NCBI GenBank assembly: GCA_004020875.1
Contig: SAPZ01000008.1
Span: 217,222-281,221, forward strand
DNA from: Mesorhizobium sp.
GTDB taxonomy: Bacteria; Pseudomonadota; Alphaproteobacteria; Rhizobiales; Rhizobiaceae
Reading direction: 5' to 3'
Length of the DNA: 64,000 bases
Shown: piece after piece, positions 1 through 64,000 of the stretch
Position numbering within the stretch: position 1 is the stretch's first letter
How the letters are laid out: each line of letters opens with the position of its first letter
Notes under the pieces: model-generated
What the model was told of the DNA's origin: nothing
The model's database searches: none
Seen by the model: only the letters and a program-made list of their open reading frames with translations
Translations under genes and position numbers: made by a program

Positions 1-62
1 ATCACCATCGCCAGAGCTAGGCTCGCGGCGGGGAAGCGGGCGATCGACATCTCCCTCATCAT
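1..62 (-). CDS. 5' end of an exported-protein gene, cut by window edge
   Basis: Only the first 20 or so codons are visible. On the minus strand an ATG at 62 follows a GGAG ribosome binding site six bases upstream, and the frame stays open to the edge. The visible peptide starts MMREMSIARFPAASLALAM, a positively charged start followed by a hydrophobic run, which looks like a signal peptide. It is divergent from the LysR gene at 160 with a perfect dyad between them, so it is a plausible target of that regulator. An alternative in-frame ATG lies at 89. Function cannot be told. Confidence 0.45.
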   Translation of the reverse strand, partial: MMREMSIARFPAASLALAMV

Positions 63-117
63 CGGCTCTCCAAACGGGTCGAAGATCATCTGGCCAGCCG
101 CAACGAATTCAATCAAG

Positions 118-143
118 CGAATAGATTTGTGAGTATCTATTCG
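118..143. promoter_or_regulatory. Perfect dyad, candidate LysR operator
   Basis: CGAATAGAT, then 8 bases, then ATCTATTCG: a perfect 9-bp inverted repeat in the gap between the divergent gene at 62 and the LysR gene at 160. LysR proteins bind such dyads in divergent promoters, so autoregulation plus control of the leftward gene is the natural reading (inference). Confidence 0.6.
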
Positions 144-159
144 ATATGCTGATAGCGCC

Positions 160-1017
160 ATGGCCGCTCCGCTCGACCTCAACCTCTTGAAAACCTTCGT
201 CGCCGTCGTCGAAAGCGGCAGCCTCTCCAATGCGGCGCCTCGCGTTGGTCGCAGCCAGTCGGCGGTCAGCATGCAGATGCAAAGGCTGGAAGACATGGTC
301 GGCAACCAGCTTCTGGTGCGGGGCCCTAGAACGGTCACCCCCAATGCGGCCGGCGAGGATTTCCTCATCTATGCGCGCCGGCTGCTGAAATTGTCCGACG
401 AGGCATGGGCGAGCGTCACCCGGCCGAAGGAGACAGGCAGTGTGCGCCTTGGTGTGCCGGACGACTACGCGGCCTTTCTTCTGCCGCCTGTGCTGTCGCG
501 TTTTGCCGAGGATCACCCACTGGTCACTGTCGAACTCGTGTGCGAGCAGTCGACCGCGCTGGTGAAGACCCTGGCGGAGGGACGGCTCGACCTGGCGATC
601 GTCACCCGCCTGCCGGATCAGCCGCTCGAGGTGATCAGGCTGGAGCGCTTTGTCTGGGTCGCCTCGCCCAACCATGTCGCCTGGGAGGCCGATCCCCTGC
701 CTGTCGCGCTTTTCGAGCCTGGCTGCGCGGCAAGGATGAATGTGCTGCAGGCACTCGGCGGTGCCGACCGATCCTACCGGTGCACCTATTCCAGCGCCTC
801 CCTGCTCGGGCTGGTCGCGGTCGTGCAGGCCGGGCTCGCAGTCGCCGGCCTTGCCCAGCGAAGCGTGCCTCCGTCGCTGCGCATCATCGGTGCCAATGAG
901 GGGCTGCCTGTGTTGCCGGACCTAGAGATAGGCATCCTGCGCAACCCTTTGTCGACGACGGCGGCCGTCGATCGTCTGCATGATTTTCTGCGCCGCGACC
1001 TGGCCCAGCATGCCTGA
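160..1017 (+). CDS. LysR-family transcriptional regulator
   Basis: This 285-residue protein has the LysR layout: an N-terminal winged helix-turn-helix (about residues 5-65, with the typical SQSAVSMQMQRLE recognition helix and LLVRG wing), a linker helix, and a periplasmic-binding-like effector domain (about 90-280). Length is normal for the family. Such proteins act in the cytoplasm as tetramers, usually controlling a divergent gene in response to a small molecule. Here the divergent neighbour begins at 62, and a perfect dyad sits in between. The ATG at 160 has only a weak ribosome binding site. The effector cannot be predicted from sequence. Confidence 0.9.
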   Translation: MAAPLDLNLLKTFVAVVESGSLSNAAPRVGRSQSAVSMQMQRLEDMVGNQLLVRGPRTVTPNAAGEDFLIYARRLLKLSDEAWASVTRPKETGSVRLGVPDDYAAFLLPPVLSRFAEDHPLVTVELVCEQSTALVKTLAEGRLDLAIVTRLPDQPLEVIRLERFVWVASPNHVAWEADPLPVALFEPGCAARMNVLQALGGADRSYRCTYSSASLLGLVAVVQAGLAVAGLAQRSVPPSLRIIGANEGLPVLPDLEIGILRNPLSTTAAVDRLHDFLRRDLAQHA

Positions 1018-1106
1018 GCAGCGGACATCGTCGGTGGCCCTGGGGTGTGGCGTTTGTCAAGGCTTCGCCCTATAAGAACGACAGTCAGAAATCTCCGGGG
1101 TCAGCC

Positions 1107-1493
1107 ATGCTTAGAGCCATTTCGTCCGCCGCGCTCTTCCTGATTGCCAGCGGCATTGCCGCCCATGCCGGCGACGCGGCGCTGGGCAAGAAGGTCTTCA
1201 ATCGTTGCATCGCCTGCCATGAGGCAGCGACGGACCACGACAAGGTCGGCCCGCATCTGATGGGCGTCGTCGGCCGCAAGGCCGGCTCGGCGGAGAGCTT
1301 TGCCGGTCATTATTCGCAAGCCATGAAGGATGCGGGCGCCGCCGGCCTGATCTGGGACGACGCCAACCTTGCCGAATATCTCAAGGCACCCAAGCAGAAG
1401 GTTCCAGGCAACAAGATGGCCTTTACCGGCCTGACCAGTGACGACGACATCGCCAATGTGATTGCCTATCTCAAGGCCGACCCGAAGCCCTGA
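1107..1493 (+). CDS. Class I cytochrome c, periplasmic
   Basis: A 128-residue monohaem cytochrome c. Residues 1-21 form a signal peptide ending AHA, so the mature protein is periplasmic. The haem-binding motif is CIACH near residue 35, and a GNKMAF segment near residue 100 supplies the distal Met ligand, as in c2/c550-type electron carriers. I chose the ATG at 1107 because it places the signal peptide at the N terminus; an upstream in-frame start at 1047 would add 20 residues ahead of it. Likely role: soluble electron transfer in respiration. It stands alone, so its redox partner is unknown. Confidence 0.88.
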   Translation: MLRAISSAALFLIASGIAAHAGDAALGKKVFNRCIACHEAATDHDKVGPHLMGVVGRKAGSAESFAGHYSQAMKDAGAAGLIWDDANLAEYLKAPKQKVPGNKMAFTGLTSDDDIANVIAYLKADPKP

Positions 1494-1825
1494 TCGGCGC
1501 GGCAGAAACCGGCATTCGCGCAACCGTCGCGCGAAAGGGTGATCGCTGAATCACTGATTTCGCCGTCACGGCCACAACAGATTTTCCGGCGCTGTTTCAT
1601 CACCTTGGCTGTTCGCAAAACCAAGAGCTTAAGGCATATCAGCTAAAGCTGTTTAAATGCGGCGCACATTACTGGGCGCCTTACGCATGCTTGCCTTGTA
1701 TTTCAAGGACCTGACCAGTTCTTTTGTTTTGGCGCCTCTCCTTGTCTTCCTTCTTTCAATCCCTTGAAGCCCCACATATATTCGCCGCCACGACATGGAA
1801 ACGGATGCCGAAGCGGGAGGCCCCA

Positions 1826-2914
1826 ATGGCGACATTGCAGAATTTCGATGCCGAAATTGCCAAGACCAAGCAGGTCGTGCAGGACATGCGCACCAAGATC
1901 GAGCAGTCCGGCACGGTTCTTGACACGCTTGCTCAGGCCGACAAGAAGATCGGCGACGCCAATTTCGACATCGAGAACGCCCGCATCGAGGACGTGCTCA
2001 AGCAGCAGAAGGTCATGGAAGGCAACATTGCCGACCTGATCATCGGCCTCGAGGACGCCACCAATGTCTTCGGCGCCGAATTCGAGAGCATGAAGAGCTA
2101 TACCGGCTGGGAGAACTTCGTCGGTGTCTTCTCCGAGCAGCGCAAGCAGCGTATGCGCACCGACCGTGTCCGCAACATGTCGCTGGCCGGCAATTTGCAG
2201 GAGCTTTTGGCGAAATCGGATACCATTGTCGGCATCCTTAAGGCGCAGAAACAGATCCTCGACCAGCGCTACAAGACTTCCGAGACCAGCCTTTCGCAGG
2301 TGATCGAGCGACGCAAGGCGACCATGTCCAACCTCGAAGCGGTGCAGAAACGCATCGAGGAATTGAACCCCCTGCTGCTCGACATCGAGAACAAGATCGC
2401 CGCGTCCACGACGCAAAAGGAGCGCACCGAACTCGAGGGCGAGCGCTCCAAAATGGCGACCGAGTACAACGAAAAACAGGCGAAGGAACAGGAACTGCTC
2501 GCCGAAAGCCAGACGCTGGAGCGCTACACCTCGATGTTCCAGACCTTCGTCGATTCGCTCAACAACCAGATCGCCGCGCAGTCGACGCTGATCAACAAGC
2601 TGACCATCGACACCGAGCAGCGCATCGTCCTCTACAAGGCCCTGGAAGATTCGCTGAAGACCGCCGCCCAGCAAGACGTCGCCCACAAGATCAACACGCT
2701 GGGCAGCCAGGTCGACAACACGGCGGAAGAGACCATGGCCGGCATCGGCGCCGCCTCGCAGAAGCATATCGGCGATCTGCTCGAGATGCATGAAAAGAAC
2801 ATGGTGGCTTCAGCCGACATCCAGCGGCGCAAGAAGCTTGCCGACGACGCTTTCGCGCGCCGCTTCGACGATGTGATGAAAAAGCACAATTCCGCCAACT
2901 ACGTGCAGCAATAG
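1826..2914 (+). CDS. Coiled-coil protein, first gene of AAA/DUF2333 cluster
   Basis: A 362-residue, highly charged protein with no signal peptide or membrane segment. From about residue 30 to 300 it is almost entirely helical with heptad-like patterns rich in Glu, Lys, Gln and Leu (for example ERTELEGERSKMATEYNEKQ), so a long coiled coil is expected. The start at 1826 follows a GGGAGG site with 6-base spacing; upstream in-frame ATGs lack one. It is followed 34 bases later by another gene of unknown function and then by an AAA ATPase, which suggests a scaffold or adaptor role in a multi-protein assembly (inference). I do not recognise a named family with certainty. Confidence 0.8.
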   Translation: MATLQNFDAEIAKTKQVVQDMRTKIEQSGTVLDTLAQADKKIGDANFDIENARIEDVLKQQKVMEGNIADLIIGLEDATNVFGAEFESMKSYTGWENFVGVFSEQRKQRMRTDRVRNMSLAGNLQELLAKSDTIVGILKAQKQILDQRYKTSETSLSQVIERRKATMSNLEAVQKRIEELNPLLLDIENKIAASTTQKERTELEGERSKMATEYNEKQAKEQELLAESQTLERYTSMFQTFVDSLNNQIAAQSTLINKLTIDTEQRIVLYKALEDSLKTAAQQDVAHKINTLGSQVDNTAEETMAGIGAASQKHIGDLLEMHEKNMVASADIQRRKKLADDAFARRFDDVMKKHNSANYVQQ

Positions 2915-2948
2915 GCGGCGCCGCTGATCTCATCTCCACGGCAATCCC

Positions 2949-4094
2949 ATGACACCTGAGAACGACGCGGCGGCCCGCTATTTCTCCGCCATCACGGCGG
3001 CGCTGGGCGGACTGGAAGTGTTCATGCGCGACGACCGCTCGCCGCTTTACCGGCACGGCATCGTCGCCAGGATCGTCGCGGAATATATCGCGCGGCTGGA
3101 CAAGTCCTTTGCCTGCTGGCGCAACCGGCTGGGCTTCATGGACACCTTCCGCATCTCGCGCGCCGAGAGCGGCTATCCCGTGTTCCAGAACCTGCTCGAG
3201 CTGGAAAACGACCGCCAGCAGGCCGATGCCCGCCTAGCCAACATCCCGCAGACCGGCGAGCTGCGCGAGGAAATGGCCGACTTCATCCTGCGCCACAAGG
3301 AGTTTCCCGAAGCGCTGCAGAAATCGATGGCCGAGCGGCTCTATCTGGAGGACGTCAAGAGCGAGGCGACCTTCGGCCCGTTCACGCTTGCGCAGACGGC
3401 CAAGGTCTCGGTCAACCCAAAGACCATGCGGCCCTATTATCTCGTCCACTGGGCCACGTTCGACGGCAGCGCCAACCTGCCGCTGATCTACATGGTGACG
3501 GTCGAGGACTCCTCCGAAAGCATGGTGCGCCAGCTTGTCGATGCCAATGGCAAGCTCAATGAGCGCGTCGACATTCCCCTTCCCGTCGACGGCCTTCTCA
3601 ATCCGGAGCTTGCGCACCGCTTCGACGACTTCACTGAGAAGAACTCGGCCTACACGCTCTCGCCGGCGACGATCGCGGTCAATCTCGACAAGGATTTCGA
3701 ACCGCTGCATCCCAAGCAGCTGCGTCGCGTCGTGCTGGGACCCTTCTACTCGGCCGGTATCACCGACAACAATTCGACCGTGGCCGAGGTGCTCTCCAAG
3801 GTGCGCAAGCCGGAAAACGCATGGCTGCTCACCTGGACCATCCAGGAGGTTTTTTCCAAGAGCGAGAAGCCCGGCCGCAGGGGTCTTTTCTCCAGCGAGA
3901 AGACGACGCAAGAATTCTTCATCAACACCGACGATCTCGAAGCGGCGCGGCAGGGCGTGTCGAGCTACGAGAACCATGCGCTGATCCCGCACGAGGCCTA
4001 CCAGGCGCTCTACGCCGCCGGTGAAGCGCAGAAGATCTTTTCCGGCTACAAGGTCCACATCCTGTCCAACGGACAGGTCATCAGCGATGTATGA
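2949..4094 (+). CDS. Unknown conserved-type protein, second gene of AAA cluster
   Basis: A 381-residue soluble protein without signal peptide, membrane segments or any catalytic motif I recognise. The N-terminal third is helical and charged; the middle contains a beta-rich stretch (YYLVHWATFDGSANLPLIYM), and the C-terminal part again mixes strands and helices. It lies 34 bases after the coiled-coil gene and 24 bases before the AAA ATPase gene on the same strand, so it is almost certainly co-transcribed. Its place between a scaffold-like protein and an ATPase suggests a subunit of the same complex, but its function is not known. Confidence 0.78.
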   Translation: MTPENDAAARYFSAITAALGGLEVFMRDDRSPLYRHGIVARIVAEYIARLDKSFACWRNRLGFMDTFRISRAESGYPVFQNLLELENDRQQADARLANIPQTGELREEMADFILRHKEFPEALQKSMAERLYLEDVKSEATFGPFTLAQTAKVSVNPKTMRPYYLVHWATFDGSANLPLIYMVTVEDSSESMVRQLVDANGKLNERVDIPLPVDGLLNPELAHRFDDFTEKNSAYTLSPATIAVNLDKDFEPLHPKQLRRVVLGPFYSAGITDNNSTVAEVLSKVRKPENAWLLTWTIQEVFSKSEKPGRRGLFSSEKTTQEFFINTDDLEAARQGVSSYENHALIPHEAYQALYAAGEAQKIFSGYKVHILSNGQVISDV

Positions 4095-4118
4095 TCGTCA
4101 AACCGCGGAGCATCCTTC

Positions 4119-6029
4119 ATGGACACCGGCCTGACCACGATCTCGGAAGCTGCAATCGAAAAGCACCGCGCGACCGCGCAGAGCTTCATCACCCGCATCG
4201 TGGTGCTGGAGGACCCGTCGCGCGAATCGGGCACGGCGCTCGCCGGCACCAACCGCCGCTTCGTCTCGACCGTTTCGGTCGGCTCGGTACGCCGCACGCG
4301 CGAGGTCGAGCTCTCGAAGACCGTTGCCGCGATCCATCCCGACGACCAGTTGATGACGATCCCGCAGCACACACTGCTCTACCGCGCGCGACGTGGCCTG
4401 GCGATCGCGCTCGCCATAGCGGGTGTTTTCGCCGAAGGATCCGATCTCGAAAGCCTGCAGGCGAAAAACGCGCGCGCGCCACTGGAAGGCGACGAAGCGG
4501 CCACCTTCAAGCAGCTTCTGTCGGCGTCGGCTTACGTCTCCGCTTTCAGCTTTGCCTCCTATTTGTTCCAGTTGATCGACAGCGACGGCCAGGCGCCGAA
4601 CGACATCGCCGAGCCCGACTTCCTGTTCGACACGACGCAGGACGCGGTGAAGTCGATCGTCGCCGGGCTCGACAAGGCGATCGCCGGTTCGAAAGATGAC
4701 GCCGACCTGACGACGCGGGCACGCGCCTTTGCCCGTGTCGCCATCGACGGGCTGCTGGCGCGCAAAGGCCGATTCGCCGGCATCGGCCCGTTCGAGAACG
4801 CGCATATCCGCATCGACGTCGACGATTTTACCCTCGACGGTTTCGACGTCGCGCCCGGCAAGCGCTCCAAGCCGCTGGTCATGACCTTCAAGAAGCCGGA
4901 AGAGGTCGTCGGCAACCACATCGCCAAATTTCAGTCGGTCAGGCTGGCCAAGATGCTCATGGCCTACGACTTCGAGCGCGAGCTGAATCCCTTCGTCGAG
5001 CTTGGCGGCTTCCTGTTCACCTTCATCGGCGACGGCGCGCCAGGCACCGGCAAGACGACGCTGATCCAGATGATCGCCGGCCTCGTCAACGGCTACTGCC
5101 AGGTCGCCGGCTATCCCTTCGCCTACGAGAATTTCGGCGTCGACCAGATCTCGTCCTACCAAGGCAAGTCAGGTCAGAACTGCCGCCAGTTCATCAACAA
5201 CGTGCTCAATCCACGCGTCATCGGCTTCGGCACCATTGACGACATCGACCAGGTGGCGGCGCGCCGCTCCGACGACCGCGCTTCCGCCGGTCAGCAGGAG
5301 ATCACCGGCGTGCTGATGGACGCCTTCGCCGGCGCCTCGACGGTGGTGCGCGGCAATTGCTCCTTCGGCATGTTCTCCAACTATCCCGAAAATGTCGACG
5401 ACGCGCTGCGCCAGCGAGCCGGCGCGCGCTGGCTGGTCGACGGCCCGCAGACCCGCGACGACTATATCGACATCTTCGTGCTGCTCGCCGGCAAGAATCA
5501 CAAGATCCCGCTGGGCGCGCATGAGCTCTATGCCGCGCAGGAAATCCAGCGTGCCGTGGCCGAAGCCTATGAGGAGCATGAGAAGCCGCAGGAAGACGGG
5601 CTGATGAAGGTCTATGAGCGCTACATGAAGGAGAATGGCGCGCCCAAGACCATGGCCGATATCGGCACCTATCTGCACATGATCAAGGACGCCGAGCCGC
5701 GCTTCACCGGCCGCGCCATCAAGAACGTCACCGACGCGATCAAGATGCGCGCCATGGATATCGAGCTGCCGGACGACTGGTTCGAGAAGCCGGAAGCCTT
5801 CATGCACAAGAGCTACGACGACAAGAAGGCGATGATTGAGGAACTGCGCGGACCATTTTCGATGGACATGGTCATGCAGGAGATCAACCGCTACGCCGAT
5901 TCCGAATTCCGCTACTCCGACAAGTCCGACGACGCGGCGGTGGAGAAGCTGTTGCGTGACGCACGCCTGCGCGAGCGCGCGGCGCGCAAGATGGAGGAGT
6001 TGAAGAAGAAGGAGGCGTGGAATGCCTAG
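4119..6029 (+). CDS. AAA-family ATPase, core of uncharacterised cluster
   Basis: A 636-residue protein with a long N-terminal region (1-290) of unknown fold, then an AAA-type ATPase domain: Walker A GAPGTGKT at about residues 306-313, and a Walker B-like hydrophobic strand ending IDDID near 370-377. The C terminus is charged and helical (RAARKMEELKKKEA). No signal peptide or membrane helix is seen. AAA ATPases remodel or disassemble protein complexes using ATP. The stop overlaps the start of the next gene by 8 bases, so translation is coupled. Together with the coiled-coil, unknown and DUF2333 neighbours it probably forms one machine; the substrate is unknown. Confidence 0.85.
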   Translation: MDTGLTTISEAAIEKHRATAQSFITRIVVLEDPSRESGTALAGTNRRFVSTVSVGSVRRTREVELSKTVAAIHPDDQLMTIPQHTLLYRARRGLAIALAIAGVFAEGSDLESLQAKNARAPLEGDEAATFKQLLSASAYVSAFSFASYLFQLIDSDGQAPNDIAEPDFLFDTTQDAVKSIVAGLDKAIAGSKDDADLTTRARAFARVAIDGLLARKGRFAGIGPFENAHIRIDVDDFTLDGFDVAPGKRSKPLVMTFKKPEEVVGNHIAKFQSVRLAKMLMAYDFERELNPFVELGGFLFTFIGDGAPGTGKTTLIQMIAGLVNGYCQVAGYPFAYENFGVDQISSYQGKSGQNCRQFINNVLNPRVIGFGTIDDIDQVAARRSDDRASAGQQEITGVLMDAFAGASTVVRGNCSFGMFSNYPENVDDALRQRAGARWLVDGPQTRDDYIDIFVLLAGKNHKIPLGAHELYAAQEIQRAVAEAYEEHEKPQEDGLMKVYERYMKENGAPKTMADIGTYLHMIKDAEPRFTGRAIKNVTDAIKMRAMDIELPDDWFEKPEAFMHKSYDDKKAMIEELRGPFSMDMVMQEINRYADSEFRYSDKSDDAAVEKLLRDARLRERAARKMEELKKKEAWNA

Positions 6030-7359
6030 CGCCCCGCCGATAGTGGCAGGCTCACCGGCCGCCGCCAAAAAGCCTGACCTCCTGCGCGACAACGAGCTGA
6101 TCTACGGCAGGCTGCTCGCCGTCGACGAGCCGCATCTCATCGAGCGCTACAACAAGGCTCTTGCCGCGTTCGGCCTCGAGCCGACCAAGCTTAAGAGCTT
6201 CCAGATCGACCGCACCGGCTTCTCGCCCGAGATCGCCGAGGAGTGCGGCGACTACGACTATCTCGACCCCAACGAGGTCAACCGCCGCTTCATCATCCTG
6301 ACGCCGTCGCAGATCGACCTGCCGGTGGTCCACACCGCCTTCTCCAATACCTCGCAGCTGATGTTCGAGTTCATGTCGAAGAACCAGCGCGCCATCGACG
6401 CGCTGACCATCAAGGACGTCATCTACGGGGAGATCGAGGACTCCGTTCCCAAGGTCAACGACATCGAGGACCTGCTGTCGATCAACCAGGTCGAGTTCAA
6501 GGTGCTGTCGGCCGAAGACGTGCTGGGCAAGGCGGCCGAGCTTGGCAAGCTGGTCGACCGGCTGAAGCAGGAGCCCGATGCCTGGCGCGACAACGACATG
6601 CTGCAGCGCATGGTCGATCTAGCCAAGGTCTGCGGCGACATCCGCGAGAACGCCCTGGTGCCGGACCAGGTGATCTTCCGCCACAATGCCTACTGGACCA
6701 GCCATTTCGGCGGTCTCTATGTCTTCGTCGACCCCGATATGACGACGGTGATCTGCGACCCGGCTGCTCCCGGCTTCCGCCGCTCGCGCCCCTGGCAGGT
6801 GAGTTACCTGTCGATAAACGACGCCGACAAGGTGTTCCGCTTCCTCGCCGCCACCGGCCGTCTCGACCTGCCGCGCGCTTCCTGGATCGAGGCTTCCGGC
6901 TATCTCGAGCACCGCGCCGAGATGGTCGTGCGCGCGCTCATCCGAGACGCCGAACCCAGCCGCAACCTCACCGACGTCGACAAGGTCTGGCTGCAGACCT
7001 GGATTCAGCGCAATGCCGACCTGATCGCCAGCGACGGCAACTTTCCCTTCCTCAATGGCGCCAAGCGCGAGATCGCCCAGTTCGGCCATCTAAAGATCGA
7101 GGATGTGTCGCCGCGCCAGCGTTTTTTGGTCGTGCGCGCCAAGCCTGAACACCCCGACGCCTGGCTGACCAACCAGTTGATCTCGGACTTCGTGCCTCAG
7201 GACTTCGTATCGCGTTACGTCTTCAACAAGCCGGGCTTCTACAAGGACTATGACGGCTTCAGCGACGCCTGGCGAAGCCATGTTGTGGACGTTCTGAAAA
7301 CCACATATTTGAAGGACAAGGTGGCGTTTCGCGCGCGCCTTTACGGTTTGACTGACTAG
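6022..7359 (+). CDS. Unknown protein, fourth gene of AAA cluster (possibly DUF6638)
   Basis: A 445-residue soluble protein. The start ATG at 6022 lies inside the end of the AAA ATPase gene and is preceded by GGAGG, giving translational coupling. The N-terminal part contains NELIYGRLLAVDEPHLIERY, which resembles what I remember of the DUF6638 family found beside AAA ATPases in alphaproteobacteria; that assignment is from memory and unverified. No catalytic motif, signal peptide or membrane segment is apparent. Coupling to the ATPase argues for stoichiometric production and a direct physical partnership. Confidence 0.78.
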   Translation: MPSAPPIVAGSPAAAKKPDLLRDNELIYGRLLAVDEPHLIERYNKALAAFGLEPTKLKSFQIDRTGFSPEIAEECGDYDYLDPNEVNRRFIILTPSQIDLPVVHTAFSNTSQLMFEFMSKNQRAIDALTIKDVIYGEIEDSVPKVNDIEDLLSINQVEFKVLSAEDVLGKAAELGKLVDRLKQEPDAWRDNDMLQRMVDLAKVCGDIRENALVPDQVIFRHNAYWTSHFGGLYVFVDPDMTTVICDPAAPGFRRSRPWQVSYLSINDADKVFRFLAATGRLDLPRASWIEASGYLEHRAEMVVRALIRDAEPSRNLTDVDKVWLQTWIQRNADLIASDGNFPFLNGAKREIAQFGHLKIEDVSPRQRFLVVRAKPEHPDAWLTNQLISDFVPQDFVSRYVFNKPGFYKDYDGFSDAWRSHVVDVLKTTYLKDKVAFRARLYGLTD

Positions 7360-7565
7360 AGCATGATCCCGAAAAGTGGGAACCGGTTTTCGGAGGAAGA
7401 TCATGCTCCAACAAAGAGTTAGATCAGGATGACGTTCCAACGAAACGTCGTCCTGATCTAGGGCAATTCCAAGGAAAGTGTGGGCGGTTTTCCGCCCGGA
7501 ATTGCGCCAAAACAAAGGGTTAGGGCAGATCGCCGTTTCCCTTGAAACGGTGAGCTGCTCTAAGG
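7360..7565. repeat. Mosaic of four palindromic repeat units
   Basis: The 219-base gap inside the AAA cluster is almost filled by four consecutive imperfect hairpins: GAGCATGATC...GATCATGCTC, then AGATCAGGATGACG...CGTCCTGATCT, then GGCAATTCC...GGAATTGC, then a unit from GGGCAGATCGCC to GGTGAGCTGCTC. Such units are scattered through Mesorhizobium-type genomes as non-autonomous intergenic repeats. A truncated relative of the third unit (AGAGCAATTCCAGGA) occurs at 15032. The repeats may alter mRNA stability between the fourth and fifth genes of the cluster. Confidence 0.75.
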
Positions 7566-7578
7566 GGGTACCACAGCC

Positions 7579-8703
7579 ATGCTCGACCCGATCGTGAACT
7601 TCTTCACCCAGATATTCCAGTGGATCGGCCGCGGCATCGGCTTCGTCATCGGCGTCGTCCTGTGGCCGTTCATGTGGGTCGGCCGCTGGTACGGCCAGCG
7701 CGGCTGGATCCTGAAGGCCGTGGTCGGCCTTGCCCTCCTGGTTCTGATCGGCCTCTACGCGAATTTCTTCTACGCCACGCAGTGGTGGAATAATTTCAAC
7801 CCGAACTATCCAGACGCCTACACGTTCGAGAAACGCAACGTTTCTGCCGGCGAGCAGGTTTCCGCCGGCGCCGGGACCGACACGGCGAAAACCTGTGGCA
7901 ACTCGGCGATCGCCCAGGTTGCCGCCGATCTGACGGATTTCAACGTCAATCAGAATGCCTGGATCTCGTCGATGATCCTCTACAGGCTCGGCCTGTTCGG
8001 CATCGACTGGGACAACACGCCCTGGATGGACAACAAGGCGTCCTTCCAGCGCGGCATCAACCAGGCGGTGCGGCGCACCGCGACCGAGCTGGCCGACAAT
8101 CTCGGCCGCGTGCGCACGACTTCGCAGATCGATGCCGACCTCCAGGATGCGCGCGGCAATCTGCAGTTCGACGAGTATACCTGGTATTTCGGGCTGAACC
8201 CGTTCGGCCCCAAGACGCCGACGCCTAGCTATTATCGCGACGCGGTGCGCAAGCTGCGTTCCTTCAATGCGCGTCTCGCCACCTGCCAGGCGACCTTCGA
8301 CGCGCGCGCCGACAATCTCAAGCAATATATCGACCGCATCGCCTCGGATATCGGCTCGACCTCGGCAATTCTCAAGGAACGCGCCGAAAACCACAACAAT
8401 GGTTGGTTCGATACCCGCGCCGACGACCGCTTCTGGTTCGCCTATGGCCAGCTCTACGCCTATTACGGCCTCATGAAGGGTGCCCAGGCCGACTTCGAGG
8501 GCGTGCTCAAGGAAAAGCACCTGCAGAATCTCTGGGACACGATGGACCAGCAGTTCGTCTCGGCGCTGCGCATCCAGCCTTTCATCATAGCCAATGGCCG
8601 CGAGGATGGCTGGCTGCTGCCGACGCATCTGACGACGATGGGCTTCTACATCCTGCGCGTGCGCTCCAACATGGTCGAGATCAGCAACGTTCTGACCCAA
8701 TAG
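7579..8703 (+). CDS. DUF2333 family membrane-anchored protein
   Basis: A 374-residue protein. Residues 1-75 hold two hydrophobic segments (roughly 14-38 and 48-68, VVGLALLVLIGLYANFF), followed by a large soluble domain with an aromatic start (YATQWWNNFNPNYPDAYTFEK). This fits the DUF2333 family, whose members are inner-membrane proteins with a large, probably periplasmic, domain and no known function. It follows the other four genes of the cluster on the same strand but is separated from them by 219 bases of repeats, so it may also have its own promoter. It could anchor the AAA complex to the membrane (inference). Confidence 0.8.
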   Translation: MLDPIVNFFTQIFQWIGRGIGFVIGVVLWPFMWVGRWYGQRGWILKAVVGLALLVLIGLYANFFYATQWWNNFNPNYPDAYTFEKRNVSAGEQVSAGAGTDTAKTCGNSAIAQVAADLTDFNVNQNAWISSMILYRLGLFGIDWDNTPWMDNKASFQRGINQAVRRTATELADNLGRVRTTSQIDADLQDARGNLQFDEYTWYFGLNPFGPKTPTPSYYRDAVRKLRSFNARLATCQATFDARADNLKQYIDRIASDIGSTSAILKERAENHNNGWFDTRADDRFWFAYGQLYAYYGLMKGAQADFEGVLKEKHLQNLWDTMDQQFVSALRIQPFIIANGREDGWLLPTHLTTMGFYILRVRSNMVEISNVLTQ

Positions 8704-9021
8704 CCCGGCTGTCAGCGGTCAGGGGAGATGGCGGATTTGCGCCTTCGCCCCTGTCGCTTTTCGCGCATTAGGCGGCTGTTTTGAGACGGCGAAACGGCCC
8801 CCGCTCTGGCTTCTATACGGCCCAATGACCGGGGCCAAAAAGACTACCTTGAAGAGGCCCGGCGACGGAACACTCTTTCTTAACAGGAAACATTGTTGCA
8901 TGGAAGTTGACGCCGCGCCAACGACATGGTTAGAACATGCCCTTGCGTCCGGGCGGCGTTTCGACCATGCACGAATGATCGAACCCCTCCCCTCCACCGC
9001 CTACTCCAGAGGAAAGCCGTC
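8704..9021. other. Intergenic region upstream of fhs
   Basis: This 318-base gap holds no convincing gene. A short open frame from 8825 to 9034 runs across the fhs start and has no coding character. The one clear signal is the candidate promoter at 8907-8935. Confidence 0.6.
8907..8935 (+). promoter_or_regulatory. Candidate sigma-70-type promoter of fhs
   Basis: TTGACG, 17 bases, then TTAGAA, about 85 bases before the fhs start. Spacing is ideal and the -35 box is near consensus for a rhizobial housekeeping promoter. Confidence 0.45.
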
Positions 9022-10701
9022 ATGGCCGAAGTGAAGTCCGACATCGAGATTGCGCGCGCCGCCAGGAAAAAACCGATCCAGGAGATCGGCGCCAAAATCG
9101 GCATCCCGACCGAGCATCTGCTGCCCTATGGTCACGACAAGGCCAAAGTGTCTGCCGAGTTCATCAAGTCGGTGAAGGGCAACAAGGACGGCAAGCTGAT
9201 CCTGGTCACCGCCATTAACCCGACGCCTGCCGGCGAAGGCAAGACGACCACCACAGTCGGCCTCGGCGACGGCCTGAACCGCATCGGCAAGAAGGCGATC
9301 GTCTGCATCCGCGAGGCCTCGCTCGGCCCGAATTTCGGCGTCAAGGGCGGCGCCGCGGGTGGCGGCCTTGCCCAGGTGGTGCCGATGGAGGACATGAACC
9401 TCCACTTCACCGGCGACTTCCACGCCATCACCACCGCGCACAATTTGCTGTCGGCGCTGATCGACAATCACATCTACTGGGGCAACGAGCTCGGCATCGA
9501 CATCCGCCGCGTCGCCTGGCGCCGCGTCATGGACATGAACGACCGCGCGCTGCGCGAGATCATCTGCTCGCTGGGGGGCGTCGCCAACGGCTATCCGCGT
9601 GAAGCCGGGTTCGACATCACCGTCGCCTCGGAAGTGATGGCGATCCTGTGCCTCGCCACCGATCTCAAGGATCTCGAGAAGCGCCTCGGCGACATCATCG
9701 TCGCCTACCGCCGCGACAAGTCGCCGGTCTATGCCCGCGACCTCAAGGCCGACGGTGCCATGGCGGTTCTGCTCAAGGACGCCATGCAGCCCAACCTGGT
9801 GCAGACGCTGGAGAACAACCCGGCCTTCGTCCATGGCGGGCCGTTCGCCAACATCGCGCATGGCTGCAACTCGGTCGTCGCCACCACGACCGCGCTGAAG
9901 CTGGCCGACTATGTCGTCACCGAAGCCGGCTTCGGCGCCGATCTCGGCGCGGAAAAGTTCTTCGACATCAAGTGCCGCAAGGCCGGGCTGAAGCCCTCGG
10001 CGGCGGTGATCGTCGCGACCGTACGGGCCATGAAGATGAATGGCGGCGTCAAGAAGGAAGACCTCGGCAAGGAAAACATCGAAGCGGTCAAGAAGGGCTG
10101 CGCCAATCTCGGCCGCCACATTGAGAACGTGAAGCAGTTCGGTGTGCCGGCGGTGGTCGCGATCAACCACTTCACCACCGACACCGAAGCCGAGATCCAG
10201 GCGATGAAAGACTTCGTCAAGGCGCAGGGCGCCGAGGCGATCCTGTGCAAGCACTGGGCGCAAGGCTCGGCCGGCATCGAGGACCTCGCCCGGAAGGTCG
10301 TAGAAATAGCCGAGTCCGGCGCCTCCCAGTTCTCGCCGCTCTATCCCGACGAGATGCCGCTGTTCGAGAAGGTCAACACCATCGTCAAGCGCATCTATCG
10401 TGGAGACGAGGCGATCGCCGACAAGTCGATCCGCGACCAGTTGCATGCCTGGGAACAGGCCGGCTACGGCAACCTGCCGGTCTGCATGGCCAAGACCCAG
10501 TACTCCTTCTCGACCGACCCGAACCTGCGCGGCGCGCCGACCGGCCACACTGTGCCGGTGCGCGAGGTCAGACTCTCGGCCGGCGCCGGCTTCGTCGTCA
10601 TCATCTGCGGCGAGGTCATGACCATGCCCGGCCTGCCCAAGGCGCCGTCCTCGGAAAAGATCTTTCTCAACGAGCAGGGTCAGATCGAGGGCCTGTTCTA
10701 A
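9022..10701 (+). CDS. fhs: Formate-tetrahydrofolate ligase
   Basis: A 559-residue enzyme that joins formate to tetrahydrofolate at the cost of ATP, giving 10-formyl-THF for purine, formyl-Met and one-carbon metabolism in the cytoplasm. The P-loop signature [19 protein letters not shown] sits at about residues 64-82, and the family segment [15 protein letters not shown] follows. Length matches the family (about 556). The start at 9022 is preceded by AGAGGAAA; the longer in-frame frame from 8926 has no such site. A candidate promoter precedes it and a clear intrinsic terminator follows, so it is a single-gene unit. Confidence 0.97.
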
Positions 10702-10725
10702 GCCTTCTTCGAACCGAGAACGACC

Positions 10726-10756
10726 AAGGGCGCCGGCTCACCGCGGCGCCCTTTTT
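10726..10756 (+). terminator. Intrinsic terminator of fhs
   Basis: AAGGGCGCCG and CGGCGCCCTT form a 10-bp stem with an 8-base loop, running into TTTTT. It starts 25 bases after the fhs stop and 11 bases before the convergent hydrolase gene end, so it may serve both. Confidence 0.85.
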
Positions 10757-10766
10757 GCTTGCCTGG

Positions 10767-11408
10767 CTAGGCGGCGTTCCGCTTCAGCGCCCGCTGGTTC
10801 GATGCGTAGATCGTGTCGCGTTCGGGCAGCTTCCCGGTCTTCAGGCAATCGATCCATTCGGCGGTCTTCAGCACCGCGGCGAAGCGCGACTGCAGAACGA
10901 CGCTCACCACGCGATGGATGTCCTCCGCCGAGGCATAGCCGGCGCTGTTGGCATAGGGCACCGAGCCGCTGGCATCCGAAAGGAATTCGACGGCAAAGCC
11001 CATATGCACGGCGTGGATGATGGTCGACAGATCGCAATTGTGGGTCATGTAGCCGACCACCGCGATCGTATTGATGGCATTGACGCGCAGCCAGGCCTCC
11101 AGATCCGTGCCGGTGAAGGCCGACGGCAGCGTCTTTTCGACATAGTGGTCGCGTGCGCGCCTGGCTATCTCAGGATGCAGCTCGCCCCCATGGCTGCCCT
11201 TCGCGAAGATCGGCGAGGTCTCGGGCGCCATCTGCTTTACGACCACGACCTTGATGCCGGCCGCCGCGGCCGCGTCCATGGCGCGCGCCACATTGGTGAC
11301 GCTGTCGGCGAAGGGCGGATGCTGGATGGCTAAATTGCCGCCGTTGTAGTCGTTCTGGACATCGACGACGACAAGCGCGCGGCGCGGCTGGGTGGCTGGT
11401 GCAGACAT
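10767..11408 (-). CDS. Isochorismatase-like cysteine hydrolase
   Basis: A 213-residue protein of the isochorismatase/nicotinamidase superfamily. Near residue 10-20 RRALVVVDVQNDY supplies the catalytic Asp, the usual cis-peptide region follows, and GYMTHNCDLSTI (about residue 120) supplies the nucleophilic Cys. Members hydrolyse small amides or isochorismate-type ethers; substrate cannot be fixed here. The start at 11408 has an AGGAAA site; a longer frame to 11519 is unlikely. It is divergent from a GlxA-type AraC regulator with 116 bases between starts, which is the common arrangement of a hydrolase and its regulator. Confidence 0.85.
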   Translation of the reverse strand: MSAPATQPRRALVVVDVQNDYNGGNLAIQHPPFADSVTNVARAMDAAAAAGIKVVVVKQMAPETSPIFAKGSHGGELHPEIARRARDHYVEKTLPSAFTGTDLEAWLRVNAINTIAVVGYMTHNCDLSTIIHAVHMGFAVEFLSDASGSVPYANSAGYASAEDIHRVVSVVLQSRFAAVLKTAEWIDCLKTGKLPERDTIYASNQRALKRNAA

Positions 11409-11524
11409 GGCGGTTTTCCTTTCGACCGGGTTGATGGCGCAAAAGCTAGGCCGATCTTCTCGGTCGAGAAAGTGGCCCGATTGACATCGTTCGAAAGAAT
11501 TGGGACATTCGTCAACCAACGCAA

Positions 11525-12523
11525 ATGACGCCTGTCATGAAGAACCCGATCATCGCCGTTGTCGCCTTTGACGGCATCAGTCCGTTCCACCTCTCCGTGC
11601 CTTGCCTGGTGTTCGGCGCCGACCGTACCAAGCTCGGCCTGCCGCGCTTCGACTTCCGCGTCTGCGCGATGGAGGAAGGGCCCATTCATACCGACGCTGG
11701 GCTCAGTATCGTCGTGCCGCATGATCTTTCAGCGCTCGACGAGGCGGACATCGTCATCATCCCGAGTTGGAAGGATCTCGAGGCCCCGCTGCCCGCGCCG
11801 TTCAAGGAGGCGCTGCTGCGCGCGCATCGGCGCGGCGTGCTGATCGTGGGTCTGTGCCTCGGCACCTTCGCCATTGCGGGCGCCGGATTGCTGGCCGGGC
11901 GCGAGGCAACCACCCACTGGGCCTATACGGGCCAGTTGCAGAAGCTTCATCCCGACATCACGATCGACGCGGACGTGCTCTATGTCGACGATGGCGACAT
12001 CATCACCTCCGCCGGCGTCGCCGCCGGGCTCGACTGCTGCCTGCACATCGTGCGCGCCCGCTATGGCGCGGAGGCTGCGCTGCGGCTTGCCCGTCACGTC
12101 GTCCTCTCGCCGCACCGGCAGGGCGGCCAGGCGCAGTACATCGAGCGCCCGCTTGCGCCGACGCCGAAGGCGGACCGCTTCGCCAAGGCTCTCGATGAGG
12201 TGCGGGCATCGCTCGGCGAAGCCCACAGCCTGGACAGTGTCGCCGAAGCGGCAGGCCTTACCCGCCGCACCTTCACGCGCCGTTTCCAGAAAACCACTGG
12301 AACCAGTTTCGGCGACTGGCTCGCGGACCAGCGCGTGGCGCTGGCGCAAAGGCTGCTGGAGCAGACGGACAATTCGATGGACATGGTGGCCTTCGAAGCC
12401 GGCTTCGGCAGCGCCACCTCGCTGCGCCAGCATTTTGCGGCGCGCCTTAAGACCTCGCCGAAGCAGTACCGGCGCGAGTTTTCGAGAAACACCCAGACGC
12501 CAGGCGGACTCAGCCTCTTGTAA
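11525..12523 (+). CDS. GlxA-family AraC-type transcriptional regulator
   Basis: A 332-residue regulator. The N-terminal half (about 5-175) is a DJ-1/PfpI glutamine-amidotransferase-like domain ([25 protein letters not shown]), probably a ligand sensor rather than an enzyme. The C-terminal 100 residues carry two helix-turn-helix motifs of the AraC type ([20 protein letters not shown] and [20 protein letters not shown]). This is the GlxA/FtrA family. It is divergent from the cysteine hydrolase gene at 11408, which it probably regulates. Its last 14 bases overlap the convergent acetyltransferase pseudogene. Confidence 0.9.
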
Positions 12524-13066
12524 CGACCCGTGCCGGGTTGCCGACGACGTTCGCATTGGCCGGCACGTCACGGGTCACCACCGCGCCGGCGCCGACGATG
12601 GCGCCCTCGTCTATGCTGACGCCGGCGAGGATCACCGTGCTGCCGCCGATCCAGGCGTTGTCACCGATCGTCACCGGTTTTGCGATCTCCAGCCAGCCAG
12701 CCGTCCAGTGGCTTCGCGATGATGTTCGGCGCAGTAGATCTGCACATTGGGGCCAAGCAGCGTGCCCTCGCCGATGCGCACTGGCGCGGTGTCGAGGATG
12801 GTGCAGCCGGCGTTAAGGAAGGCGCCGTCGCCGAGAAACAAATTGAAGCCATAGTCGCAATGGAACGGCGCCTCGATGCGCGCGCCCTCGGCCACGCCGT
12901 CGAGCAGCGCCCGCAAGGCCGGAGCGATGTTGCCGCGCTGCCGGGGCGGCAGGCTGTTGTGCTCGAACACCGCATCGCGCGCGGTGACGCGCAAGTCCTC
13001 CAGCTCATCGTCGATGCAGGTGTACCATTCTCCCGCTGCCATCTTCATGCGCTCGCTTGCCGCCAT
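12510..13066 (-). pseudogene. maa: Frameshifted maltose/galactoside O-acetyltransferase
   Basis: Left-handed beta-helix acetyltransferase of the maltose O-acetyltransferase family, which transfers acetyl from acetyl-CoA to sugars. The N-terminal part reads from an ATG at 13066 behind GGAGG: KMAAGEWYTCIDDELEDLR is the family signature. The frame then breaks after [12 protein letters not shown]. The rest of the protein ([19 protein letters not shown] ... NPARVVTRG, stop at 12510) is fully conserved in another frame. The break falls in three tandem GGCT units (12689-12702); a fourth copy would restore a single 186-residue frame. This could be a recent inactivation, a slippage switch, or a sequencing error. 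Confidence 0.85.
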
Positions 13067-13197
13067 GGCGACACCTCCAGATCTGTCTGCTGCAAAGCCT
13101 AATCCATTCTCGGACAAAAGCCCGTGGCCAAACGCCCGGCCCATGCTAGCCTGCCTTGCTGGAACCGTGCGAGGTTCCGATTTTGAGGGGGTCGATC

Positions 13198-13659
13198 ATG
13201 CTTTACCTGCTTGCACTGCTGATAGGCGTCATTGCCGGGCTGCGCGCCATGACCGCGCCCGCCGCCGTCGCTTGGGGTTCTTATCTCGGCTTGCTGCCGG
13301 TCACCGGCACCTGGGCGAGCTTCATGGGCCACTGGATCGCCGTCGGCATCTTCACCATCCTGGCGATCGTCGAGTTGATCACCGACCAGCTGCCGTCGAC
13401 GCCGAGCAGAAAGGTGCCGCAGCAGTTCGGCGCCCGTGTAATCCTAGGCGCCTTCGCCGGCGCGGTGATCGGCGCCACCGCTGGGGCCACCATCGGCGGC
13501 CTTATCGCCGGCGCGATCGGCGCGGTGATCGGCACGCTGGGCGGCGCGGAAGCGCGTGCCCGACTGGCAGCGGTTTTCGGCAAGGATCCGCCCGCCGCCT
13601 TCATCGAGGACGCGGTGGCCATCATCGGCGGACTGCTGATCGTGGCGGCGGTCGCATGA
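13198..13659 (+). CDS. DUF4126 family membrane protein
   Basis: A 153-residue hydrophobic protein with about four membrane segments (3-20, 40-60, 82-115 rich in Gly/Ala, 138-152). It matches the DUF4126 pattern of small inner-membrane proteins of unknown function: LLALLIGVIAGLRAMTAPAAVAW at the N terminus and glycine-rich helices in the middle. The ATG at 13198 follows GAGGGGG. The stop overlaps the next start in an ATGA arrangement, so it is translationally coupled to the flavin disulfide reductase, and the two probably work together. Confidence 0.8.
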   Translation: MLYLLALLIGVIAGLRAMTAPAAVAWGSYLGLLPVTGTWASFMGHWIAVGIFTILAIVELITDQLPSTPSRKVPQQFGARVILGAFAGAVIGATAGATIGGLIAGAIGAVIGTLGGAEARARLAAVFGKDPPAAFIEDAVAIIGGLLIVAAVA

Positions 13660-15032
13660 GCGCCAAGGCCTTCGACGCCATCGTCATCGGCGCCGGACAG
13701 GCCGGCACGCCGCTCGCCGGCCGGCTCAACGCGGCCGGCATGAGCGTGGCGCTGATCGAGCGCAAGCTCATCGGCGGCACCTGCGTCAACACCGGCTGCA
13801 TGCCGACGAAGGCGATGGTGGCGAGCGCCTATGCCGCCCATCTCGCCCGCCGCGCCGCCGACTATGGCGTCGTGCTCCCGGGCCCCGTCGGGGTTGACTA
13901 CAAACGCATCAAGGCGCGCAAGGACAAGGTCACCAACGACGCCCGCGGCAATCTCGAAAAATGGATCGCCGGCATGAAGGGCTGCACGCTCTATCGCGGC
14001 CACGCGCGTTTCGTCACCGCCGACACCGTGCGTGTCGGCGACGAGCTGCTCACCGCGCCCAAGATCTTCCTCAACACGGGCGGCCGCGCTTCCGTGCCCG
14101 ACCTGCCGGGTGTCCACGACGTCCCCTACCTCACCAATTCCTCGATGATGGATCTCGATGTGCTGCCCAGCCATCTGATCGTTATCGGCGGCAGCTATAT
14201 CTCGCTCGAATTCGCGCAGATGTTCCGCCGCTTCGGCTCGGAAGTCACGGTGATCGAGAAGGCGCCGCGGCTCACCGGACGCGAGGACGAGGACACGTCC
14301 GCAGTTATCCAGTCCATCCTCGAAAATGAAGGCATCACAGTCCATGTTGACGCCGGCGACATCAGCCTCGCCAGGAAGGGCAACGCGATCGCCGTCACCT
14401 TCTCCGCCGGCAAGCCGCCGACGGTGGGCTCGCATGTGCTGCTGGCGCTCGGACGCGTTCCAAACACCGACGATCTTGGCCTCGACAGGGCCGGCGTCGC
14501 GGTCGACCAACGCGGCTTCATCGTTGTCGACGACCAGTTGCGCACCAGCGTGCCCGGCATCTGGGCAATGGGCGACTGCAATGGCAAAGGCGCCTTCACC
14601 CATACCTCCTACAACGACTTCGAGATCGTCGCCGCCAACCTGCTCGACGATGATCCGCGCAAGGTCAGCGACCGCATCGAAGCCTACGCGCTCTATATCG
14701 ATCCGCCACTCGGGCGGTGCGGCATGACGGAAGCCGCCGTGAGGAAATCCGGCCGCCGCGCGCTGGTCGGCCAGCGGCCGATGACCCGTGTCGGCCGTGC
14801 GGTCGAGAAAGGCGAGACTCAGGGGTTCATGAAGATCCTGGCCGATGCCGACACCGGCGAGATCCTCGGCTGCACCGTGCTCGGGCCGGGCGGCGACGAG
14901 GCGATCCACTGCGTGCTCGACCTCATGTATGCCAAGGCTCCGATCTCGACGCTAGCGCGCGCCATGCACATACACCCCAATGTCTCGGAACTGCTGCCGA
15001 CGATCGCCCAAGAGCTGAAGCCGCTGGACTAG
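13656..15032 (+). CDS. Class I FAD-dependent pyridine nucleotide-disulfide oxidoreductase (mercuric reductase-like)
   Basis: A 458-residue flavoenzyme. The N terminus has the FAD-binding GAGQAGTPLAG motif, then the redox-active disulfide GGTCVNTGCMPTK (Cys pair about residues 45 and 50), an NAD(P)-binding GGSYISLEFAQ near residue 175, the second FAD motif GIWAMGDCNG near 305, and a C-terminal dimerisation domain with HIHPNVSELLPT. The catalytic-base HP dyad is present. It lacks the N-terminal HMA domain and C-terminal Cys pair of true MerA, so it is better called a MerA/dihydrolipoamide dehydrogenase-like reductase of unknown substrate. It is coupled to the DUF4126 gene by a 4-base overlap. 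Confidence 0.88.
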   Translation: MSAKAFDAIVIGAGQAGTPLAGRLNAAGMSVALIERKLIGGTCVNTGCMPTKAMVASAYAAHLARRAADYGVVLPGPVGVDYKRIKARKDKVTNDARGNLEKWIAGMKGCTLYRGHARFVTADTVRVGDELLTAPKIFLNTGGRASVPDLPGVHDVPYLTNSSMMDLDVLPSHLIVIGGSYISLEFAQMFRRFGSEVTVIEKAPRLTGREDEDTSAVIQSILENEGITVHVDAGDISLARKGNAIAVTFSAGKPPTVGSHVLLALGRVPNTDDLGLDRAGVAVDQRGFIVVDDQLRTSVPGIWAMGDCNGKGAFTHTSYNDFEIVAANLLDDDPRKVSDRIEAYALYIDPPLGRCGMTEAAVRKSGRRALVGQRPMTRVGRAVEKGETQGFMKILADADTGEILGCTVLGPGGDEAIHCVLDLMYAKAPISTLARAMHIHPNVSELLPTIAQELKPLD

Positions 15033-15152
15033 AGCAATTCCAGGAGAGATGTGACCGGTCAGGCTCGGCGCCTTCGCCGTAGCCGAGGTTGGACCACTCG
15101 ACATCCCAACCGCAAACATGCATTTGGGTGGCCTCTTCAATCGGAGGCCCCC

Positions 15153-16208
15153 ATGCAGAAGATGATCGAGCGCATCGCCGGCGACGCGGAAGGCACGGTT
15201 TACGAATTCCCGGTCTTCCGCTTCGAAGGCAAGGACAGGGCGGCCCCTTCCGGCTACCTGCAGGCCGCACTCCATGCCGGCGAACTGCCGGGCGTCGTCG
15301 CCATCGATGCGCTGATGCCGATGCTGGCCAAGGCGGAGGCCGAGGGCCGTATCAGGGGTCCGCTCACCATCGTGCCCTGGGCCAACCCGATCGGCCGCGC
15401 GCAATATCATTTCGGCGAGCACCAGGGCCGTTTCAATCTCGGAACCCGCACCAACTTCAACCGGTCCTTCCCGCTGCTAGCGGCGCCCGACGCCAGGCTG
15501 TTGCCGGATGTCAGCCTGGGCGGCGCCGATCGCCGGTTGAAGAACCGGCTCGTCCAGCTGTCGCTTGGGCAGGACATCGTGCTCGACCTCCACTGCGACG
15601 ACGAAGGTCTCGCCTATCTCTACATCCACACGAGCCTGTGGCCCCATATGGCCGACTGCGCCGCCGCCATGGGCGCCGAAGCCGTCCTGCTATGGAACGA
15701 GGACAACACCGGCACCTTCGAGGGCGCCGCGATCATGCCCTACCAGAATGTGCCCGCAAGCGTCGCGCGCTTCGATCGCCGCGTCGTCACCACGGTCGAA
15801 TATCGCGGCATGCTTGATGTCCACGGCGCGCTGGCCGCGTCAGACGCCGAAGGCCTCTACCGCCTGCTGGTGACACGCGGCGTCGTGGAGGACTCATCCG
15901 TGCCGAAATTCGAGAAATTTTCAGGACCGGTCGTGCCGCTGGAAAACATCGACATGATGCCTTCGCCCAGGGCCGGCGCGATCCTTTACGACGTCAAGCC
16001 CGGCGACCACGTCAAGAAAGGCGACAGGCTGGCGACGATCGTGCATGCGCCCGGCGAGGCCGGCGGCCGCACGGAAGTGTTTGCCCCGCAGTCGGGCTTC
16101 ATCCTGACCCGCCGCTCGCGCCGCATCATCCGCGCCGGCGAGGATCTTTTGAAACTCGCCGGCGACGGCAGGAGCAGCGACGCACGCTCGGGCACGCTCG
16201 AGGACTGA
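15153..16208 (+). CDS. Succinylglutamate desuccinylase/aspartoacylase (M14-type) family protein
   Basis: A 351-residue zinc-hydrolase-like protein. It shows the family metal site in order: ALHAGELPG (His and Glu ligands, about residues 41-45), NFNRSFP in the substrate region, and DLHCDD (third His, about residue 148). The C-terminal third looks like a beta barrel (VKPGDHVKKGDRLATIVHAPG), as in aspartoacylases. Members cleave N-acyl amino acids. The ATG at 15153 follows CGGAGG. It is preceded by a short fragment of the intergenic repeat seen at 7360. Substrate is unknown. Confidence 0.82.
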   Translation: MQKMIERIAGDAEGTVYEFPVFRFEGKDRAAPSGYLQAALHAGELPGVVAIDALMPMLAKAEAEGRIRGPLTIVPWANPIGRAQYHFGEHQGRFNLGTRTNFNRSFPLLAAPDARLLPDVSLGGADRRLKNRLVQLSLGQDIVLDLHCDDEGLAYLYIHTSLWPHMADCAAAMGAEAVLLWNEDNTGTFEGAAIMPYQNVPASVARFDRRVVTTVEYRGMLDVHGALAASDAEGLYRLLVTRGVVEDSSVPKFEKFSGPVVPLENIDMMPSPRAGAILYDVKPGDHVKKGDRLATIVHAPGEAGGRTEVFAPQSGFILTRRSRRIIRAGEDLLKLAGDGRSSDARSGTLED

Positions 16209-16302
16209 GGTTCTTTGGCCTAGCCTGAACGGCGCGTCCGAGCGCCATTCCTGCCCGAATGCGCAACTGGTCCGGATATCATCGAGCGGCCGGCATCTCA
16301 GA

Positions 16303-16788
16303 CTAGGCATCTGGGAAATTGGTTGACGGTGCGGCCGAGGTCGCGGCCTGGGCGGCGACCGCAAGGCGGGACATGATGCTTCCCGCGGCACGCGATGCCT
16401 CCTCGCCAAGAGCATCAGCCAACCGGCTCCGGGCGCTCTCCCAGGCAGCCATGGACTCGTGCATCAACCGGCGGCCCGCATCGGTAAGCACCAAGCGTTT
16501 GCCGGCCCGACCCCGCCCGCCATGGCTGCGCACGAGATTGCTCCGTTCGAGGCTCTGCACGCTGCGACTGAGAGTGGTGGCGTCGACCCCGGCGCGCGAC
16601 GCCAGCTCAGCGAGCGTTGGTTCGTGGCTGCCGCCAATCCCCACCAAGAGGCTGAACTGCTCCGCGGTGATTCCCAACGGCCGGAAGCAGGTGTTGTAGT
16701 AGCGCGTCAGCGCCCGTGCGGTGACTCGAGCCTGGAAGGCCGGACACTCGGTCTCGACGCGGCGATAGAAATCGGAAGCCTCTGTCAT
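16303..16788 (-). CDS. MarR-family transcriptional regulator
   Basis: A 161-residue winged helix protein. The recognition region LAELASRAGVDATTLSRSVQSLERSNLV followed by a basic wing (GGRGRAGKRLVLTDAGRRL) is typical MarR, with dimerisation helices at both ends. It is divergent from a DUF1330 gene with 65 bases between starts. A near-perfect TA-rich palindrome in that gap (16821-16836) is the likely operator, so it probably represses both itself and the DUF1330 gene. Confidence 0.9.
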   Translation of the reverse strand: MTEASDFYRRVETECPAFQARVTARALTRYYNTCFRPLGITAEQFSLLVGIGGSHEPTLAELASRAGVDATTLSRSVQSLERSNLVRSHGGRGRAGKRLVLTDAGRRLMHESMAAWESARSRLADALGEEASRAAGSIMSRLAVAAQAATSAAPSTNFPDA

Positions 16789-16820
16789 ACGCAGGTCTCG
16801 ACACTCTCCGGTTCATCAAA

Positions 16821-16836
16821 TACTGTATATACATTA
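16821..16836. promoter_or_regulatory. Candidate MarR operator
   Basis: TGTATATACA is a perfect 10-bp palindrome, extended by TA on the left and TA on the right with one mismatched pair. It lies midway in the 65-base gap between the divergent MarR and DUF1330 genes. Confidence 0.55.
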
Positions 16837-16853
16837 TTATTCGGGAGCGCGCC

Positions 16854-17144
16854 ATGACTGCCTATGTCCACATCAATCTGCGTATCAAGGATCCGGCAAG
16901 GCAAGCCGCGCTGGCGCCGCGCTTTCAGGCAGCGCTGCACGCGGCAGGCGGCCGTATCCTGCACTTCGGGCCGGTGGTTGAGAGGCTGGAAGGAGACGTC
17001 ACGCCATTGCCGATGGCGGGCATCTTCGAATTCGCGACCCTCGCCGACGCGCTGGCATTTTATCGGTCACCGGAGTACGCGCCGATCAAGGTTGAGCGCG
17101 ACGCGGCGCAGGAAGCACGCATGTTTGTCGTTGACGCGGGCTAA
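16854..17144 (+). CDS. DUF1330 family protein
   Basis: A 96-residue protein with the ferredoxin-like fold expected for DUF1330: YVHINLRIKDPARQ at the start, the RILHFGPVVERLEGD strand, and LADALAFYRSPEYAPIKVERDAA near the end. Function of the family is unknown; such small alpha-beta barrel proteins often bind small organic molecules. It is divergent from the MarR gene, whose operator candidate overlaps its promoter, so it is probably inducible by the MarR ligand. Confidence 0.8.
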   Translation: MTAYVHINLRIKDPARQAALAPRFQAALHAAGGRILHFGPVVERLEGDVTPLPMAGIFEFATLADALAFYRSPEYAPIKVERDAAQEARMFVVDAG

Positions 17145-17315
17145 GGAGTTCCAGCCAGCGAATGTCCGGCTGCATATCGCGCCGTCCGCCCGGCGAAATG
17201 CTCCCGCCAAGCCGGGAAGCCGAGCGAGACGCCCTGCGCTATAGCCGATTCACCACGCCCGGCGGTTTCTTGATTCCGCTTGCCGATCCAAGCATTCGCC
17301 GCTATGGGAGTCGGC

Positions 17316-17360
17316 ATGAACATGCGTTCGAACAAAACCGTTTGGTGGTGGGCTCGCTGA
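17316..17360 (+). CDS. trpL: trpL leader peptide
   Basis: A 14-codon frame, MNMRSNKTVWWWAR, with three consecutive TGG codons and a GGGAG ribosome binding site 5 bases before the ATG. It sits upstream of trpE(G) and is followed at once by mutually exclusive RNA structures ending in a U-run. This is the rhizobial trpL arrangement: ribosome stalling at the Trp codons when charged tRNA-Trp is scarce lets trpE(G) be transcribed. In Sinorhizobium meliloti the released leader RNA is also a trans-acting small RNA (established knowledge). Confidence 0.92.
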   Translation: MNMRSNKTVWWWAR

Positions 17361-17436
17361 CAGCGGCCGGTTCGTGCGTGTGCGCGTGAAAATGAGGGTG
17401 GCCGCAGCGGAATGTCCGGGCGGCCATTTGTTTTTT
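17361..17436 (+). terminator. trp attenuator: antiterminator and terminator
   Basis: The terminator stem is TGGCCGC (17399-17405) with GCGGCCA (17420-17426), followed by TTTGTTTTTT. The competing antiterminator pairs GCGGCC (17363-17368), just after the leader stop, with GGCCGC (17400-17405). The two structures share bases and cannot form together, which is the logic of transcription attenuation. Confidence 0.85.
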
Positions 17437-17482
17437 CAAGCCATTCCCGGGTCCGTTGCCCAAAACGCTGATGGAGACGGCA

Positions 17483-19672
17483 ATGACGACTAAAGTTCTG
17501 GACAACGGGGCGGAGCGCTTCGCCACCGCGGGCGGCGTGACGATCACCCGCGAACGGCACGACAGGCCCTATGAAGGCGCGATCGATGCCTATGTCGACG
17601 GCCTGAATTCACGCCGCGGCGCGGTGTTTTCCTCGAATTACGAGTATCCGGGCCGCTATACGCGCTGGGATACGGCCATCATCGATCCGCCGCTGGCGAT
17701 TTCCGCACGGGGACGCACGATGCGCATCGAAGCGCTGAACACCCGTGGCCAAGTTTTGCTGCCGGTGATCGGCAAGACGCTCGGCGAGCTGAGCGAAGCG
17801 ACGATCGCCGAGACATCGAAGACGCTCATCCGCCTTGATGTGGCAAAACCCGGCCGCGTCTTCACCGAGGAGGAGCGCAGCCGCGTCCCGTCAGTCTTCA
17901 CCGTGCTGCGCGCCATCACCGCTTTGTTCAAGACCGCGGAGGACGCCAATCTCGGCCTCTACGGCGCCTTCGGTTATGATCTTGCCTTCCAGTTCGACCC
18001 GGTCGACTACAAGCTCGAACGCAAACAGAGCCAGCGCGATCTGGTGCTGTTCCTGCCCGACGAGATTCTGGTGGTCGACCACTATTCAACCAAGGCCTGG
18101 ACCGACCGCTACGACTATTCCGGCGACGGTTTTTCGACCGAAGGCCTGGCTCGCGATGCTCATGCCGAGCCGTTCAAGGCCGCGGACCGTATCCCGCCGC
18201 GCGGCGACCATGAGCCGGGCGAATATGCGAACCTGGTGCGCCGGGCGATGGAGAGCTTCAAGCGCGGCGACCTGTTCGAGGTCGTCCCTGGACAGATGTT
18301 CTACGAGCGCTGCGAGACCCAGCCCTCCGACATCTCGCGCAAGCTGAAATCGATCAACCCCTCGCCCTATTCCTTCTTCATCAATCTCGGCGAGAACGAA
18401 TATCTGATCGGCGCCTCGCCGGAGATGTTCGTGCGCGTCAACGGTCGCCGCGTTGAGACCTGCCCGATCTCGGGCACCATCAAGCGCGGCGACGACGCCA
18501 TTTCCGATAGTGAGCAGATCCTGAAGCTGCTCAATTCCAAGAAGGACGAGTCCGAGCTCACCATGTGCTCGGACGTCGACCGCAACGACAAGTCGCGCGT
18601 CTGCGAGCCGGGCTCGGTGCGCGTCATCGGCCGCCGCCAGATCGAGATGTATTCGCGCCTGATCCACACGGTCGACCACATCGAGGGGCGGTTGCGCGAA
18701 GGCATGGACGCCTTCGACGCCTTCCTCTCGCACGCCTGGGCCGTCACCGTCACCGGCGCGCCGAAGCTGTGGGCCATGCGCTTCATCGAGCAGAACGAGA
18801 AGAGCCCGCGCGCCTGGTATGGGGGCGCAATTGGCATGGTCAATTTCAACGGCGACATGAATACCGGCCTGACTCTCCGCACCATCCGCATCAAGGACGG
18901 CATCGCCGAGGTGCGCGCCGGCGCCACGCTGCTCTTCGACAGCGTGCCCGAGGAAGAAGAAGCCGAAACCGAACTGAAGGCATCCGCCATGCTCTCCGCC
19001 ATCCGCGACGCCAAGACCGGCAACGCGACCGGAACCGAGCGCACCACCGCGCGCGTCGGCGACGGCGTCAACGTACTGCTCGTCGATCACGAAGACTCCT
19101 TCGTCCACACGCTGGCCAACTACTTCCGCCAGACGGGCGCCAACGTCTCCACCGTACGCACGCCAGTGCCGGAGGAAGTCTTCGACCGGTTGAAGCCAGA
19201 TCTCGTCGTGCTGTCGCCCGGCCCGGGCACGCCGACCGATTTCGATTGCGCCGCAACCATCAGGCGAGCGCGCAGCCGCGACCTGCCAATCTTCGGCGTC
19301 TGCCTCGGCCTGCAGGCGCTGGCCGAAGCCTATGGCGGCGAATTGAGACAGTTGCACATCCCCATGCATGGCAAGCCATCGCGCATCCGCGTCTCGAAAC
19401 CCGGCATCATCTTCTCGGGGCTCCCCAAGGAAGTGACCGTCGGCCGCTACCATTCGATCTTCGCCGATCCGGTGCGGCTGCCCGACGGTTTCGTCGTCAC
19501 GGCCGAGACCGAGGACGGCATCATCATGGCCTTCGAGCATCGCAAGGAACCGATCGCGGCGGTGCAGTTCCATCCGGAATCGATCATGACGCTCGGCCAC
19601 AATGCAGGCATGCGCATCATCGAGAACATTGTCGCGCATCTGCCGCGCAAGGCCAAGGAAAAGGCCGCGTAG
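17483..19672 (+). CDS. trpE(G): Anthranilate synthase, fused components I and II
   Basis: A 729-residue fusion that converts chorismate and glutamine to anthranilate, the first step of tryptophan synthesis. Residues 1-520 or so are the chorismate-binding TrpE part ([43 protein letters not shown]). From about 530 the TrpG glutamine amidotransferase follows: [31 protein letters not shown], the nucleophile Cys in [13 protein letters not shown], and the catalytic His and Glu in AVQFHPESI. Fusion and length are typical of rhizobia. The start at 17483 follows GGAG. Expression is controlled by the trpL attenuator just upstream. Confidence 0.97.
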
Positions 19673-19674
19673 GG

Positions 19675-20625
19675 ATGATGACCGAGGCGCTGGACACGAC
19701 GATGGCCGCGGCGAAAGCCGCGACCAGGCAGAAGGTCGCAAGGCTCGCCTTCTGGTCGATCGTCGTCGCTTTGGTCGTGCTCGCCCTCAAGGTGGCCGCC
19801 TGGTATATCACAGGCTCCGTCGCGCTCTATTCGGATGCGGCGGAATCGATCGTCAACGTCATCGCGTCGGCCGCCGCCTTCTGGGCGATCCAGGTCAGCT
19901 ACAAGCCCGCCGACCAGGACCATCCCTTCGGCCATCACAAGGCCGAATACTTCTCCGCCGTTCTTGAGGGCGTGCTGATCGTAGTCGCGGCCCTTCTGAT
20001 CCTCAACGAGGTCTGGCAGTCCTGGCAGCATCCGGCCCCGCTCGAGCGGCCCTGGACTGGCCTCGCCGTCAACAGCTTGGCGACCATCGTCAACGCGATC
20101 TGGGCCTGGACTCTGATCCAGGTCGGCCGGAACGCCAAGTCGCCGGCCCTCGTTGCCGACGGCCAGCACATCATGACCGACGTGGTGACGTCCGTTGGCG
20201 TGCTCGGCGGCCTTGTGGGCGCGGTGCTCACTGGTTGGCAGATCCTCGATCCGGCATTGGCCGTGATCGTAGCGCTCAACATCTTGTGGCAAGGCTGGCA
20301 TGTCATCGGCTCGTCGATGAACGGCCTGATGGACCGCGCTGTCGACAACCACGAGCACATGCAGATCCGCGACATCATCTCGGCCAATTCGAAAGGCGCG
20401 CTCGAGGTGCATGACCTGAAAACGCGCATTGCCGGACGCGCCACCTTCATCGAGTTCCACCTCGTCGTCGACGCCGACATGACGGTCGGCGCCAGCCATG
20501 TCATCTGCGACCGCATAGAGGACGCGCTGAAGGCCGAAATCCCCTCGGTGCGCGTTACCATCCATGTCGAGCCAGACGACGAGGCCAAGCTGCCGAAAGG
20601 CACCACCGCGGTGCCTTTCGCTTAA
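19675..20625 (+). CDS. Cation diffusion facilitator family transporter
   Basis: A 316-residue CDF exporter of divalent metals, driven by proton exchange across the inner membrane. About six membrane helices occupy residues 22-205. The metal site residues are in SDAAESIVNVIASAAAFWA (helix 2) and DGQHIMTDVVTSVG (helix 5), and a histidine-containing loop (DQDHPFGHHKAEYFSA) follows helix 2. The C-terminal cytoplasmic domain (about 225-300) has the usual ferredoxin-like metal-sensing fold. It starts 2 bases after the trpE(G) stop, so read-through co-transcription is likely although the functions are unrelated. The metal (Zn, Co, Fe or Mn) cannot be told. Confidence 0.9.
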   Translation: MMTEALDTTMAAAKAATRQKVARLAFWSIVVALVVLALKVAAWYITGSVALYSDAAESIVNVIASAAAFWAIQVSYKPADQDHPFGHHKAEYFSAVLEGVLIVVAALLILNEVWQSWQHPAPLERPWTGLAVNSLATIVNAIWAWTLIQVGRNAKSPALVADGQHIMTDVVTSVGVLGGLVGAVLTGWQILDPALAVIVALNILWQGWHVIGSSMNGLMDRAVDNHEHMQIRDIISANSKGALEVHDLKTRIAGRATFIEFHLVVDADMTVGASHVICDRIEDALKAEIPSVRVTIHVEPDDEAKLPKGTTAVPFA

Positions 20626-20658
20626 AGCACCACCTTGAAGTTAGCCGGAGCCTCCCAA

Positions 20659-20848
20659 CTTCGTCATTCTAGGGCGAAGCAGGAGCGAAGCTCCGTCGTG
20701 AAGACCCTAGAATCCATGCCGTTGCCTTTGCCAGGGCGTGCAACGGAGTAGAATTCTGCACCGTTTCAACGCTTTAAGCGTCACGGCATGGGTTCCATGG
20801 TCTGCGCCGCATCGCTGCGCTCCTAAGTTCCGCCATCGAATGACGAAG
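20659..20848. repeat. MITE-like intergenic repeat with 11-bp terminal inverted repeats
   Basis: A 190-base segment bounded by CTTCGTCATTC (20659-20669) and its exact reverse complement GAATGACGAAG (20838-20848). Inside are further pairs: TCTAGGG (20669-20675) with CCCTAGA (20705-20711), and a near-palindrome around ACGCTTTAAGCGT. There is no coding capacity. I recall similar sequences as abundant non-autonomous repeats in Mesorhizobium. It lies between two convergent genes, ending 7 bases from the stop of the secreted protein gene. Confidence 0.7.
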
Positions 20849-20854
20849 CGCTAG

Positions 20855-21955
20855 TTACGGAGCGCAGGCCGACTGCGGCATAGGCTGCAGCCGATAAACC
20901 TTGTCGTCGGATTTCGTCTTACCGCCCGTCGCCTTCGAACAGAGATCGACAACAGCCACCGCACTGTTGGGATTGGCCAGCATCATAGTGCCGTTGGGGC
21001 CGCGCTTGAGGAAAATCTCCTTCTGCGAGATGTCGCAGGCAAAGTCGCTCATCTTCGAACTGGCAGAGCAGCGCCACTGATCGGCCTCGCCCTGGCAGGA
21101 ATAGGTCTGCGTGACCTTCTTCCCTTTCTGCCTGGTCGTCACCGAAATGGCGATATCGGCGCCGTCGGGCCAGTTCGCGGCATCGCCGCCGGCGGCGAAG
21201 GAGGCAAGTTCGACGGGTCCGCGGAAGACGCGGATCGATTGCGTCAGCTGGTTGGGATGTGTTTTAAGATGCGCGTCATCATAGTCGCGCCCGAAGCAGA
21301 AAGGCTGGTCAGGCTTAAGCCGAACGCGCAGTGGATCTCCCCGCGTAGGATCGATCGGATCGATGCGCGCGAACTCCGCCTTGCAACTGTCGGCCGGCAT
21401 GGGGTCCAGCTTGAAATTGTCATCCTCGCTGCCCAGCGCCTGCCTGTTGTACTCGGCTTTGCCGAGATCCTCCTCCGCGCCAGCGTCGAGATACACGTCA
21501 GGCTGTAGGTTGGAGAGGATCAGCCGGCCCTTGTCGTCGACCTTCAGCATGGCGAGCGTGCGGTCGCAATCCATGCCGCAGCGGATGCCGCTCGCCTTGT
21601 CGCTTGGATCTTCCTTGTTGCACCAGCTGCTTGCCCATTCCGGCTTCTTGGCGCCGCGCACCGTGGTGGTGAGGAAACCGTTATAGGAAGTATCCTGGTT
21701 GGCGGGGGGTTCTTCGTTCGGGTGGCTCACCGGATCATGGCCATAGAAGAAGAAGATGCGCGCCACTTTCTGGTGCGGATGCGCCTTGAGATGGGCGGCG
21801 TCGTAGATGCGGCCGAAGCAGACATCGGCGCCGGTCGGGCTGAGTTCGGGAAGTTTGGACGGCTGTTCGGCGCGCGCCGCGCCGGCAAAAGCGGCAAGAG
21901 CGGCACAAAGCGCTACGCCCGCCATGGTCCTCGCCACCTTGGTTCTCGATGACAT
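20855..21955 (-). CDS. Secreted Cys-containing protein with internal duplication
   Basis: A 366-residue exported protein. Residues 1-29 are a signal peptide (ending AARA). The mature part consists of two related halves of about 174 residues: CFGRIYDAAHLKAHP at 46-60 recurs as CFGRDYDDAHLKTHP at 220-234, and each half ends with a similar PMPxxxC segment (DPMPADSC near 184-191, QPMPQSAC near 357-364). Conserved cysteines suggest periplasmic disulfides. I recognise no family and no catalytic motif. It is a single gene, with the MITE-like repeat just beyond its stop. Confidence 0.78.
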   Translation of the reverse strand: MSSRTKVARTMAGVALCAALAAFAGAARAEQPSKLPELSPTGADVCFGRIYDAAHLKAHPHQKVARIFFFYGHDPVSHPNEEPPANQDTSYNGFLTTTVRGAKKPEWASSWCNKEDPSDKASGIRCGMDCDRTLAMLKVDDKGRLILSNLQPDVYLDAGAEEDLGKAEYNRQALGSEDDNFKLDPMPADSCKAEFARIDPIDPTRGDPLRVRLKPDQPFCFGRDYDDAHLKTHPNQLTQSIRVFRGPVELASFAAGGDAANWPDGADIAISVTTRQKGKKVTQTYSCQGEADQWRCSASSKMSDFACDISQKEIFLKRGPNGTMMLANPNSAVAVVDLCSKATGGKTKSDDKVYRLQPMPQSACAP

Positions 21956-22054
21956 GTGATCCTCTTCCCGCCGACAGGACCAGGATATGCTAGTCTAGGT
22001 GTGCCGTCTGGACCATGCAAAATCGCGCGAGCGGGCGGGCGAACGGAGGATACG

Positions 22055-22489
22055 ATGCTGCGCCGTGACATTTTCCGTGCCGGCCTTGCCGGCGCTGCTG
22101 GTCTTTTCGGCCTGAGCCGGGCAAACGCGGCAACGAGTGAGGAAAGTCTGAAGGTCGCCTATCACCTCAGCGACACTGACAAGGTCAATTTCGTGCTCGG
22201 CAACATCAAGAACCACTATGAAGGCACTGGCGGCAATGTCGATATTGTCCTGGTCGTGCACGGCCCGGCACTGGCCGCCTTCAAAGCCAAGGGCGCTTCC
22301 GGCGCCATTTCAAGCCGCTTTGCTGGGCTCGTCCAGCAGGGCCTTGTCCCGCAAGCCTGCGGCAACACCCTGCATAGCATGGAGATCACGCTGACCGACC
22401 TGCTGGCGGGCTTCGAGCTTGCTGAAAAGGGCGGCGTTGTGAAGCTCGCCGAACTGCAGCGGCAAGGCTATGTCTATCTCAGGCCCTGA
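22055..22489 (+). CDS. Exported DsrE/DsrF-like protein
   Basis: A 144-residue protein with a Tat- or Sec-type signal (MLRRDIFRAGLAGAAGLFGLSRANA) and a DsrE-like domain: KVNFVLGNIKNHYEG, then DIVLVVHGPALAAF, then a Cys in PQACGNTLHSM. DsrE-fold proteins handle sulfur or small ligands; the exported versions are functionally obscure. The ATG at 22055 follows CGGAGGA with ideal spacing. The next gene, an SDR, starts 85 bases later on the same strand and may be co-transcribed. Confidence 0.8.
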   Translation: MLRRDIFRAGLAGAAGLFGLSRANAATSEESLKVAYHLSDTDKVNFVLGNIKNHYEGTGGNVDIVLVVHGPALAAFKAKGASGAISSRFAGLVQQGLVPQACGNTLHSMEITLTDLLAGFELAEKGGVVKLAELQRQGYVYLRP

Positions 22490-22573
22490 ACGCGACCGCA
22501 CTTGAACACGCCAACACTTGTACGACAGGCCGGCAATGGCCTACGAAAGACGGCAACCCGGAGGACGGCCGAT

Positions 22574-23347
22574 ATGACGACACTTGCCATTCCCGATCTT
22601 GCTGGCAAGGCGGTGCTGGTCACCGGCGCCTCGACTGGCATAGGTGCAGCACTCGCCCGCGCTTACGCGGCGCAGAAATGCCGTGTAGCGCTGCACTACA
22701 ATGCGAGCCGTGCGCCCGCCGAAACCGTGGCCGAATCCATCCGTGACGACGGCGGCGAGGTGTTTCTGGTCCAGGGCGATTTTTCGATACCTGCCGACGT
22801 CGAGCGTGTGGTCGAAGAGAGCGCAAACCATTTCGGCCGGCTCGACGGCCTCGTCAACAATGCCGGCGGCATGCTCGGGCGCGTCGCCTATGCCGATCAG
22901 GACGAAGCGCATTACGACGCCGTGATGGACCTCAATGCCCGCTCTGTCTTGACCGCCTCGCGCAAGGCGATACCGTGGCTGAAGCGCCAAGGCGGATTCA
23001 TCATCAACACCACCTCGATCGCCGCGCGCAACGGCGCCGGCGGTGGCGCCGGCCTCTATGGTTCGTCGAAAGCCTTCGTCTCCAACGTGACGCGCGGTAT
23101 GGCGAAGGAACTGATCGGCTTCGGCATCCGCGTCAACGCGGTGGCGCCCGGCACGATCCTGACGCCCTTCCACGAACGCTATTCGAGCGCCGAGCAGATC
23201 AAGGCGATGGTCGCGACCATTCCGCAGGGACGCGCCGGAACGGCCGAGGACTGCGTCGGCGCCTATCTGTTCCTTTCGTCCGATCTGCTGAGCGGCTACA
23301 TCATCGGCCAGGTGATCGAGGTGAATGGCGGCCAGTTGATGCCGTGA
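22574..23347 (+). CDS. Short-chain dehydrogenase/reductase
   Basis: A 257-residue classical SDR. It has the cofactor motif TGASTGIG at about residues 18-25, NNAG near 95, the catalytic Ser and the Tyr-x-x-x-Lys (YGSSK, about residue 165), and the PG motif of the C-terminal part. Enzymes of this type oxidise or reduce alcohols and ketones with NAD(P). The start at 22574 is preceded by GGAGGACG. It lies between a DsrE-like gene and a small monooxygenase-like gene on the same strand; the substrate is unknown. Confidence 0.88.
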   Translation: MTTLAIPDLAGKAVLVTGASTGIGAALARAYAAQKCRVALHYNASRAPAETVAESIRDDGGEVFLVQGDFSIPADVERVVEESANHFGRLDGLVNNAGGMLGRVAYADQDEAHYDAVMDLNARSVLTASRKAIPWLKRQGGFIINTTSIAARNGAGGGAGLYGSSKAFVSNVTRGMAKELIGFGIRVNAVAPGTILTPFHERYSSAEQIKAMVATIPQGRAGTAEDCVGAYLFLSSDLLSGYIIGQVIEVNGGQLMP

Positions 23348-23398
23348 GCTGGCGATTGCATACTTGATTGAGCGTGCAACCTGGAGGGAGATCATGGC

Positions 23399-23710
23399 AT
23401 GTACGGACTGATCGGCAAGATGCGGGCGGCGCGCGGCCAGCGCGATGCGGTCATGGACGTGCTGCGCGAAAGCACCGCCGCGCTTCCCGGGTGCCTGAGC
23501 TACATCATCGCCACCGATCCCGCCGACGCCGATGCCGTCTGGGTCACCGAAGTATGGACCGACCAGGCGAGCCACAAGGCCTCGCTGCAATTGCCGGAAG
23601 TCCAGGCAGCGATCGCCAAGGCGCGCCCCTTCATCGCCGGCTTCGAATTCCAGATCGAGACCCATCCGGTCGGCGGCTTTGGACTTCCTGCGCCGGAAAA
23701 GGCCGGCTGA
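23399..23710 (+). CDS. Antibiotic biosynthesis monooxygenase (ABM/YgiN-like) domain protein
   Basis: A 103-residue protein with the dimeric alpha-beta barrel pattern of the ABM family: MYGLIGKMRAARGQRDAV at the start, then ALPGCLSYIIATDPADADAVWVTEVWTD and a helix ending in KARPFIAGFEF. Related proteins oxidise quinols or act as cofactor-free monooxygenases. A strong GGAGGGAG site precedes it; the ATG at 23399 is the one in frame. It follows the SDR gene by 51 bases, so the two may form a small detoxification operon. Confidence 0.8.
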   Translation: MYGLIGKMRAARGQRDAVMDVLRESTAALPGCLSYIIATDPADADAVWVTEVWTDQASHKASLQLPEVQAAIAKARPFIAGFEFQIETHPVGGFGLPAPEKAG

Positions 23711-24024
23711 CCGCCTCGACACGGATTGTCCGCGAAAAGCGGGTTCGCATTTGTCTGCGTGAGGTCTGAGAGCCGGACATGGACTCTTCGCCGGAGCAAC
23801 CATACCAGGACCAGGAGCCGGCCGAGCGCATGGCGACCAGCCCGAGTGGCATGGACAGCGCGCCATCATCGCCGCCGCGGCGCGGAACGTCGACATCTCC
23901 TTCGTCATGGCATTGCAGTCGGCAAGCGTCCTGCTCGTGCTGTTCATTGGGCCAAGCGTAGCCAGGCTGGTGGCGCGAAACGTCAGGGCCTGATCCGCGC
24001 TATTGCAAGGCGGGAGCGAGGAAA
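23711..24024. other. Gap with degraded coding sequence
   Basis: The 314 bases between the monooxygenase and the next SDR hold no intact gene. A 60-codon frame from 23779 has Ser/Pro-rich, non-protein-like composition. Its second half in another frame looks like a membrane-protein tail (see the pseudogene at 23850). Confidence 0.5.
23850..23993 (+). pseudogene. C-terminal remnant of a membrane protein
   Basis: Read in the frame ending with TGA at 23993, this stretch gives AARNVDISFVMALQSASVLL followed by VLFIGPSVARLVARNVRA. That is a hydrophobic helix with flanking basic residues, like the last helix of an AbrB-type or similar transporter. No start codon or upstream domain is present, so it is probably a leftover 3' end. 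The family suggestion is weak. Confidence 0.3.
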
Positions 24025-24795
24025 ATGCCGATGAACCGTCGCGTGAATGCCGTTGATCTTTCCGGCCGCGTCGCTGTGGTGACCGGCGGCGCGCAAGGCA
24101 TCGGCCTTGCGGTGGCGCGGCGCCTGTTGTCGTCGGGCGCCAGCGTGGCCATCTGGGACGTCGACCAGGCCGCAATGGCCAAGGCCGTAGCCGAACTCGC
24201 TCCTCTTGGCCGGGTCGAGGCCATCCTTTGCGACCAGTCGCAGATCGAGGCCGTCGATCGCGCCGCCACCGAGACCGAGCGGACGCTTGGCCCCGTCGAT
24301 CTTCTCGTCAACAATGCCGGCATTGCCGGGCCGGCGGCGACCGTGGTCGACTACGATCCCGCCGCCTGGCGCCAGATCGTCGATATCGATCTCAACGGCG
24401 TCTTCTATTGCTGCCGGCGCCTGATGCCCGGCATGGTCGCGCGCAATTACGGCCGTGTCGTCAACATCTCCTCGGTGGCCGGCAAGGAGGGTAATCCCAA
24501 CGCCGCCGCCTATTCGGCCGCCAAGGCCGGCGTGCTGGCGCTGACCAAATCGCTCGGCAAGGAGCTCGCCGGATACGACATCGCCGTCAACGCGCTGACG
24601 CCCTCGCCCGCGCGCACCCGCATTCTGGAGCAGCTCACCGAGGCCCAGGTCGCCTACATGCTCGGCAAGGTGCCGCGCGGCCGTTTCGTCGAGGTCGAGG
24701 AGGCGGCCGCCATGATCGCCTTCATGCTGTCGGACGAGAACTCCTTCACCACCGGCGCCATCTTCGACCTCTCGGGCGGTCGTACCACCTACTGA
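24025..24795 (+). CDS. Short-chain dehydrogenase/reductase (3-oxoacyl-ACP reductase-like)
   Basis: A 256-residue classical SDR with TGGAQGIG (about residues 21-28) for the cofactor, NNAG near 95, and the catalytic Ser, Tyr and Lys in NISSVAG and YSAAKAG (about 145-170). The overall pattern is that of FabG-like or sugar/2-deoxygluconate dehydrogenases. An ATG at 24031 has better spacing from the GAGGAAA site than the one at 24025; the difference is two residues. It is followed by a convergent LysR gene, so it forms a single unit. Confidence 0.88.
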   Translation: MPMNRRVNAVDLSGRVAVVTGGAQGIGLAVARRLLSSGASVAIWDVDQAAMAKAVAELAPLGRVEAILCDQSQIEAVDRAATETERTLGPVDLLVNNAGIAGPAATVVDYDPAAWRQIVDIDLNGVFYCCRRLMPGMVARNYGRVVNISSVAGKEGNPNAAAYSAAKAGVLALTKSLGKELAGYDIAVNALTPSPARTRILEQLTEAQVAYMLGKVPRGRFVEVEEAAAMIAFMLSDENSFTTGAIFDLSGGRTTY

Positions 24796-24809
24796 CCACC
24801 CCCGGGGAT

Positions 24810-25697
24810 CTATCGCCCGGCAGCAAGCCGCTCGGGCAGGAAATCGACGAAAACGCGCACCTTCGGCGAGAGGTGGCGGTTGGACGGCCATAGCATGCGG
24901 AACTGACCGCGGCCGTCGACATGATCGTCGAGCACGGTTCGCAGCCTTCCGTCATGCAGCCCCTCCCGCACCAGGAAATCGGGCATGCAAGCTATGCCGA
25001 GCCCGGCTAGCGTCGCGCCCTTCAGCGCCTCCATGTTGTTGCATGTCAGCATAGAACGGATCTGCGGCGCGGCGCTTCCGGTGATGAACGGCCATTGCAG
25101 GAGCCTGCCGCTGTTCAGGAAACGGAAATGGATGCCGAAATGCGCCGGCAGATCCGCCGGCGTGGCTGGGGTGCCATGCCGATCGAGATAGGACGAGGCC
25201 GCGCACAAGATCATGCGAAAGGGCGCGACCGGCCTCGACACCAATCGTGAATCGGGCAGCTCGCCGCTGCGGATCGCGACGTCGATACCCTCTTCGATGA
25301 CATCGACGATGCGATCGTTGAAATCGATGTCGAGCTCGATCTCGGGATAGCGGGCCATGAATTCCGACAGCACCGGCAACAGCAGGTGATAGGTGACGAT
25401 CGGAGTCGAGATGCGCAGCCGCCCATGCGGCGTCTCGCGTGTCCGCGACAGCATCGCCTCGGCGTCGTCGATGTCGTCGAGAATGCGGCGTACCCGCTCG
25501 TTGAACAGCTTGCCCTCCTCGGTCAGGCCGATGCGCCGCGTGCTACGCTGCAGGAGCCGCACCCCGAGCTCCTGCTCGAGCCGGGCGACGCTCTTGCCGA
25601 CGGCGGAAGCGGAGATGCCGAGCGCCCGCCCCGCGCTGACGAAACTGCCGAACTCGGCGGTGCGGGCAAAGGCAAGAAGGCCGTTGAGACGATCCAT
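24810..25697 (-). CDS. LysR-family transcriptional regulator
   Basis: A 295-residue LysR protein with the N-terminal helix-turn-helix (MDRLNGLLAFARTAEFGSFV ... SAVGKSVARLEQELGVRLL) and an effector-binding domain from about residue 90. It is of the subgroup often found divergent to transporter or dehydrogenase genes. The divergent neighbour is an MFS exporter starting at 25842, and the 144-base gap holds inverted repeats (25723-25761) fit for LysR binding. It therefore probably regulates the exporter. Confidence 0.9.
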   Translation of the reverse strand: MDRLNGLLAFARTAEFGSFVSAGRALGISASAVGKSVARLEQELGVRLLQRSTRRIGLTEEGKLFNERVRRILDDIDDAEAMLSRTRETPHGRLRISTPIVTYHLLLPVLSEFMARYPEIELDIDFNDRIVDVIEEGIDVAIRSGELPDSRLVSRPVAPFRMILCAASSYLDRHGTPATPADLPAHFGIHFRFLNSGRLLQWPFITGSAAPQIRSMLTCNNMEALKGATLAGLGIACMPDFLVREGLHDGRLRTVLDDHVDGRGQFRMLWPSNRHLSPKVRVFVDFLPERLAAGR

Positions 25698-25722
25698 CGT
25701 GTGAATCCATTCGAGCGTTTCA

Positions 25723-25761
25723 TTCCGGTATAACTGGAGATTTAATACTATTTTGCCGGAA
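25723..25761. promoter_or_regulatory. Candidate LysR binding region for the MFS gene
   Basis: TTCCGGTAT (25723-25731) is mirrored by ATAC (25745-25748) and CCGGAA (25756-25761), giving nested inverted repeats GTAT-N13-ATAC and TTCCGG-N27-CCGGAA between the divergent LysR and MFS starts. Confidence 0.4.
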
Positions 25762-25841
25762 ATGTCGCTGCCCTATCTTTTGGTGCGATCGGCGCCGCCA
25801 GTGAAGGCATGCCGGCAACCCCGTCTCGGATAGGAAAATCC

Positions 25842-27365
25842 ATGACTTTGATGACCAGAACCGGCTCCGCCGGCAGATGGCTTGTGCTGCTGTCGGTCTG
25901 CCTTGCCGCCATGTCGATGCCTTTGAGCTTTACCGGCCCCGCCGTGGCGCTTTCGCGCATCGCCGCCGATCTCGGCGGCAGCCCGCTCGCGCTCAACTGG
26001 GTGACCAATGCCTTCATGCTGACCTTCGGTGCCGGCCTGATGGCTGCCGGAGCATTGGCCGACAACCATGGCCGAAAGCGGATCTTCCTCGCCGGCCTCG
26101 CCGCCTATGTTCTTGCCGCGCTGGGCTGCATGCTGGCGCCGGACATCGTCTGGTTCGACATGTTCCGTGCCTTGCAAGGCATAGGCGGCGCCGCTGATTT
26201 CGCCGGAGGCGCCTCCGCGCTCGCGCAGGAATTCGACGGGCAATCGCGGCTGCGCGCCTTCAGCTTCCTCGGCACCAGCTTTGGCATCGGGCTCGCCTTC
26301 GGCCCTGTCGCCTCCGGCCTGCTCATCGATACATCCGGCTGGCGCGCGATCTTCCTTCTGGTGGCGGCGCTGGCGATTGCCGCAGCCGCGCTCGGCCTGC
26401 GCACCGTCACCGAATCGCGCGACCCGCAAGCAACCGGGCTCGACTGGGCGGGAGCCGGCACTTTCACCGTCGCGCTTGCCGCGCTGACCTACGGCGTGCT
26501 GCAGGCGCCGCAGAGCGGCTGGGCCAATCCCTTCGTTCTCGCGCTCCTTGTCGTGGCTGCCGTCGGTTTTGCCGCCTTCGTCATTGTCGAGCGGCGCGTG
26601 CGTCGGCCGATGCTGGACCTGACGCTGTTCCGCTTCCCGCGTTTCGTCGGCGTCCAGTTCCTGGCCGCGGCACCCGCCTATGCCTTCGTCGTCCTGCTCG
26701 TGCTCCTGCCGATCCGCTTCATCGGCGTTGAGGGGATGAGCGAGATCAAGGCCGGGCAATTGATGATCTGCCTGTCCGGCCCGCTGCTGATCTTGCCGCT
26801 GCTGGCCGGCCAGGCGGCGCGCTGGATCGCTCCGGCCACGATCTGCGGCGTCGGTCTGCTCGCCGCCGCGGCCGGCCTTGTCTGGCTGAGCCGCGTGCCC
26901 GCGGCCGCCGGCGCGCTGGTGGCCCCGCTGGTCCTGATCGGCATCGGCATCGCCTTGCCCTGGGGGCTGATGGACGGACTGGCGGTCAGCGTCGTGCCGA
27001 AGGAACGCGCCGGCATCTTCAACACCACCCGTGTCGCCAGCGAGGGCGTGGCCCTGGCGGTCGTCATGGCGGTCTTGTCCGGTTTCGCGGCCACGCAGCT
27101 CGGCGCCCAAGGGCTGGCCTCACCCGCCGAAGCGACCGCGGCGGCACAGCTGCTGGCAACCGGCAATATCAGCGAAACGGTGCAACACCTGCACTTGGCC
27201 GACGCCAGTGCCCTCATCCAGGCCTACGAGACGGCTTTCGACCGGCTGCTCGTCGTGCTGGCCACGATCACCGTGCTGACCGCCATTGTCGTCTTCCTCG
27301 GCCTGCGTCGCGTATCGGCGTCGGAACAAGACGTCGCGCCTGTCCCGGCCTGCCAGGAAGGCTGA
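25842..27365 (+). CDS. MFS exporter, DHA2 (EmrB/QacA) type
   Basis: A 507-residue major facilitator with about 14 membrane helices, the number typical of the DHA2 drug:proton antiporters. The motif A-like loop ADNHGRKRIFLAG lies between helices 2 and 3, and the DHA2 pattern LNWVTNAFMLTFGAGLMAAGAL precedes it. The ATG at 25842 follows TAGGAAAA. It is controlled in all likelihood by the divergent LysR regulator and would export a toxic compound or metabolite across the inner membrane. No membrane-fusion partner is adjacent. Confidence 0.88.
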   Translation: MTLMTRTGSAGRWLVLLSVCLAAMSMPLSFTGPAVALSRIAADLGGSPLALNWVTNAFMLTFGAGLMAAGALADNHGRKRIFLAGLAAYVLAALGCMLAPDIVWFDMFRALQGIGGAADFAGGASALAQEFDGQSRLRAFSFLGTSFGIGLAFGPVASGLLIDTSGWRAIFLLVAALAIAAAALGLRTVTESRDPQATGLDWAGAGTFTVALAALTYGVLQAPQSGWANPFVLALLVVAAVGFAAFVIVERRVRRPMLDLTLFRFPRFVGVQFLAAAPAYAFVVLLVLLPIRFIGVEGMSEIKAGQLMICLSGPLLILPLLAGQAARWIAPATICGVGLLAAAAGLVWLSRVPAAAGALVAPLVLIGIGIALPWGLMDGLAVSVVPKERAGIFNTTRVASEGVALAVVMAVLSGFAATQLGAQGLASPAEATAAAQLLATGNISETVQHLHLADASALIQAYETAFDRLLVVLATITVLTAIVVFLGLRRVSASEQDVAPVPACQEG

Positions 27366-27380
27366 CGTCAGCCAAGGCAG

Positions 27381-27406
27381 GGCATCCGGCTTCTGGGCCG
27401 GACGCC
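27381..27406. terminator. Hairpin between convergent genes
   Basis: GGCATCCGGC and GCCGGACGCC form a 10-bp stem with one mismatch and a 6-base loop, 15 bases after the MFS stop and 20 bases before the convergent SnoaL stop. There is no U-run, so it is a weak or Rho-assisted terminator. Confidence 0.45.
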
Positions 27407-27425
27407 CGGCTTGACGCGCCAGGCT

Positions 27426-27740
27426 TCAGCTGATGACCAGGCTTGCGATCCGGTCGCCGTCGAGCGTGAAGGCCATGTCGCCCTCGCCGTTGAAGCCATT
27501 GCCGGTCACGGCGACGCGCGTGTGGTAGACGCTGTCGCGCTGCACGACGTTGACGATGCGAAGATTGGATTGCACACCGATATTGTCCGACCGGTTCCAC
27601 TGCGCGATCCCGTCGCGGCCATGGAAATCGCGACCCCAGTCGCTGAGGAAAGCCTTCTCGGTAAACGTGTCGAGAAAGGCTTCAGTATCGCCGGCATTGG
27701 TGGCTTCGACAAAGCGGCGGATCGGGTCTGGCGTGGTCAT
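27426..27740 (-). CDS. SnoaL-like / NTF2-fold small protein
   Basis: A 104-residue protein of the NTF2-like superfamily: PIRRFVEATNAGDTEAFLDTF is the typical first helices, followed by FHGRDGIAQWNR and beta strands ending in GDRIASLVIS. Such proteins are small isomerases, cyclases or binding proteins. Its ATG overlaps the stop of the upstream esterase gene (TGATG), so it is the third gene of a minus-strand operon ATP-grasp, esterase, SnoaL. Confidence 0.78.
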   Translation of the reverse strand: MTTPDPIRRFVEATNAGDTEAFLDTFTEKAFLSDWGRDFHGRDGIAQWNRSDNIGVQSNLRIVNVVQRDSVYHTRVAVTGNGFNGEGDMAFTLDGDRIASLVIS

Positions 27741-28516
27741 CAATCCAGCCTGTGCATGAGATCGTCATCCAGCCAGCGGCCGAAGAAATAGACGAGCTGC
27801 TTGTGCCACCAGGGCCAGTCATGGCTAACGTCGCCGCCCCAATAGTCGACCCAGGCGGGAATGGATTTGTCGCGCAGCACCTGTTCCAGTTCGCGCGTCT
27901 CGACCAGCATGCGCTCTTCCCAGGCGCCCTGCCCGCAGCAGAAGATCAGCCTGAGCGCCCTCAACCGCCCAAGCAGCTTCTGGTCGACGATGCCCGGCAG
28001 ATAGTCGAGCGGCGAGTTGAAATAAATGTTGCCTTCCAGCGCCCGACCGAAGAAGTCGCGTGCCGAATAGACGCCCGATAGCGAGATGACGCCGCTCGCC
28101 AGTTCCGGGAAGCGGAACACGAAATTCGATGAATGGTACCCGCCCATCGAGCAGCCGCTGAACAGCGGCTTGAGATTGCGCCCGCCGTTAGCGCTGGCCG
28201 CGATCGCCTGCAGCTCCGGCAGCGCCTCTTCGCGCACATAGCGGAAATAGGCCTCGTGCCGCGCGATGCGGTGCGCTGCGTCGGCATGTTTGTTGAAGAA
28301 TGATTCCGAGTCGATGCCGTCAAGCGTGAAGAGCTGGATGCGGCCGGTGTCGATGAACTCGGCAAGCGCTGCGACCCCGCCCGAATCCTCGAACTGGTAA
28401 AACCGTCCCTGCGAGGTCGGGAACACCACCACCGGCCGCCCGGCATAGCCGTAGCGCTTGTATTCCATGTCGCGGCCGAGATTGCGGGCATGGCCCTTGT
28501 GATAGGAAACGTCCAT
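27740..28516 (-). CDS. Alpha/beta-hydrolase esterase-like protein
   Basis: A 258-residue esterase of the putative-esterase (D/S-formylglutathione hydrolase-like) type. The nucleophile is in SGCSMGGYHSSNF (about residue 125), an acidic residue lies in the C-terminal part, and the catalytic His is in GGDVSHDWPWWHKQLVYFF near the end. No signal peptide. It starts 4 bases after the ATP-grasp stop and ends on the ATG of the SnoaL gene, so the three are translated together. The pairing with an ATP-grasp ligase suggests that it acts on, or edits, the ligase product (inference). Confidence 0.85.
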   Translation of the reverse strand: MDVSYHKGHARNLGRDMEYKRYGYAGRPVVVFPTSQGRFYQFEDSGGVAALAEFIDTGRIQLFTLDGIDSESFFNKHADAAHRIARHEAYFRYVREEALPELQAIAASANGGRNLKPLFSGCSMGGYHSSNFVFRFPELASGVISLSGVYSARDFFGRALEGNIYFNSPLDYLPGIVDQKLLGRLRALRLIFCCGQGAWEERMLVETRELEQVLRDKSIPAWVDYWGGDVSHDWPWWHKQLVYFFGRWLDDDLMHRLD

Positions 28517-28520
28517 CGGC

Positions 28521-29687
28521 TCAGGCCTTTTCCGCGTGGATATAGTCGACGGCTTGGCGTAGCGCCTTCTGGTCCTTCGAACGCAGCTGGTAGGCGTAAT
28601 TGCCCATGGCGCGGCTGAAGACCTCTTCGATGGCCTGATGATGGACGATCTTGTCGCCATGGGCGGCTAGCACGTCCGCATGGCTGTGCAAATAGTCGAT
28701 ATGGCGTTTGCGGCTGGCATAGGCGGTGAAATACTTGCCCTTGTATGGGCCGCCGGCCGCATCCTTGACCACCATGTCGGCCCAGGCGGCATAGACGTCG
28801 ATGTCGAAGGTGTAGTTGATGGCGTCCGTCATCCAGGCGCCGGGCGGGCGCATGTTGACCTCGAGCGCGATGACGCGCTTGTCCTTGGTCTCGAACAGTT
28901 CGATGTGGAAGAAGCGCTCGCGCACGTCGAACGCTTTGAGGATCTTGCGCCCCGCCTCCTCCACCGCGGGCGCGATTTCCGGGAAGCAGGTGTAGCTCAT
29001 GTGGCGGTCCTTGTTCACCGCGTCCATGATGCTCTGGTCGTAGCGGTGGCTGGCCGCTAGCACAACCTCGCCGTCGCGGTTGACCAGCCCATCGAAGGTC
29101 ACCACCAGCCCCTCGATGAACTTTTCCATGACGAAGGTGACGTCCTCCGGCTTGTCCCTGAAGAACTGATCGAGCTCCCTGGCGTTGGAGATTTTGAAGG
29201 TGTTGGAGGCGCCGGAGCCGGAATCCGGCTTGACCACGACCGGGTAGCCGACACGGCGGATGAAGGTCATGGCGCCGGCACGGTCGGAGCATTTGCGCTG
29301 CGGAATAGTCTCGACACCGCTCTTGCGGAAGAAGGCGCGCATGCGGCTCTTCCGCTTCAAATTCTTCACGAAGTCGAGCTTGGTGCCGTAGATGTTGAAG
29401 TCGGTGCGGATGTTGGCTTCGAGTTCCAGCCAATGCTCGTTGAGCGACTCGAAGCGGTCGATCCGGCCCCATTTGTGGATGAAGTGACCCATCGCCCGGA
29501 ACACGGCATCGTAATCTTCCATGTCGGCGATGCGGTAATATTCCGATAGCGCGGCCTTCAGCTTGCCGTTCAGGGTCTCGTAGGGCGCGTCACCAATGCC
29601 GAGGACTGTCGCGCCAGCCTTTTTCAGCCGATCGCAGAAGTCGGCGCCGTTGGCCGGGAAATGCGGCGAGAAGAACACGAAATTCAT
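28521..29687 (-). CDS. ATP-grasp family ligase
   Basis: A 388-residue ATP-grasp enzyme: an N-terminal Rossmann-like part (MNFVFFSPHFPANGADFC), then KLDFVKNLKRKSRMRAFFRKSG, the ATP-binding VVVKPDSGSGASNTFKI (Lys and glycine loop, about residue 155), and the metal-binding IALEVNMRPPGAWMTD (about residue 275). Members join a carboxylate to an amine or thiol with ATP. The start at 29687 follows GGAGGGG. It is the first gene of the operon with the esterase and SnoaL genes. The product is unknown; a small peptide or amide is the usual outcome. Confidence 0.85.
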   Translation of the reverse strand: MNFVFFSPHFPANGADFCDRLKKAGATVLGIGDAPYETLNGKLKAALSEYYRIADMEDYDAVFRAMGHFIHKWGRIDRFESLNEHWLELEANIRTDFNIYGTKLDFVKNLKRKSRMRAFFRKSGVETIPQRKCSDRAGAMTFIRRVGYPVVVKPDSGSGASNTFKISNARELDQFFRDKPEDVTFVMEKFIEGLVVTFDGLVNRDGEVVLAASHRYDQSIMDAVNKDRHMSYTCFPEIAPAVEEAGRKILKAFDVRERFFHIELFETKDKRVIALEVNMRPPGAWMTDAINYTFDIDVYAAWADMVVKDAAGGPYKGKYFTAYASRKRHIDYLHSHADVLAAHGDKIVHHQAIEEVFSRAMGNYAYQLRSKDQKALRQAVDYIHAEKA

Positions 29688-29854
29688 GGACGACCCCTCC
29701 CCGGCGCCTCGTTCGGCACCCAAGCTTTCGGAACCAAGTCTGGCGCATTAACGAGGTCTGGGGAAGACGCCAGTGCCGGCGACCAGACCAGGTTCGGCGC
29801 ATTCGCCCCTGCGCACGCTTGCCTCCGGCGGGCCACTCCTGTAAGAGAGCCGCC

Positions 29855-29974
29855 ATGACCTCGCGCGTTCGCCCAGTCGCTTCTTCTCGCCCCGGCTTTG
29901 CCGGCGAGACCGCGCGCGCGCTCGCTTCGACCCTGCTTCTTCTCGGCCTTATCGGCGATCGCCGGGTTCGCTGA
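29855..29974 (+). CDS. Probable leucine-rich leader peptide of leuA
   Basis: A 39-codon frame ends 143 bases before leuA. It has a purine-rich AGAGAG site before the ATG. Near its end is the run TLLLLGLI, four consecutive Leu codons plus a fifth. After the stop lie inverted repeats: AAGGAGC (29974-29980) with GCTCCTT (30013-30019), and an inner CGGCGG with CCGCCG. Leader peptides rich in the end-product amino acid mark attenuators of leu and ilv genes. No clean U-run follows, so the terminator form is unclear. The assignment is inference from composition and position. Confidence 0.55.
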   Translation: MTSRVRPVASSRPGFAGETARALASTLLLLGLIGDRRVR

Positions 29975-30117
29975 AGGAGCGCCCGGCGGTCGATACCCGC
30001 CGCGTCAGGCGCATGCTCCTTGGCAAAGTCATAATCAAGCGAATGAAATTCTGGTAGAGGCGACGCTCGCCATTAATCCGCCCAAGGCGAACATACGAGC
30101 CGCCCGGAGAAGAGACG

Positions 30118-31857
30118 ATGAACGCACGAGAAGAAATCCGCGCCGGCGAGGCTGAAGCCGGGAAGCGCGCGGCCGGCCACATGCCGGATGCGGCACGCAA
30201 GTATCAGCCCTACCCCACTGTCGGCCTGACCGATCGCACCTGGCCGAACAAGGTGATCGACAAGGCGCCGATCTGGTGCTCGGTCGACCTGCGCGACGGC
30301 AACCAGGCACTGATCGATCCGATGGGTCATGAGCGCAAGGCGCGCATGTTCGCGCTGCTCCTCGACATGGGCTTCAAGGAAATCGAGATCGGTTTTCCCT
30401 CGGCCTCGCAGACCGATTTCGACTTCGCCCGCTGGTGCATCGAGGAAGGCGGCGTGCCGCGCGATGTATCGCTCCAGGTACTGGTGCAGTGCCGGCCGGA
30501 ACTGATCACGCGGACCTTCGAGGCGCTCAAGGGTGCCCACCGCCCGATCGTGCATTTCTACAATTCGACCAGCGAGCTGCAGCGCCGCGTCGTCTTCGAG
30601 AAGGACGTAGCCGGCATCAAGCGCATCGCCACCGACGCCGCTAAGATGATCACCGACATGGCGGCCAAGGCCGGGGGCGGCTATCGCTTCGAATACTCGC
30701 CGGAAAGCTTCACCGGCACCGAGCTCGAGGTCGCGCTGGAGATCTGCAACGCCGTCACCGAGATCGTGAAGCCGACGGCCGACAACAAGCTGATCATCAA
30801 CCTGCCTTCGACGGTCGAGATGTCGACGCCCAATGTCTATGCCGACCGTATCGAATGGATGTGCCGCAATCTCGACAGCCGCGAGAACCTGATCATCTCG
30901 CTGCATCCGCATAACGACCGCGGGACCGGCATAGCCACCACCGAGCTCGGCCTGATGGCGGGGGCCGACCGCGTCGAAGGCACGCTGTTCGGCAATGGCG
31001 AGCGCACCGGCAATGTCGATATCGTGACGCTGGCGCTCAACATGTTCACCCAGGGTGTGGATCCGGAGCTCGACTGCTCCGACATCAACCGGATGAAGGA
31101 TGTCTACGAGTATTCGAACCAGTTGAAGATCCCGGAACGCCATCCTTATGTCGGCGAGTTGGTCTACACGGCTTTCTCCGGCTCGCATCAGGACGCCATC
31201 AACAAGGGCATGAAGGCGCTGAAGAAGGCCAACACCCCGCTCTGGGAAGTGCCTTATCTGCCGATCGATCCGGCCGATGTCGGCCGCACCTATGAGGCGA
31301 TCATCCGCATCAACTCGCAGTCAGGCAAGGGCGGCATCGCCTATGTGCTGCAGGCGGATTACGGCCTCAATCTGCCGCGCAATCTGCAAATCGAGTTCAG
31401 CCAGCTGATTCAGGCGATCACCGACGCTGAAGGCAAGGAAGTGCCCGCCAAGCGCATCCATGAACGCTTCCTCGAAACCTATATCGACCAGCCCGGCGCG
31501 CGGCTGAAGTTCCTCGACCACCGCACCTTCCCCGACACCGAGGTGAAGGGCCGGCGCATCGTGGAGGCGGATATCCTCGACAACGGCAAGGAAGTGACGA
31601 TCACCGGCTCGGGTACCGGCCCGATCGACGGCTTCGTCGATGCGCTCTCGCGCCATGTCGGCGTCGACATGTCGGTGCTCGACTATTCGGAGCATTCCTT
31701 GCAGCGCGGCTCCAACGCGTCGGCCATCTCCTATGTCGAGATGGAATATCCGGGCGGCAAGCTGTTCGGCGCCGGCATTAACACCAACATCGTCGCAGCC
31801 TCGCTGGAGGCCGTCGTTTCGGCCGCCAACCGCATCGTCGGTGGGAAGGCCGGCTGA
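30118..31857 (+). CDS. leuA: 2-isopropylmalate synthase
   Basis: A 579-residue enzyme catalysing condensation of acetyl-CoA with 2-oxoisovalerate, the first committed step of leucine synthesis. The catalytic TIM barrel starts with WCSVDLRDGNQAL (about residues 53-65), and metal ligands lie in SLHPHNDRGTG (about 261-271). The C-terminal LeuA dimer domain (from about 440) binds leucine for feedback inhibition. The length is that of the LeuA2 subgroup found in actinobacteria and many alphaproteobacteria rather than the roughly 520 of E. coli LeuA. It starts behind CGGAGAAGAG, downstream of a probable leucine leader peptide. Confidence 0.95.
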   Translation: MNAREEIRAGEAEAGKRAAGHMPDAARKYQPYPTVGLTDRTWPNKVIDKAPIWCSVDLRDGNQALIDPMGHERKARMFALLLDMGFKEIEIGFPSASQTDFDFARWCIEEGGVPRDVSLQVLVQCRPELITRTFEALKGAHRPIVHFYNSTSELQRRVVFEKDVAGIKRIATDAAKMITDMAAKAGGGYRFEYSPESFTGTELEVALEICNAVTEIVKPTADNKLIINLPSTVEMSTPNVYADRIEWMCRNLDSRENLIISLHPHNDRGTGIATTELGLMAGADRVEGTLFGNGERTGNVDIVTLALNMFTQGVDPELDCSDINRMKDVYEYSNQLKIPERHPYVGELVYTAFSGSHQDAINKGMKALKKANTPLWEVPYLPIDPADVGRTYEAIIRINSQSGKGGIAYVLQADYGLNLPRNLQIEFSQLIQAITDAEGKEVPAKRIHERFLETYIDQPGARLKFLDHRTFPDTEVKGRRIVEADILDNGKEVTITGSGTGPIDGFVDALSRHVGVDMSVLDYSEHSLQRGSNASAISYVEMEYPGGKLFGAGINTNIVAASLEAVVSAANRIVGGKAG

Positions 31858-31874
31858 CCAGTCGGGCTCCCGAG

Positions 31875-31901
31875 CACGGCGCGTCCGCAAGGCGCGCCGT
31901 G
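31875..31901 (+). terminator. Hairpin after leuA
   Basis: CACGGCGCG and CGCGCCGTG form a perfect 9-bp stem with a 9-base loop, 18 bases after the leuA stop. It is followed by TTGCTGG, not a U-run, so termination may need Rho. Confidence 0.5.
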
Positions 31902-32052
31902 TTGCTGGCAGACGCAATTTCCTTGTCGGTCATTAACCGCCGGGGGAATTATTGGTGGCTTACGCGATCACATAACAGAAGCATCCTTGTGTGCCGGCGC
32001 GAGCGCTATATTATCGTGCCCTAACCTGTGCCGAGTTCGAAAGGATCGACAC

Positions 32053-33843
32053 TTGGAGCATGCCCCGCCTGCCGCCCCCGCAGTGCGCGAGACATTGGAG
32101 CGACTGCTTGCCAGCGAAACGTTCGGACGCTCCGAGCGTGCCCGCAGGCTTTTACGCTATCTTGTCGAACGCGAGCAGGCAGGCGAGGCCGACAGGCTGA
32201 AGGGCGTTTCCATCGCAATGGACGTCTTTGGCAAGGACGGCGATTTCGACGCATCCACCGATGCGGTGGTCAGGGTCCAGGCCGGTCGGCTGCGCGAGCT
32301 GCTGGAGCAGTATTTCGCCAATGAAGGTGTCGCTGAGCCGGTTCGCATCGCGATCCCCCGCGGCGGTTATGTCCCCTCCTATGAACTGAACGAAATCCGC
32401 CTGCCCGGCGACGCAAAGTCCGCCACCGGCAACATCGCGCGCCAAGCCCAGGCATCGGCCGCAGCCGCCCCGGCCGCGGCCGAATATCTCGACAGCCTGA
32501 CGCCAGGCGAGCCTGCCGCCCGCATTGTCCCGACCGCACCTGCACAATCACTGACGCGGCAACTGCGATTCTTCTGGGCTGCCATGGTTCTGGTCATTGC
32601 CATGCTCGGCGTGCTCATCCTTCGCCAGGGCGGTGCCCTTCTCGGCGGCGGCGACACGGCGGCAACGGTCGAAACGGCGGGCGTCACCGGAACCGCCGCC
32701 CAGCCGATATTCGACTCTTTGCCGCTCATCTACATTGCTACGAAAGCCGATGGGGCGGATGCAGCTCGCGTCGCATCGTCGCTGCGCGCCGGCCTTGCCG
32801 GTTTCGACACCATCGACTTCATCGGGCGCGCCGCGGATTCAACGCGCGATCAATCGGCCGACCCGATCAGTTTCGTCTTCGATATTGTTCCCGGCCCCGC
32901 CGCCGGCGACGTCACGGTCGAACTGCAGAGCGTCGCGACCGGTCGGGTCTTGCTGTCGCGCAACCTGACATCGGCCGAAACCGCGCCGGGCGTGGTTGAA
33001 AGCAACATCGCCAGCCTTCTGACATCGACCGTTCCCGCTTCCGGCGCGATCTACAGCTACATCGACCAGAGCGACATCCGGACGAGCCAGATCGGATGCC
33101 TGGTGCTCGACGACCACTACTATCTCGACATGAACGCCGACACGCACGAAGCTGCCTATCGCTGCCTGGAGAAGCTGACCAGCGAAGGCACCAAATCGTC
33201 GCTTGTCTACGCGGAATTGGCCTCGCTTCATGGGGAGGCCGTCACCGCCCGTTATCCCTATCCGCCTGATGCGACGCTTGAAAAGGCCATGTCGCTTGCG
33301 CATCGCGCCGTCCAGATGGGCCCTATGAACCCGCACGCGCATCGCGCCCTCGGCTATCTGAACTCCCGCCTCGGCAACACAGACGAAGCGATCCGCTTGA
33401 TGCGCAAAGCCTACGAACTCAACACCTATGATCTCGGCATGGCCGCCGCCTATGGCTACGGGCTGGTCTTCGCCGGCAAGTATGATGAAGGAACGCCGAT
33501 CCTGGGCCACGCGGTCGAGGCCTTCAGCGGCCATCCGACCTGGTGGGATTATGGCTTGTTCGTCGGCGCCTTCATGCAGGGCGACATCAAAAAGGCCGCC
33601 ATCGCCAGCGAGTCGCTGCGCACGACGGCGTCCAAGTCGCACTATCTGGCCGCGCGCCTGATCGGCGCGAAGCTTTCGGGCCGCGAGAAACTGGCGGGCG
33701 AGCTTGCCAACGAGCTCACCGCCGAATTCCCGAAATTCGTCGCCGACCCGCGTGCGACATTCGTCGACCGCAAATATCCCCCGGATCTCACCGATCGGCT
33801 GGTGCAGTCCTTGCGGGCCGCAGGAATCGGCAACCCGAGCTAA
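32053..33843 (+). CDS. Membrane-spanning winged-helix/TPR protein
   Basis: About 596 residues. The N-terminal 115 residues form a DNA-binding-like domain (ERARRLLRYLVEREQ ... GVSIAMDVFGKDGDFDASTD ... VVRVQAGRLRELLEQYF), a pattern seen in alphaproteobacterial adenylate-cyclase-like TPR regulators. A single membrane helix follows (about 176-195, FFWAAMVLVIAMLGVLIL). The C-terminal half has TPR-like helices (AVQMGPMNPHAHRALGYLNS). There is no cyclase domain. This layout recalls ToxR/CadC-type one-component membrane regulators. I chose a TTG start at 32053 behind AAGGATCG; no ATG is available nearby. Confidence 0.72.
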   Translation: MEHAPPAAPAVRETLERLLASETFGRSERARRLLRYLVEREQAGEADRLKGVSIAMDVFGKDGDFDASTDAVVRVQAGRLRELLEQYFANEGVAEPVRIAIPRGGYVPSYELNEIRLPGDAKSATGNIARQAQASAAAAPAAAEYLDSLTPGEPAARIVPTAPAQSLTRQLRFFWAAMVLVIAMLGVLILRQGGALLGGGDTAATVETAGVTGTAAQPIFDSLPLIYIATKADGADAARVASSLRAGLAGFDTIDFIGRAADSTRDQSADPISFVFDIVPGPAAGDVTVELQSVATGRVLLSRNLTSAETAPGVVESNIASLLTSTVPASGAIYSYIDQSDIRTSQIGCLVLDDHYYLDMNADTHEAAYRCLEKLTSEGTKSSLVYAELASLHGEAVTARYPYPPDATLEKAMSLAHRAVQMGPMNPHAHRALGYLNSRLGNTDEAIRLMRKAYELNTYDLGMAAAYGYGLVFAGKYDEGTPILGHAVEAFSGHPTWWDYGLFVGAFMQGDIKKAAIASESLRTTASKSHYLAARLIGAKLSGREKLAGELANELTAEFPKFVADPRATFVDRKYPPDLTDRLVQSLRAAGIGNPS

Positions 33844-34045
33844 TCCAGCCTCGCTCACGTGTTGGGCCCCAGGGTTTCCGGAGTGCAGAAGTATGGTGCT
33901 GTGATCCGATACGGAGATGCTTGCGCGTCGGACGCCTGATGGAGCGCTTCGGTCGCGAAGATTTTACTGGCCACGGGTCTGGATCGGGAGCAATCCAGCC
34001 ACAATCTCCAATTGCAGCCTGTCTTGCTCACCGCTCCATTTTTTC

Positions 34046-34849
34046 ATGCTTCCCTTCCCTTATGCCGTCGAGGGCGGCGCTGGTTCGAAGACTATCGTCT
34101 TTCTGCATGGCTTCGGAGCCTGCCGTGAGATCTGGCGCGACGTCATGCGGCCCCTGGCGGCGGAGGCGAGAGTGTTGGCCTACGATCTTCCGGGCCACAG
34201 TCATTCGCTGCAATGCGAGGGTATGGGCGGCGCCAAGCCGTCCGCGCGAGCCATCCTCGCCGATCTTGCCGCCCGCCAGCTGACCAAGGTCCATCTCGTG
34301 GGTCACTCCATGGGCGGCGCGGTCGCGACATTGATGGCGCTAGCTGATCCTGGCAGGGTGGCTTCGCTCACACTGTTGGCGCCCGGCGGCTTCGGCCCGG
34401 AGATCAACGCAGCCCTGCTGCGCCGCTATGCGGCGGCTTCCGGCAGGAGAGAGATCCGCGCCAGTCTCGCGGCCATGTCGGCCTCGCGCAGCGTGCCGCC
34501 TGACCACGTCGTGGATGCGCTCTGCCTCATGCGCAAACAGCCCGGCCAGTTGCAGACTTTGATCGATATGGCGGCCGCGATGACCAGGGATGACCGGCAA
34601 GGAGCCATCCCGCGAGCGCAGCTCCATGCGCTCGACATGCCGGTGATGGTTGTTTGGGGCGCAGAGGACCCGCTCCTGCCTGTCGCGCAGGCCGAGGCTC
34701 TGCCGTCGCATTTCCATCTGCACCATGTCCTTGACGCGGGTCACATGCTGGTCGAGGAGGCTCCGGATCTGATCGCCGAGATCGTGCGCCGCAACACACG
34801 ACGGCGCGGCAGGCGGTTGCGTTCGGCGCTGGGCGCCGCGGCCAGTTGA
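34046..34849 (+). CDS. Alpha/beta hydrolase
   Basis: A 267-residue alpha/beta-hydrolase-fold enzyme. The oxyanion region is FLHGFGACREIWRDV, the nucleophile elbow is VGHSMGGAVATL (Ser about residue 91), the acid is in VVWGAEDPLLP (about 212), and the catalytic His is in LDAGHMLVEEAP (about 235). The pattern is like 2-hydroxymuconate-semialdehyde hydrolase or acetoin dehydrogenase-type hydrolases, but the substrate is open. No good ribosome binding site precedes ATG 34046; a longer frame from 33917 has an unlikely N terminus. Confidence 0.82.
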   Translation: MLPFPYAVEGGAGSKTIVFLHGFGACREIWRDVMRPLAAEARVLAYDLPGHSHSLQCEGMGGAKPSARAILADLAARQLTKVHLVGHSMGGAVATLMALADPGRVASLTLLAPGGFGPEINAALLRRYAAASGRREIRASLAAMSASRSVPPDHVVDALCLMRKQPGQLQTLIDMAAAMTRDDRQGAIPRAQLHALDMPVMVVWGAEDPLLPVAQAEALPSHFHLHHVLDAGHMLVEEAPDLIAEIVRRNTRRRGRRLRSALGAAAS

Positions 34850-35007
34850 TCGCCGGACGATTTCCCTGCCGGGTTGGCTCAGGACCAGCCCAAAAGATCT
34901 GAAACAGGTTCCCGCCTGGACCGAGGCTGCGGCGCGGTATGTCATCGGCGTGCATTTTGCCGGCGACTGTGTTAACTCGCTGTTAACCAGCAGCGAGGCA
35001 GCCGCCC

Positions 35008-35625
35008 ATGAAGGATGCAGGCGATATAATCACCCCGATCGAGCCATCGCGAAAGCTTTCGGATGCCATACGCGACGTCAAGAATGCTTTCGCCGACCGC
35101 GATGACGTGGTTGTCGACATGCGCGAGGCGCACCGCATGCGGCTCGACTTGCTGGCAGCCGAGCTTGCCACTGTCTTTGCCGAGGTCCCGGCTGACATGG
35201 ACAGCTTCGACTTCGCCGTCTCGTCGGGCCTGCAGCCGCGGCTATGGATCGACGCGGTGAGCCACGTCGCGATGGGACGCGACCGCCGAACCTACCGCTT
35301 CCTAAAGGACACGCGCGTCGGCCGCGTGGTGCTGGCTGAAGCGACCGAGATGAAAGCCGTCGCCGATGCTGTGACGCGCTACGTGGCCGAACGTGTCATA
35401 GAGCGGCAGCGCATGATGGAGGGCGGCATGGAAAGCGCCGTTCCCGGCCTGCATCGTCACGTGGTCCAGGAAGCGGAGCCGCCTATCCGATCAGAGACCG
35501 GCCGCAACGGCTGGACGACGTTCTTCGCCGGCCTCGGCCTGATCGCCGCCGGCGCCCTTGTCGGCCTGGCGGTTTCGCTGGCCTTGTTCTGGGACCGCAT
35601 CATGCAGATGAAGATCAGCTTCTGA
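35008..35625 (+). CDS. Unknown protein with C-terminal membrane helix
   Basis: A 205-residue protein. Residues 1-170 are soluble, with helical and charged segments (RKLSDAIRDVKNAFADRDDVVVDMREAHRMRLDLLAAELATV), and about 172-195 form one membrane helix (TTFFAGLGLIAAGALVGLAVSLALFW). It looks like a tail-anchored inner-membrane protein with its bulk in the cytoplasm. I recognise no family. Its end overlaps the convergent metallophosphoesterase gene by 11 bases. Confidence 0.72.
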   Translation: MKDAGDIITPIEPSRKLSDAIRDVKNAFADRDDVVVDMREAHRMRLDLLAAELATVFAEVPADMDSFDFAVSSGLQPRLWIDAVSHVAMGRDRRTYRFLKDTRVGRVVLAEATEMKAVADAVTRYVAERVIERQRMMEGGMESAVPGLHRHVVQEAEPPIRSETGRNGWTTFFAGLGLIAAGALVGLAVSLALFWDRIMQMKISF

Positions 35626-36547
35626 CGAGCTGGCGCCCGTCCGCCGGCACGTCGAGGTCCATGGTCTGGAGGTCTGAAGGCGGCATGGCCGGTCCGGTCA
35701 GCCCGCGCCTGGTCAGGCGCAGGCGCCAGTTGCCCCTTTCACCACCGATTTCGAACATGTTGTACTGCGCCGCCGGATGTTTGCCACCCGGTGCTTGGCC
35801 GGCGGCGGCAACACCGACCACGGGCACCTTGGCGCCGCGTGCGCCGATGGTGAACAAGGACGGCAGGTGCGAGTGGCCGTGCAGGACGAGTTCAGCGCCA
35901 TGACGGCGGATGACCTTGTGGAACCGGGCAATGCCGAACAGACGCTTATGCTGCGGGACCGCGCCGCGCACCGGCGGGTGGTGTATCATGATGATCCGGA
36001 ACAGCCCTTGCTTCGACGCATGGTCAAGGACCTTGCCGAGCCGTTCGGCCTGCCCTTCCATGAAGAAGCCGTTTGCCATGAAGGGTGCGGTGGCGCGCGC
36101 CGTGGTGACGCCGATCAGCGCGACATTGCCGCGCACGCGCAGATACGGAAAGGAATTGCGGTCGACCGGGCTGTTGACGCCGTCGCCTGTCATCCAGGGA
36201 GCCCACGCCCGGCAGACCTTGTCGAAGGCGCCCGGCACATAGGCATCGTGATTGCCCGGAACCACGGAAACGTCCTGCGGCGATCCGAGCGTCTCCAGCC
36301 AGTGCTTGGCCATCTCGATCTCGCCATCGAGCGCCAGGTTTACAAGATCTCCGGTGACGGCGAGATGGTCCGGCGCGTTCGCCTTGATGTCGGCTACGAT
36401 TGTGTCGATGACGGAGTCATGCATATGGCGGCGCCGGTTGCGCTGCCAGTTGACATAGCCTAGCACGCGCTTGGACGCGAGGTCGCGATACGTTACATCG
36501 GGCAACGGTCCCAGATGAGCATCGGAAATATGCGCGAGCCTGAACAT
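35615..36547 (-). CDS. Calcineurin-like metallophosphoesterase
   Basis: A 310-residue enzyme with all five metallophosphoesterase blocks: HISDAHLG (residues 6-13), VTGDLVN (about 64), VPGNHDAY (about 96), IHHPPVRG (about 189) and LHGHSHLPS (about 223). These bind a di-metal centre and hydrolyse phosphodiesters or phosphomonoesters. The pattern is close to class III cyclic-nucleotide phosphodiesterases (CpdA-like) but cAMP specificity is not proven. No signal peptide, so it is cytoplasmic. It is convergent and overlapping by 11 bases with the preceding gene. Confidence 0.9.
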   Translation of the reverse strand: MFRLAHISDAHLGPLPDVTYRDLASKRVLGYVNWQRNRRRHMHDSVIDTIVADIKANAPDHLAVTGDLVNLALDGEIEMAKHWLETLGSPQDVSVVPGNHDAYVPGAFDKVCRAWAPWMTGDGVNSPVDRNSFPYLRVRGNVALIGVTTARATAPFMANGFFMEGQAERLGKVLDHASKQGLFRIIMIHHPPVRGAVPQHKRLFGIARFHKVIRRHGAELVLHGHSHLPSLFTIGARGAKVPVVGVAAAGQAPGGKHPAAQYNMFEIGGERGNWRLRLTRRGLTGPAMPPSDLQTMDLDVPADGRQLVRS

Positions 36548-36665
36548 GGCCCCTTCTTAAGCGACGCCGGCGAGGCTTTCCACTCACCCTTTGCTGTTCT
36601 CCCAGGCAGGTTCCGCAAAAGTGTCCCACGGTTTTGCGGTCAGCACTCGCGAAAAACAAGGAAAG

Positions 36666-36707
36666 CCAAGCAGATGTTCGTGGGGCAAGCCAAGAACATC
36701 TGCTTGG
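36666..36707 (+). promoter_or_regulatory. Perfect 14-bp hairpin abutting the Nudix ribosome binding site
   Basis: CCAAGCAGATGTTC and GAACATCTGCTTGG are exact reverse complements separated by 14 bases. The 3' arm ends at the GGGGGTGGG that serves as ribosome binding site for the Nudix gene at 36718. Such a structure could terminate, protect the mRNA end, or modulate translation. Confidence 0.6.
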
Positions 36708-36717
36708 GGGTGGGCGA

Positions 36718-37221
36718 ATGAACGACGGAGCCCATGTGGAGGAGGCTTTCCGCCAGACCGGCTGGCCGGGGCTGCGGGCCAGGTTCTTCCATCTTTACTT
36801 TCTGCTGCGCCGCCCGATGACGCTCGGCGTGCGCGGCCTGGTCTACGAACGTGCCTCCAACACCGTCTTCCTGATCCGCCATACTTATGTTCCCGGCTGG
36901 CAATTGCCCGGCGGCGGGGTCGAGTCCGGCGAGACGCTCGAAGAAGCGCTGACGCGCGAGCTGGCCGAGGAAGGCAACATCGCGCTGGCCGGCCCGCCGG
37001 TGTTGAGGTCGATGCATTTCAACCGCCGCTCCAGCAAGCGCGACCATGTCGGCCTTTATCTGATCGACGCCTTCAGCCAGACGGCTCCGAAACTGCCCGA
37101 CCACGAGATCGCCGAAGCGGGCTTCTTCCCGATCGACCGCTTGCCGGAGGGCACGACCCCAGCGACGCTCCGGCGGATAGCCGAGATTTTCGGTGGTGAG
37201 CGCATCTCACCCTACTGGTAA
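36718..37221 (+). CDS. Nudix hydrolase
   Basis: A 167-residue Nudix protein that hydrolyses a nucleoside diphosphate linked to another moiety. The Nudix box is GGGVESGETLEEALTRELAE plus EGN at about residues 63-85, with the REL-x-EE core present; the residue after the final Gly is Asn rather than the usual hydrophobic one. The GRARFFHLYFLLRRPMTLGVRGLV-like start is typical of membrane-proximal or phospholipid-related Nudix proteins. A strong hairpin sits just before its ribosome binding site. Its stop abuts the stop of the convergent glutathione reductase-like gene. Confidence 0.88.
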   Translation: MNDGAHVEEAFRQTGWPGLRARFFHLYFLLRRPMTLGVRGLVYERASNTVFLIRHTYVPGWQLPGGGVESGETLEEALTRELAEEGNIALAGPPVLRSMHFNRRSSKRDHVGLYLIDAFSQTAPKLPDHEIAEAGFFPIDRLPEGTTPATLRRIAEIFGGERISPYW

Positions 37222-38208
37222 TCACGCCGCCTTCCTGAACCTGCCCCGGTCATGCGGGGCCGCATAATCGAGCTTGGGTCCCACCGGAACGATTCCCGTC
37301 GGATTGATCGATCTGTGGCTGCCGTAATAATGCGACTTGATGTGGTGCAGGTTGACCGTGCCCGACACACCGGGCACCTGATAGAGATCGCGCAGATAAT
37401 TCGACAGGTTCGGATAGTCGGCGATGCGGCGAAGATTGCACTTGAAGTGGCCGACATAGACCGGATCGAAACGAACCAGCGTCGTGAACAGCCGCCAATC
37501 GGCCTCGGTGATGTATTCGCCGGCCAGGTAGCGCTGTCGCGACAGCCGCTCCTCGATCGTATCAAGCGCCTGGAACAATTCACCGAAAGCTTCCTCATAG
37601 GCTTTCTGCGTGGTGGCGAAGCCGGCGCGATAAACGCCGTTGTTGATCGCCGGGTAGATCTGCGCATTGATTCTGTCGATCTCCGCGCGCAGCGCCGCAG
37701 GATAGAAGTCGACACCCGGATCGCCCCATTCGTCGAAGGCCGAGTTGAGCATGCGGATGATCTCGGATGACTCGTTGTTGACGATCGTCTGTTCCTGCTT
37801 GTCCCATAGCACCGGCACCGTCACCCGGCCTGAATAGCCCGGATCGGCCTTGGTGTAGATCTGGTGCAGGAAATCGAGGCCGTAGAGCGTGTCGCCCGTG
37901 GCGCCGTCCTCGGCTTTGAAGGTCCATCCGTTTTCGCCCATGAAGTGGTGCACCACCGATACGGATATGATGCCTTGGAGCTTCTTCAGGGCACGGTAGA
38001 TCAATGTGCGGTGTGCCCATGGGCAGGCGAGCGAGACATAGAGGTGATAACGGCCGGGTTCCGCCTTGAAGCCGCGCCTGCCTCCCTGCGCCGGACTGCC
38101 ATCACGCGTGATCCAATCGCGCCATTGCGACTCTCTGCGTATGAACCGTCCGCCGCTGTCGGTCTCGAACGGGCGGTCCTGCCATTTGCCTTCGATCAGC
38201 AATCCCAT
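37222..38208 (-). CDS. yqjG: Glutathionyl-hydroquinone reductase (Xi-class glutathione transferase)
   Basis: A 328-residue protein of the Xi class (YqjG/PcpF/EcsA-like). These enzymes reduce glutathionyl-hydroquinones to hydroquinones using glutathione, in the cytoplasm. The active-site motif ACPWAHR with catalytic Cys62, the upstream aromatic GRYHLYVSL, and the C-terminal signature HYYGSHRSINPTGIVPVGP identify the class. The start at 38208 follows AGGGAGA; a frame extension to 38352 has no site. It is a stand-alone gene, convergent with the Nudix gene. Confidence 0.92.
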   Translation of the reverse strand: MGLLIEGKWQDRPFETDSGGRFIRRESQWRDWITRDGSPAQGGRRGFKAEPGRYHLYVSLACPWAHRTLIYRALKKLQGIISVSVVHHFMGENGWTFKAEDGATGDTLYGLDFLHQIYTKADPGYSGRVTVPVLWDKQEQTIVNNESSEIIRMLNSAFDEWGDPGVDFYPAALRAEIDRINAQIYPAINNGVYRAGFATTQKAYEEAFGELFQALDTIEERLSRQRYLAGEYITEADWRLFTTLVRFDPVYVGHFKCNLRRIADYPNLSNYLRDLYQVPGVSGTVNLHHIKSHYYGSHRSINPTGIVPVGPKLDYAAPHDRGRFRKAA

Positions 38209-38497
38209 GCGGAAATCTCCCTGCGGTTCGCAATAATCTAGGCCGATAGCCGGGTTGGCGAAGCCCTTCGGCGCTGAACAGTTCGTCAAATGGCGAACCA
38301 GTTCGTCAAATGACACAAAGAAAGACAAAAACCGCCGATTGCAGCGGCACAAAATTGGTGCTAGCGGAGGCGCCCATGTTCGACTTTGCCTCGATCCGGT
38401 TCGACCGACGACGAAAGGGCGCCCGCGCTAAGAAGCGCTGACTGGCGAACGCTGCCGCTTGCAGCAAACCTTCCTCGCATACCGGAACGCAAAGACC

Positions 38498-39103
38498 ATG
38501 AGCCTTGCCGACGTGAAATATCTGCCGGAAACTCCGGCGCATGATGCTGAAATCGAAGCCATCAACGACGAGGCCTTCGGCCCGGGCCGTTTCGTGCTTG
38601 CCGCCTACAAGATCCGCGAGTCGGGCGGCCATGACCGTTCGATGTCCTATGTCGCCGTCAAGGACGACACGGTGATCGCCTCGGTGCGCATGACGCGCGT
38701 GGCCGCGGGCGCGGGACGCGCCATGATGCTCGGCCCGCTTGCGGTGCGCCCCGCCTTCAAGAACCTCGGCATCGGCCGCAAGCTGGTCGCGATCGCACTC
38801 GAAGCGGCCAGGAAGGCCGGCGCGCCTGCCGTCATCCTGGTCGGCGACGAGCCATATTATGGGCCGCTCGGCTTCAAGCGCTTTCCGCGCGGGCAGATCA
38901 CCATGCCACGCCCGGTCGATCTCGACCGGCTGCTGCATCACGAGATCAAGCCGGGCGCCGTCGCCCGCTTTGCCGGTGATGTCTGCCACGCCAATATGGC
39001 AAGGGTCGCGGAATTTGCCCCGGCCCTGGCGCGGCCGGCCGGCAATGCGCAGCTATCGGTCGAGCCGGCCATTGCGGTTGCGCCTCCCCTGCGCGCCTCG
39101 TAG
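38498..39103 (+). CDS. GNAT-family N-acetyltransferase
   Basis: A 201-residue GNAT protein. The acetyl-CoA-binding motif A is LGPLAVRPAFKNLGIGRKLV (about residues 77-96), followed by motif B with VGDEPYYGPLGFKRFPRG (about 115-132). The YjcF/YhbS-type pattern acetylates small molecules or proteins, but the substrate is not known. The C-terminal 40 residues are Ala/Pro-rich and variable. It lies 26 bases before an SDR gene on the same strand, so both may be co-transcribed. Confidence 0.85.
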   Translation: MSLADVKYLPETPAHDAEIEAINDEAFGPGRFVLAAYKIRESGGHDRSMSYVAVKDDTVIASVRMTRVAAGAGRAMMLGPLAVRPAFKNLGIGRKLVAIALEAARKAGAPAVILVGDEPYYGPLGFKRFPRGQITMPRPVDLDRLLHHEIKPGAVARFAGDVCHANMARVAEFAPALARPAGNAQLSVEPAIAVAPPLRAS

Positions 39104-39129
39104 CATAATTCGAAACCTGGGAGGCTTGC

Positions 39130-39891
39130 ATGAACCCGAACGGCCAGATCGCGATCGTCACCGGCGGGGGATCCGGCTTGGGAGAGGCGACGGCCCGCGC
39201 GCTTGCCGCCAAGGGTGCTCGCGTCGCCATCCTCGATGTGGGCATCGAGCGCGCGGCGGAGGTCGCAGCCGACATCGGCGGCATTGCCGTCCAATGCGAC
39301 GTCAGCGGTGGCGACAGCGCCACATCCGCGATGGCCGAAGTTGCTGCAAAGCTCGGTGAACCGCGCATCCTGGTCAATTGCGCCGGCATCGCCATCGGCG
39401 TGAAGACGATCGGCAAGGACGGACCGCATCCGCTCGACCAGTACCGCAAGGTTATCGAGATCAACCTGATCGGCACCTTCAACATGATCCGCCTCGTTGC
39501 CGATCGGGCGGCGAAGCTCGATCCGCTTGCCGGGGGCGAGCGCGGCGTCATCGTTAACACCGCCTCCGTTGCCGCCTATGATGGTCAGATCGGCCAGGCC
39601 GCTTATTCTGCTTCCAAGGGCGGCGTCGTCGGCATGACGCTGCCGGTCGCGCGCGATCTGGCGCGCTCCGGCATTCGCGTCTGCACCATCGCGCCCGGCA
39701 TCTTCAAGACACGGATGATGGCCGGCATGCCGCAGGAAGTGCAGGATTCGCTCGGCGCCGCCGTGCCCTTCCCGCCGCGGCTCGGCGAGCCAGCGGAATA
39801 TGCCGCGCTTGCCCTCCACATCATCGAGAACCAGATGCTGAACGGCGAGACCATCCGCCTCGATGGCGCCATCCGCATGGCGCCGAAATAG
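39130..39891 (+). CDS. SDR, 3-hydroxyacyl-CoA dehydrogenase type II-like
   Basis: A 253-residue [14 protein letters not shown] (about residues 11-21) binds [11 protein letters not shown] replaces the common NNAG, and the catalytic triad is in [23 protein letters not shown]. The sequence pattern (long insert [40 protein letters not shown]) is that of HSD17B10-like 3-hydroxyacyl-CoA dehydrogenases of branched-chain fatty acid oxidation. The next gene, a CoA-transferase/racemase, starts 4 bases after its stop, which supports a role in acyl-CoA metabolism. Confidence 0.87.
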
Positions 39892-39895
39892 CGGC

Positions 39896-41083
39896 ATGAC
39901 CGGATCGCCGACAGGTGCCGGTGTTTCCACCGAAAGGACAGGCCCGCTCGCCGGCCTGAAAGTTATCGAGATGGCCGGGCTTGGCCCGGTGCCGCTTGCC
40001 ACCTTGATGCTGGCCGAGATGGGCGCCGAGGTGTTGCGCATCGAACGCGCCGACGCCGGCCAGCCGCCTCTGAACCTGCCGGAAGAATACGACCTCGACC
40101 GCCACGGCCGTTCCATCCTCAAGCTCGACCTCAAGCGTCCGGCGGGCATGCAGCTGTTGCTGCGGCTCGCGGCATTGGCCGACTTGCTCGTCGAAGGGTT
40201 CCGCCCCGGTGTGATGGAGCGCCTCGGCCTCGGGCCCGATATCCTACTCCAACACAATCCGGCCCTGATCTATGGCCGCTTGACCGGGTTCGGCCAGGAT
40301 GGACCGCTGTCGGGGCGAGCCGGGCACGACATCACCTATCTCGCTTATGCGGGCTTGCTGCACGCGATCGGCAGGAAGGACGCGCGGCCCGTGCCGCCGC
40401 TCCATCTCGTCGCGGATCAAGGCGGCGGCGCCATGATGCTGATCGCCGGCGTGCTCGCCGCCCTTTTCCAGCGTTCGCGGACCGGACGGGGCCAGGTAGT
40501 CGACGCCTCGATGATCGAGGGGGCGTCGATGCTCGCCGCGCCCATCCACGCCTATATGGCGGCGGGTCTGTGGAGCGACAGGCGCGGCGAGAATCTGCTC
40601 GACTCCGGCGCGCCGTTCTATGACACCTATGAGACGAAGGATGGCAAGCACATTGCCGTCGGCTGCCTCGAACCGCGCTTTTTCGCCGAATTCGCCAGGC
40701 TGCTGCCACTCGCCGGGCATTTTGTCGGCAGCCAATATGACAAATCATCATGGCCCGCGATGCGCGCCGCAATTGCCGAGCGGGTCAGGGAGAAATCGCG
40801 CGACGAATGGGCCGAGCTTTTCGCCACGTCCGATGCCTGTGTCGCGCCCGTGCTGTCGCTGGTCGAAGCCAGGAACCACCCGCACAATCGCGCCAGGCAG
40901 AGCTTTGTGACGTCTGGCAGGCTCGAGCGCCCGGCGCCGGCGCCGCGTTTCTCGCAAGACCCGACAGCGGTTGCGGGAGCACCAGCCGCCGCGGATCGCG
41001 AGGCCGCAAGCATATTGGCCCGTTTTGGCTTCAGCCAGGAGGAAATCGCAGCCCTTGCAAAGGCGGGTGTACTCGGCCGATAA
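39896..41083 (+). CDS. CaiB/BaiF family CoA-transferase or acyl-CoA racemase
   Basis: A 395-residue class III CoA-transferase-fold protein. LAGLKVIEMAGLGPVPLATLMLAEMGAEV is the family N terminus, and DLKRPAGMQLLLRLAALADLLVEGFRPGVMERLGLG matches alpha-methylacyl-CoA racemase (Amacr) better than formyl-CoA transferase. The catalytic Asp region GHDITYLAYAGLLHAIGR is present. Racemases of this type invert 2-methyl-branched acyl-CoAs before beta-oxidation, in keeping with the upstream HSD10-like SDR that it follows by 4 bases. Confidence 0.85.
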   Translation: MTGSPTGAGVSTERTGPLAGLKVIEMAGLGPVPLATLMLAEMGAEVLRIERADAGQPPLNLPEEYDLDRHGRSILKLDLKRPAGMQLLLRLAALADLLVEGFRPGVMERLGLGPDILLQHNPALIYGRLTGFGQDGPLSGRAGHDITYLAYAGLLHAIGRKDARPVPPLHLVADQGGGAMMLIAGVLAALFQRSRTGRGQVVDASMIEGASMLAAPIHAYMAAGLWSDRRGENLLDSGAPFYDTYETKDGKHIAVGCLEPRFFAEFARLLPLAGHFVGSQYDKSSWPAMRAAIAERVREKSRDEWAELFATSDACVAPVLSLVEARNHPHNRARQSFVTSGRLERPAPAPRFSQDPTAVAGAPAAADREAASILARFGFSQEEIAALAKAGVLGR

Positions 41084-41119
41084 CCGGAGAATAGAAATCA
41101 ACTTAGCTCGGGTGAGCTT

Positions 41120-41890
41120 GTGACCGAACCAAAAAAAGATGTTATCCGCCAGACCGACGCCGAGGCGATCAGGCTGGCGAAAACCCTGATTCGGTCGGCG
41201 CGTTTCGGCGCACTCGCGGTGATCGAGCCCGGCACCGGCGCGCCGCTGGCGAGCAGGGTTGGCGTCGCAACCGACATCGACGCCGCGCCGCTGATCCTGA
41301 TCTCGATGCTGTCCGCGCACACCGGTGCGCTGGTCGCCGATCCGCGCTGCTCGCTGCTGCTTGGCGAACCCGGCAAGGGCGATCCACTGGCGCATCCGCG
41401 CATCAGCCTGGCATGCCGGGCCGTGCGGCTGGAGCGTGGATCGGCCGACCAAGTCCGAGCCGAACGCCGCTACCTCAATCGCAATCCGAAGGCCAAGCTT
41501 TATGCCGGGCTCGGCGATTTCTCGTTCTTTCGGCTCGAGCCTGGACGCGCCAGCCTGAATGGTGGCTTCGGCAAGGCCTATCTTCTCGACCCCGATGATT
41601 TCATCACCGGCGGCGCCCTTGTCGAGGAACTGGCCGGCAGCGAGCAGGCAGCACTCGATCACATGAATGCCGAACATCGGGACGCGATTGCCCTTTACGC
41701 CCGTCACTTCGCCCGCGCCGCGGGCGACGGCTGGACTGTCACCGGCTTCGATGCCGACGGCATGGATCTCGCCGCACCGGAGGCGACCTGCAGGATCTTC
41801 TTTCCCCAGCCTTTGCAAGCCGCGCGCGAATTGCGTTCGGTGCTCGTCGAGATGACAAAGGCGGCACGCGCGGCAGAGCAAGAGCGATAG
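41120..41890 (+). CDS. HugZ/HutZ-like haem utilisation protein
   Basis: A 256-residue two-domain protein. The N-terminal 150 residues form a pyridoxamine-phosphate-oxidase-like split barrel (FGALAVIEPGTGAPLASRVGV, LISMLSAHTGALVADPRCSLLL) and the C-terminal 80 residues are a DUF2470-type domain with ALDHMNAEHRDAIALYA. This pair is typical of HugZ/HutZ haem oxygenase-like or pyridoxamine oxidase family proteins used in haem iron release. A GTG start at 41120 is used because no ATG precedes the conserved region. Iron regulation is not visible from a clear operator. Confidence 0.82.
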   Translation: MTEPKKDVIRQTDAEAIRLAKTLIRSARFGALAVIEPGTGAPLASRVGVATDIDAAPLILISMLSAHTGALVADPRCSLLLGEPGKGDPLAHPRISLACRAVRLERGSADQVRAERRYLNRNPKAKLYAGLGDFSFFRLEPGRASLNGGFGKAYLLDPDDFITGGALVEELAGSEQAALDHMNAEHRDAIALYARHFARAAGDGWTVTGFDADGMDLAAPEATCRIFFPQPLQAARELRSVLVEMTKAARAAEQER

Positions 41891-41951
41891 TTGATCGCGC
41901 ACTAGCGAAAGCAACGCTTGAGATTTAAACGAAATGATCTACCCTTGTTGT

Positions 41952-41971
41952 GGCGCTGATTCAGCAGCGCC
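41952..41971. promoter_or_regulatory. Short hairpin upstream of ArsR gene
   Basis: GGCGCTG and CAGCGCC form a perfect 7-bp stem with a 6-base loop, 61 bases after the HugZ stop and 78 bases before the ArsR start. It may be a terminator of the former without U-run. Confidence 0.3.
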
Positions 41972-42048
41972 TATCGACATCTGAACATTGTGGAATCAGG
42001 CGCCATTGCCCCCTGGCGCCAGGATGAGCCAGGACCCTTGGGGGATCT

Positions 42049-42387
42049 ATGATCTCAAACAGACTAATGGCCAACGCGGAATCGGCCGCTGCGTTTCTCA
42101 ATCTCATGGGCAACGAAAAGCGTTTGCTGATCGTTGCCTATCTGATCGATGGCGAAATGTCAGTCGGAGCCATCGCCGAAAAGGTGCAACTCAGCCAGTC
42201 CGCGCTGTCGCAGCATCTCGCCAAGCTGAGGGCGCTCGATCTTGTCGAGACTCGGCGCGACCGCCAGATGATCTACTATTCCTGCAAATCCGAAGCGGTG
42301 CGCGAATTGCTGCGTATGCTGGAAGGCATTTTCGGCGACGGCGATCTCTCTCAGATGGCCTATCGGTTGCGCCGCGCCGGGGCTTGA
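42049..42387 (+). CDS. ArsR/SmtB-family transcriptional regulator
   Basis: A 112-residue winged helix protein: FLNLMGNEKRLLIVAYLIDGEMSVGAIAEKVQLSQSALSQHLAKLRALDLVETRRDRQMIYYSC is the whole ArsR core. The ELCVCD-type metal site is absent: there is no Cys pair in the recognition helix, so it may be a non-metal ArsR (for example of the BigR/NolR type, and NolR is a known rhizobial example). The ATG at 42049 follows GGGGGATCT. It is followed 53 bases later by an rRNA methyltransferase-like gene. Target is unknown. Confidence 0.88.
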   Translation: MISNRLMANAESAAAFLNLMGNEKRLLIVAYLIDGEMSVGAIAEKVQLSQSALSQHLAKLRALDLVETRRDRQMIYYSCKSEAVRELLRMLEGIFGDGDLSQMAYRLRRAGA

Positions 42388-42440
42388 CCCGCGGCGCCAA
42401 TGGCTCGTTACCTCGCTGACCAATCTTCGGCGAGGCCTGT

Positions 42441-43238
42441 ATGAACACCATCCCTATCGACGATCCTAGGGACCCGCGCGTCGCCGCCTACCTCGACATC
42501 CGCGAGCGTGACCTCGTCGGCCGGCAGGGCCGCTTCGTCGCCGAAGGCAAGGTGGTGCTGGACCTCCTGCTGTCGACAGGTCGATTCTCTGCCGAATCGG
42601 CTCTTATCCTCGAAAACCGGCTGGCTGGACTGCAGCCGATCCTGCGCAAGGCGCCTTCGGATTTCCCTGTCTATGTCGCGGCCGGTGAGGTCATGGACCG
42701 GATCGCCGGGTTCCACATGCATCGCGGCGTCCTGGCGATTGGCATGCGCGGTGATCCGCCGCCCGCCGAGCTTCTGATGGAAGGCTTGCCTCGGCACGCC
42801 TTGGCCGTCGTCCTGGTCGGCATATCCAATCACGACAATATGGGGGCGATCTTCCGCAATGCCGCGGCGTTCGGCGCGGACGCGGTGCTGCTCGACCGGA
42901 CCTGCTGCGATCCGCTTTACCGCAAGGCAATCCGCGTTTCCGTCGGCGCGGCGCTGAAGGTTCCCTTCGCGTCCTTCGACGATACCGCAGCCTTCACCGC
43001 GACGCTCGACCGGCTTGGCTTCAGCCAGTTCGCGCTCTCGCCAAGCGGATCAACCGACATCCGCGACGCGGAGCGACCAACGAGGCTGGCGCTCTATCTC
43101 GGCACTGAAGGCGAAGGCCTGCCACACGAGCTGCTTGCCAGGCTGCACACGGTACGGATCAACATGGCGGAAGGCTTCGACAGCCTGAACGTCGCGGCAG
43201 CTTCGGCGATCGCCTTGCATCATTTTTCCGCCCGGTAG
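42441..43238 (+). CDS. TrmH/SpoU-family RNA 2'-O-methyltransferase
   Basis: A 265-residue SPOUT methyltransferase that uses S-adenosylmethionine to methylate ribose 2'-OH of tRNA or rRNA. After an N-terminal substrate-binding region, the three motifs appear in order: NHDNMGAIFRNAAAFGADAV (motif 1, about residues 133-152), LALYLGTEGEGLP (motif 2, about 210-222), and INMAEGFDSLNVAAASAIAL (motif 3, about 235-255). The target base is not predictable. It is convergent with the coiled-coil protein gene at 43280. Confidence 0.9.
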   Translation: MNTIPIDDPRDPRVAAYLDIRERDLVGRQGRFVAEGKVVLDLLLSTGRFSAESALILENRLAGLQPILRKAPSDFPVYVAAGEVMDRIAGFHMHRGVLAIGMRGDPPPAELLMEGLPRHALAVVLVGISNHDNMGAIFRNAAAFGADAVLLDRTCCDPLYRKAIRVSVGAALKVPFASFDDTAAFTATLDRLGFSQFALSPSGSTDIRDAERPTRLALYLGTEGEGLPHELLARLHTVRINMAEGFDSLNVAAASAIALHHFSAR

Positions 43239-43279
43239 CAGTCCGCGGAACGATCCTGGAGCGCCCCGCGATCGTCTCC

Positions 43280-44422
43280 TCAGCTGGACGAGCCGGCCTT
43301 CTGCAAAGCCCTCACGCGGTCGGCAAGGCTGACGCCGCGCCCATTCTGCTGCCCCTCGCCCGCCAGCGCCTTGGCGATAGGGGAATTCGGCCCGTCGAGC
43401 TTCATCGTCAGATTGACGACCTCGGCCGCCAGTTCGTTCATCTGTTCGCGAAGGCCGGCGCCGGAGCGTGCGTCGCCTGCCGATTCCGGCATCGCTGTCC
43501 CCGAGGCGGCAAGATCGGTTTTCAGCCGCTTGTTCTCACGCGCCAGCGCCGTCAGCCTTGCCTCCAGCCGTTCCCGGTCGGCCTCGAGCTTGGCAATCGC
43601 CTTGTCGACATCGTCACTTTTTGTATCGGCGCCTGCAGAGAGCCGCGCCACGCCGTTTACGGCCGCGGCCTCCTTTGACCGTTCGCGCATCCGAGCGAGG
43701 TCCTTGTCGCGCCGGTCGAGCTTCTCCTCACGGTCGGCAAGTGTGGCGAGCAGCCGCTCCACCTTCTTCTCGAGCTCGGCCGTTTTCTTCTTCTCGACCT
43801 TCAACGCATCGCGCGCAGCCTTGCTTTCCGATGCGATTTCCTGGAAATGGCGGTCCGCCTCCTTGCGCTGGCCCTTGAGCAACGCGATGTCGCTGACGAG
43901 CTTTTCCAGTTCGGATTCGCGCGCAACCAGCTCGATCTGGCGGTTCGAGGACGAGAAGCTGGCGTCGTCATACATCTGCTCGAGCTTTTGCAGCTCCAGC
44001 GCGCGCTTCTCCAAAGCCCGCTCCGTCTGCGCGTGCTTTTCCGAGAGGCGGTGCAAATCCTCCTCGCGCTGCCTGAGTTCCGCATTTTTGGCCTGCAGAT
44101 CGGAGAGCGCCTGGTTCTTGTCCTTCTTTTCGGCCGCGAGCCCCTTCAAGGCCTCGTGCCCGCGAGCGATTTCCACCAACTGCTCGGCCACCTTCTCCTG
44201 AAGGTTCTTGACGGTTATCTCCAGCCGGCGCGTCGTCATTGCATATTCCGCCCGGACCCGGTCCTTGTCCGCCTGGATCTCAGCTTGCGTCAGCGGCAAC
44301 GAAGCCTCGAGGCGCCTGCGAGTCAGGACAACCGCCCGCCGCCAGACCGCCGGAGCGATCAGCGACACCAGGAAAACGGCGCAAAGGAAACCGAGCGCGA
44401 AGAACAGGACCGACTGGACCAA
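43280..44422 (-). CDS. Membrane-anchored coiled-coil protein
   Basis: A 380-residue protein with one N-terminal membrane helix (about 3-27, SVLFFALGFLCAVFLVSLIAPAV) and then a long coiled coil from about 40 to 310 rich in Glu, Lys, Arg, Leu and Ala (for example LEKLVSDIALLKGQRKEADR). The topology recalls rhizobial inner-membrane coiled-coil proteins with a cytoplasmic rod. The start must be TTG at 44422, since a TAG lies two codons upstream in frame and there is no ATG for some way. It is convergent with the methyltransferase gene. Function unknown. Confidence 0.75.
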   Translation of the reverse strand: MVQSVLFFALGFLCAVFLVSLIAPAVWRRAVVLTRRRLEASLPLTQAEIQADKDRVRAEYAMTTRRLEITVKNLQEKVAEQLVEIARGHEALKGLAAEKKDKNQALSDLQAKNAELRQREEDLHRLSEKHAQTERALEKRALELQKLEQMYDDASFSSSNRQIELVARESELEKLVSDIALLKGQRKEADRHFQEIASESKAARDALKVEKKKTAELEKKVERLLATLADREEKLDRRDKDLARMRERSKEAAAVNGVARLSAGADTKSDDVDKAIAKLEADRERLEARLTALARENKRLKTDLAASGTAMPESAGDARSGAGLREQMNELAAEVVNLTMKLDGPNSPIAKALAGEGQQNGRGVSLADRVRALQKAGSSS

Positions 44423-44489
44423 GGCGAGCTATCCACTTTACGGAGCGGCAATCGCTGGATTGTGCCACCTTGGCATGGCGGAATTTCAA

Positions 44490-44515
44490 CGCCGCGGCAA
44501 GAGCTTGCCGCGGCG
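44490..44515 (-). terminator. Strong hairpin after the DUF1134 gene
   Basis: CGCCGCGGCAAG and CTTGCCGCGGCG are perfect complements separated by two bases, 42 bases beyond the DUF1134 stop on the minus strand. No U-run follows; it may terminate with Rho or protect the 3' end. Confidence 0.5.
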
Positions 44516-44556
44516 TGATCAGCACGGTCCGAGCGATTGTAACGGGCAGAACTCGA

Positions 44557-45138
44557 TCAGAACGGGTTCCAGGTCGGCCTCTCGGTGAGCTTCAGATAGC
44601 CGAGATTGACGCCGAGGCGGGCGCCGACGCCGGTGCGGATCGGCACGATCAGCACGCGGTTGCTCTGCAGCACGTTGAAGCCCACGCCGGCTATGACATA
44701 GGCGGACCCGGCCACGCCGCCGAAGCGGTTGTAGAGGCTGCTGATGTCGTCGAGGTTGTAGACCAGCATCATCACCCGTGAGCCCTCGCCGCCGAAGTCC
44801 CAGCCGAGCGACGGTCCTTGCCAGAACACCTTATGGTCGCCGGCGTTCTTGGTGTAGAGCGTCCCCTCGCCGTAGGTCAGGCCGCCAATGAGGGCCCCGG
44901 ATCCCTCCTCGCCGAGCAGATAGCCGTTCGGAAGGCCGTAGGACGCGAATATCTTCTCAACGACGGTGGCCAGGCCACCGGATGTCTCGCCGAAGAATTT
45001 ATGACCGGAGTCGACGATTTCCTGAGCTGTGTACTGTTGGGCCCGCGATGCCGCGGTCGAAAGGACCAAAGCCCCCAGGAGTGTGATGGTCATGGTGAGG
45101 ACACGGACAAATGTCCGGTCGTAGTATCGGGAAAACAT
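44557..45138 (-). CDS. eipA: DUF1134 family periplasmic protein (EipA-like)
   Basis: A 193-residue exported protein with a signal peptide (about 1-33, TMTITLLGALVLSTAASRAQ) and the DUF1134 domain: YTAQEIVDSGHKFFGETSGGLATVV, then GEGTLYTKN, WQGPSLGWDFGGEGSRVMMLVYNL and a glycine-rich barrel end. In Brucella, the DUF1134 protein EipA supports envelope integrity and is under control of CtrA (from memory). The present gene lies near ctrA and chpT in this window. Its upstream region has one TTAA half-site (45253-45256). Confidence 0.82.
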   Translation of the reverse strand: MFSRYYDRTFVRVLTMTITLLGALVLSTAASRAQQYTAQEIVDSGHKFFGETSGGLATVVEKIFASYGLPNGYLLGEEGSGALIGGLTYGEGTLYTKNAGDHKVFWQGPSLGWDFGGEGSRVMMLVYNLDDISSLYNRFGGVAGSAYVIAGVGFNVLQSNRVLIVPIRTGVGARLGVNLGYLKLTERPTWNPF

Positions 45139-45477
45139 GCTTCCAATCTCCGTCAGGGAGCACTTTCGCCGACGCCTCGCACCCTTGCGGCTCTTGGCGG
45201 CCGCTCAGGGTGGCTATCACGGGCAAACTATGCCGTAATCCTTTTTCAACCATTAAGCTCTCACACGAAGATGGCGGTTCGAAGGCTGAGCTTTAGCCCC
45301 GACCGCCGGTTTTCCCCGTGTGAACACACCATTTTCGCGATCGGCGATTTTGGATTTGTTGCTGCACGCTCAGGCGCTGTGTATTCAGAAAGCGTTGGAA
45401 AGGCGCGTGATTCGTGTGGGCGGGCGCGAAAACGGTCGCTCGGCCATGAACAAGTGACTTAAGCAGGGATTTCACCG
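45139..45477. other. Gap between eipA-like and chpT genes
   Basis: These 339 bases between divergent genes hold no convincing coding frame. Visible signals are a TTAA half-site at 45253-45256 and a GATTC site near 45409. Promoters of both genes must lie here. Confidence 0.5.
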
Positions 45478-46107
45478 ATGGCCGAGCTCTTCACTCTTTC
45501 CGCGCCCGATCTCGCGGCGCTGCTTTGCAGCCGCGTCTGCCACGACATTATTTCGCCGGTCGGCGCAATCAACAACGGCCTGGAACTGCTCGACGAAGGC
45601 GGCGCCGACGAAGATGCCATGAAGCTCATTCGCCAGAGCGCCAAAAACGCCTCGGCGCGGCTGCAGTTTGCCCGCATCGCCTTCGGCGCCGCGGGTTCCG
45701 CGGGCATGATGATCGACACCGGTGATGCCGAGGCCGTGGCCATCGCCTTCCTGAAGAACGAAAAACCGGAACTAGTATGGAACGGCTCGCGCGCGCTGCT
45801 GCCCAAGAACAAGGTCAAGCTGCTGCTCAACCTCATTCTTGTCGCCCATGCGGCGATCCCACGCGGCGGCAAGCTGGTGATCACGCTGGAAAATCTTGAA
45901 ACCGAACCGCGCTTTTCGCTGTCCGCCAGTGGTCCGATGCTGCGCGTGCCGCCGAAATTTCTCGAACTGCATTCCGGCCATAAGCCTGAGGAGCCGATCG
46001 ATGCCCACTCGGTCCAGCCTTACTACACGCTGCTCCTGGCGCGCGAGGCCAACATGACGATCTCGATCCACGCCACTCCCGAAGAGATCGTGTTGACGGC
46101 TGCCTAA
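45478..46107 (+). CDS. chpT: Histidine phosphotransferase ChpT
   Basis: A 209-residue ChpT. The phosphorylated His22 is in SRVCHDIISPVGAINNGLELL, a helical hairpin for dimerisation, and the C-terminal part has a degenerate HATPase-like fold (FSLSASGPMLRVPPKFLEL ... AYYTLLLAREANMTI-type). In alphaproteobacteria ChpT passes phosphate from CckA to CtrA and CpdR. CtrA itself is encoded 650 bases away on the other strand, so cell-cycle signalling genes are clustered here. Length is normal for the family. Confidence 0.92.
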   Translation: MAELFTLSAPDLAALLCSRVCHDIISPVGAINNGLELLDEGGADEDAMKLIRQSAKNASARLQFARIAFGAAGSAGMMIDTGDAEAVAIAFLKNEKPELVWNGSRALLPKNKVKLLLNLILVAHAAIPRGGKLVITLENLETEPRFSLSASGPMLRVPPKFLELHSGHKPEEPIDAHSVQPYYTLLLAREANMTISIHATPEEIVLTAA

Positions 46108-46329
46108 GAAAATTAGAAGTATCTTTTATTGCTAATATTTGTGTTGGCAGTGCAGATCGAGCAATGCCGGCCCGATCCATGTAACAGCGTCGTGGCCAAC
46201 AACCGCCCGATGCCCCTCTTTGGAAAAACTTTACCTAACGGCTTTTCAGCTTCTTTACCAGATTGGCCTATGGTGCTCACCGGTTACCCGGAGGCTGCCG
46301 GTTCGGCAGATGGCAAAGAGGATCCGGAC

Positions 46330-46695
46330 ATGAAGCGCTGCCTGTTCGTCGACGATTCGAGCGTCATCAGGAAGGTCGCAAAACGTATTCTTGGCTCGGA
46401 CATGATTGTCGTCGAGGCGTCGACCGGGGTCGAGGCTACCGAAATCTGCGCGGACGACATGCCGGAAGTCATCGTCATCGACGGCGGGCTGGCCGACGTT
46501 CAGGCCGTGGACCTTATTCGCCGCATCCGCGCTATCGAAGCTCCCATCAAGCCGCAGATCCTGATCTCGCTGATCGAGGTCGATGCCGCGGCGATCATGC
46601 GCGCCAAGAGAGCCGGCGCCCAGGGTTATCTGCTGAAGCCCTTCAACCGTGCGCAACTGCTCGAGAGCTTCCGTTTCCTCAAAATAGCCGCCTGA
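46330..46695 (+). CDS. Single-domain response regulator
   Basis: A 121-residue receiver domain with no output domain. The acidic pocket is VDDSS (residues 7-11), the phospho-acceptor is Asp51 in VIVIDGG, and the conserved Lys is in GYLLKPFNR near the C terminus. It lies downstream of chpT on the same strand with a 222-base gap, and is convergent with ctrA. Such stand-alone receivers act through protein contacts. Whether it is phosphorylated by ChpT is an open and testable guess; it is not CpdR by sequence. Confidence 0.85.
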   Translation: MKRCLFVDDSSVIRKVAKRILGSDMIVVEASTGVEATEICADDMPEVIVIDGGLADVQAVDLIRRIRAIEAPIKPQILISLIEVDAAAIMRAKRAGAQGYLLKPFNRAQLLESFRFLKIAA

Positions 46696-46714
46696 TTCGC
46701 AGGGACCGGCTCCA

Positions 46715-46746
46715 AACAAAAAACCCGGCCTGGGCCGGGTTTTGTC
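46715..46746. terminator. Bidirectional intrinsic terminator between receiver gene and ctrA
   Basis: AACCCGGCC and GGCCGGGTT form a perfect stem with a 2-base centre, flanked by an A-run on the left and TTTTG on the right, so it terminates both convergent transcripts. Confidence 0.85.
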
Positions 46747-46764
46747 TTAAGGCGCTTTGATCGC

Positions 46765-47460
46765 TCAGGCGCTGACTCGGATATCTTCCGGTTCGCGCAG
46801 CACATAGCCGCGGCCCCACACCGTCTCGATGTAGTTCTGGCCGCCGGACGCCGCGTCCAGCTTCTTGCGCAGCTTGCAGATGAAGACGTCGATGATCTTC
46901 AGCTCCGGCTCGTCCATGCCGCCGTAAAGATGGTTGAGGAACATTTCCTTGGTGAGCGTGGTGCCCTTGCGCAGCGAGAGCAGTTCCAGCATCTGGTATT
47001 CCTTGCCAGTCAGGTGCACGCGCTGACCGCCGACCTCGACCGTCTTGGCGTCGAGATTGACCACCAGGTCGCCCGTGGTGATGACCGACTGGGCGTGGCC
47101 CTTGGAACGGCGCACGATGGCGTGGATACGGGCTACCAGTTCGTCCTTGTGGAAGGGCTTGGTCATGTAATCGTCGGCGCCGAAGCCGAGGCCGCGCACT
47201 TTGTCCTCGATGCCGGCCATGCCGGACAGGATCAGTATCGGCGTCTTGACCTTGGAGAGGCGCAGCGTGCGCAGGACTTCGTATCCCGACATGTCGGGAA
47301 GATTGAGATCCAGAAGGATGATGTCGTAATCGTAGAGCTTGCCGAGGTCGACACCCTCTTCGCCGAGATCGGTCGTATAGACGTTGAAGCTCTCCGATTT
47401 CAGCATCAATTCGATGCTCTGTGCGGTTGCACTGTCATCTTCAATCAGCAGAACACGCAT
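46765..47460 (-). CDS. ctrA: Cell-cycle response regulator CtrA
   Basis: A 231-residue OmpR-type response regulator: receiver domain (1-120) with Asp51 in [11 protein letters not shown], and a winged helix DNA-binding domain (about 125-228) with [20 protein letters not shown] and the recognition segment [17 protein letters not shown]. Near-complete identity of pattern to CtrA of rhizobia makes this certain. It controls cell division, motility and DNA replication timing and is phosphorylated via ChpT. The upstream region has TTAA half-sites and four GANTC methylation sites (see 47550-47759). SciP, its inhibitor, is encoded at 49868. Confidence 0.97.
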
Positions 47461-47549
47461 TTCATTCCCCTTTTCTGCTGCCGGACCGTGTCACGACCCG
47501 TCCGGGACCCGGAGCAGTGATTGCCTGAACAGAAGGTGCCACCGACTGG

Positions 47550-47759
47550 TTAACAAATCCTAATTTCGTGTCGTCCACGATACCAGATTTTTTAACCCCT
47601 TTCTACACCCACTTGAATCTAATAACGAATCACACACGCAAACCGCTAATGCATCACATCAAAAAGTCAGCTTAAGTGACTCCAGAGACTCGCTGGCCCG
47701 GGCTTCCGCCGAGAGCCGGAATTTTTACCCGGCCTTAAGTCCTCGCCCGTATGATTAAC
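47550..47759. promoter_or_regulatory. Shared ctrA / fliJ-like control region with GANTC cluster
   Basis: Within the 449-base gap between divergent ctrA and the fliJ-like gene. GANTC (CcrM methylation) sites lie at 47615-47619, 47627-47631, 47678-47682 and 47687-47691. CtrA-type TTAA half-sites lie at 47550 (TTAAC), 47592 (TTAAC), 47672, 47735 and 47755 (TTAAC). In Caulobacter, hemimethylation of a GANTC site times ctrA P1, and CtrA binds its own promoter. Confidence 0.65.
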
Positions 47760-47909
47760 AATGCCCGTAAACGAATGGTTACCGCCGGCAAAAATCTTTA
47801 GGGCTTTGTTTCCTATAGCCCAGGGAAAGCCGGGGGAAACGGGCAGCGCTTGGGTCGCTCCGGGCGGACTGGACGGTATTGCAGGTGTGCGTTTGCGGAG
47901 TATCGAGTC

Positions 47910-48287
47910 ATGAAGTCACGTGAAAACCTCGTTCGGCTGAAGCAATTTCAGGTGAATGAGAAGCGGCGGCAGCTCTTGCAGCTGGACATGATGATCGCCG
48001 AGTTCGAACGCATGGCCGTCGAGCTGGAAGCGCAGATCATCGCCGAGGAGAAAAAAGCCGGCATCACCGACATCAACCATTTCGCCTATCCGACCTTCGC
48101 CAAGGCGGCCCGCCTTCGCCGCGACAACCTTAGAAATTCACAAAGCGACCTCGCCCATCAGCGAAGCACCGCCGAATCATTACTCGGCGAAGCTGAAGCG
48201 GAGCTGTCCAAGGCCGAGATGCTGGAATCGCGCGACAACAAGATCCGCGATGCCGAAATAGGCGGCCGCAGCGCCATGATCGGCTAA
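47910..48287 (+). CDS. fliJ: FliJ-like flagellar export chaperone
   Basis: A 125-residue, almost wholly helical protein: MKSRENLVRLKQFQVNEKRRQLLQLD, then coiled-coil segments ending with ESRDNKIRDAEIGG. Length and coiled-coil pattern match FliJ, the coiled-coil component of the flagellar type III export gate that works with FliI and FlhA. It is alone, not in a flagellar cluster here, and is divergent from ctrA, which fits the CtrA control of motility genes. The ATG at 47910 has a GGAG site at 10 bases. Confidence 0.75.
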   Translation: MKSRENLVRLKQFQVNEKRRQLLQLDMMIAEFERMAVELEAQIIAEEKKAGITDINHFAYPTFAKAARLRRDNLRNSQSDLAHQRSTAESLLGEAEAELSKAEMLESRDNKIRDAEIGGRSAMIG

Positions 48288-48389
48288 TCATAGTATATTC
48301 GCAGTCATTGCGGCAGACATGTAGAGCCTGAGGCATGCCGCCCGCAGCTTCAGCACCGCCAACCGGTCGAATCGACCTCGCCGCCTGCT

Positions 48390-48788
48390 TCAGGACACTG
48401 CGATTTCGTCCAGGTCAGCCGATGCCCTGGCTCGGGCTTCCTTGATTTCCGGCGCATGTTCTTCGGCCCATGAGCGTATCTGGCTGAGCAGCCCCGCCAG
48501 GTTCTGGCCAAGCTCCGTAAGCTCATACTCCACACGCGGCGGAATGACGGGAAACACCTCACGCCGCACAAGACCGTCTCGTTCAAGCACGCGCAGCGTC
48601 TGCGTCAGCATTTTAGGCGTGATGCCTTCCATCTTGCGCGCCAGCTCGCCATTGCGCAGCCGACCACGCCGCAGCGCGCAGACTGTAAGATAGACCCACT
48701 TGCTGGCCAGCATCTCGAGCACGGTGTGCGACGGGCAGGTGCGCCGGAACGCGTCGTAGCCGAGTGGTGAAACGTAATCACTATCCAT
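48390..48788 (-). CDS. HxlR-family transcriptional regulator
   Basis: A 132-residue protein of the HxlR family: CPSHTVLEMLASKWVYLTVCALRRG, then RNGELARKMEGITPKMLTQTLRVLERDGLVRREVFPVIPPRVEYELTELG, the classic winged helix with PPRVEYELT. It starts at 48788. It is divergent from a quinone-oxidoreductase-like gene whose promoter gap holds two direct repeats, so it most likely represses that gene and is relieved by an electrophile, as known HxlR proteins are. Confidence 0.9.
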   Translation of the reverse strand: MDSDYVSPLGYDAFRRTCPSHTVLEMLASKWVYLTVCALRRGRLRNGELARKMEGITPKMLTQTLRVLERDGLVRREVFPVIPPRVEYELTELGQNLAGLLSQIRSWAEEHAPEIKEARARASADLDEIAVS

Positions 48789-48790
48789 AA

Positions 48791-48819
48791 GGTGCGTATA
48801 TATCGAAAAGGTGCATACT
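48791..48819. promoter_or_regulatory. Direct repeats, candidate HxlR operator
   Basis: GGTGCGTATA (48791-48800) and GGTGCATACT (48810-48819) repeat with 19-base periodicity beside the HxlR start, in the gap to the divergent oxidoreductase gene. Confidence 0.45.
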
Positions 48820-48879
48820 CGACAATCGGTTATCGCTATCCAAATGATAGCGGCACATCCATTTGAACAGGAGGCGTCC

Positions 48880-49806
48880 ATGCGTGCCGTTATCCAGACT
48901 TCCATCGGCGGACCCGAGGTCCTTTTCGTTGCCGAGCAGCCCGACCCCTCTCCTGGGCCTGGCGAAGTGCTTGTCCGCGTCAAGGCCGCGGGCATCAACC
49001 CGGTCGACGGCGCCGTGCGCGGCGGTTTCTATCCGCTGCTCGGCGAGCCGCCGTTCATTCTCGGCTGGGATGTTTCAGGGACCGTCGAGGCGCTCGGCGC
49101 CGGCGTGACCGCCTTCAATGTCGGCGATGAGGTGTTCGGCATGCCGCGCTTTCCCAAGCAGGCTGGAGCCTATGCCGAGCTAGCCACGGCGCCGGCGGAC
49201 GAGATGGCTGCGAAGCCCGCCGCCATCGACCACGCGCATGCCGCGGCCTTGCCGCTCGCCGGCCTGACAGCCTGGCAGGGCCTCGTCCGCCACGGCGGCC
49301 TGAAGGCAGGACAACGCGCGCTGATCCATGCCGGTGCCGGTGGCGTCGGCCATCTGGCGGTGCAGATCGCTAAGGTACTTGGCGCTTATGTCATTGCCAC
49401 AGTCAGTCCAGACAAAACGGATTTCGTCCGCGCGCTCGGCGTCGACGAGGTGATCGACTACACCAGGGACGATTTCACCGGGAAAGCCGGCAATGTCGAT
49501 CTGGTTCTGGATCCGATAGGCGGCGACCATGCCGACCAATCTCTGGAAGTCCTGCGTGACGGCGGCGTTCTGGTCTCGCTGCTCAACGTCCACGATGCCA
49601 CGAGGGCGAAGGCCAGCGCCCACGATATCCGAGTCGAGCGCATGTCCGTGATGCCCGACCGCGATGGCCTGGTCGAGCTTGCCAGGCTGGTGGAGGCAAG
49701 CAAGCTCTCGCCCCATGTGGCAAAGACCTTCCCGCTCGACCAGGCGGGAGCAGCCCATGCTTTTCTGGCCACGCGGCCGATCGGCAAGGTTGTGCTGACG
49801 GCCTGA
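48880..49806 (+). CDS. Zinc-independent quinone oxidoreductase-like MDR protein
   Basis: A 308-residue medium-chain dehydrogenase/reductase. GINPVDGAVRGG and VLGWDVSGTVEALGAGVTAF are the N-terminal GroES-like part, LPLAGLTAWQGL follows, and the NADPH motif is GAGGVGHLAVQIAK (about 148-161). No zinc-ligand pattern is present, so it is of the quinone oxidoreductase/crotonyl reductase type. The start at 48880 has AGGAGG; a GTG at 48811 would add 23 residues without a good site. It is divergent from the HxlR regulator. Confidence 0.88.
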   Translation: MRAVIQTSIGGPEVLFVAEQPDPSPGPGEVLVRVKAAGINPVDGAVRGGFYPLLGEPPFILGWDVSGTVEALGAGVTAFNVGDEVFGMPRFPKQAGAYAELATAPADEMAAKPAAIDHAHAAALPLAGLTAWQGLVRHGGLKAGQRALIHAGAGGVGHLAVQIAKVLGAYVIATVSPDKTDFVRALGVDEVIDYTRDDFTGKAGNVDLVLDPIGGDHADQSLEVLRDGGVLVSLLNVHDATRAKASAHDIRVERMSVMPDRDGLVELARLVEASKLSPHVAKTFPLDQAGAAHAFLATRPIGKVVLTA

Positions 49807-49816
49807 GGCTTTACAG

Positions 49817-49854
49817 AAACGAAAAGGGCGCAGAACACCGCGCCCTTTTCGTTT
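49817..49854. terminator. Bidirectional intrinsic terminator
   Basis: AAACGAAAAGGGCGC and GCGCCCTTTTCGTTT are perfect 15-bp complements around an 8-base loop, between the oxidoreductase gene and sciP, which converge. Both flanks give A/T-rich stems. Confidence 0.9.
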
Positions 49855-49867
49855 ATGCCTGTCCAGC

Positions 49868-50143
49868 CTAGTGCCGGTATTGCTGGATGCGAGTGGTGCG
49901 CAACCCGGCAAGGCCGTATTCGTCGATCGATGCCTGCCAGGAGAGAAATTCTTCGGTGGTGAGCTTGTAGCGCTGGCAGGCTTCTTCAAGGCTGAGCAGG
50001 CCGCCGCGCACGGCTGCGACCACCTCCGCCTTGCGCCGGATAACCCAGCGCCGCGTGTTCGTCGGGGGCAGATCGGCGATGGTAAGAGGGCTGCCGTCGG
50101 GCCCAATAACATACTTGACTCTAGGTCTAACCAGATCGGTCAT
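49868..50143 (-). CDS. sciP: CtrA inhibitor SciP
   Basis: A 91-residue DUF1153 protein: KYVIGPDGSPLTIADLPPTN, RRKAEVVAAVRGGLLSLEEACQRYKLTTEEFLSWQ and GLRTTRIQQYRH are SciP hallmarks, with a helix-turn-helix-like centre. In Caulobacter SciP binds CtrA and prevents transcription activation in swarmer cells. Here it lies 2.4 kb from ctrA, on the same strand, separated by fliJ-like, HxlR and oxidoreductase genes. An AGAGAG site precedes the ATG. Confidence 0.92.
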   Translation of the reverse strand: MTDLVRPRVKYVIGPDGSPLTIADLPPTNTRRWVIRRKAEVVAAVRGGLLSLEEACQRYKLTTEEFLSWQASIDEYGLAGLRTTRIQQYRH

Positions 50144-50397
50144 CGTACTCTCTACTAAAAACTCAAAGACCCAATCCCCGCCACAGTACCGCCACAGCTT
50201 TAAAAATTGCCTAAGCGAACCCTAATCACTAGGTAAGGATCGTGAACGCCCGGTTAGGATATCGTTTAGAATTCGAAACATCGGCCTCCAGGCCCTGAAA
50301 TTGCCGGGAATCTCGTCCTGGGCCGCAAGCTGGCGCAGACGTGGCGCTTGACCTATATTCCGACCATTGGCATTGAGCGCCGCACAGTGAAAGCACC

Positions 50398-51588
50398 ATG
50401 AACAGCCTCGACCTCCCTCGCCGCCCAGAAGAAACCCGCGTCGTCGTCGCAATGTCGGGCGGTGTCGATTCGTCCGTGGTTGCGGGCATCCTGAAGCGCG
50501 AAGGCTATGACGTCGTCGGGGTGACGCTGCAGCTCTACGATCACGGCGCGGCCACCCATCGCTCCGGTTCGTGCTGCGCCGGCCAGGACATAGACGACGC
50601 CCGCCAGGTTTCCGAAACGCTCGGCATTCCGCACTATGTGCTCGACTATGAGGAGCGTTTCCGCAAAGCGGTTATCGATCCCTTTGCCGAGAGCTACGTC
50701 GCCGGCGAGACGCCGATCCCTTGCGTATCGTGCAATCAGACGGTCAAGTTCGCCGACCTCCTGGCCACGGCGCAGGATCTCGGCGCCGACGCTTTGGCCA
50801 CCGGCCATTACATCCGCTCGCGCGCCAATGGCCCGCATCGCGCGCTCTACCGGCCGGTCGATGCCGACCGCGACCAGAGCTATTTCCTGTTCGCCACCAC
50901 GCAGGCGCAGATCGATTATCTGCGCTTCCCGCTCGGCGGCCTATCGAAACCGCAGGTCCGCGCCATTGCCGAGGAGATGGGACTCACCGTCGCCGCCAAG
51001 CAGGACAGCCAGGACATCTGCTTCGTGCCGCAGGGCAAATATTCCGACATCATCGCCAAGCTGAAGCCCGCGGCCGCCAACCCAGGCGACATCGTCCATA
51101 TCGATGGCCGCGTGCTCGGTCGCCACGAAGGCATCCTGCGCTACACGATCGGCCAGCGCCGCGGCATCGGCATCGCCTCCGGCGAGCCGCTCTATGTCGT
51201 CCATCTGGATGCCGATCGCGCGCGCGTCATCGTCGGCCCGCGCGAAGCGTTGGAGACGCACAAGATTTATCTGCGCGCCATGAACTGGCTGGGCGACGGG
51301 CCGCTGTCGGACGTTCCGTCCGGCGGGATCGAGCTCTTCGCGAAAGTCCGCTCCACCAGGCCGCCGCGTCCGGCCGTGCTGCATCATCGCAACGGCGTGA
51401 CTTCGGTCGAACTGGCCGATGGCGAGTCCGGCATCGCGCCCGGGCAGGCCTGCGTGCTCTATTCCGACGACTGCAACGAGGCGCGGGTGCTCGGTGGCGG
51501 CTTTATCGAGCGCTCCGAGCGCGGAGCCGAGGCCGAGGCCATGCTGTCCAGGCTTGCGGCAAGGCCGGCGCAGATTCCCGCCGAGTGA
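50398..51588 (+). CDS. mnmA: tRNA 2-thiouridylase
   Basis: A 396-residue enzyme that thiolates the wobble uridine of tRNA-Lys, Glu and Gln using ATP and a persulfide relay. The PP-loop SGGVDSS is at residues 20-26 or so, the catalytic Cys pair lies in [12 protein letters not shown] (about 103-115) and in [11 protein letters not shown] (about 203), and the C-terminal beta-barrel contains the family [17 protein letters not shown]. Length is typical of alphaproteobacterial MnmA. It follows the sciP region by 254 bases with no clear promoter. Confidence 0.95.
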
Positions 51589-51617
51589 TCATCGTATCTG
51601 TCAGCTGTCGTGTCCGT

Positions 51618-52583
51618 TCAGGCGGGCGAGCCCATATGGATCACTGTGCCGGCGGTCAGGATGCGCAGCACCCGGATCGCCTCCTCGCCGTCGGTGCGCG
51701 GTTCGGTGCGCGTCTCGATGCATTGCATGAAATGGGCAAGCTCGCGCGTCAGCGGCATGCCCTCTCCGACCGGCACGTAGGAAGGTTCGTTGGCCGTGAA
51801 CGCCCATTGGCCGCTGTCCTGCCAGACCGCGTGGCGGTAGACGGCAAGCTTGCGCTCCCAGGGCTCAACGTCGTCGAACACGGCCATCGCCTTGGTGCCG
51901 ACCACCGTCAGCCGCCGCTCGCGATAGGGATTGAGGCGCGAGGCGAAGAGATGGCTGCGCAACCCGTTCGGGAAACGCATATGCAGATGCGCGAAGTCGC
52001 TGAGATTGTCGAGCAGCGCCGCGCCCTCGCCCCTCACCTCGATCGGCTCGGTGCCGGTGATGGCGAGGATCATCGACAGGTCGTGCGGCGCAAGGTCCCA
52101 GAGCGCGTCGTTCTCGGTGTGGAATTTGCCGAGGCCGAGCCGATGCGAATGGATATAGCGAACCTCGCCGAGCTCGCCATTGTCGATCAGCCCCTTCAGC
52201 GTCTCGAAAGCTGGATGGAAGCGCAGCACATGGCCGACCATGAAGACGCGGCCATTGTCCTTAGCCGCCTTCACCGCGCGCTCGGCATCGGCGACGGTCA
52301 GCGCGATCGGCTTCTCCACCAGCACGTCCTTGCCGCTTTCGACGGCGCGCACGGCGGTGTCGGCATGGAATTGCGGCGGCAGCGCCATGACGATGGCGTC
52401 GATATCGTTGCGCTCGAACAGCCTGTCCGGCTCGATCGCCAGACAATCCTGCTCGCTGGCGAAACCTTCGGCACGGGCGCGGTTGACGTCCGAAACGGCA
52501 TAGAGCGCGCCAAGCGCCTTGAGGGTGCGGATATGGTTGCTGCCCCAGTATCCGCAACCGAGGACGGCGATGCGCGGCTTCAT
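51618..52583 (-). CDS. Gfo/Idh/MocA-family oxidoreductase
   Basis: A 321-residue NAD(P)-dependent sugar oxidoreductase-like protein. The Rossmann motif GCGYWGSNH is at residues 8-16, the family motif VEKPIAL near residue 90, and a C-terminal alpha-beta domain with HDLSMILAITGTEP (His of the catalytic site) follows. Members act on sugars, UDP-sugars or inositols; the pattern is WlbA-like (UDP-N-acetylglucuronate dehydrogenase) but not decisive. It is convergent with mnmA, with 29 bases between stops. Confidence 0.87.
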   Translation of the reverse strand: MKPRIAVLGCGYWGSNHIRTLKALGALYAVSDVNRARAEGFASEQDCLAIEPDRLFERNDIDAIVMALPPQFHADTAVRAVESGKDVLVEKPIALTVADAERAVKAAKDNGRVFMVGHVLRFHPAFETLKGLIDNGELGEVRYIHSHRLGLGKFHTENDALWDLAPHDLSMILAITGTEPIEVRGEGAALLDNLSDFAHLHMRFPNGLRSHLFASRLNPYRERRLTVVGTKAMAVFDDVEPWERKLAVYRHAVWQDSGQWAFTANEPSYVPVGEGMPLTRELAHFMQCIETRTEPRTDGEEAIRVLRILTAGTVIHMGSPA

Positions 52584-52735
52584 TCGTTCAAACTCTAGAA
52601 TTTCATGGCCGAGACATAGCGACGTGCCCCGCCGAACTCAACCCCGGGACATGCCCTGAGTGCCTGTCCGGCAAAGCTTTTCTAGGACGAGATAGTGCGG
52701 GCCAGATTATGCCCACATGTCGACCTCATCCAAGC

Positions 52736-52765
52736 TTGACAGGCTCACCCTCGCAACCTTATATC
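52736..52765 (+). promoter_or_regulatory. Promoter of tRNA-Met
   Basis: TTGACA (52736-52741), 18 bases, then TATATC (52760-52765), about 70 bases upstream of the tRNA. Confidence 0.65.
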
Positions 52766-52835
52766 CGCGCGACCTTGGCGAACGCCTCGCGACGCCCGTC
52801 CGTCCAGGACGGTATTCCGGGCCATTTGCCACCCT

Positions 52836-52912
52836 GGCGGGGTAGCTCAGTTGGTTAGAGCACGGGAATCATAATCCTGGGGTCGGGGGTTCAAGTCCCT
52901 CTCCCGCTACCA
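52836..52912 (+). tRNA. tRNA-Met (anticodon CAT)
   Basis: A 77-base cloverleaf ending in encoded CCA. Acceptor GGCGGGG pairs with TCCCGCT (two terminal G-U pairs), D stem GCTC/GAGC, anticodon stem CGGGA/TCCTG with loop ATCATAA, and T stem GGGGG/CCCTC with loop TTCAAGT. It looks like an elongator Met tRNA of alphaproteobacteria. A serine recombinase gene on the opposite strand runs into its 3' half, so it is the integration site of an island. The G-U pair at position 7-66 may reflect a changed 3' end. Confidence 0.93.
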
Positions 52913-54551
52913 CTTCAAACCCACTATCGTACGTAGTGGTTGCGTTGCGGTGACCGCCTGATGCGGCCTGCATTGCGGCATAGCGCGCGGTGGGAAATGC
53001 TGCCCCTCCGATAAGGGCGGCAAGCTTGCCCTTGACCTCGATCTCGAAACCCTCTCGGGCAGGCTTGGGATGCACTGTGACACTGTGAACGAGCCCCCGA
53101 AAATATTTGATGAGCGGGCCACGGTCCTCGGCGGCAGTTGCGTGGTCGGCCAACACCTTTGAAAGAGCATCGACGGTTTCTGTGTAACGCTGCAGCGTCG
53201 CTGGGTGGAGAGCCACGGTCGAGGGCGGCTCATCGACGGCTTCGAGCTGTGCCTCAATTCGAAAGAGCTGTGATTTGAGTTGAGCAATGCGTTCTTTCGC
53301 ATCCTCTTCGGCAATAACATTCCTGATCACCAGGTCGATCGTGCGCTGCCGTTCACCTTCGACGCAATCGCGCTTGCTCTCCAAGCTTGTGCGCATTGCG
53401 TTGGCCTGCGCCACCAATCCCCTGCGCTCTTCATTGTATTTGCGGGCATAAGCTTCGATAAGTTCCGGCGCGTTTAATTGTTCGCGCATGCCATCGAGGA
53501 CCGCCTTCTCGATGCTTGGCAGGTAGAGCAAGCGCCGGTTGGAACAGCTCCCACTTTCACGGACCGCCGAGCACCGGATACGCGTTTTGCCGGTCTTATC
53601 ACGATCATGAACCGACAGGCCCGATCCGCAGATGCCACAGCGAAGTAATCCGGACAATAGGTGCGTGGGTCGGGCCTTGATATGAGAAAATTGCTTCGCC
53701 CTCGTGGCCTTCAGCGCCTGCGTCTTCTGCCACGTTTCGTCATCGATGATCCGCAAGTGCGGCACTTCTTTCGCCTGCCACTGGTCCTTGGGATTTGGCC
53801 GAGAGACGCGCTTGCCGGTATCAGGGTTCTTTACCATCCGGACCTTGTTCCAGACGATGCGTCCAACATAGAGTTCGTTGAGAAGTAGCCCCACCCCGCG
53901 TTGAGTATTACCGTTGATAGTGGACCCATTCCAACGTGTTCCCCGGGGTGGCGCTACGCCTTCTCGGTTGAGATCGCCAGCCAAGTCACGCGGGGCTCGA
54001 CCTGCCGCATAAGCGGAAAAAACGCGCCGAACAACTTCTGCCTCCTCTTCGACAATCTCTAGTTCGCCAGGGCGGCCCAAGATTGCTCGATAGCCATAGG
54101 CGCGGCCTCCGGCGTGACGTCCATCCCGGACTACTCCAGCCATACCCCTACGCACCTTTTTGGCCCCGTCTTCCCTCTGCATCTGACCAACAAGTCCACG
54201 AATACCGATGAGGACTGCATCGGCAATACCGTCATGGACAGCCTGGATTTCGATACCCAGAAAAGCGAGCCGTTTGTGAAGGCCTGCAAGGTCCGCCATA
54301 TCTCGGGACAGTCGATCGAGCGCTTCAACAACTAACGTATCAAACCGATCTTGGCCTGCCGCCTCCATCAGGGCCAGCAGCCCATCGCGACCGAACATCG
54401 ACGCTCCGGATCGCGCCCTATCCTCATAGACGGCAACAACCTCAAGGCCATTGCGAACCGCGTAGGCACGGCACAAGGCAATCTGGTCTTCGGTGGACTT
54501 TTCGTTCTGCAACTCGGTCGAGAAGCGAGCGTAGATAGCTGCCCGGGTCAT
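52869..54551 (-). CDS. Large serine recombinase (site-specific integrase)
   Basis: A 560-residue large serine recombinase. The resolvase domain begins RAAIYARFSTELQNEKST, with nucleophile Ser11. A recombinase domain follows (about 160-290, GRAYGYRAILGRPGELEIVEEEAEVVRR), then a zinc-ribbon (GLLRCGICGSGLSVHD ... CSAVRESGSC, about 325-365) and a coiled-coil region (about 390-450). The last 13 codons (VAGEGLEPPTPGL) are templated by the tRNA-Met gene on the other strand. It therefore marks the left end of an integrated island. An ATGA overlap couples it to the small gene upstream. Confidence 0.93.
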   Translation of the reverse strand: MTRAAIYARFSTELQNEKSTEDQIALCRAYAVRNGLEVVAVYEDRARSGASMFGRDGLLALMEAAGQDRFDTLVVEALDRLSRDMADLAGLHKRLAFLGIEIQAVHDGIADAVLIGIRGLVGQMQREDGAKKVRRGMAGVVRDGRHAGGRAYGYRAILGRPGELEIVEEEAEVVRRVFSAYAAGRAPRDLAGDLNREGVAPPRGTRWNGSTINGNTQRGVGLLLNELYVGRIVWNKVRMVKNPDTGKRVSRPNPKDQWQAKEVPHLRIIDDETWQKTQALKATRAKQFSHIKARPTHLLSGLLRCGICGSGLSVHDRDKTGKTRIRCSAVRESGSCSNRRLLYLPSIEKAVLDGMREQLNAPELIEAYARKYNEERRGLVAQANAMRTSLESKRDCVEGERQRTIDLVIRNVIAEEDAKERIAQLKSQLFRIEAQLEAVDEPPSTVALHPATLQRYTETVDALSKVLADHATAAEDRGPLIKYFRGLVHSVTVHPKPAREGFEIEVKGKLAALIGGAAFPTARYAAMQAASGGHRNATTTYDSGFEVVAGEGLEPPTPGL

Positions 54552-54856
54552 GTCTCGTGAGCCTTCTTGACGTGATCTGATTCAGCCTTGAAATTTTGGT
54601 CGATCGAAACCCCGTCGGCGAGGAGATGATCGCGCCTAGCATCCGCGATGGCAAGCGCCTCTACGAACTTAAGCATGACGACACGAAGCTCCTCGGGCGC
54701 CAACGCTGAGACGTTTTCGCTGGGAGGTGTGCCATTCCAGGCGTCTTGTGCCGGCTTCACGAAGCCGAGCATCAGCAGCATATCGTTTACGGCGCGGGCC
54801 CGAGAGGATGAGTTGGCCTCGATTTGCCGACCAGCTTCTTTCCGCTTTGCCTTCAT
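54548..54856 (-). CDS. Small hypothetical protein coupled to recombinase
   Basis: A 102-residue, mostly helical, charged protein (ARAVNDMLLMLGFVKPAQDAW, ELRVVMLKFVEALAIADARRDHLL). It ends in an ATGA overlap with the recombinase start. Tight coupling suggests an accessory to integration or excision, such as a directionality factor, but there is no visible helix-turn-helix and I do not recognise a family. Confidence 0.65.
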   Translation of the reverse strand: MKAKRKEAGRQIEANSSSRARAVNDMLLMLGFVKPAQDAWNGTPPSENVSALAPEELRVVMLKFVEALAIADARRDHLLADGVSIDQNFKAESDHVKKAHET

Positions 54857-55056
54857 GGCACTTGCCCGGTTGCGGACGCCCGTTTGCGACCTCTAGGCAA
54901 GGTTCGTAGAAATCTCGGCAATCTCGCATTGCCGTTGTGTACGCTTCCGTCTCCCTTCTCTGCTCCAGACGGCCCGGCTGACTCAATGAAAGTCGGCTTT
55001 TCAGCTCATTGGCGCACGACGCCACCGGCCAATGAGGCCCTGGGCCCGGTGGGGTA

Positions 55057-55359
55057 TCACGGCGCCCCGCCCCTGGCTGGTTCGCCAACCAAGTCGAGCA
55101 CGGCTCGCCAGAACCGTAAATCCCCTTCCCGGTGCGCATTGCGAGCCGAAAGCACGCACCATTCGATTGCCTGAGCGGCATCGGTGCCGAACAGGTCGAG
55201 CGCTGCCGTGGCAATCGCTTCCGGGGTACTGTGGGCCCAAAGCCCGCCGGCTTCTCTCCAAACCGAGGATGCAGCAAGCGTTCCAGAGCTTTTGTCGACA
55301 CTCGCTTCTGCTCCGTGCACCGCCAGCAGCGGACGCGACCCAATCGCAGGGCTTCTCAT
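55057..55359 (-). CDS. Small island protein coupled to Tat-signal gene
   Basis: A 100-residue protein with start at 55359 overlapping the stop of the preceding gene in an ATGA arrangement. The C-terminal half is alanine-rich and helical (EAIATAALDLFGTDAAQAIEW, EGDLRFWRAVLDLV), resembling what I remember of the small DUF6961 proteins of accessory regions. The first 30 residues are less convincing. Function unknown. Confidence 0.55.
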   Translation of the reverse strand: MRSPAIGSRPLLAVHGAEASVDKSSGTLAASSVWREAGGLWAHSTPEAIATAALDLFGTDAAQAIEWCVLSARNAHREGDLRFWRAVLDLVGEPARGGAP

Positions 55360-56117
55360 GTCACCCGATCTCCGCACTGATACATCATCACAGACATGCA
55401 GACGTCCTCTCGGCGCTTTCGCGGGTAAGGCGCCCTTTGCCCGCTGCCGGGCATCAAGGCCCCGGCGGGTTGCCGTGGCTGGCCTATGCGATCCAGATCG
55501 GCGAGCGCGGCACGTAGCTGTGGCCAGGGAAACTCCGTGCAATCTTCCGCGCTTTCGCCTTCGCGCAGGACCGCATCGAGCTTGCCTGCCACGCCGGCGA
55601 GCGTCGTGGCAGGCGTCGCCATGAGGACCTCCACCAACTCTTGCTCTCGCTCGGCGGCAGCAAGTTCCTCCCGCTTGGCGGCTGAATAGCCGATGCGCCT
55701 GTCCTCATCATCCCAGCGCGCCTGAGAGACGGCCAGATCGGCCTCGGCCCTGCCGCGCAGGTCGGCGAAACCAGGATCATCCCCGAACAGGTCCTCCAAA
55801 TCGCCTGGCCAGGAGACTGTGACACTGACATCTTCATCGGGTAGAATGACCTCGGCTTTCGGGAAGCCATTGGCCTCGACCAATAGCTTCTCGAGTTCCT
55901 GTTGCCTGCGGCAGAGCGCGGCTGTGCGCAGATAGGCGGATCGCCACTCGTGCCACAGCGCGAGTGCTGGATCGAAGGCAGCGCCGCGGGTGTGCGCTCC
56001 TGCGGCTGCCGACGAGCCAGTTTGAAATGGCAGCATTGCTGTGATCGCCGCCCCACCTGTCAGCAACATCCTGCGAGTGACGGAAGGACAGACTCGTGTA
56101 TTGTCGGAATCACCCAT
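55356..56117 (-). CDS. Hypothetical protein with twin-arginine-like signal
   Basis: A 253-residue protein with TRRMLLTGGAAITAMLPF at about residues 14-31, resembling a Tat signal (RR, then a hydrophobic run), though the spacing and following sequence are not classic. The body is helical and acidic (RRQQELEKLLVEANGFPKAEV, ADLAVSQARWDDEDRRIGYSAAKREEL). I recognise no family. It is coupled by a 4-base overlap to the small gene downstream. Confidence 0.6.
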   Translation of the reverse strand: MGDSDNTRVCPSVTRRMLLTGGAAITAMLPFQTGSSAAAGAHTRGAAFDPALALWHEWRSAYLRTAALCRRQQELEKLLVEANGFPKAEVILPDEDVSVTVSWPGDLEDLFGDDPGFADLRGRAEADLAVSQARWDDEDRRIGYSAAKREELAAAEREQELVEVLMATPATTLAGVAGKLDAVLREGESAEDCTEFPWPQLRAALADLDRIGQPRQPAGALMPGSGQRAPYPRKRREDVCMSVMMYQCGDRVT

Positions 56118-56216
56118 GATCCGAGCTCCCTATAGCTTGGGTTATGGTCAGGCTGGGCGACGTGAGCCAACACGTCGTCCGGCCGTCTTGCAGGTTGGCA
56201 GACTACAGGTCGGAAT

Positions 56217-56498
56217 GTGAATGGGCAAGAAGAATCATCACCAGGTGATGAAATTAACGCCATCCAGTGTAAGATGGCACGGGTAGCTCTTGGATGGGGG
56301 GTGCGAGAACTGGCCGAAGCAGCGCAGGTCGCTACGCAAACGATCACGCGTCTCGAAAAAGGCGACCGGCTCAAAGCAAAAACAATTGGAGCGATCCGCG
56401 CGGCATTTGAGGCCGCTGGCATCGAGTTCATTCCGCAAAACGGCGGCGGTCCAGGCGTTCGGCTCTCGCGACCGGAAGGCGGCCCCCGAGCGACCTGA
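56217..56498 (+). CDS. XRE-type helix-turn-helix regulator
   Basis: A 93-residue repressor-like protein: CKMARVALGWGVRELAEAAQVATQTITRLEKGDRLKAKTIGAIRAAFEAAGIEFIPQNGGGPGVRL is the single-domain XRE pattern common in rhizobial mobile elements. The GTG at 56217 is assumed; an in-frame ATG at 56274 would begin at the HTH. It lies between the Tat-signal gene (divergent) and the defence operon (convergent). Confidence 0.82.
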   Translation: MNGQEESSPGDEINAIQCKMARVALGWGVRELAEAAQVATQTITRLEKGDRLKAKTIGAIRAAFEAAGIEFIPQNGGGPGVRLSRPEGGPRAT

Positions 56499-56594
56499 CC
56501 CACCCCACCTTGATCCCGCCGTTTCGGTATTGCGAGGGCAGCCGCGCAGCCGGCGTGCTGACGGGTTAGCGGGATATTGAAACAACAAGACTAC

Positions 56595-57113
56595 TCAGAC
56601 GATTTTCGGGAACAGGAAATCGATCCAATCAGCGCAAGCCGCCACAACATCCAGCGCCATACCTGGTGTGTGAACATCAGCGTTGCCATGCGAGAGGCCG
56701 TTGCGCAAAACGATCAGCGCCTCGACAGGATCTGCTATGGGTATGCTGCCAGAAACGATGGGCGGTAGCGCGCCCGCCTTGCGTGCCTGATCGAACAGAT
56801 TGCGAAGCGTGCCACGTGTGGCTCCGCCATGGCCATTCAAGCGAAATTTGAGTGCCAGCTCGAAAGCTCCAAACGCCTGAATTTCCCCTACGACAAAGAG
56901 ATCATAGTCGAAAAAGGCGTAGATCATCACACTTCGCGCCCGGTCGAACGCCTTTTGAACCTCTGTTGGTGGCGTTCCCTTCAAGCCAACATCGACAATA
57001 CCGGTGTGATGGTCTCGAAACGCCATTCGGCGCGCGACACCTCCGTCAACTACGCAGAGGTCGTCGAACCGGGGGTCTGGGGCCAGAGCAACCTCAAAAG
57101 GCTTTAGAGACAT
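56595..57113 (-). CDS. HEPN-like protein, third gene of SIR2-HerA operon
   Basis: A 172-residue, mostly helical protein. Near the C terminus is LRNGLSHGNADV, with Arg137 and His142 in the R-N-x3-H pattern that forms the catalytic site of HEPN ribonucleases, in a long helix as expected. The middle has helices of the four-helix bundle (EIQAFGAFELALKFRL, RNLFDQARKAG). It starts 16 bases after the HerA stop on the same strand. HEPN domains act as toxins or RNA-cleaving effectors in defence systems. The assignment rests on this motif and context; no second HEPN domain is present. Confidence 0.65.
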   Translation of the reverse strand: MSLKPFEVALAPDPRFDDLCVVDGGVARRMAFRDHHTGIVDVGLKGTPPTEVQKAFDRARSVMIYAFFDYDLFVVGEIQAFGAFELALKFRLNGHGGATRGTLRNLFDQARKAGALPPIVSGSIPIADPVEALIVLRNGLSHGNADVHTPGMALDVVAACADWIDFLFPKIV

Positions 57114-57129
57114 CGGGCGCTTGGCTCCT

Positions 57130-59124
57130 CTATGCTCCCCAGGCGTCGATGACCGCGCTTAGAGGAAATGGGGTCTTCTCCTTCGACCATTCGTGGTACG
57201 GCGCTGCTGTCTGGCTGTATGGGCCGGGCTCCGGTCGATCGAATTGGACTCGCGTCGGAATATGGAACGCGCTTCCAAAAACTATCGCTTCCCCTGACGA
57301 CAATATGGTCACTTGGTCGAGCAAGCGCCGCGCCTGCATCGGGATGATGCGGCGGAAATGGTCGATGTCGTCCGGATTTTGCAGACGGTGGCTGATGAAA
57401 TTGGCGCACTGACTGATAATGGTCTGGCTTATCTCACTCGGACGCTGGCTGGCAATGATGAGGGACAAACCGAACTTGCGACCTTCCTTTGCAATGCGCT
57501 CATAAGTCAGCCGAGCCAGACGGTGACCGCGATCCTCGTCGGCCCGGGCCGGACGGGCATAATTGTGCGCCTCTTCCAGGACTAGCACCCATGGGTGCTT
57601 GTACCGTGACGCGGCAGGCAAGCGTTCCCGTGCCTCCAAGAGGACGCGCCCAATGACGGCACAGGCATAGGGAAGCACTTCGTTACTCAACATCGAAAGG
57701 TCGAGCACAGATACCTTCGGACCGGTGGCAGCGCCTAAGCCGAAGCGGGCGAACCAGGCCGACAGATTGGCGATTGCGGTGTCGGCGTCTTCATAGTTGA
57801 GAAATGCACGCCACCGCTTGTCGTCGAGGCGGGTCTTCAAACGTAGCTTCAACGTCGTGAGATGGGCGTCCACCCTGAACGTGTCTTCCTTCGATACGGC
57901 ACGATTGATCAGAGACGGATCGGTCAGCGTCGAGCGCGCAATCGGGATCGGTGAATCAGCGGTGCGCGCACCAGCCTCCACTATATCGCTCGCGCCGACA
58001 ATCTTGGCCCGAATAGCGTCCTTGAGTTTCTCGGCTTCGGCTGCGATTGCAGCCTGATTGTTCATCACCTCAGTGTTGTAGTCGTTAGCGGAACGGTGCG
58101 TGGTGAACAGGGCATCGAAAGCCGAGGTGTCGATGTCAGTGTCAGCGAGATGGCCGGTAATGGCGTCACAGTAGGAGCCTGCCGCCTTCTTTTTGATTTT
58201 TGTCAACTCGATGAGAAGTTGGTCGAGCGCACTCATCGCGTTCTGGAGCGAACCGAGGCTTACGGCAGCCGTGGCGTTGCCGCCCTTCGCGATTGCCCAC
58301 CAGTCCTTAAGCACGGGTTCCTGAGTCTGTTCAGCAGCGCTTAGCCATGCGCAGATCTCTTCAGCGTTTAAGAACCAGAGCGGGAGGCTGAACTCCTTGC
58401 CATTGAGATAGATGCGATCCGGTAGGCGTGCCTCTGCCACGGCGGCAGGAAAGGCTTTGGCGTACTCACCATTGATGTCGAGAATGAAGACGTGCGGATC
58501 TTCGGCAGCACCATCGAGTGCCTTCATGGCCTTCTGGATGAGGCTCGATACTGAGAAGGATTTGCCTGAGCCGGTGTTGCCGACGATCGCCAAGGGCCTG
58601 GAGAACAAATCATTGTAGGACGCCCGCACGACATTGCGCGCCTGGCCGGTCGGAAAACCGATTTTCAAGTCGTAGTCAAAATCCTTGGCATCATAGCCTT
58701 CGGGCTTGTTGCGACGGGGTGGGATTTCAAACACCGCACGCAGGATGTCGGGCGATCCGATTTCTGCCGGTGTATCCAGCGTCGGCAGAACAGATATGCC
58801 TGGACTGAATGAGGGCTCATCATCCGCGTGTTCGATAGTGCCCAACAACTGCACACTGGCAATCCGGCGTGGTTTCATTAGCTCAAGGCTGAGATCATCG
58901 CCGCTGAACGGGTCGAAACTCTCACGCGCCTCGAGGTCGGTAATGATGCCAATGACTGTTTCGCCCCCGCCCAGCGAGAAGGTGAGAAAAGCGTTGATGG
59001 CGATCGCAGCCTGTACGCCATCGAGGGTCGCCCGTAGGGCCGATCTGGTCTCGGGCAGCAATTCCACCCTTACCCGGAAGCCCTGAACTGAAACGATGTG
59101 GCCGATGAGACGGGGATTATCCAT
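57130..59124 (-). CDS. HerA-like DUF87 ATPase of SIR2-HerA defence system
   Basis: A 664-residue HerA/FtsK-type hexameric ATPase. The N-terminal HAS-barrel (about 1-130, IGHIVSVQGFRVRVELLPET) precedes the ATPase: Walker A VGNTGSGKSFSVSSL near residue 184, Walker B VLVLEEAHNYARP near 516, and the sensor-like IIASQRPSEISQTIISQC. It starts one base after the SIR2 stop. In known SIR2-HerA systems the ATPase ring assembles with SIR2 and the complex depletes NAD on phage infection. This gene has lower GC than the core, consistent with transfer. Confidence 0.9.
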   Translation of the reverse strand: MDNPRLIGHIVSVQGFRVRVELLPETRSALRATLDGVQAAIAINAFLTFSLGGGETVIGIITDLEARESFDPFSGDDLSLELMKPRRIASVQLLGTIEHADDEPSFSPGISVLPTLDTPAEIGSPDILRAVFEIPPRRNKPEGYDAKDFDYDLKIGFPTGQARNVVRASYNDLFSRPLAIVGNTGSGKSFSVSSLIQKAMKALDGAAEDPHVFILDINGEYAKAFPAAVAEARLPDRIYLNGKEFSLPLWFLNAEEICAWLSAAEQTQEPVLKDWWAIAKGGNATAAVSLGSLQNAMSALDQLLIELTKIKKKAAGSYCDAITGHLADTDIDTSAFDALFTTHRSANDYNTEVMNNQAAIAAEAEKLKDAIRAKIVGASDIVEAGARTADSPIPIARSTLTDPSLINRAVSKEDTFRVDAHLTTLKLRLKTRLDDKRWRAFLNYEDADTAIANLSAWFARFGLGAATGPKVSVLDLSMLSNEVLPYACAVIGRVLLEARERLPAASRYKHPWVLVLEEAHNYARPARADEDRGHRLARLTYERIAKEGRKFGLSLIIASQRPSEISQTIISQCANFISHRLQNPDDIDHFRRIIPMQARRLLDQVTILSSGEAIVFGSAFHIPTRVQFDRPEPGPYSQTAAPYHEWSKEKTPFPLSAVIDAWGA

Positions 59125-59125
59125 C

Positions 59126-60511
59126 CTAAACCACCGGGTCAGGTTCGACCGGCGTGGACGATGCGATCTGTTTTTCGAAACGCCGTAACCGCAGGAAGTC
59201 GTCCAGCCATTGCACGTCGGGCATTACCGAGCGGGCGAAGTCGTCAAAGGTCGCGTGTTTGAACTTGGCAGCAGCAAAGGCGGTATCGGTGGGACATAAC
59301 ACAAAAGCGCGTTTGCCGAGGTCCTTGTAGCGGCGCACCCGCTCGATGACGGGGCTCGCTGGATTGGGCTCAACCACGAGCATCACCAGTGACGGGTTCA
59401 TGAGCGCATTTTCAATGATGCGGCTGACATGATCGTCACCGAAGCCGTAGCCCAGCACCAGCAAGAAGGTCTGCGGGATTCCGAGACGTACCTGAAACGA
59501 CCGGAAGAGATGTGCATATGGCATCGTGAGTGTCTGCGCGAACTTGTTGGCAGTTGGCAGAATGCCGACCGAGGGCGTGCCTCCGGCGAGTCTGACGAGC
59601 GCAGCCGCCTTCTCGTTCGGCTTCAAGCCAGCGTAGGTTCGGAAGGGCACTAGGTCGGGATGTCGGGCACGCATTTCGCCGTCCTGCTCGAACCAGTGGA
59701 TGGATCCGTGCAGCTTGTAGAAATGCAGGAACTTGTCGAAGCGCCGCACGCGGCCTTCGGCTACCTCGCCCGGATAATAGATGTCGAGGCCGTAAACCGA
59801 TGGATCGAAACGCGCAGCCGCCCGGCCGGTGAAACCATCGAAATACTGGATACCGAGCAATTCCAAAGCCTGCTCGAAGAGCGTGTCATAATTCAGCGTG
59901 AAGAGGTGGGTTCGCCCCAGATTGCTATCGCGTGCGACGAGCTTGGAGAGAAATGCAAGCTGCGGCGCGATCTCGCTAGCCGACTTTGGTTTTGTAGTGT
60001 CTGGCAAGGACAGTGCGCATTCTGCGAAGATCGAAATGCGCAGACGGTCAACGAACCACTTGAGATCGTCGAGGCTTGGCGTCGGCGTACCGGGCCAGGT
60101 CACGCCCGAGAATGGTGTATCTTTCGACTGCCCAACGACCAAGGCATTCGAGACGAAGGACAGCCAAGCCTCGAACCCCAAGGTCGGAGCACCGAGTAGA
60201 TCGGCCATATCGACGGCATCCTTACGGGCCTTGATAATCGGACCTATCGATGCCGGTACATCAGATAGAGCTTTGATCGTTTCAAACACGGCAGTTTCGA
60301 GGTTCGCCATTGTCTTGCCGCCCGCCGAAACCGAAGTGCCGGAACCTGTCAGAACAACGAGGTTTTCCATGCGCAGCCATTCCGAGATCAGCGCCTGGAG
60401 ACGAATGCGCCCCTGCTTCTGGTCAAGCCCGAGCAGGAGATCACCCGCATTGCCATCCTCAGTCAGACCTATGAGCTGGTACTCGACAGGTGTGGGCGCC
60501 GCCGTGGTCAT
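59126..60511 (-). CDS. SIR2-domain NADase of SIR2-HerA defence system
   Basis: A 461-residue SIR2-family protein. The NAD-binding VLTGSGTS (residues 53-60) is near the N terminus, TLNYDTLFE (about 204) and FYKLHGSIHWF (about 269, catalytic His) follow, and a later LLVLGYGFGDDHV completes the Rossmann-like domain. It is larger than deacetylase sirtuins and of the SIR2_2 type used as NAD hydrolases in anti-phage systems. The start at 60511 has a GGGGGG site; the longer frame to 60565 is less likely. It heads a minus-strand operon with HerA and the HEPN-like gene. Confidence 0.9.
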   Translation of the reverse strand: MTTAAPTPVEYQLIGLTEDGNAGDLLLGLDQKQGRIRLQALISEWLRMENLVVLTGSGTSVSAGGKTMANLETAVFETIKALSDVPASIGPIIKARKDAVDMADLLGAPTLGFEAWLSFVSNALVVGQSKDTPFSGVTWPGTPTPSLDDLKWFVDRLRISIFAECALSLPDTTKPKSASEIAPQLAFLSKLVARDSNLGRTHLFTLNYDTLFEQALELLGIQYFDGFTGRAAARFDPSVYGLDIYYPGEVAEGRVRRFDKFLHFYKLHGSIHWFEQDGEMRARHPDLVPFRTYAGLKPNEKAAALVRLAGGTPSVGILPTANKFAQTLTMPYAHLFRSFQVRLGIPQTFLLVLGYGFGDDHVSRIIENALMNPSLVMLVVEPNPASPVIERVRRYKDLGKRAFVLCPTDTAFAAAKFKHATFDDFARSVMPDVQWLDDFLRLRRFEKQIASSTPVEPDPVV

Positions 60512-60795
60512 TGTTCTGTCCCCCCAAATCACTGCGCAACGGATTGATGATCTTGAGCCCGGCAAAATCTCTTTCGTTATCCGTAACTACCGCGCACTCG
60601 TTCGCCTCTGCAACGGCCGCGATGATCATGTCGAGCCCGCGACGACGCCGACCGGCAGCCTTCCCCTCTGCCATAAGACGAGCCCAGGCCAAGCCGGCTT
60701 TATCGTCGAAGGACAGGAATGCGACCGGAAAACAGCACGCGTGGTCCTTCTGGCCCCGCGACCAGGCGTCGAGGGCGTCACGCTTCCTGCGATGA
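60459..60795 (-). pseudogene. vapC-type PIN toxin, 3' portion with two frameshifts
   Basis: The minus strand encodes AGLAWARLMAEGKAAGRRRR, then GLDMIIAAVAEANECAVVTD and NERDFAGLKIINPLR, the C-terminal half of a VapC-like PIN-domain ribonuclease. Just upstream, RRKRDALDAW and LFSGRI are in different frames: a base is missing after the Trp codon and one is extra before the LSFDD segment. The two shifts compensate each other. The stop lies inside the SIR2 gene (53-base overlap). No start region is in place; the N-terminal fragment is on the opposite strand (60844). Confidence 0.7.
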
Positions 60796-60843
60796 GTTTT
60801 TAACGTCGTCAAGCCGAAGCCGTTGGAGTCACTCTCGGCTCGG

Positions 60844-60915
60844 ATGTGGGAGCAGCGCGACGAGGATCTGTTTATTGCTTCGCTGACAATCGCCGAAACT
60901 AGGCGCAGTATTCTG
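60844..60915 (+). pseudogene. Opposite-strand N-terminal fragment of vapC-type toxin
   Basis: The plus strand reads MWEQRDEDLFIASLTIAETR then RSIL, which is the internal N-terminal segment typical of PIN/VapC toxins that would precede the DALDAW segment of the pseudogene at 60459-60795. The two pieces point toward opposite directions, so an inversion or a second copy is implied. Confidence 0.5.
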
Positions 60916-62161
60916 GACTTCACAGCGCCAGCTTTCGTACCGCAGTTCCCGCACCTAAGGTCGCCGGACAACCACCTCTCGTTCCAGTTGGGTGTACCTC
61001 GGCTGCGGCCGGTCCAACGGCGGGCTCTGCTGCTTGCGGCTCGACCGCAATGTTTCCCTGCGTTCCAACGGCGCGACGTGGTGTTGCTGAGCTTCGACCT
61101 GAATTCGTTGTCTGGCGTCCTTGCCTCCGGCAAAATCGAGCAAAATCAGAGACTTGCCGACGCCTGCCTCGTGGCGCCGCTGGCAGCCTCCTGGAAAAAT
61201 GATGTGCAGACAAAGACTTAAGCGCCTCATGGAGGCGGTACCTTTATCTTGCCCTACGCGCCTTACACCTGTCGACTAACAACAACTCATGAATCAGATT
61301 GAGCGTGATCGTGATACATCGCCATAAAGATGGCATCATACAGCCCAGCGTACATATGCCAAGCTTGCGGCCGGATTGTCGCCTCCACCGGGCACTCCGA
61401 GTTTAGTGCCCCGACCGACTTCATGGGTCGGCGCGGCCGGTTCGCGCTGTTCGTATGGCCGACAAAACAGGCCGGTCCAGACGCTCGATCCAGGCGTATT
61501 GCGACAGAGATTCGACGCATCCAAACCGGGAAAAACTCCGTTCAGCGGCCTCATTGGGAGCTTCTTTCACGCGCGCCAGGTGGCATTGAACACCTCATTT
61601 TCGATGGCTCTGTTTGATCTCGGACGCTCGATGGCAGCCCCCTCTTCGGACTGAGCGATACGAGATTTTCCGCAGCTGAAATTGCTCGTGGAGCACTATC
61701 CCGAACGAGAATGGCCCTCGCCCATCGGAGAACTTTCGGCGGGTTCTCGCGTCGGAATTCGACCTTGAACGCGGTCATGTCGGCGACAAAGGCCTGCTGC
61801 CCTCGACTGCTCCATGGTTATCTGCCGCGTGAGGTAACGGCGGTCGGCGCCTTAGTTCGCATGCTGGCGCTTTGGCACCCCGGCCTGCATGAATGCGTGC
61901 CTGTGAAACGCCAAAGTCTCAGCTTGCTCGGTTAGAACCGTCAAAATCGGCTCAGCTCCAGAGCTTGGGAGACGACAACCGGCGGCCCGCCGGTCGGGGC
62001 AAAGATAAGCGTGGCGCGAGCGACACCAAGCCCAATATTTCGGACGGCCATTCGCCTGAAAGCGGCGCGGGTTATCGATGATATCTGGCCTCTTGTGGCG
62101 ACTTGAAGGACTTCGAAAGAGCCCCGCGCCGGTGGCGCGGAGGCTTCGGGAGCTGGGGCCG
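60916..62161. other. Decayed non-coding stretch
   Basis: About 1.25 kb without an intact gene. Short open frames on both strands have odd, Arg/Pro/Ser-rich compositions. The only family-like remnant I see is the possible PdxA-like fragment at 61287. This is typical of island flanks with eroded insertion debris. Confidence 0.6.
61287..61355 (-). pseudogene. Possible PdxA-like fragment
   Basis: The minus-strand peptide ending MYAGLYDAIFMAMYHDHAQ resembles the PdxA-family motif AMYHDQ (metal-binding His and Asp of 4-hydroxythreonine-4-phosphate dehydrogenases). Only about 20 residues are left before a stop. Weak. Confidence 0.25.
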
Positions 62162-62485
62162 TCAGTCGGCCGGGTTCCAGATGATGGCGTAGGTGTCGTC
62201 GTCGTCCTTGCCGGCGGCGCGGCCGAGATTGGCGTAGAGTTTTCTCGGGCCGAACTCCGGGGCTGCGATCGACAGGCTCACATAGTCCTTGCCGGAAGCC
62301 TCGCCGGTCCTGATCCAGCCGGCGCCGACCTCAACGCCCTGCGTCAGCACCCGGAAGTCGGGATGGGTGTCGGCGCTCTTGGCCTGATTGGGCACGATGG
62401 CGATGTCGGCGCGGACGCTGAGCGTCTTGAGCTGGCCCTTGTAGCCGCCGTTCTCCTGCTTGGTGACGTATCCGATCGCGGTCAT
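62162..62485 (-). CDS. DUF736 family protein
   Basis: A 107-residue protein, intact, starting at 62485 behind AAGGAGAC. MTAIGYVTKQENGGYKGQLK, then DFRVLTQGVEVGAGWIRTGE and YVSLSIAAPEFGPRKLYANLG are the DUF736 pattern. Members are abundant on rhizobial plasmids and integrative conjugative elements, next to conjugation and replication genes, and their function is unknown. Its presence supports a mobile-element origin for this end of the region. Confidence 0.9.
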   Translation of the reverse strand: MTAIGYVTKQENGGYKGQLKTLSVRADIAIVPNQAKSADTHPDFRVLTQGVEVGAGWIRTGEASGKDYVSLSIAAPEFGPRKLYANLGRAAGKDDDDTYAIIWNPAD

Positions 62486-63000
62486 TTCAAAGTCTCCTTT
62501 GCTTGTCGCCCGGGGACCATTCCCCTGCGATGGCGGACCGTGATGGGCGCGTCCGGCCCGCGCGAACCCAACGGGCCGCAGCGGCAGCGGAGGACCCGAG
62601 CGGGCAGCTTTTTTGCAGCGAAGCGGGCGCGAGGAGCCGCCGCAGGCGGCGGGGAAAAAAGCTGCTGGCCGAGGGTTTCGGGCGGGCCGGATCCGCCCAT
62701 AGGAACGGTCCTGGGCGCCAGGCATTGGAGACAGCCAGGCGCGGTCGCCCCAGCCAGGCAGAGGTCAAGGCGGCGATGGGACAAGAGGCTTTGGCGCCGT
62801 TCCGACGTTGCCATAGCGCCCAGGCAGCAAGCGCCAGGTTGCCATCACCGGGCCGGGTGTTTTCGGGGAGACGATCGGCAGTGTGCTCGGCTGAGAAGAC
62901 CGGCGCGGTCCTGTCGGCAAGGCTTTGCCGGGCACGCGATGCAGCCCAGCAGACGGACGAGCGGCGACGTTCAATACCTCGCCGCCGCCCATGCCAAAGA
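62486..63000. other. GC-rich stretch upstream of DUF736 gene, no intact gene
   Basis: Several overlapping open frames on both strands arise from the high GC and look non-coding. It holds the large inverted repeat at 62604-62665 and a short GGGGA/TCCCC hairpin near 62515. Confidence 0.5.
62604..62665. repeat. Large inverted repeat upstream of DUF736
   Basis: GCAGCTTTTTT (62604-62614) and AAAAAAGCTGC (62655-62665) are exact reverse complements, with inner GCCGCC and GGCGGC. It reads as a terminator-like structure on either strand. I recall related sequence near DUF736 genes in rhizobial mobile elements. Confidence 0.6.
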
Positions 63001-63141
63001 TCATTCGGCCACGAACAGCGACTGCACCTTCGACCATTGATCGGCGGTGCGGAAGCCGCCGCGTTCGGTCTAGCTCGACACCCGGAACGCCATCCAGCGG
63101 GGGAGCCAGCCATCGAGTTGTTCGCGGCCGTTCTCGCCTGA
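63001..63141 (-). pseudogene. C-terminal fragment of an unrecognised gene with in-frame stop
   Basis: The minus strand reads VDFLSGENGREQLDGWLPRW then MAFRVSS, stop (63070), then TERGGFRTADQWSKVQSLFV and AE, stop. The protein-like composition across the stop suggests the tail of a gene interrupted by a nonsense change, cut on its upstream side by the DUF2000 fragment. The family is not recognised. Confidence 0.4.
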
Positions 63142-63438
63142 CAGGAAGTCGACCTTGTCGACGGTTCGGGCGTCGCCCATCCTGGATTGATTCCAATCGG
63201 CATAGCGGTGCTTGCCGCGCCAGCCTCGGAGCTTGGCGCGTTGCGCGCCAAGGCGCTGGCGCGGGACATCGACGTCGTGGATTTTCCGGTCCAGGGACAA
63301 GAGACAACCGACTATGCCGCCTTCGGCGAGGTGGTGGGCACAATCGAGACGGATGCGCTTCGCTATGTTGGCATAGGGGTATTCGGTCCGCGCAGAGCGG
63401 TTGGTAAGGTGGTCGGCAGGTATGGGCTGTTAAAATAA
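63142..63438 (+). pseudogene. Truncated DUF2000 family gene
   Basis: The plus-strand frame reads QEVDLVDGSGVAHPGLIPIG then IAVLAAPASELGALRAKALA and ends YVGIGVFGPRRAVGKVVGRY plus GLLK. This is the C-terminal two thirds of a DUF2000 protein. The N-terminal part is missing: an in-frame TGA sits just upstream at 63139 and the preceding sequence is unrelated. The truncation point may mark the right-hand boundary of the inserted region. Confidence 0.7.
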
Positions 63439-63611
63439 GTGCCTGCGCTATCGACAACGTTAGAGCCGAGCGTCCAAAGGTGTCGAGCCTAACTTGGACG
63501 TCATCGAGCGACACAGTATCGCAGCGCGGTTCGATCATGTTTTTCGCGCAGTCGACAATGGCGAGCACTTGTTAGCACCGATCAGTGGCTAGAGCCATGG
63601 GCAATGCTCCC
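63439..63611. other. Gap before pyruvate carboxylase, nothing recognised
   Basis: About 170 bases between the DUF2000 fragment and the end of pyc. No intact frame or clear signal is seen. Confidence 0.4.
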
Positions 63612-64000
63612 CTAACTTACATTGTCGGATTTACTTTCCTGGTACTTCAATACGGCCAACAGATCTTTCGCATCGATCTGGTCGCCGGCCTTGACCAGCA
63701 CCTCGGCGATCTCGCCGTCGCGTTCGGCATGCAGCGCGGTTTCCATTTTCATCGCCTCGATCGACAAGAGCACGTCGCCTGCCTTGACCGCCTGTCCAGG
63801 CGCCACGGCAAGCGTCGACACCACGCCCGGCATCGGCGCGCCGACATGGCCCTCATTGCCGGGCTCGGCCTTGCGGCGCACCTTGGCGGCGGAAGCGCCA
63901 TGCGCCCGGTCCGGCACCTTGACGCGGCGCGGCTGGCCGTTGAGCTCGAAGAAGACCGTGACCATGCCCTTGTCGTCGACATCGCCGAACGCCTGGCAGC
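63612..64000 (-). CDS. pyc: Pyruvate carboxylase, C-terminal end (cut by window edge)
   Basis: The frame runs off the right edge and ends with TAG at 63612. The visible 128 or so residues include the family segment GMVTVFFELNGQPRRVKVPD, a linker, and the biotinyl domain VGAPMPGVVSTLAVAPGQAV ... LLSIEAMKMETAL, where the Lys of AMKM is biotinylated. Pyruvate carboxylase makes oxaloacetate from pyruvate and bicarbonate for anaplerosis. The short tail YQESKSDNVS is unusual beyond the usual DAKDLLAVL end. Confidence 0.92.
   Translation of the reverse strand, partial: CQAFGDVDDKGMVTVFFELNGQPRRVKVPDRAHGASAAKVRRKAEPGNEGHVGAPMPGVVSTLAVAPGQAVKAGDVLLSIEAMKMETALHAERDGEIAEVLVKAGDQIDAKDLLAVLKYQESKSDNVS

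Follow-up and report, generated by a model that had tools for sequence, protein, structure and literature searches.

SIR2 and HerA proteins of homologous defence systems (SIR2-HerA, also Nezha or Gao19) build a large complex (12+6) in which the SIR2 subunits destroy NAD+ on infection, giving protection against phage. One phage is known, as described in part of PMC11559045, to encode NAD+-rebuilding enzymes that act against SIR2-HerA, while standalone HEPN endoRNases have been proposed, in sections of another study, as backup effectors of BREX defence loci (PMC12839542). Among the matches listed in a search of open PMC papers, the excerpts on offer included no account of SIR2-HerA joined by a HEPN protein, and the author of an earlier note on this DNA likewise knew of none. 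Here we analyse a candidate for such a combination.

The locus lies in a window of 64,000 nucleotides (the whole stretch of Mesorhizobium DNA that was analysed) and consists of three minus-strand genes separated by 1 and 16 bases. The first intact gene of the operon, preceded by a Shine-Dalgarno-like GGGGGGA, encodes a SIR2-family predicted NADase of 461 residues counted from the ATG (59126..60511). The protein matches the PADLOC SIR2-HerA family PDLC04085 with 892 bits and Pfam PF13289 at 1.4e-10, has 8j4u_A as a PDB relative (E 1.2e-27) and, when aligned to the 8j4u SIR2, keeps the catalytic Asn and His in the motifs T-L-N207-Y-D and L-H268-G-S. One base after it comes a HerA-like ATPase of 664 residues (57130..59124; PADLOC PDLC04106, again SIR2-HerA, 1292 bits; DUF87, 1.8e-19; PDB 8ziq_M, E 4.4e-45), with both the Walker A motif GNTGSGKS (182-189) and LVLEEAHN (514-521) kept. 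The NCBIfam equivalog cut-offs of the characterised SIR2-HerA type were missed (144.7 of 500 and 217.2 of 850 bits), and, lying so far under them, the pair is by its sequence a divergent subtype. The third gene (56595..57113), 16 bases after HerA and with its own Shine-Dalgarno-like GAGGAG, encodes a predicted HEPN RNase of 172 residues carrying R137-N138-x3-H142 and E85-x3-K89, and it is flanked in the window by HerA on one side and a convergent HTH gene on the other. We read the unit as a member of the SIR2-HerA family whose accessory HEPN RNase would serve as a second effector or as a backup, a reading in which our confidence and our doubt are about equal.

A large serine recombinase gene (52869..54551, minus strand) lies about 2 kb from the 3' end of the operon and overlaps the 3' end of a tRNA-Met(CAT) gene (52836..52912, plus strand), which is about 3.7 kb from the operon and forms the left edge of the island; all four same-genus stretches compared lose their match to the window beyond 52912-52915. 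The right edge is out of view, as window and contig stop at the same point. The earlier note had thus correctly described the gene order and spacing, the recombinase-bearing island beside a tRNA, the R-N-x3-H motif of the third protein (at residues 137-142) and the SIR2-HerA identity, the last of which is borne out by the PADLOC families, the active-site motifs and the same-strand order of SIR2 and HerA with its one-base gap.

The third gene follows HerA in five of 40 testable genome-contig loci, as well as in the window and on a Shinella plasmid; the remaining 35 loci hold no counterpart after HerA, nor was the gene found in four further HerA loci from a class search (1.5 kb examined on each side). 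It is therefore mostly missing from HerA loci, and SIR2-HerA does not depend on it. Beyond the genome of the window, the association recurs in three named genera: in Shinella oryzae, Siculibacillus and four genomes of Xanthobacter the gene lies 17-23 bases past HerA. Omega is 0.08-0.30 in nine of ten third-gene pairs (the exception, L036 with L037, has an omega of 3.6 at a dS of 0.008), and judged by these ratios the gene is under purifying selection. Two loci, L023 and L024, keep SIR2-HerA and a relic of the leader without the gene itself, which most simply would have been lost in both. Since it is missing in 35 of 40 loci and was probably lost in two SIR2-HerA lineages, the third gene is accessory rather than core.

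The wider family bears on an alternative in which the third gene is a stand-alone HEPN abortive-infection gene with its own trigger, a passenger co-transcribed by chance with SIR2-HerA in a defence island. Relatives of the third protein were matched in 11 of 397 genomes of the order, and HerA stands alongside in two (the window and the Siculibacillus contig G266), is missing from the 1.9-14 kb examined in eight, while one (G282) ends at a contig edge. Members outside HerA loci are found by AbiE (L012), conjugation genes (L016) or tcmP/DUF5131 (L013 and L021), as the passenger idea would have it, and it also draws on the patchy presence of the gene, whose history on the trees takes at least four changes at the fewest, with the starred branches forcing two (one tree left out seven rows less than 80% covered and eight rows of less than 70% identity). 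However, place, order and short spacing are alike in the three named genera and the window, and the silent-site divergence of the third gene roughly tracks that of SIR2-HerA across the window, Shinella and Xanthobacter, which leaves a chance passenger unlikely in our judgement, if still a serious contender. The Xanthobacter HerA has a divergent middle, so the third gene may instead have been gained once and lost later in some lineages. In loci without the third gene, inspection by eye showed no recurring ORF after HerA except near-copies. An IS66 origin of the shared downstream block was considered and is no more than a possibility, as the sequence past the palindrome differs between loci (L036 and L037, for example). 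In viral contigs no relative turned up for HerA, for the third protein, for the alignment of its family or for two members of that family, and phage records yielded none.

The hallmark of HEPN RNases, as given in part of PMC3710099, is Rx4-6H with a polar residue after the R. A loose form of the motif appears in 2367 of 20000 shuffles of the third protein, so the motif alone is weak evidence. Across the family, all 14 aligned members share R137, N138 and H142, and likewise E85-x3-K/R89, the E-x3-[KR] of helix 2 (the alignment was made without the weak G167, G282 with its contig-end cut, a plasmid hit covered to 44% (H6), L038 and L039, which are copies, and L109-L111, weak hits that came later). 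In hhalign comparisons the family scored 32.9 over 113 columns against a set for DUF4145, which we take to be a HEPN-type family, and 25.0 over 30 columns against a PF18735 set (13 of 15 loci, L075 and L086 having been dropped); none of 150 column shuffles reached the real scores (maxima 22.7 for DUF4145 and 19.6 for PF18735), and the top score among 11 decoy segments was 17.9. Because the two HEPN-type sets score only 19.2 against each other, hhalign is poor at connecting even accepted families of HEPN proteins. Two relatives of the third protein match PF18735 under its cut-off (E 9e-4 and 0.07); the window protein itself had no hit at E 1 among the models of Pfam, PADLOC, NCBIfam and PHROGs, and PDB sequence searches with the protein and the family profile as queries gave nothing credible. 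For the four-helix HEPN fold we relied on a core model of medium confidence (pLDDT 66.9, pTM 0.61), for which Foldseek placed HEPN proteins, and no others, in the first 17 PDB matches (E 0.11 at best, with probabilities of up to 0.99), and set aside a whole-protein model made from four sequences (pLDDT 47.6), for which the first 12 rows were HEPN toxins at E 0.19 or worse. Overall, the protein is a probable HEPN RNase, its activity predicted from sequence and model, and it probably represents a separate HEPN family that the models of the four libraries do not reach.

Two claims of the earlier note consequently survive in part. The HEPN nature of the third protein is backed by motif invariance, profiles and fold matches, but it comes with no curated model match and a fold of medium confidence; its conservation beside SIR2-HerA extends to three named genera, but fails after HerA in the 35 loci. 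A second alternative accepts the fold and not the activity: the protein would bind RNA or SIR2-HerA and tune activation without cutting RNA, as a regulator or sensor. Its small size and the conservation of residues beyond the motif (the invariant Y70-D71-L72, and R60) would suit such a role, and the catalytic motif is missing from some HEPN domains according to passages of PMC3710099; the same passages, however, tie the motif to RNase function, and with both R-N-x3-H and E-x3-K/R complete in every aligned member we consider a purely regulatory protein improbable.

The region ahead of SIR2 holds a further feature, an RNase toxin-antitoxin pair that is absent from the earlier note's account. Among 36 loci such a pair precedes SIR2 with 4-base overlaps as a VapBC-like (13) or HigBA-like (3) module and is displaced in one, and 13 relatives have a VapC match of at least residues 1-143 directly before SIR2. 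In Xanthobacter oligotrophicus the whole operon reads VapBC-SIR2-HerA-HEPN. In the window, vapC is broken into two pieces, one of them inverted: a remnant of the PIN toxin gene (60516..60800, minus strand) is equivalent to the Xanthobacter VapC from residue 52 to residue 146 and ends 4 bases before SIR2, and a second piece of the same gene (60806..60917, plus strand) is recognised by a protein match to residues 11-51 and a DNA match. This leaves the HEPN gene as the sole RNase-like gene still intact in the window's unit. An upstream toxin-antitoxin pair as a general SIR2-HerA trait was rejected: toxin-antitoxin genes lie directly before SIR2 in only two of the eight opened distant plasmid loci with annotated SIR2. 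Of five other distant plasmid loci, three (L135, L138 and L139) gave no match to SIR2, one (L137) is a DUF4297-HerA locus and one (L136) has a SIR2 that is present but unannotated; VapBC and HigBA queries found no match in the 13 distant plasmid loci or the four class loci. Two distant homologues have AbiEi-AbiEii (not an RNase) in front, and an exonuclease or SbcCD occurs behind distant homologues. That SIR2-HerA, or an antitoxin, keeps the HEPN protein inactive and releases it when the complex is disturbed would agree with the toxin-antitoxin pairs of close relatives and with HEPN toxins of MNT-HEPN pairs among the structural matches, but is very unlikely given a family that also occurs without SIR2-HerA, two loci (L023 and L024) with SIR2-HerA and no third gene, no nucleotidyltransferase gene adjoining the third gene and no Y two residues past H142.

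We therefore return to the HEPN protein as second or backup effector. It would be made from the same mRNA as SIR2-HerA and, probably as a dimer, would cut RNA (tRNA, mRNA or phage transcripts) through R137, N138 and H142 once the system has been triggered, for example by a phage that restores NAD+; in many relatives, the VapBC-like pair before SIR2 could provide autoregulation of the operon as well as a further RNase. It is plausible from the gene content that NAD depletion and RNA cleavage are joined in one defence unit. A broader proposal, which we offer tentatively and are inclined to doubt, makes alphaproteobacterial SIR2-HerA the core of a modular operon with an interchangeable RNase toxin-antitoxin front (VapBC, HigBA) and an interchangeable nuclease behind (HEPN in the window), where NAD+ depletion and RNA cleavage would be layered within a single transcription unit, the antitoxin would serve as operon switch and the HEPN protein as a fail-safe against NAD+-restoring phages. 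If true, the added RNase would be a natural answer to phages that rebuild NAD+, and the three-gene unit would make layered effectors directly testable; the recurring pair before SIR2 suggests that toxin-antitoxin autoregulation may govern a defence operon.

Compared with known systems, the third protein shares with HEPN RNases an Rx4H with N after the R, the E-x3-K/R of the second helix, the position of the motif at a helix end and the fold matches of its core model, DUF4145 and RiboL-PSP-HEPN being the nearest of three Pfam sets tested; it differs in that no Pfam model matches it and in the Y70-D71-L72 that sets its family apart. HepT proteins of MNT-HEPN pairs, which carry a Y two residues after the motif H, rank high in the list of structural matches to the core model, whereas the window gene has no adjoining MNT gene and its protein lacks that tyrosine. 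The BREX backups resemble it as standalone HEPN endoRNase genes beside another defence core, in the sections concerned, but the core system is a different one, and the main text does not contain the word SIR2 (PMC12839542). The HerA-DUF4297 complex, as portrayed in part of PMC12198126, likewise has a HerA-type ATPase with an effector gene alongside, although the effector in the window is SIR2 and not a Cap4-like nuclease. With SIR2-HerA, Nezha and Gao19 the locus has in common the two-gene order, the SIR2 catalytic Asn and His, the HerA Walker motifs and the PDB relatives 8j4u, 8ziq and 9c1m; to these the window adds a HEPN gene after HerA and a broken vapC before SIR2.

Three minus-strand open reading frames, as the earlier note described, encode SIR2 (59126-60511), HerA (57130-59124) and the 172-residue third protein (56595-57113), and from the gaps of 1 base (SIR2/HerA) and 16 bases (HerA/third gene) we infer that a single mRNA may carry all three. 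The SIR2-HerA assignment also held: the PADLOC SIR2-HerA models PDLC04085 and PDLC04106 cover both proteins almost end to end, Pfam places them in SIR2_2 and DUF87, a sequence search of the structure database matches them to solved SIR2-HerA chains, and the catalytic and Walker motifs are retained (T-L-N207-Y-D and L-H268-G-S in SIR2; Walker A and LVLEEAHN in HerA). Since both score far under the NCBIfam cut-offs for characterised anti-phage proteins, the pair is, judged by its sequence, a divergent subtype. Compared in 30-residue bins with the Xanthobacter homologue (locus L037), the middle of HerA (about residues 271-390; window 57955-58314) is 43-60% identical and the remaining bins 73-100%; this stretch looks like a swapped or fast-evolving segment and is possibly a specificity region. 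Some copies of the pair are broken: a frame change splits HerA of the Shinella plasmid (L010, 7657-7666), and SIR2 is interrupted in Xanthobacter L036 (5794-6940).

The surroundings agree with the recombinase-bearing island noted beside a tRNA. The recombinase gene and the 3' end of tRNA-Met overlap, and all four same-genus stretches compared match the window only to 52912-52915, which is consistent with integration at tRNA-Met; no direct repeat of at least 16 bases involving the tRNA occurs within 52600-64000, the contig ending with the window. A DUF736 gene (62162-62725, minus strand), typical of alphaproteobacterial plasmids and conjugative elements, suggests a larger element to which the island would belong. 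A convergent HTH gene (56217-56498, plus strand; PF01381, HipB-like under the cut-off) ends 96 bases from the third gene.

At E 1, no Pfam, PADLOC, NCBIfam or PHROGs family matches the third protein. Its relatives were collected from whole genomes, plasmids and beside HerA, and the 14 aligned (lowest identity 29%) share R60, Y70, D71, L72, Q79, E85, R91, R137, N138, H142 and G143 without exception, in agreement with both HEPN sequence marks in passages of Anantharaman et al. 2013 (PMC3710099), namely Rx4-6H in which a polar residue follows the R, and E-x3-[KR]. Because a loose R-N-x3-H-type motif turns up in 2367 of 20000 shuffled versions of this protein, that motif by itself would be weak evidence. 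In hhalign, the family scored 32.9 over 113 columns against 12 DUF4145 proteins, a set that we take to be HEPN-type, and 25.0 over 30 columns against 13 RiboL-PSP-HEPN proteins; none of 150 column shuffles reached either score, 11 decoy segments from VapB, VapC, HigB, HigA, HerA and SIR2 gave no score above 17.9, and an Abi_2 set of 3 reached 19.9. Counting against HEPN are the modest probabilities (46% and 7%, respectively) and a score of only 19.2 between the DUF4145 and RiboL-PSP-HEPN sets themselves. Two relatives match PF18735, both under its cut-off. The predicted fold gave a divided answer: the first 17 PDB matches to a model of residues 46-172 are all HEPN proteins, most identified by title (probability up to 0.99, query TM 0.43-0.56), but the best E is 0.11 and the model, built from 4 sequences, has a pLDDT of 66.9 (pTM 0.61). 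One match, 1wty, we take to be a HEPN protein; 1wwp is named in passages of PMC3710099. In the core model R137 lies near a helix end, H142 just past the helix and E85 within the long second helix, the same placing as these passages describe for HEPN domains. Invariant motifs, profile scores set against shuffles and decoys, and model matches together make it very likely that the third protein is HEPN, as first proposed, and its RNase activity is probable.

Relatives also occur without HerA (L012 7974-8498, L013 7830-8369, L016 5157-5651, L021 6848-7369), with AbiE, tcmP/DUF5131 pairs or conjugation genes as neighbours, which makes the family a defence-island gene in its own right. A second, distant group (L109 1360-1980; L110 1381-1926, minus strand), recovered by the family profile only (the single protein also retrieves L110, weakly), has the motif R-R-N-x3-H-G and the helix E-L-A-A-L-I-A-L-E-L, and is perhaps another HEPN subfamily.

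One HerA scan of genome_contigs (84,980 species), sensitive to close relatives only, gave 44 loci, of which 40 are testable, extending at least 600 bases beyond HerA. In five of the 40, HerA is followed by the third gene; the five belong to the 27 loci whose HerA is 80% or more identical, and come from Siculibacillus lacustris and four Xanthobacter genomes, three of these third proteins being identical. Shinella oryzae plasmid pZ25 and the window itself bring the total to seven loci, from three named genera plus the genome of the window, with the third gene starting 16-23 bases past the HerA stop. A search of the class found HerA in 5 of 385 genomes, the window's included; the other four lack the third gene in the 1.5 kb examined. 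The third gene thus does stand beside SIR2-HerA in three other genera, but is absent from 35 of the 40 testable loci. One rival reading makes its product a passenger. Between the window and Shinella, silent-site distance in the third gene about equals that in SIR2 and HerA, and between the window and Xanthobacter it is somewhat lower; nine of the ten pairs have an omega of 0.08-0.30, the exception (L036/L037) having 3.6 at a dS of 0.008. These values suggest that selection maintains the third gene and that it travels with SIR2-HerA.

Two relatives lack it, L023 (Rhizobium subbaraonis) and L024 (a Brucella species), which the HerA tree groups with Shinella and the window (support 97/94), and which cluster with Shinella when SIR2 is added and the HerA middle removed (95/91). 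About 1.85 kb of downstream DNA is common to these two loci and Shinella, starting 592 bases past the last HerA codon in Shinella and 70-71 bases past it in L023 and L024; the third-gene leader after the HerA stop, AGAGGAGCCAACTGCCTCA, is common to L024 and Shinella up to the start codon and partly retained in L023. The simplest reading is loss in the L023 and L024 lineages, the alternative being insertion into a pre-existing leader in the others. Under loss or insertion alike, SIR2-HerA is retained there without the third gene.

The earlier note did not mention an upstream toxin-antitoxin pair that is common in relatives. In L037 (5814-6610) SIR2 is preceded by two genes, one antitoxin-like and one for a PIN-domain toxin (PF01850, 1.5e-11), and the toxin gene shares 4 bases with SIR2; the antitoxin has no Pfam match above cut-off, and from position and resemblance we presume it to be VapB. 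Of the 36 genome_contigs loci that include SIR2 and 500 bases or more ahead of it, 13 carry a VapBC-like pair directly before SIR2 and three (L030, L034, L053) a HigB-HigA-like pair (assigned in L030 and L034 by scanning for Pfam Gp49 and HTH_37, in L053 via 98-99% identity), making 16 with an RNase toxin-antitoxin-like pair, or 17 with L029, where the VapBC-like pair stands 2.1 kb off and DUF5131 and TcmP-like genes intervene. Where HerA is at least 80% identical, 17 of 23 have a pair, counting VapBC-like, HigBA-like and displaced ones; L026, L028, L031, L035, L040 and L043 have neither kind. Among the four HEPN-bearing groups, vapC is broken in the window (only pieces found, 60516-60800 and 60806-60917, one inverted) and in Shinella (a stub), and the pair is displaced in Siculibacillus and in place in Xanthobacter; these are too few groups to claim that HEPN replaces VapC. 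Of eight distant plasmid loci with annotated SIR2, chosen from a best-hit list and not randomly, two (Haematobacter and Rhizobium sp. CB3171) carry AbiEi-AbiEii immediately ahead of SIR2, and in both the gene immediately following HerA is an exonuclease or SbcD-like gene.

Near the cassettes a palindrome-like sequence of 15 bases, GGGAAAGCCTTCCCC, recurs in identical form: no more than about 0.1 kb past the last gene in L029 (7790), L032 (10080), L036-L039 (10568), L046 (6430) and L048 (6732), and about 2.1 kb beyond HerA in L023 (8602) and L024 (12122), all on the plus strand, and about 1.1 kb before SIR2 on the minus strand in L030 (5481), L034 (5477) and L053 (5475). Its positions would suit a marker of a common boundary or of an insertion hotspot; no copy is found beside the window operon.

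Among the matches listed in the open PMC literature, judged from titles, abstract starts and passages, with subscription papers and preprints outside this scope, we recognised no SIR2-HerA with a HEPN partner and none with a dedicated toxin-antitoxin pair; in passages of PMC11559045, a Vibrio island holds a SIR2-HerA pair plus separate toxin-antitoxin systems. According to passages of PMC12198126 and PMC11559045, SIR2 and HerA form a 12+6 complex in which SIR2 depletes NAD+, and a phage can restore NAD+ (PMC11559045). We put at about even the chance that the predicted HEPN protein would act beside SIR2-HerA as an accessory RNase effector; besides a passenger, the rival roles are a regulator and a caged toxin. 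For an accessory effector the parallel is BREX, where a backup-effector role has been proposed for the HEPN endoRNases of its loci (passages of PMC12839542), and the third protein would be such an effector for SIR2-HerA.
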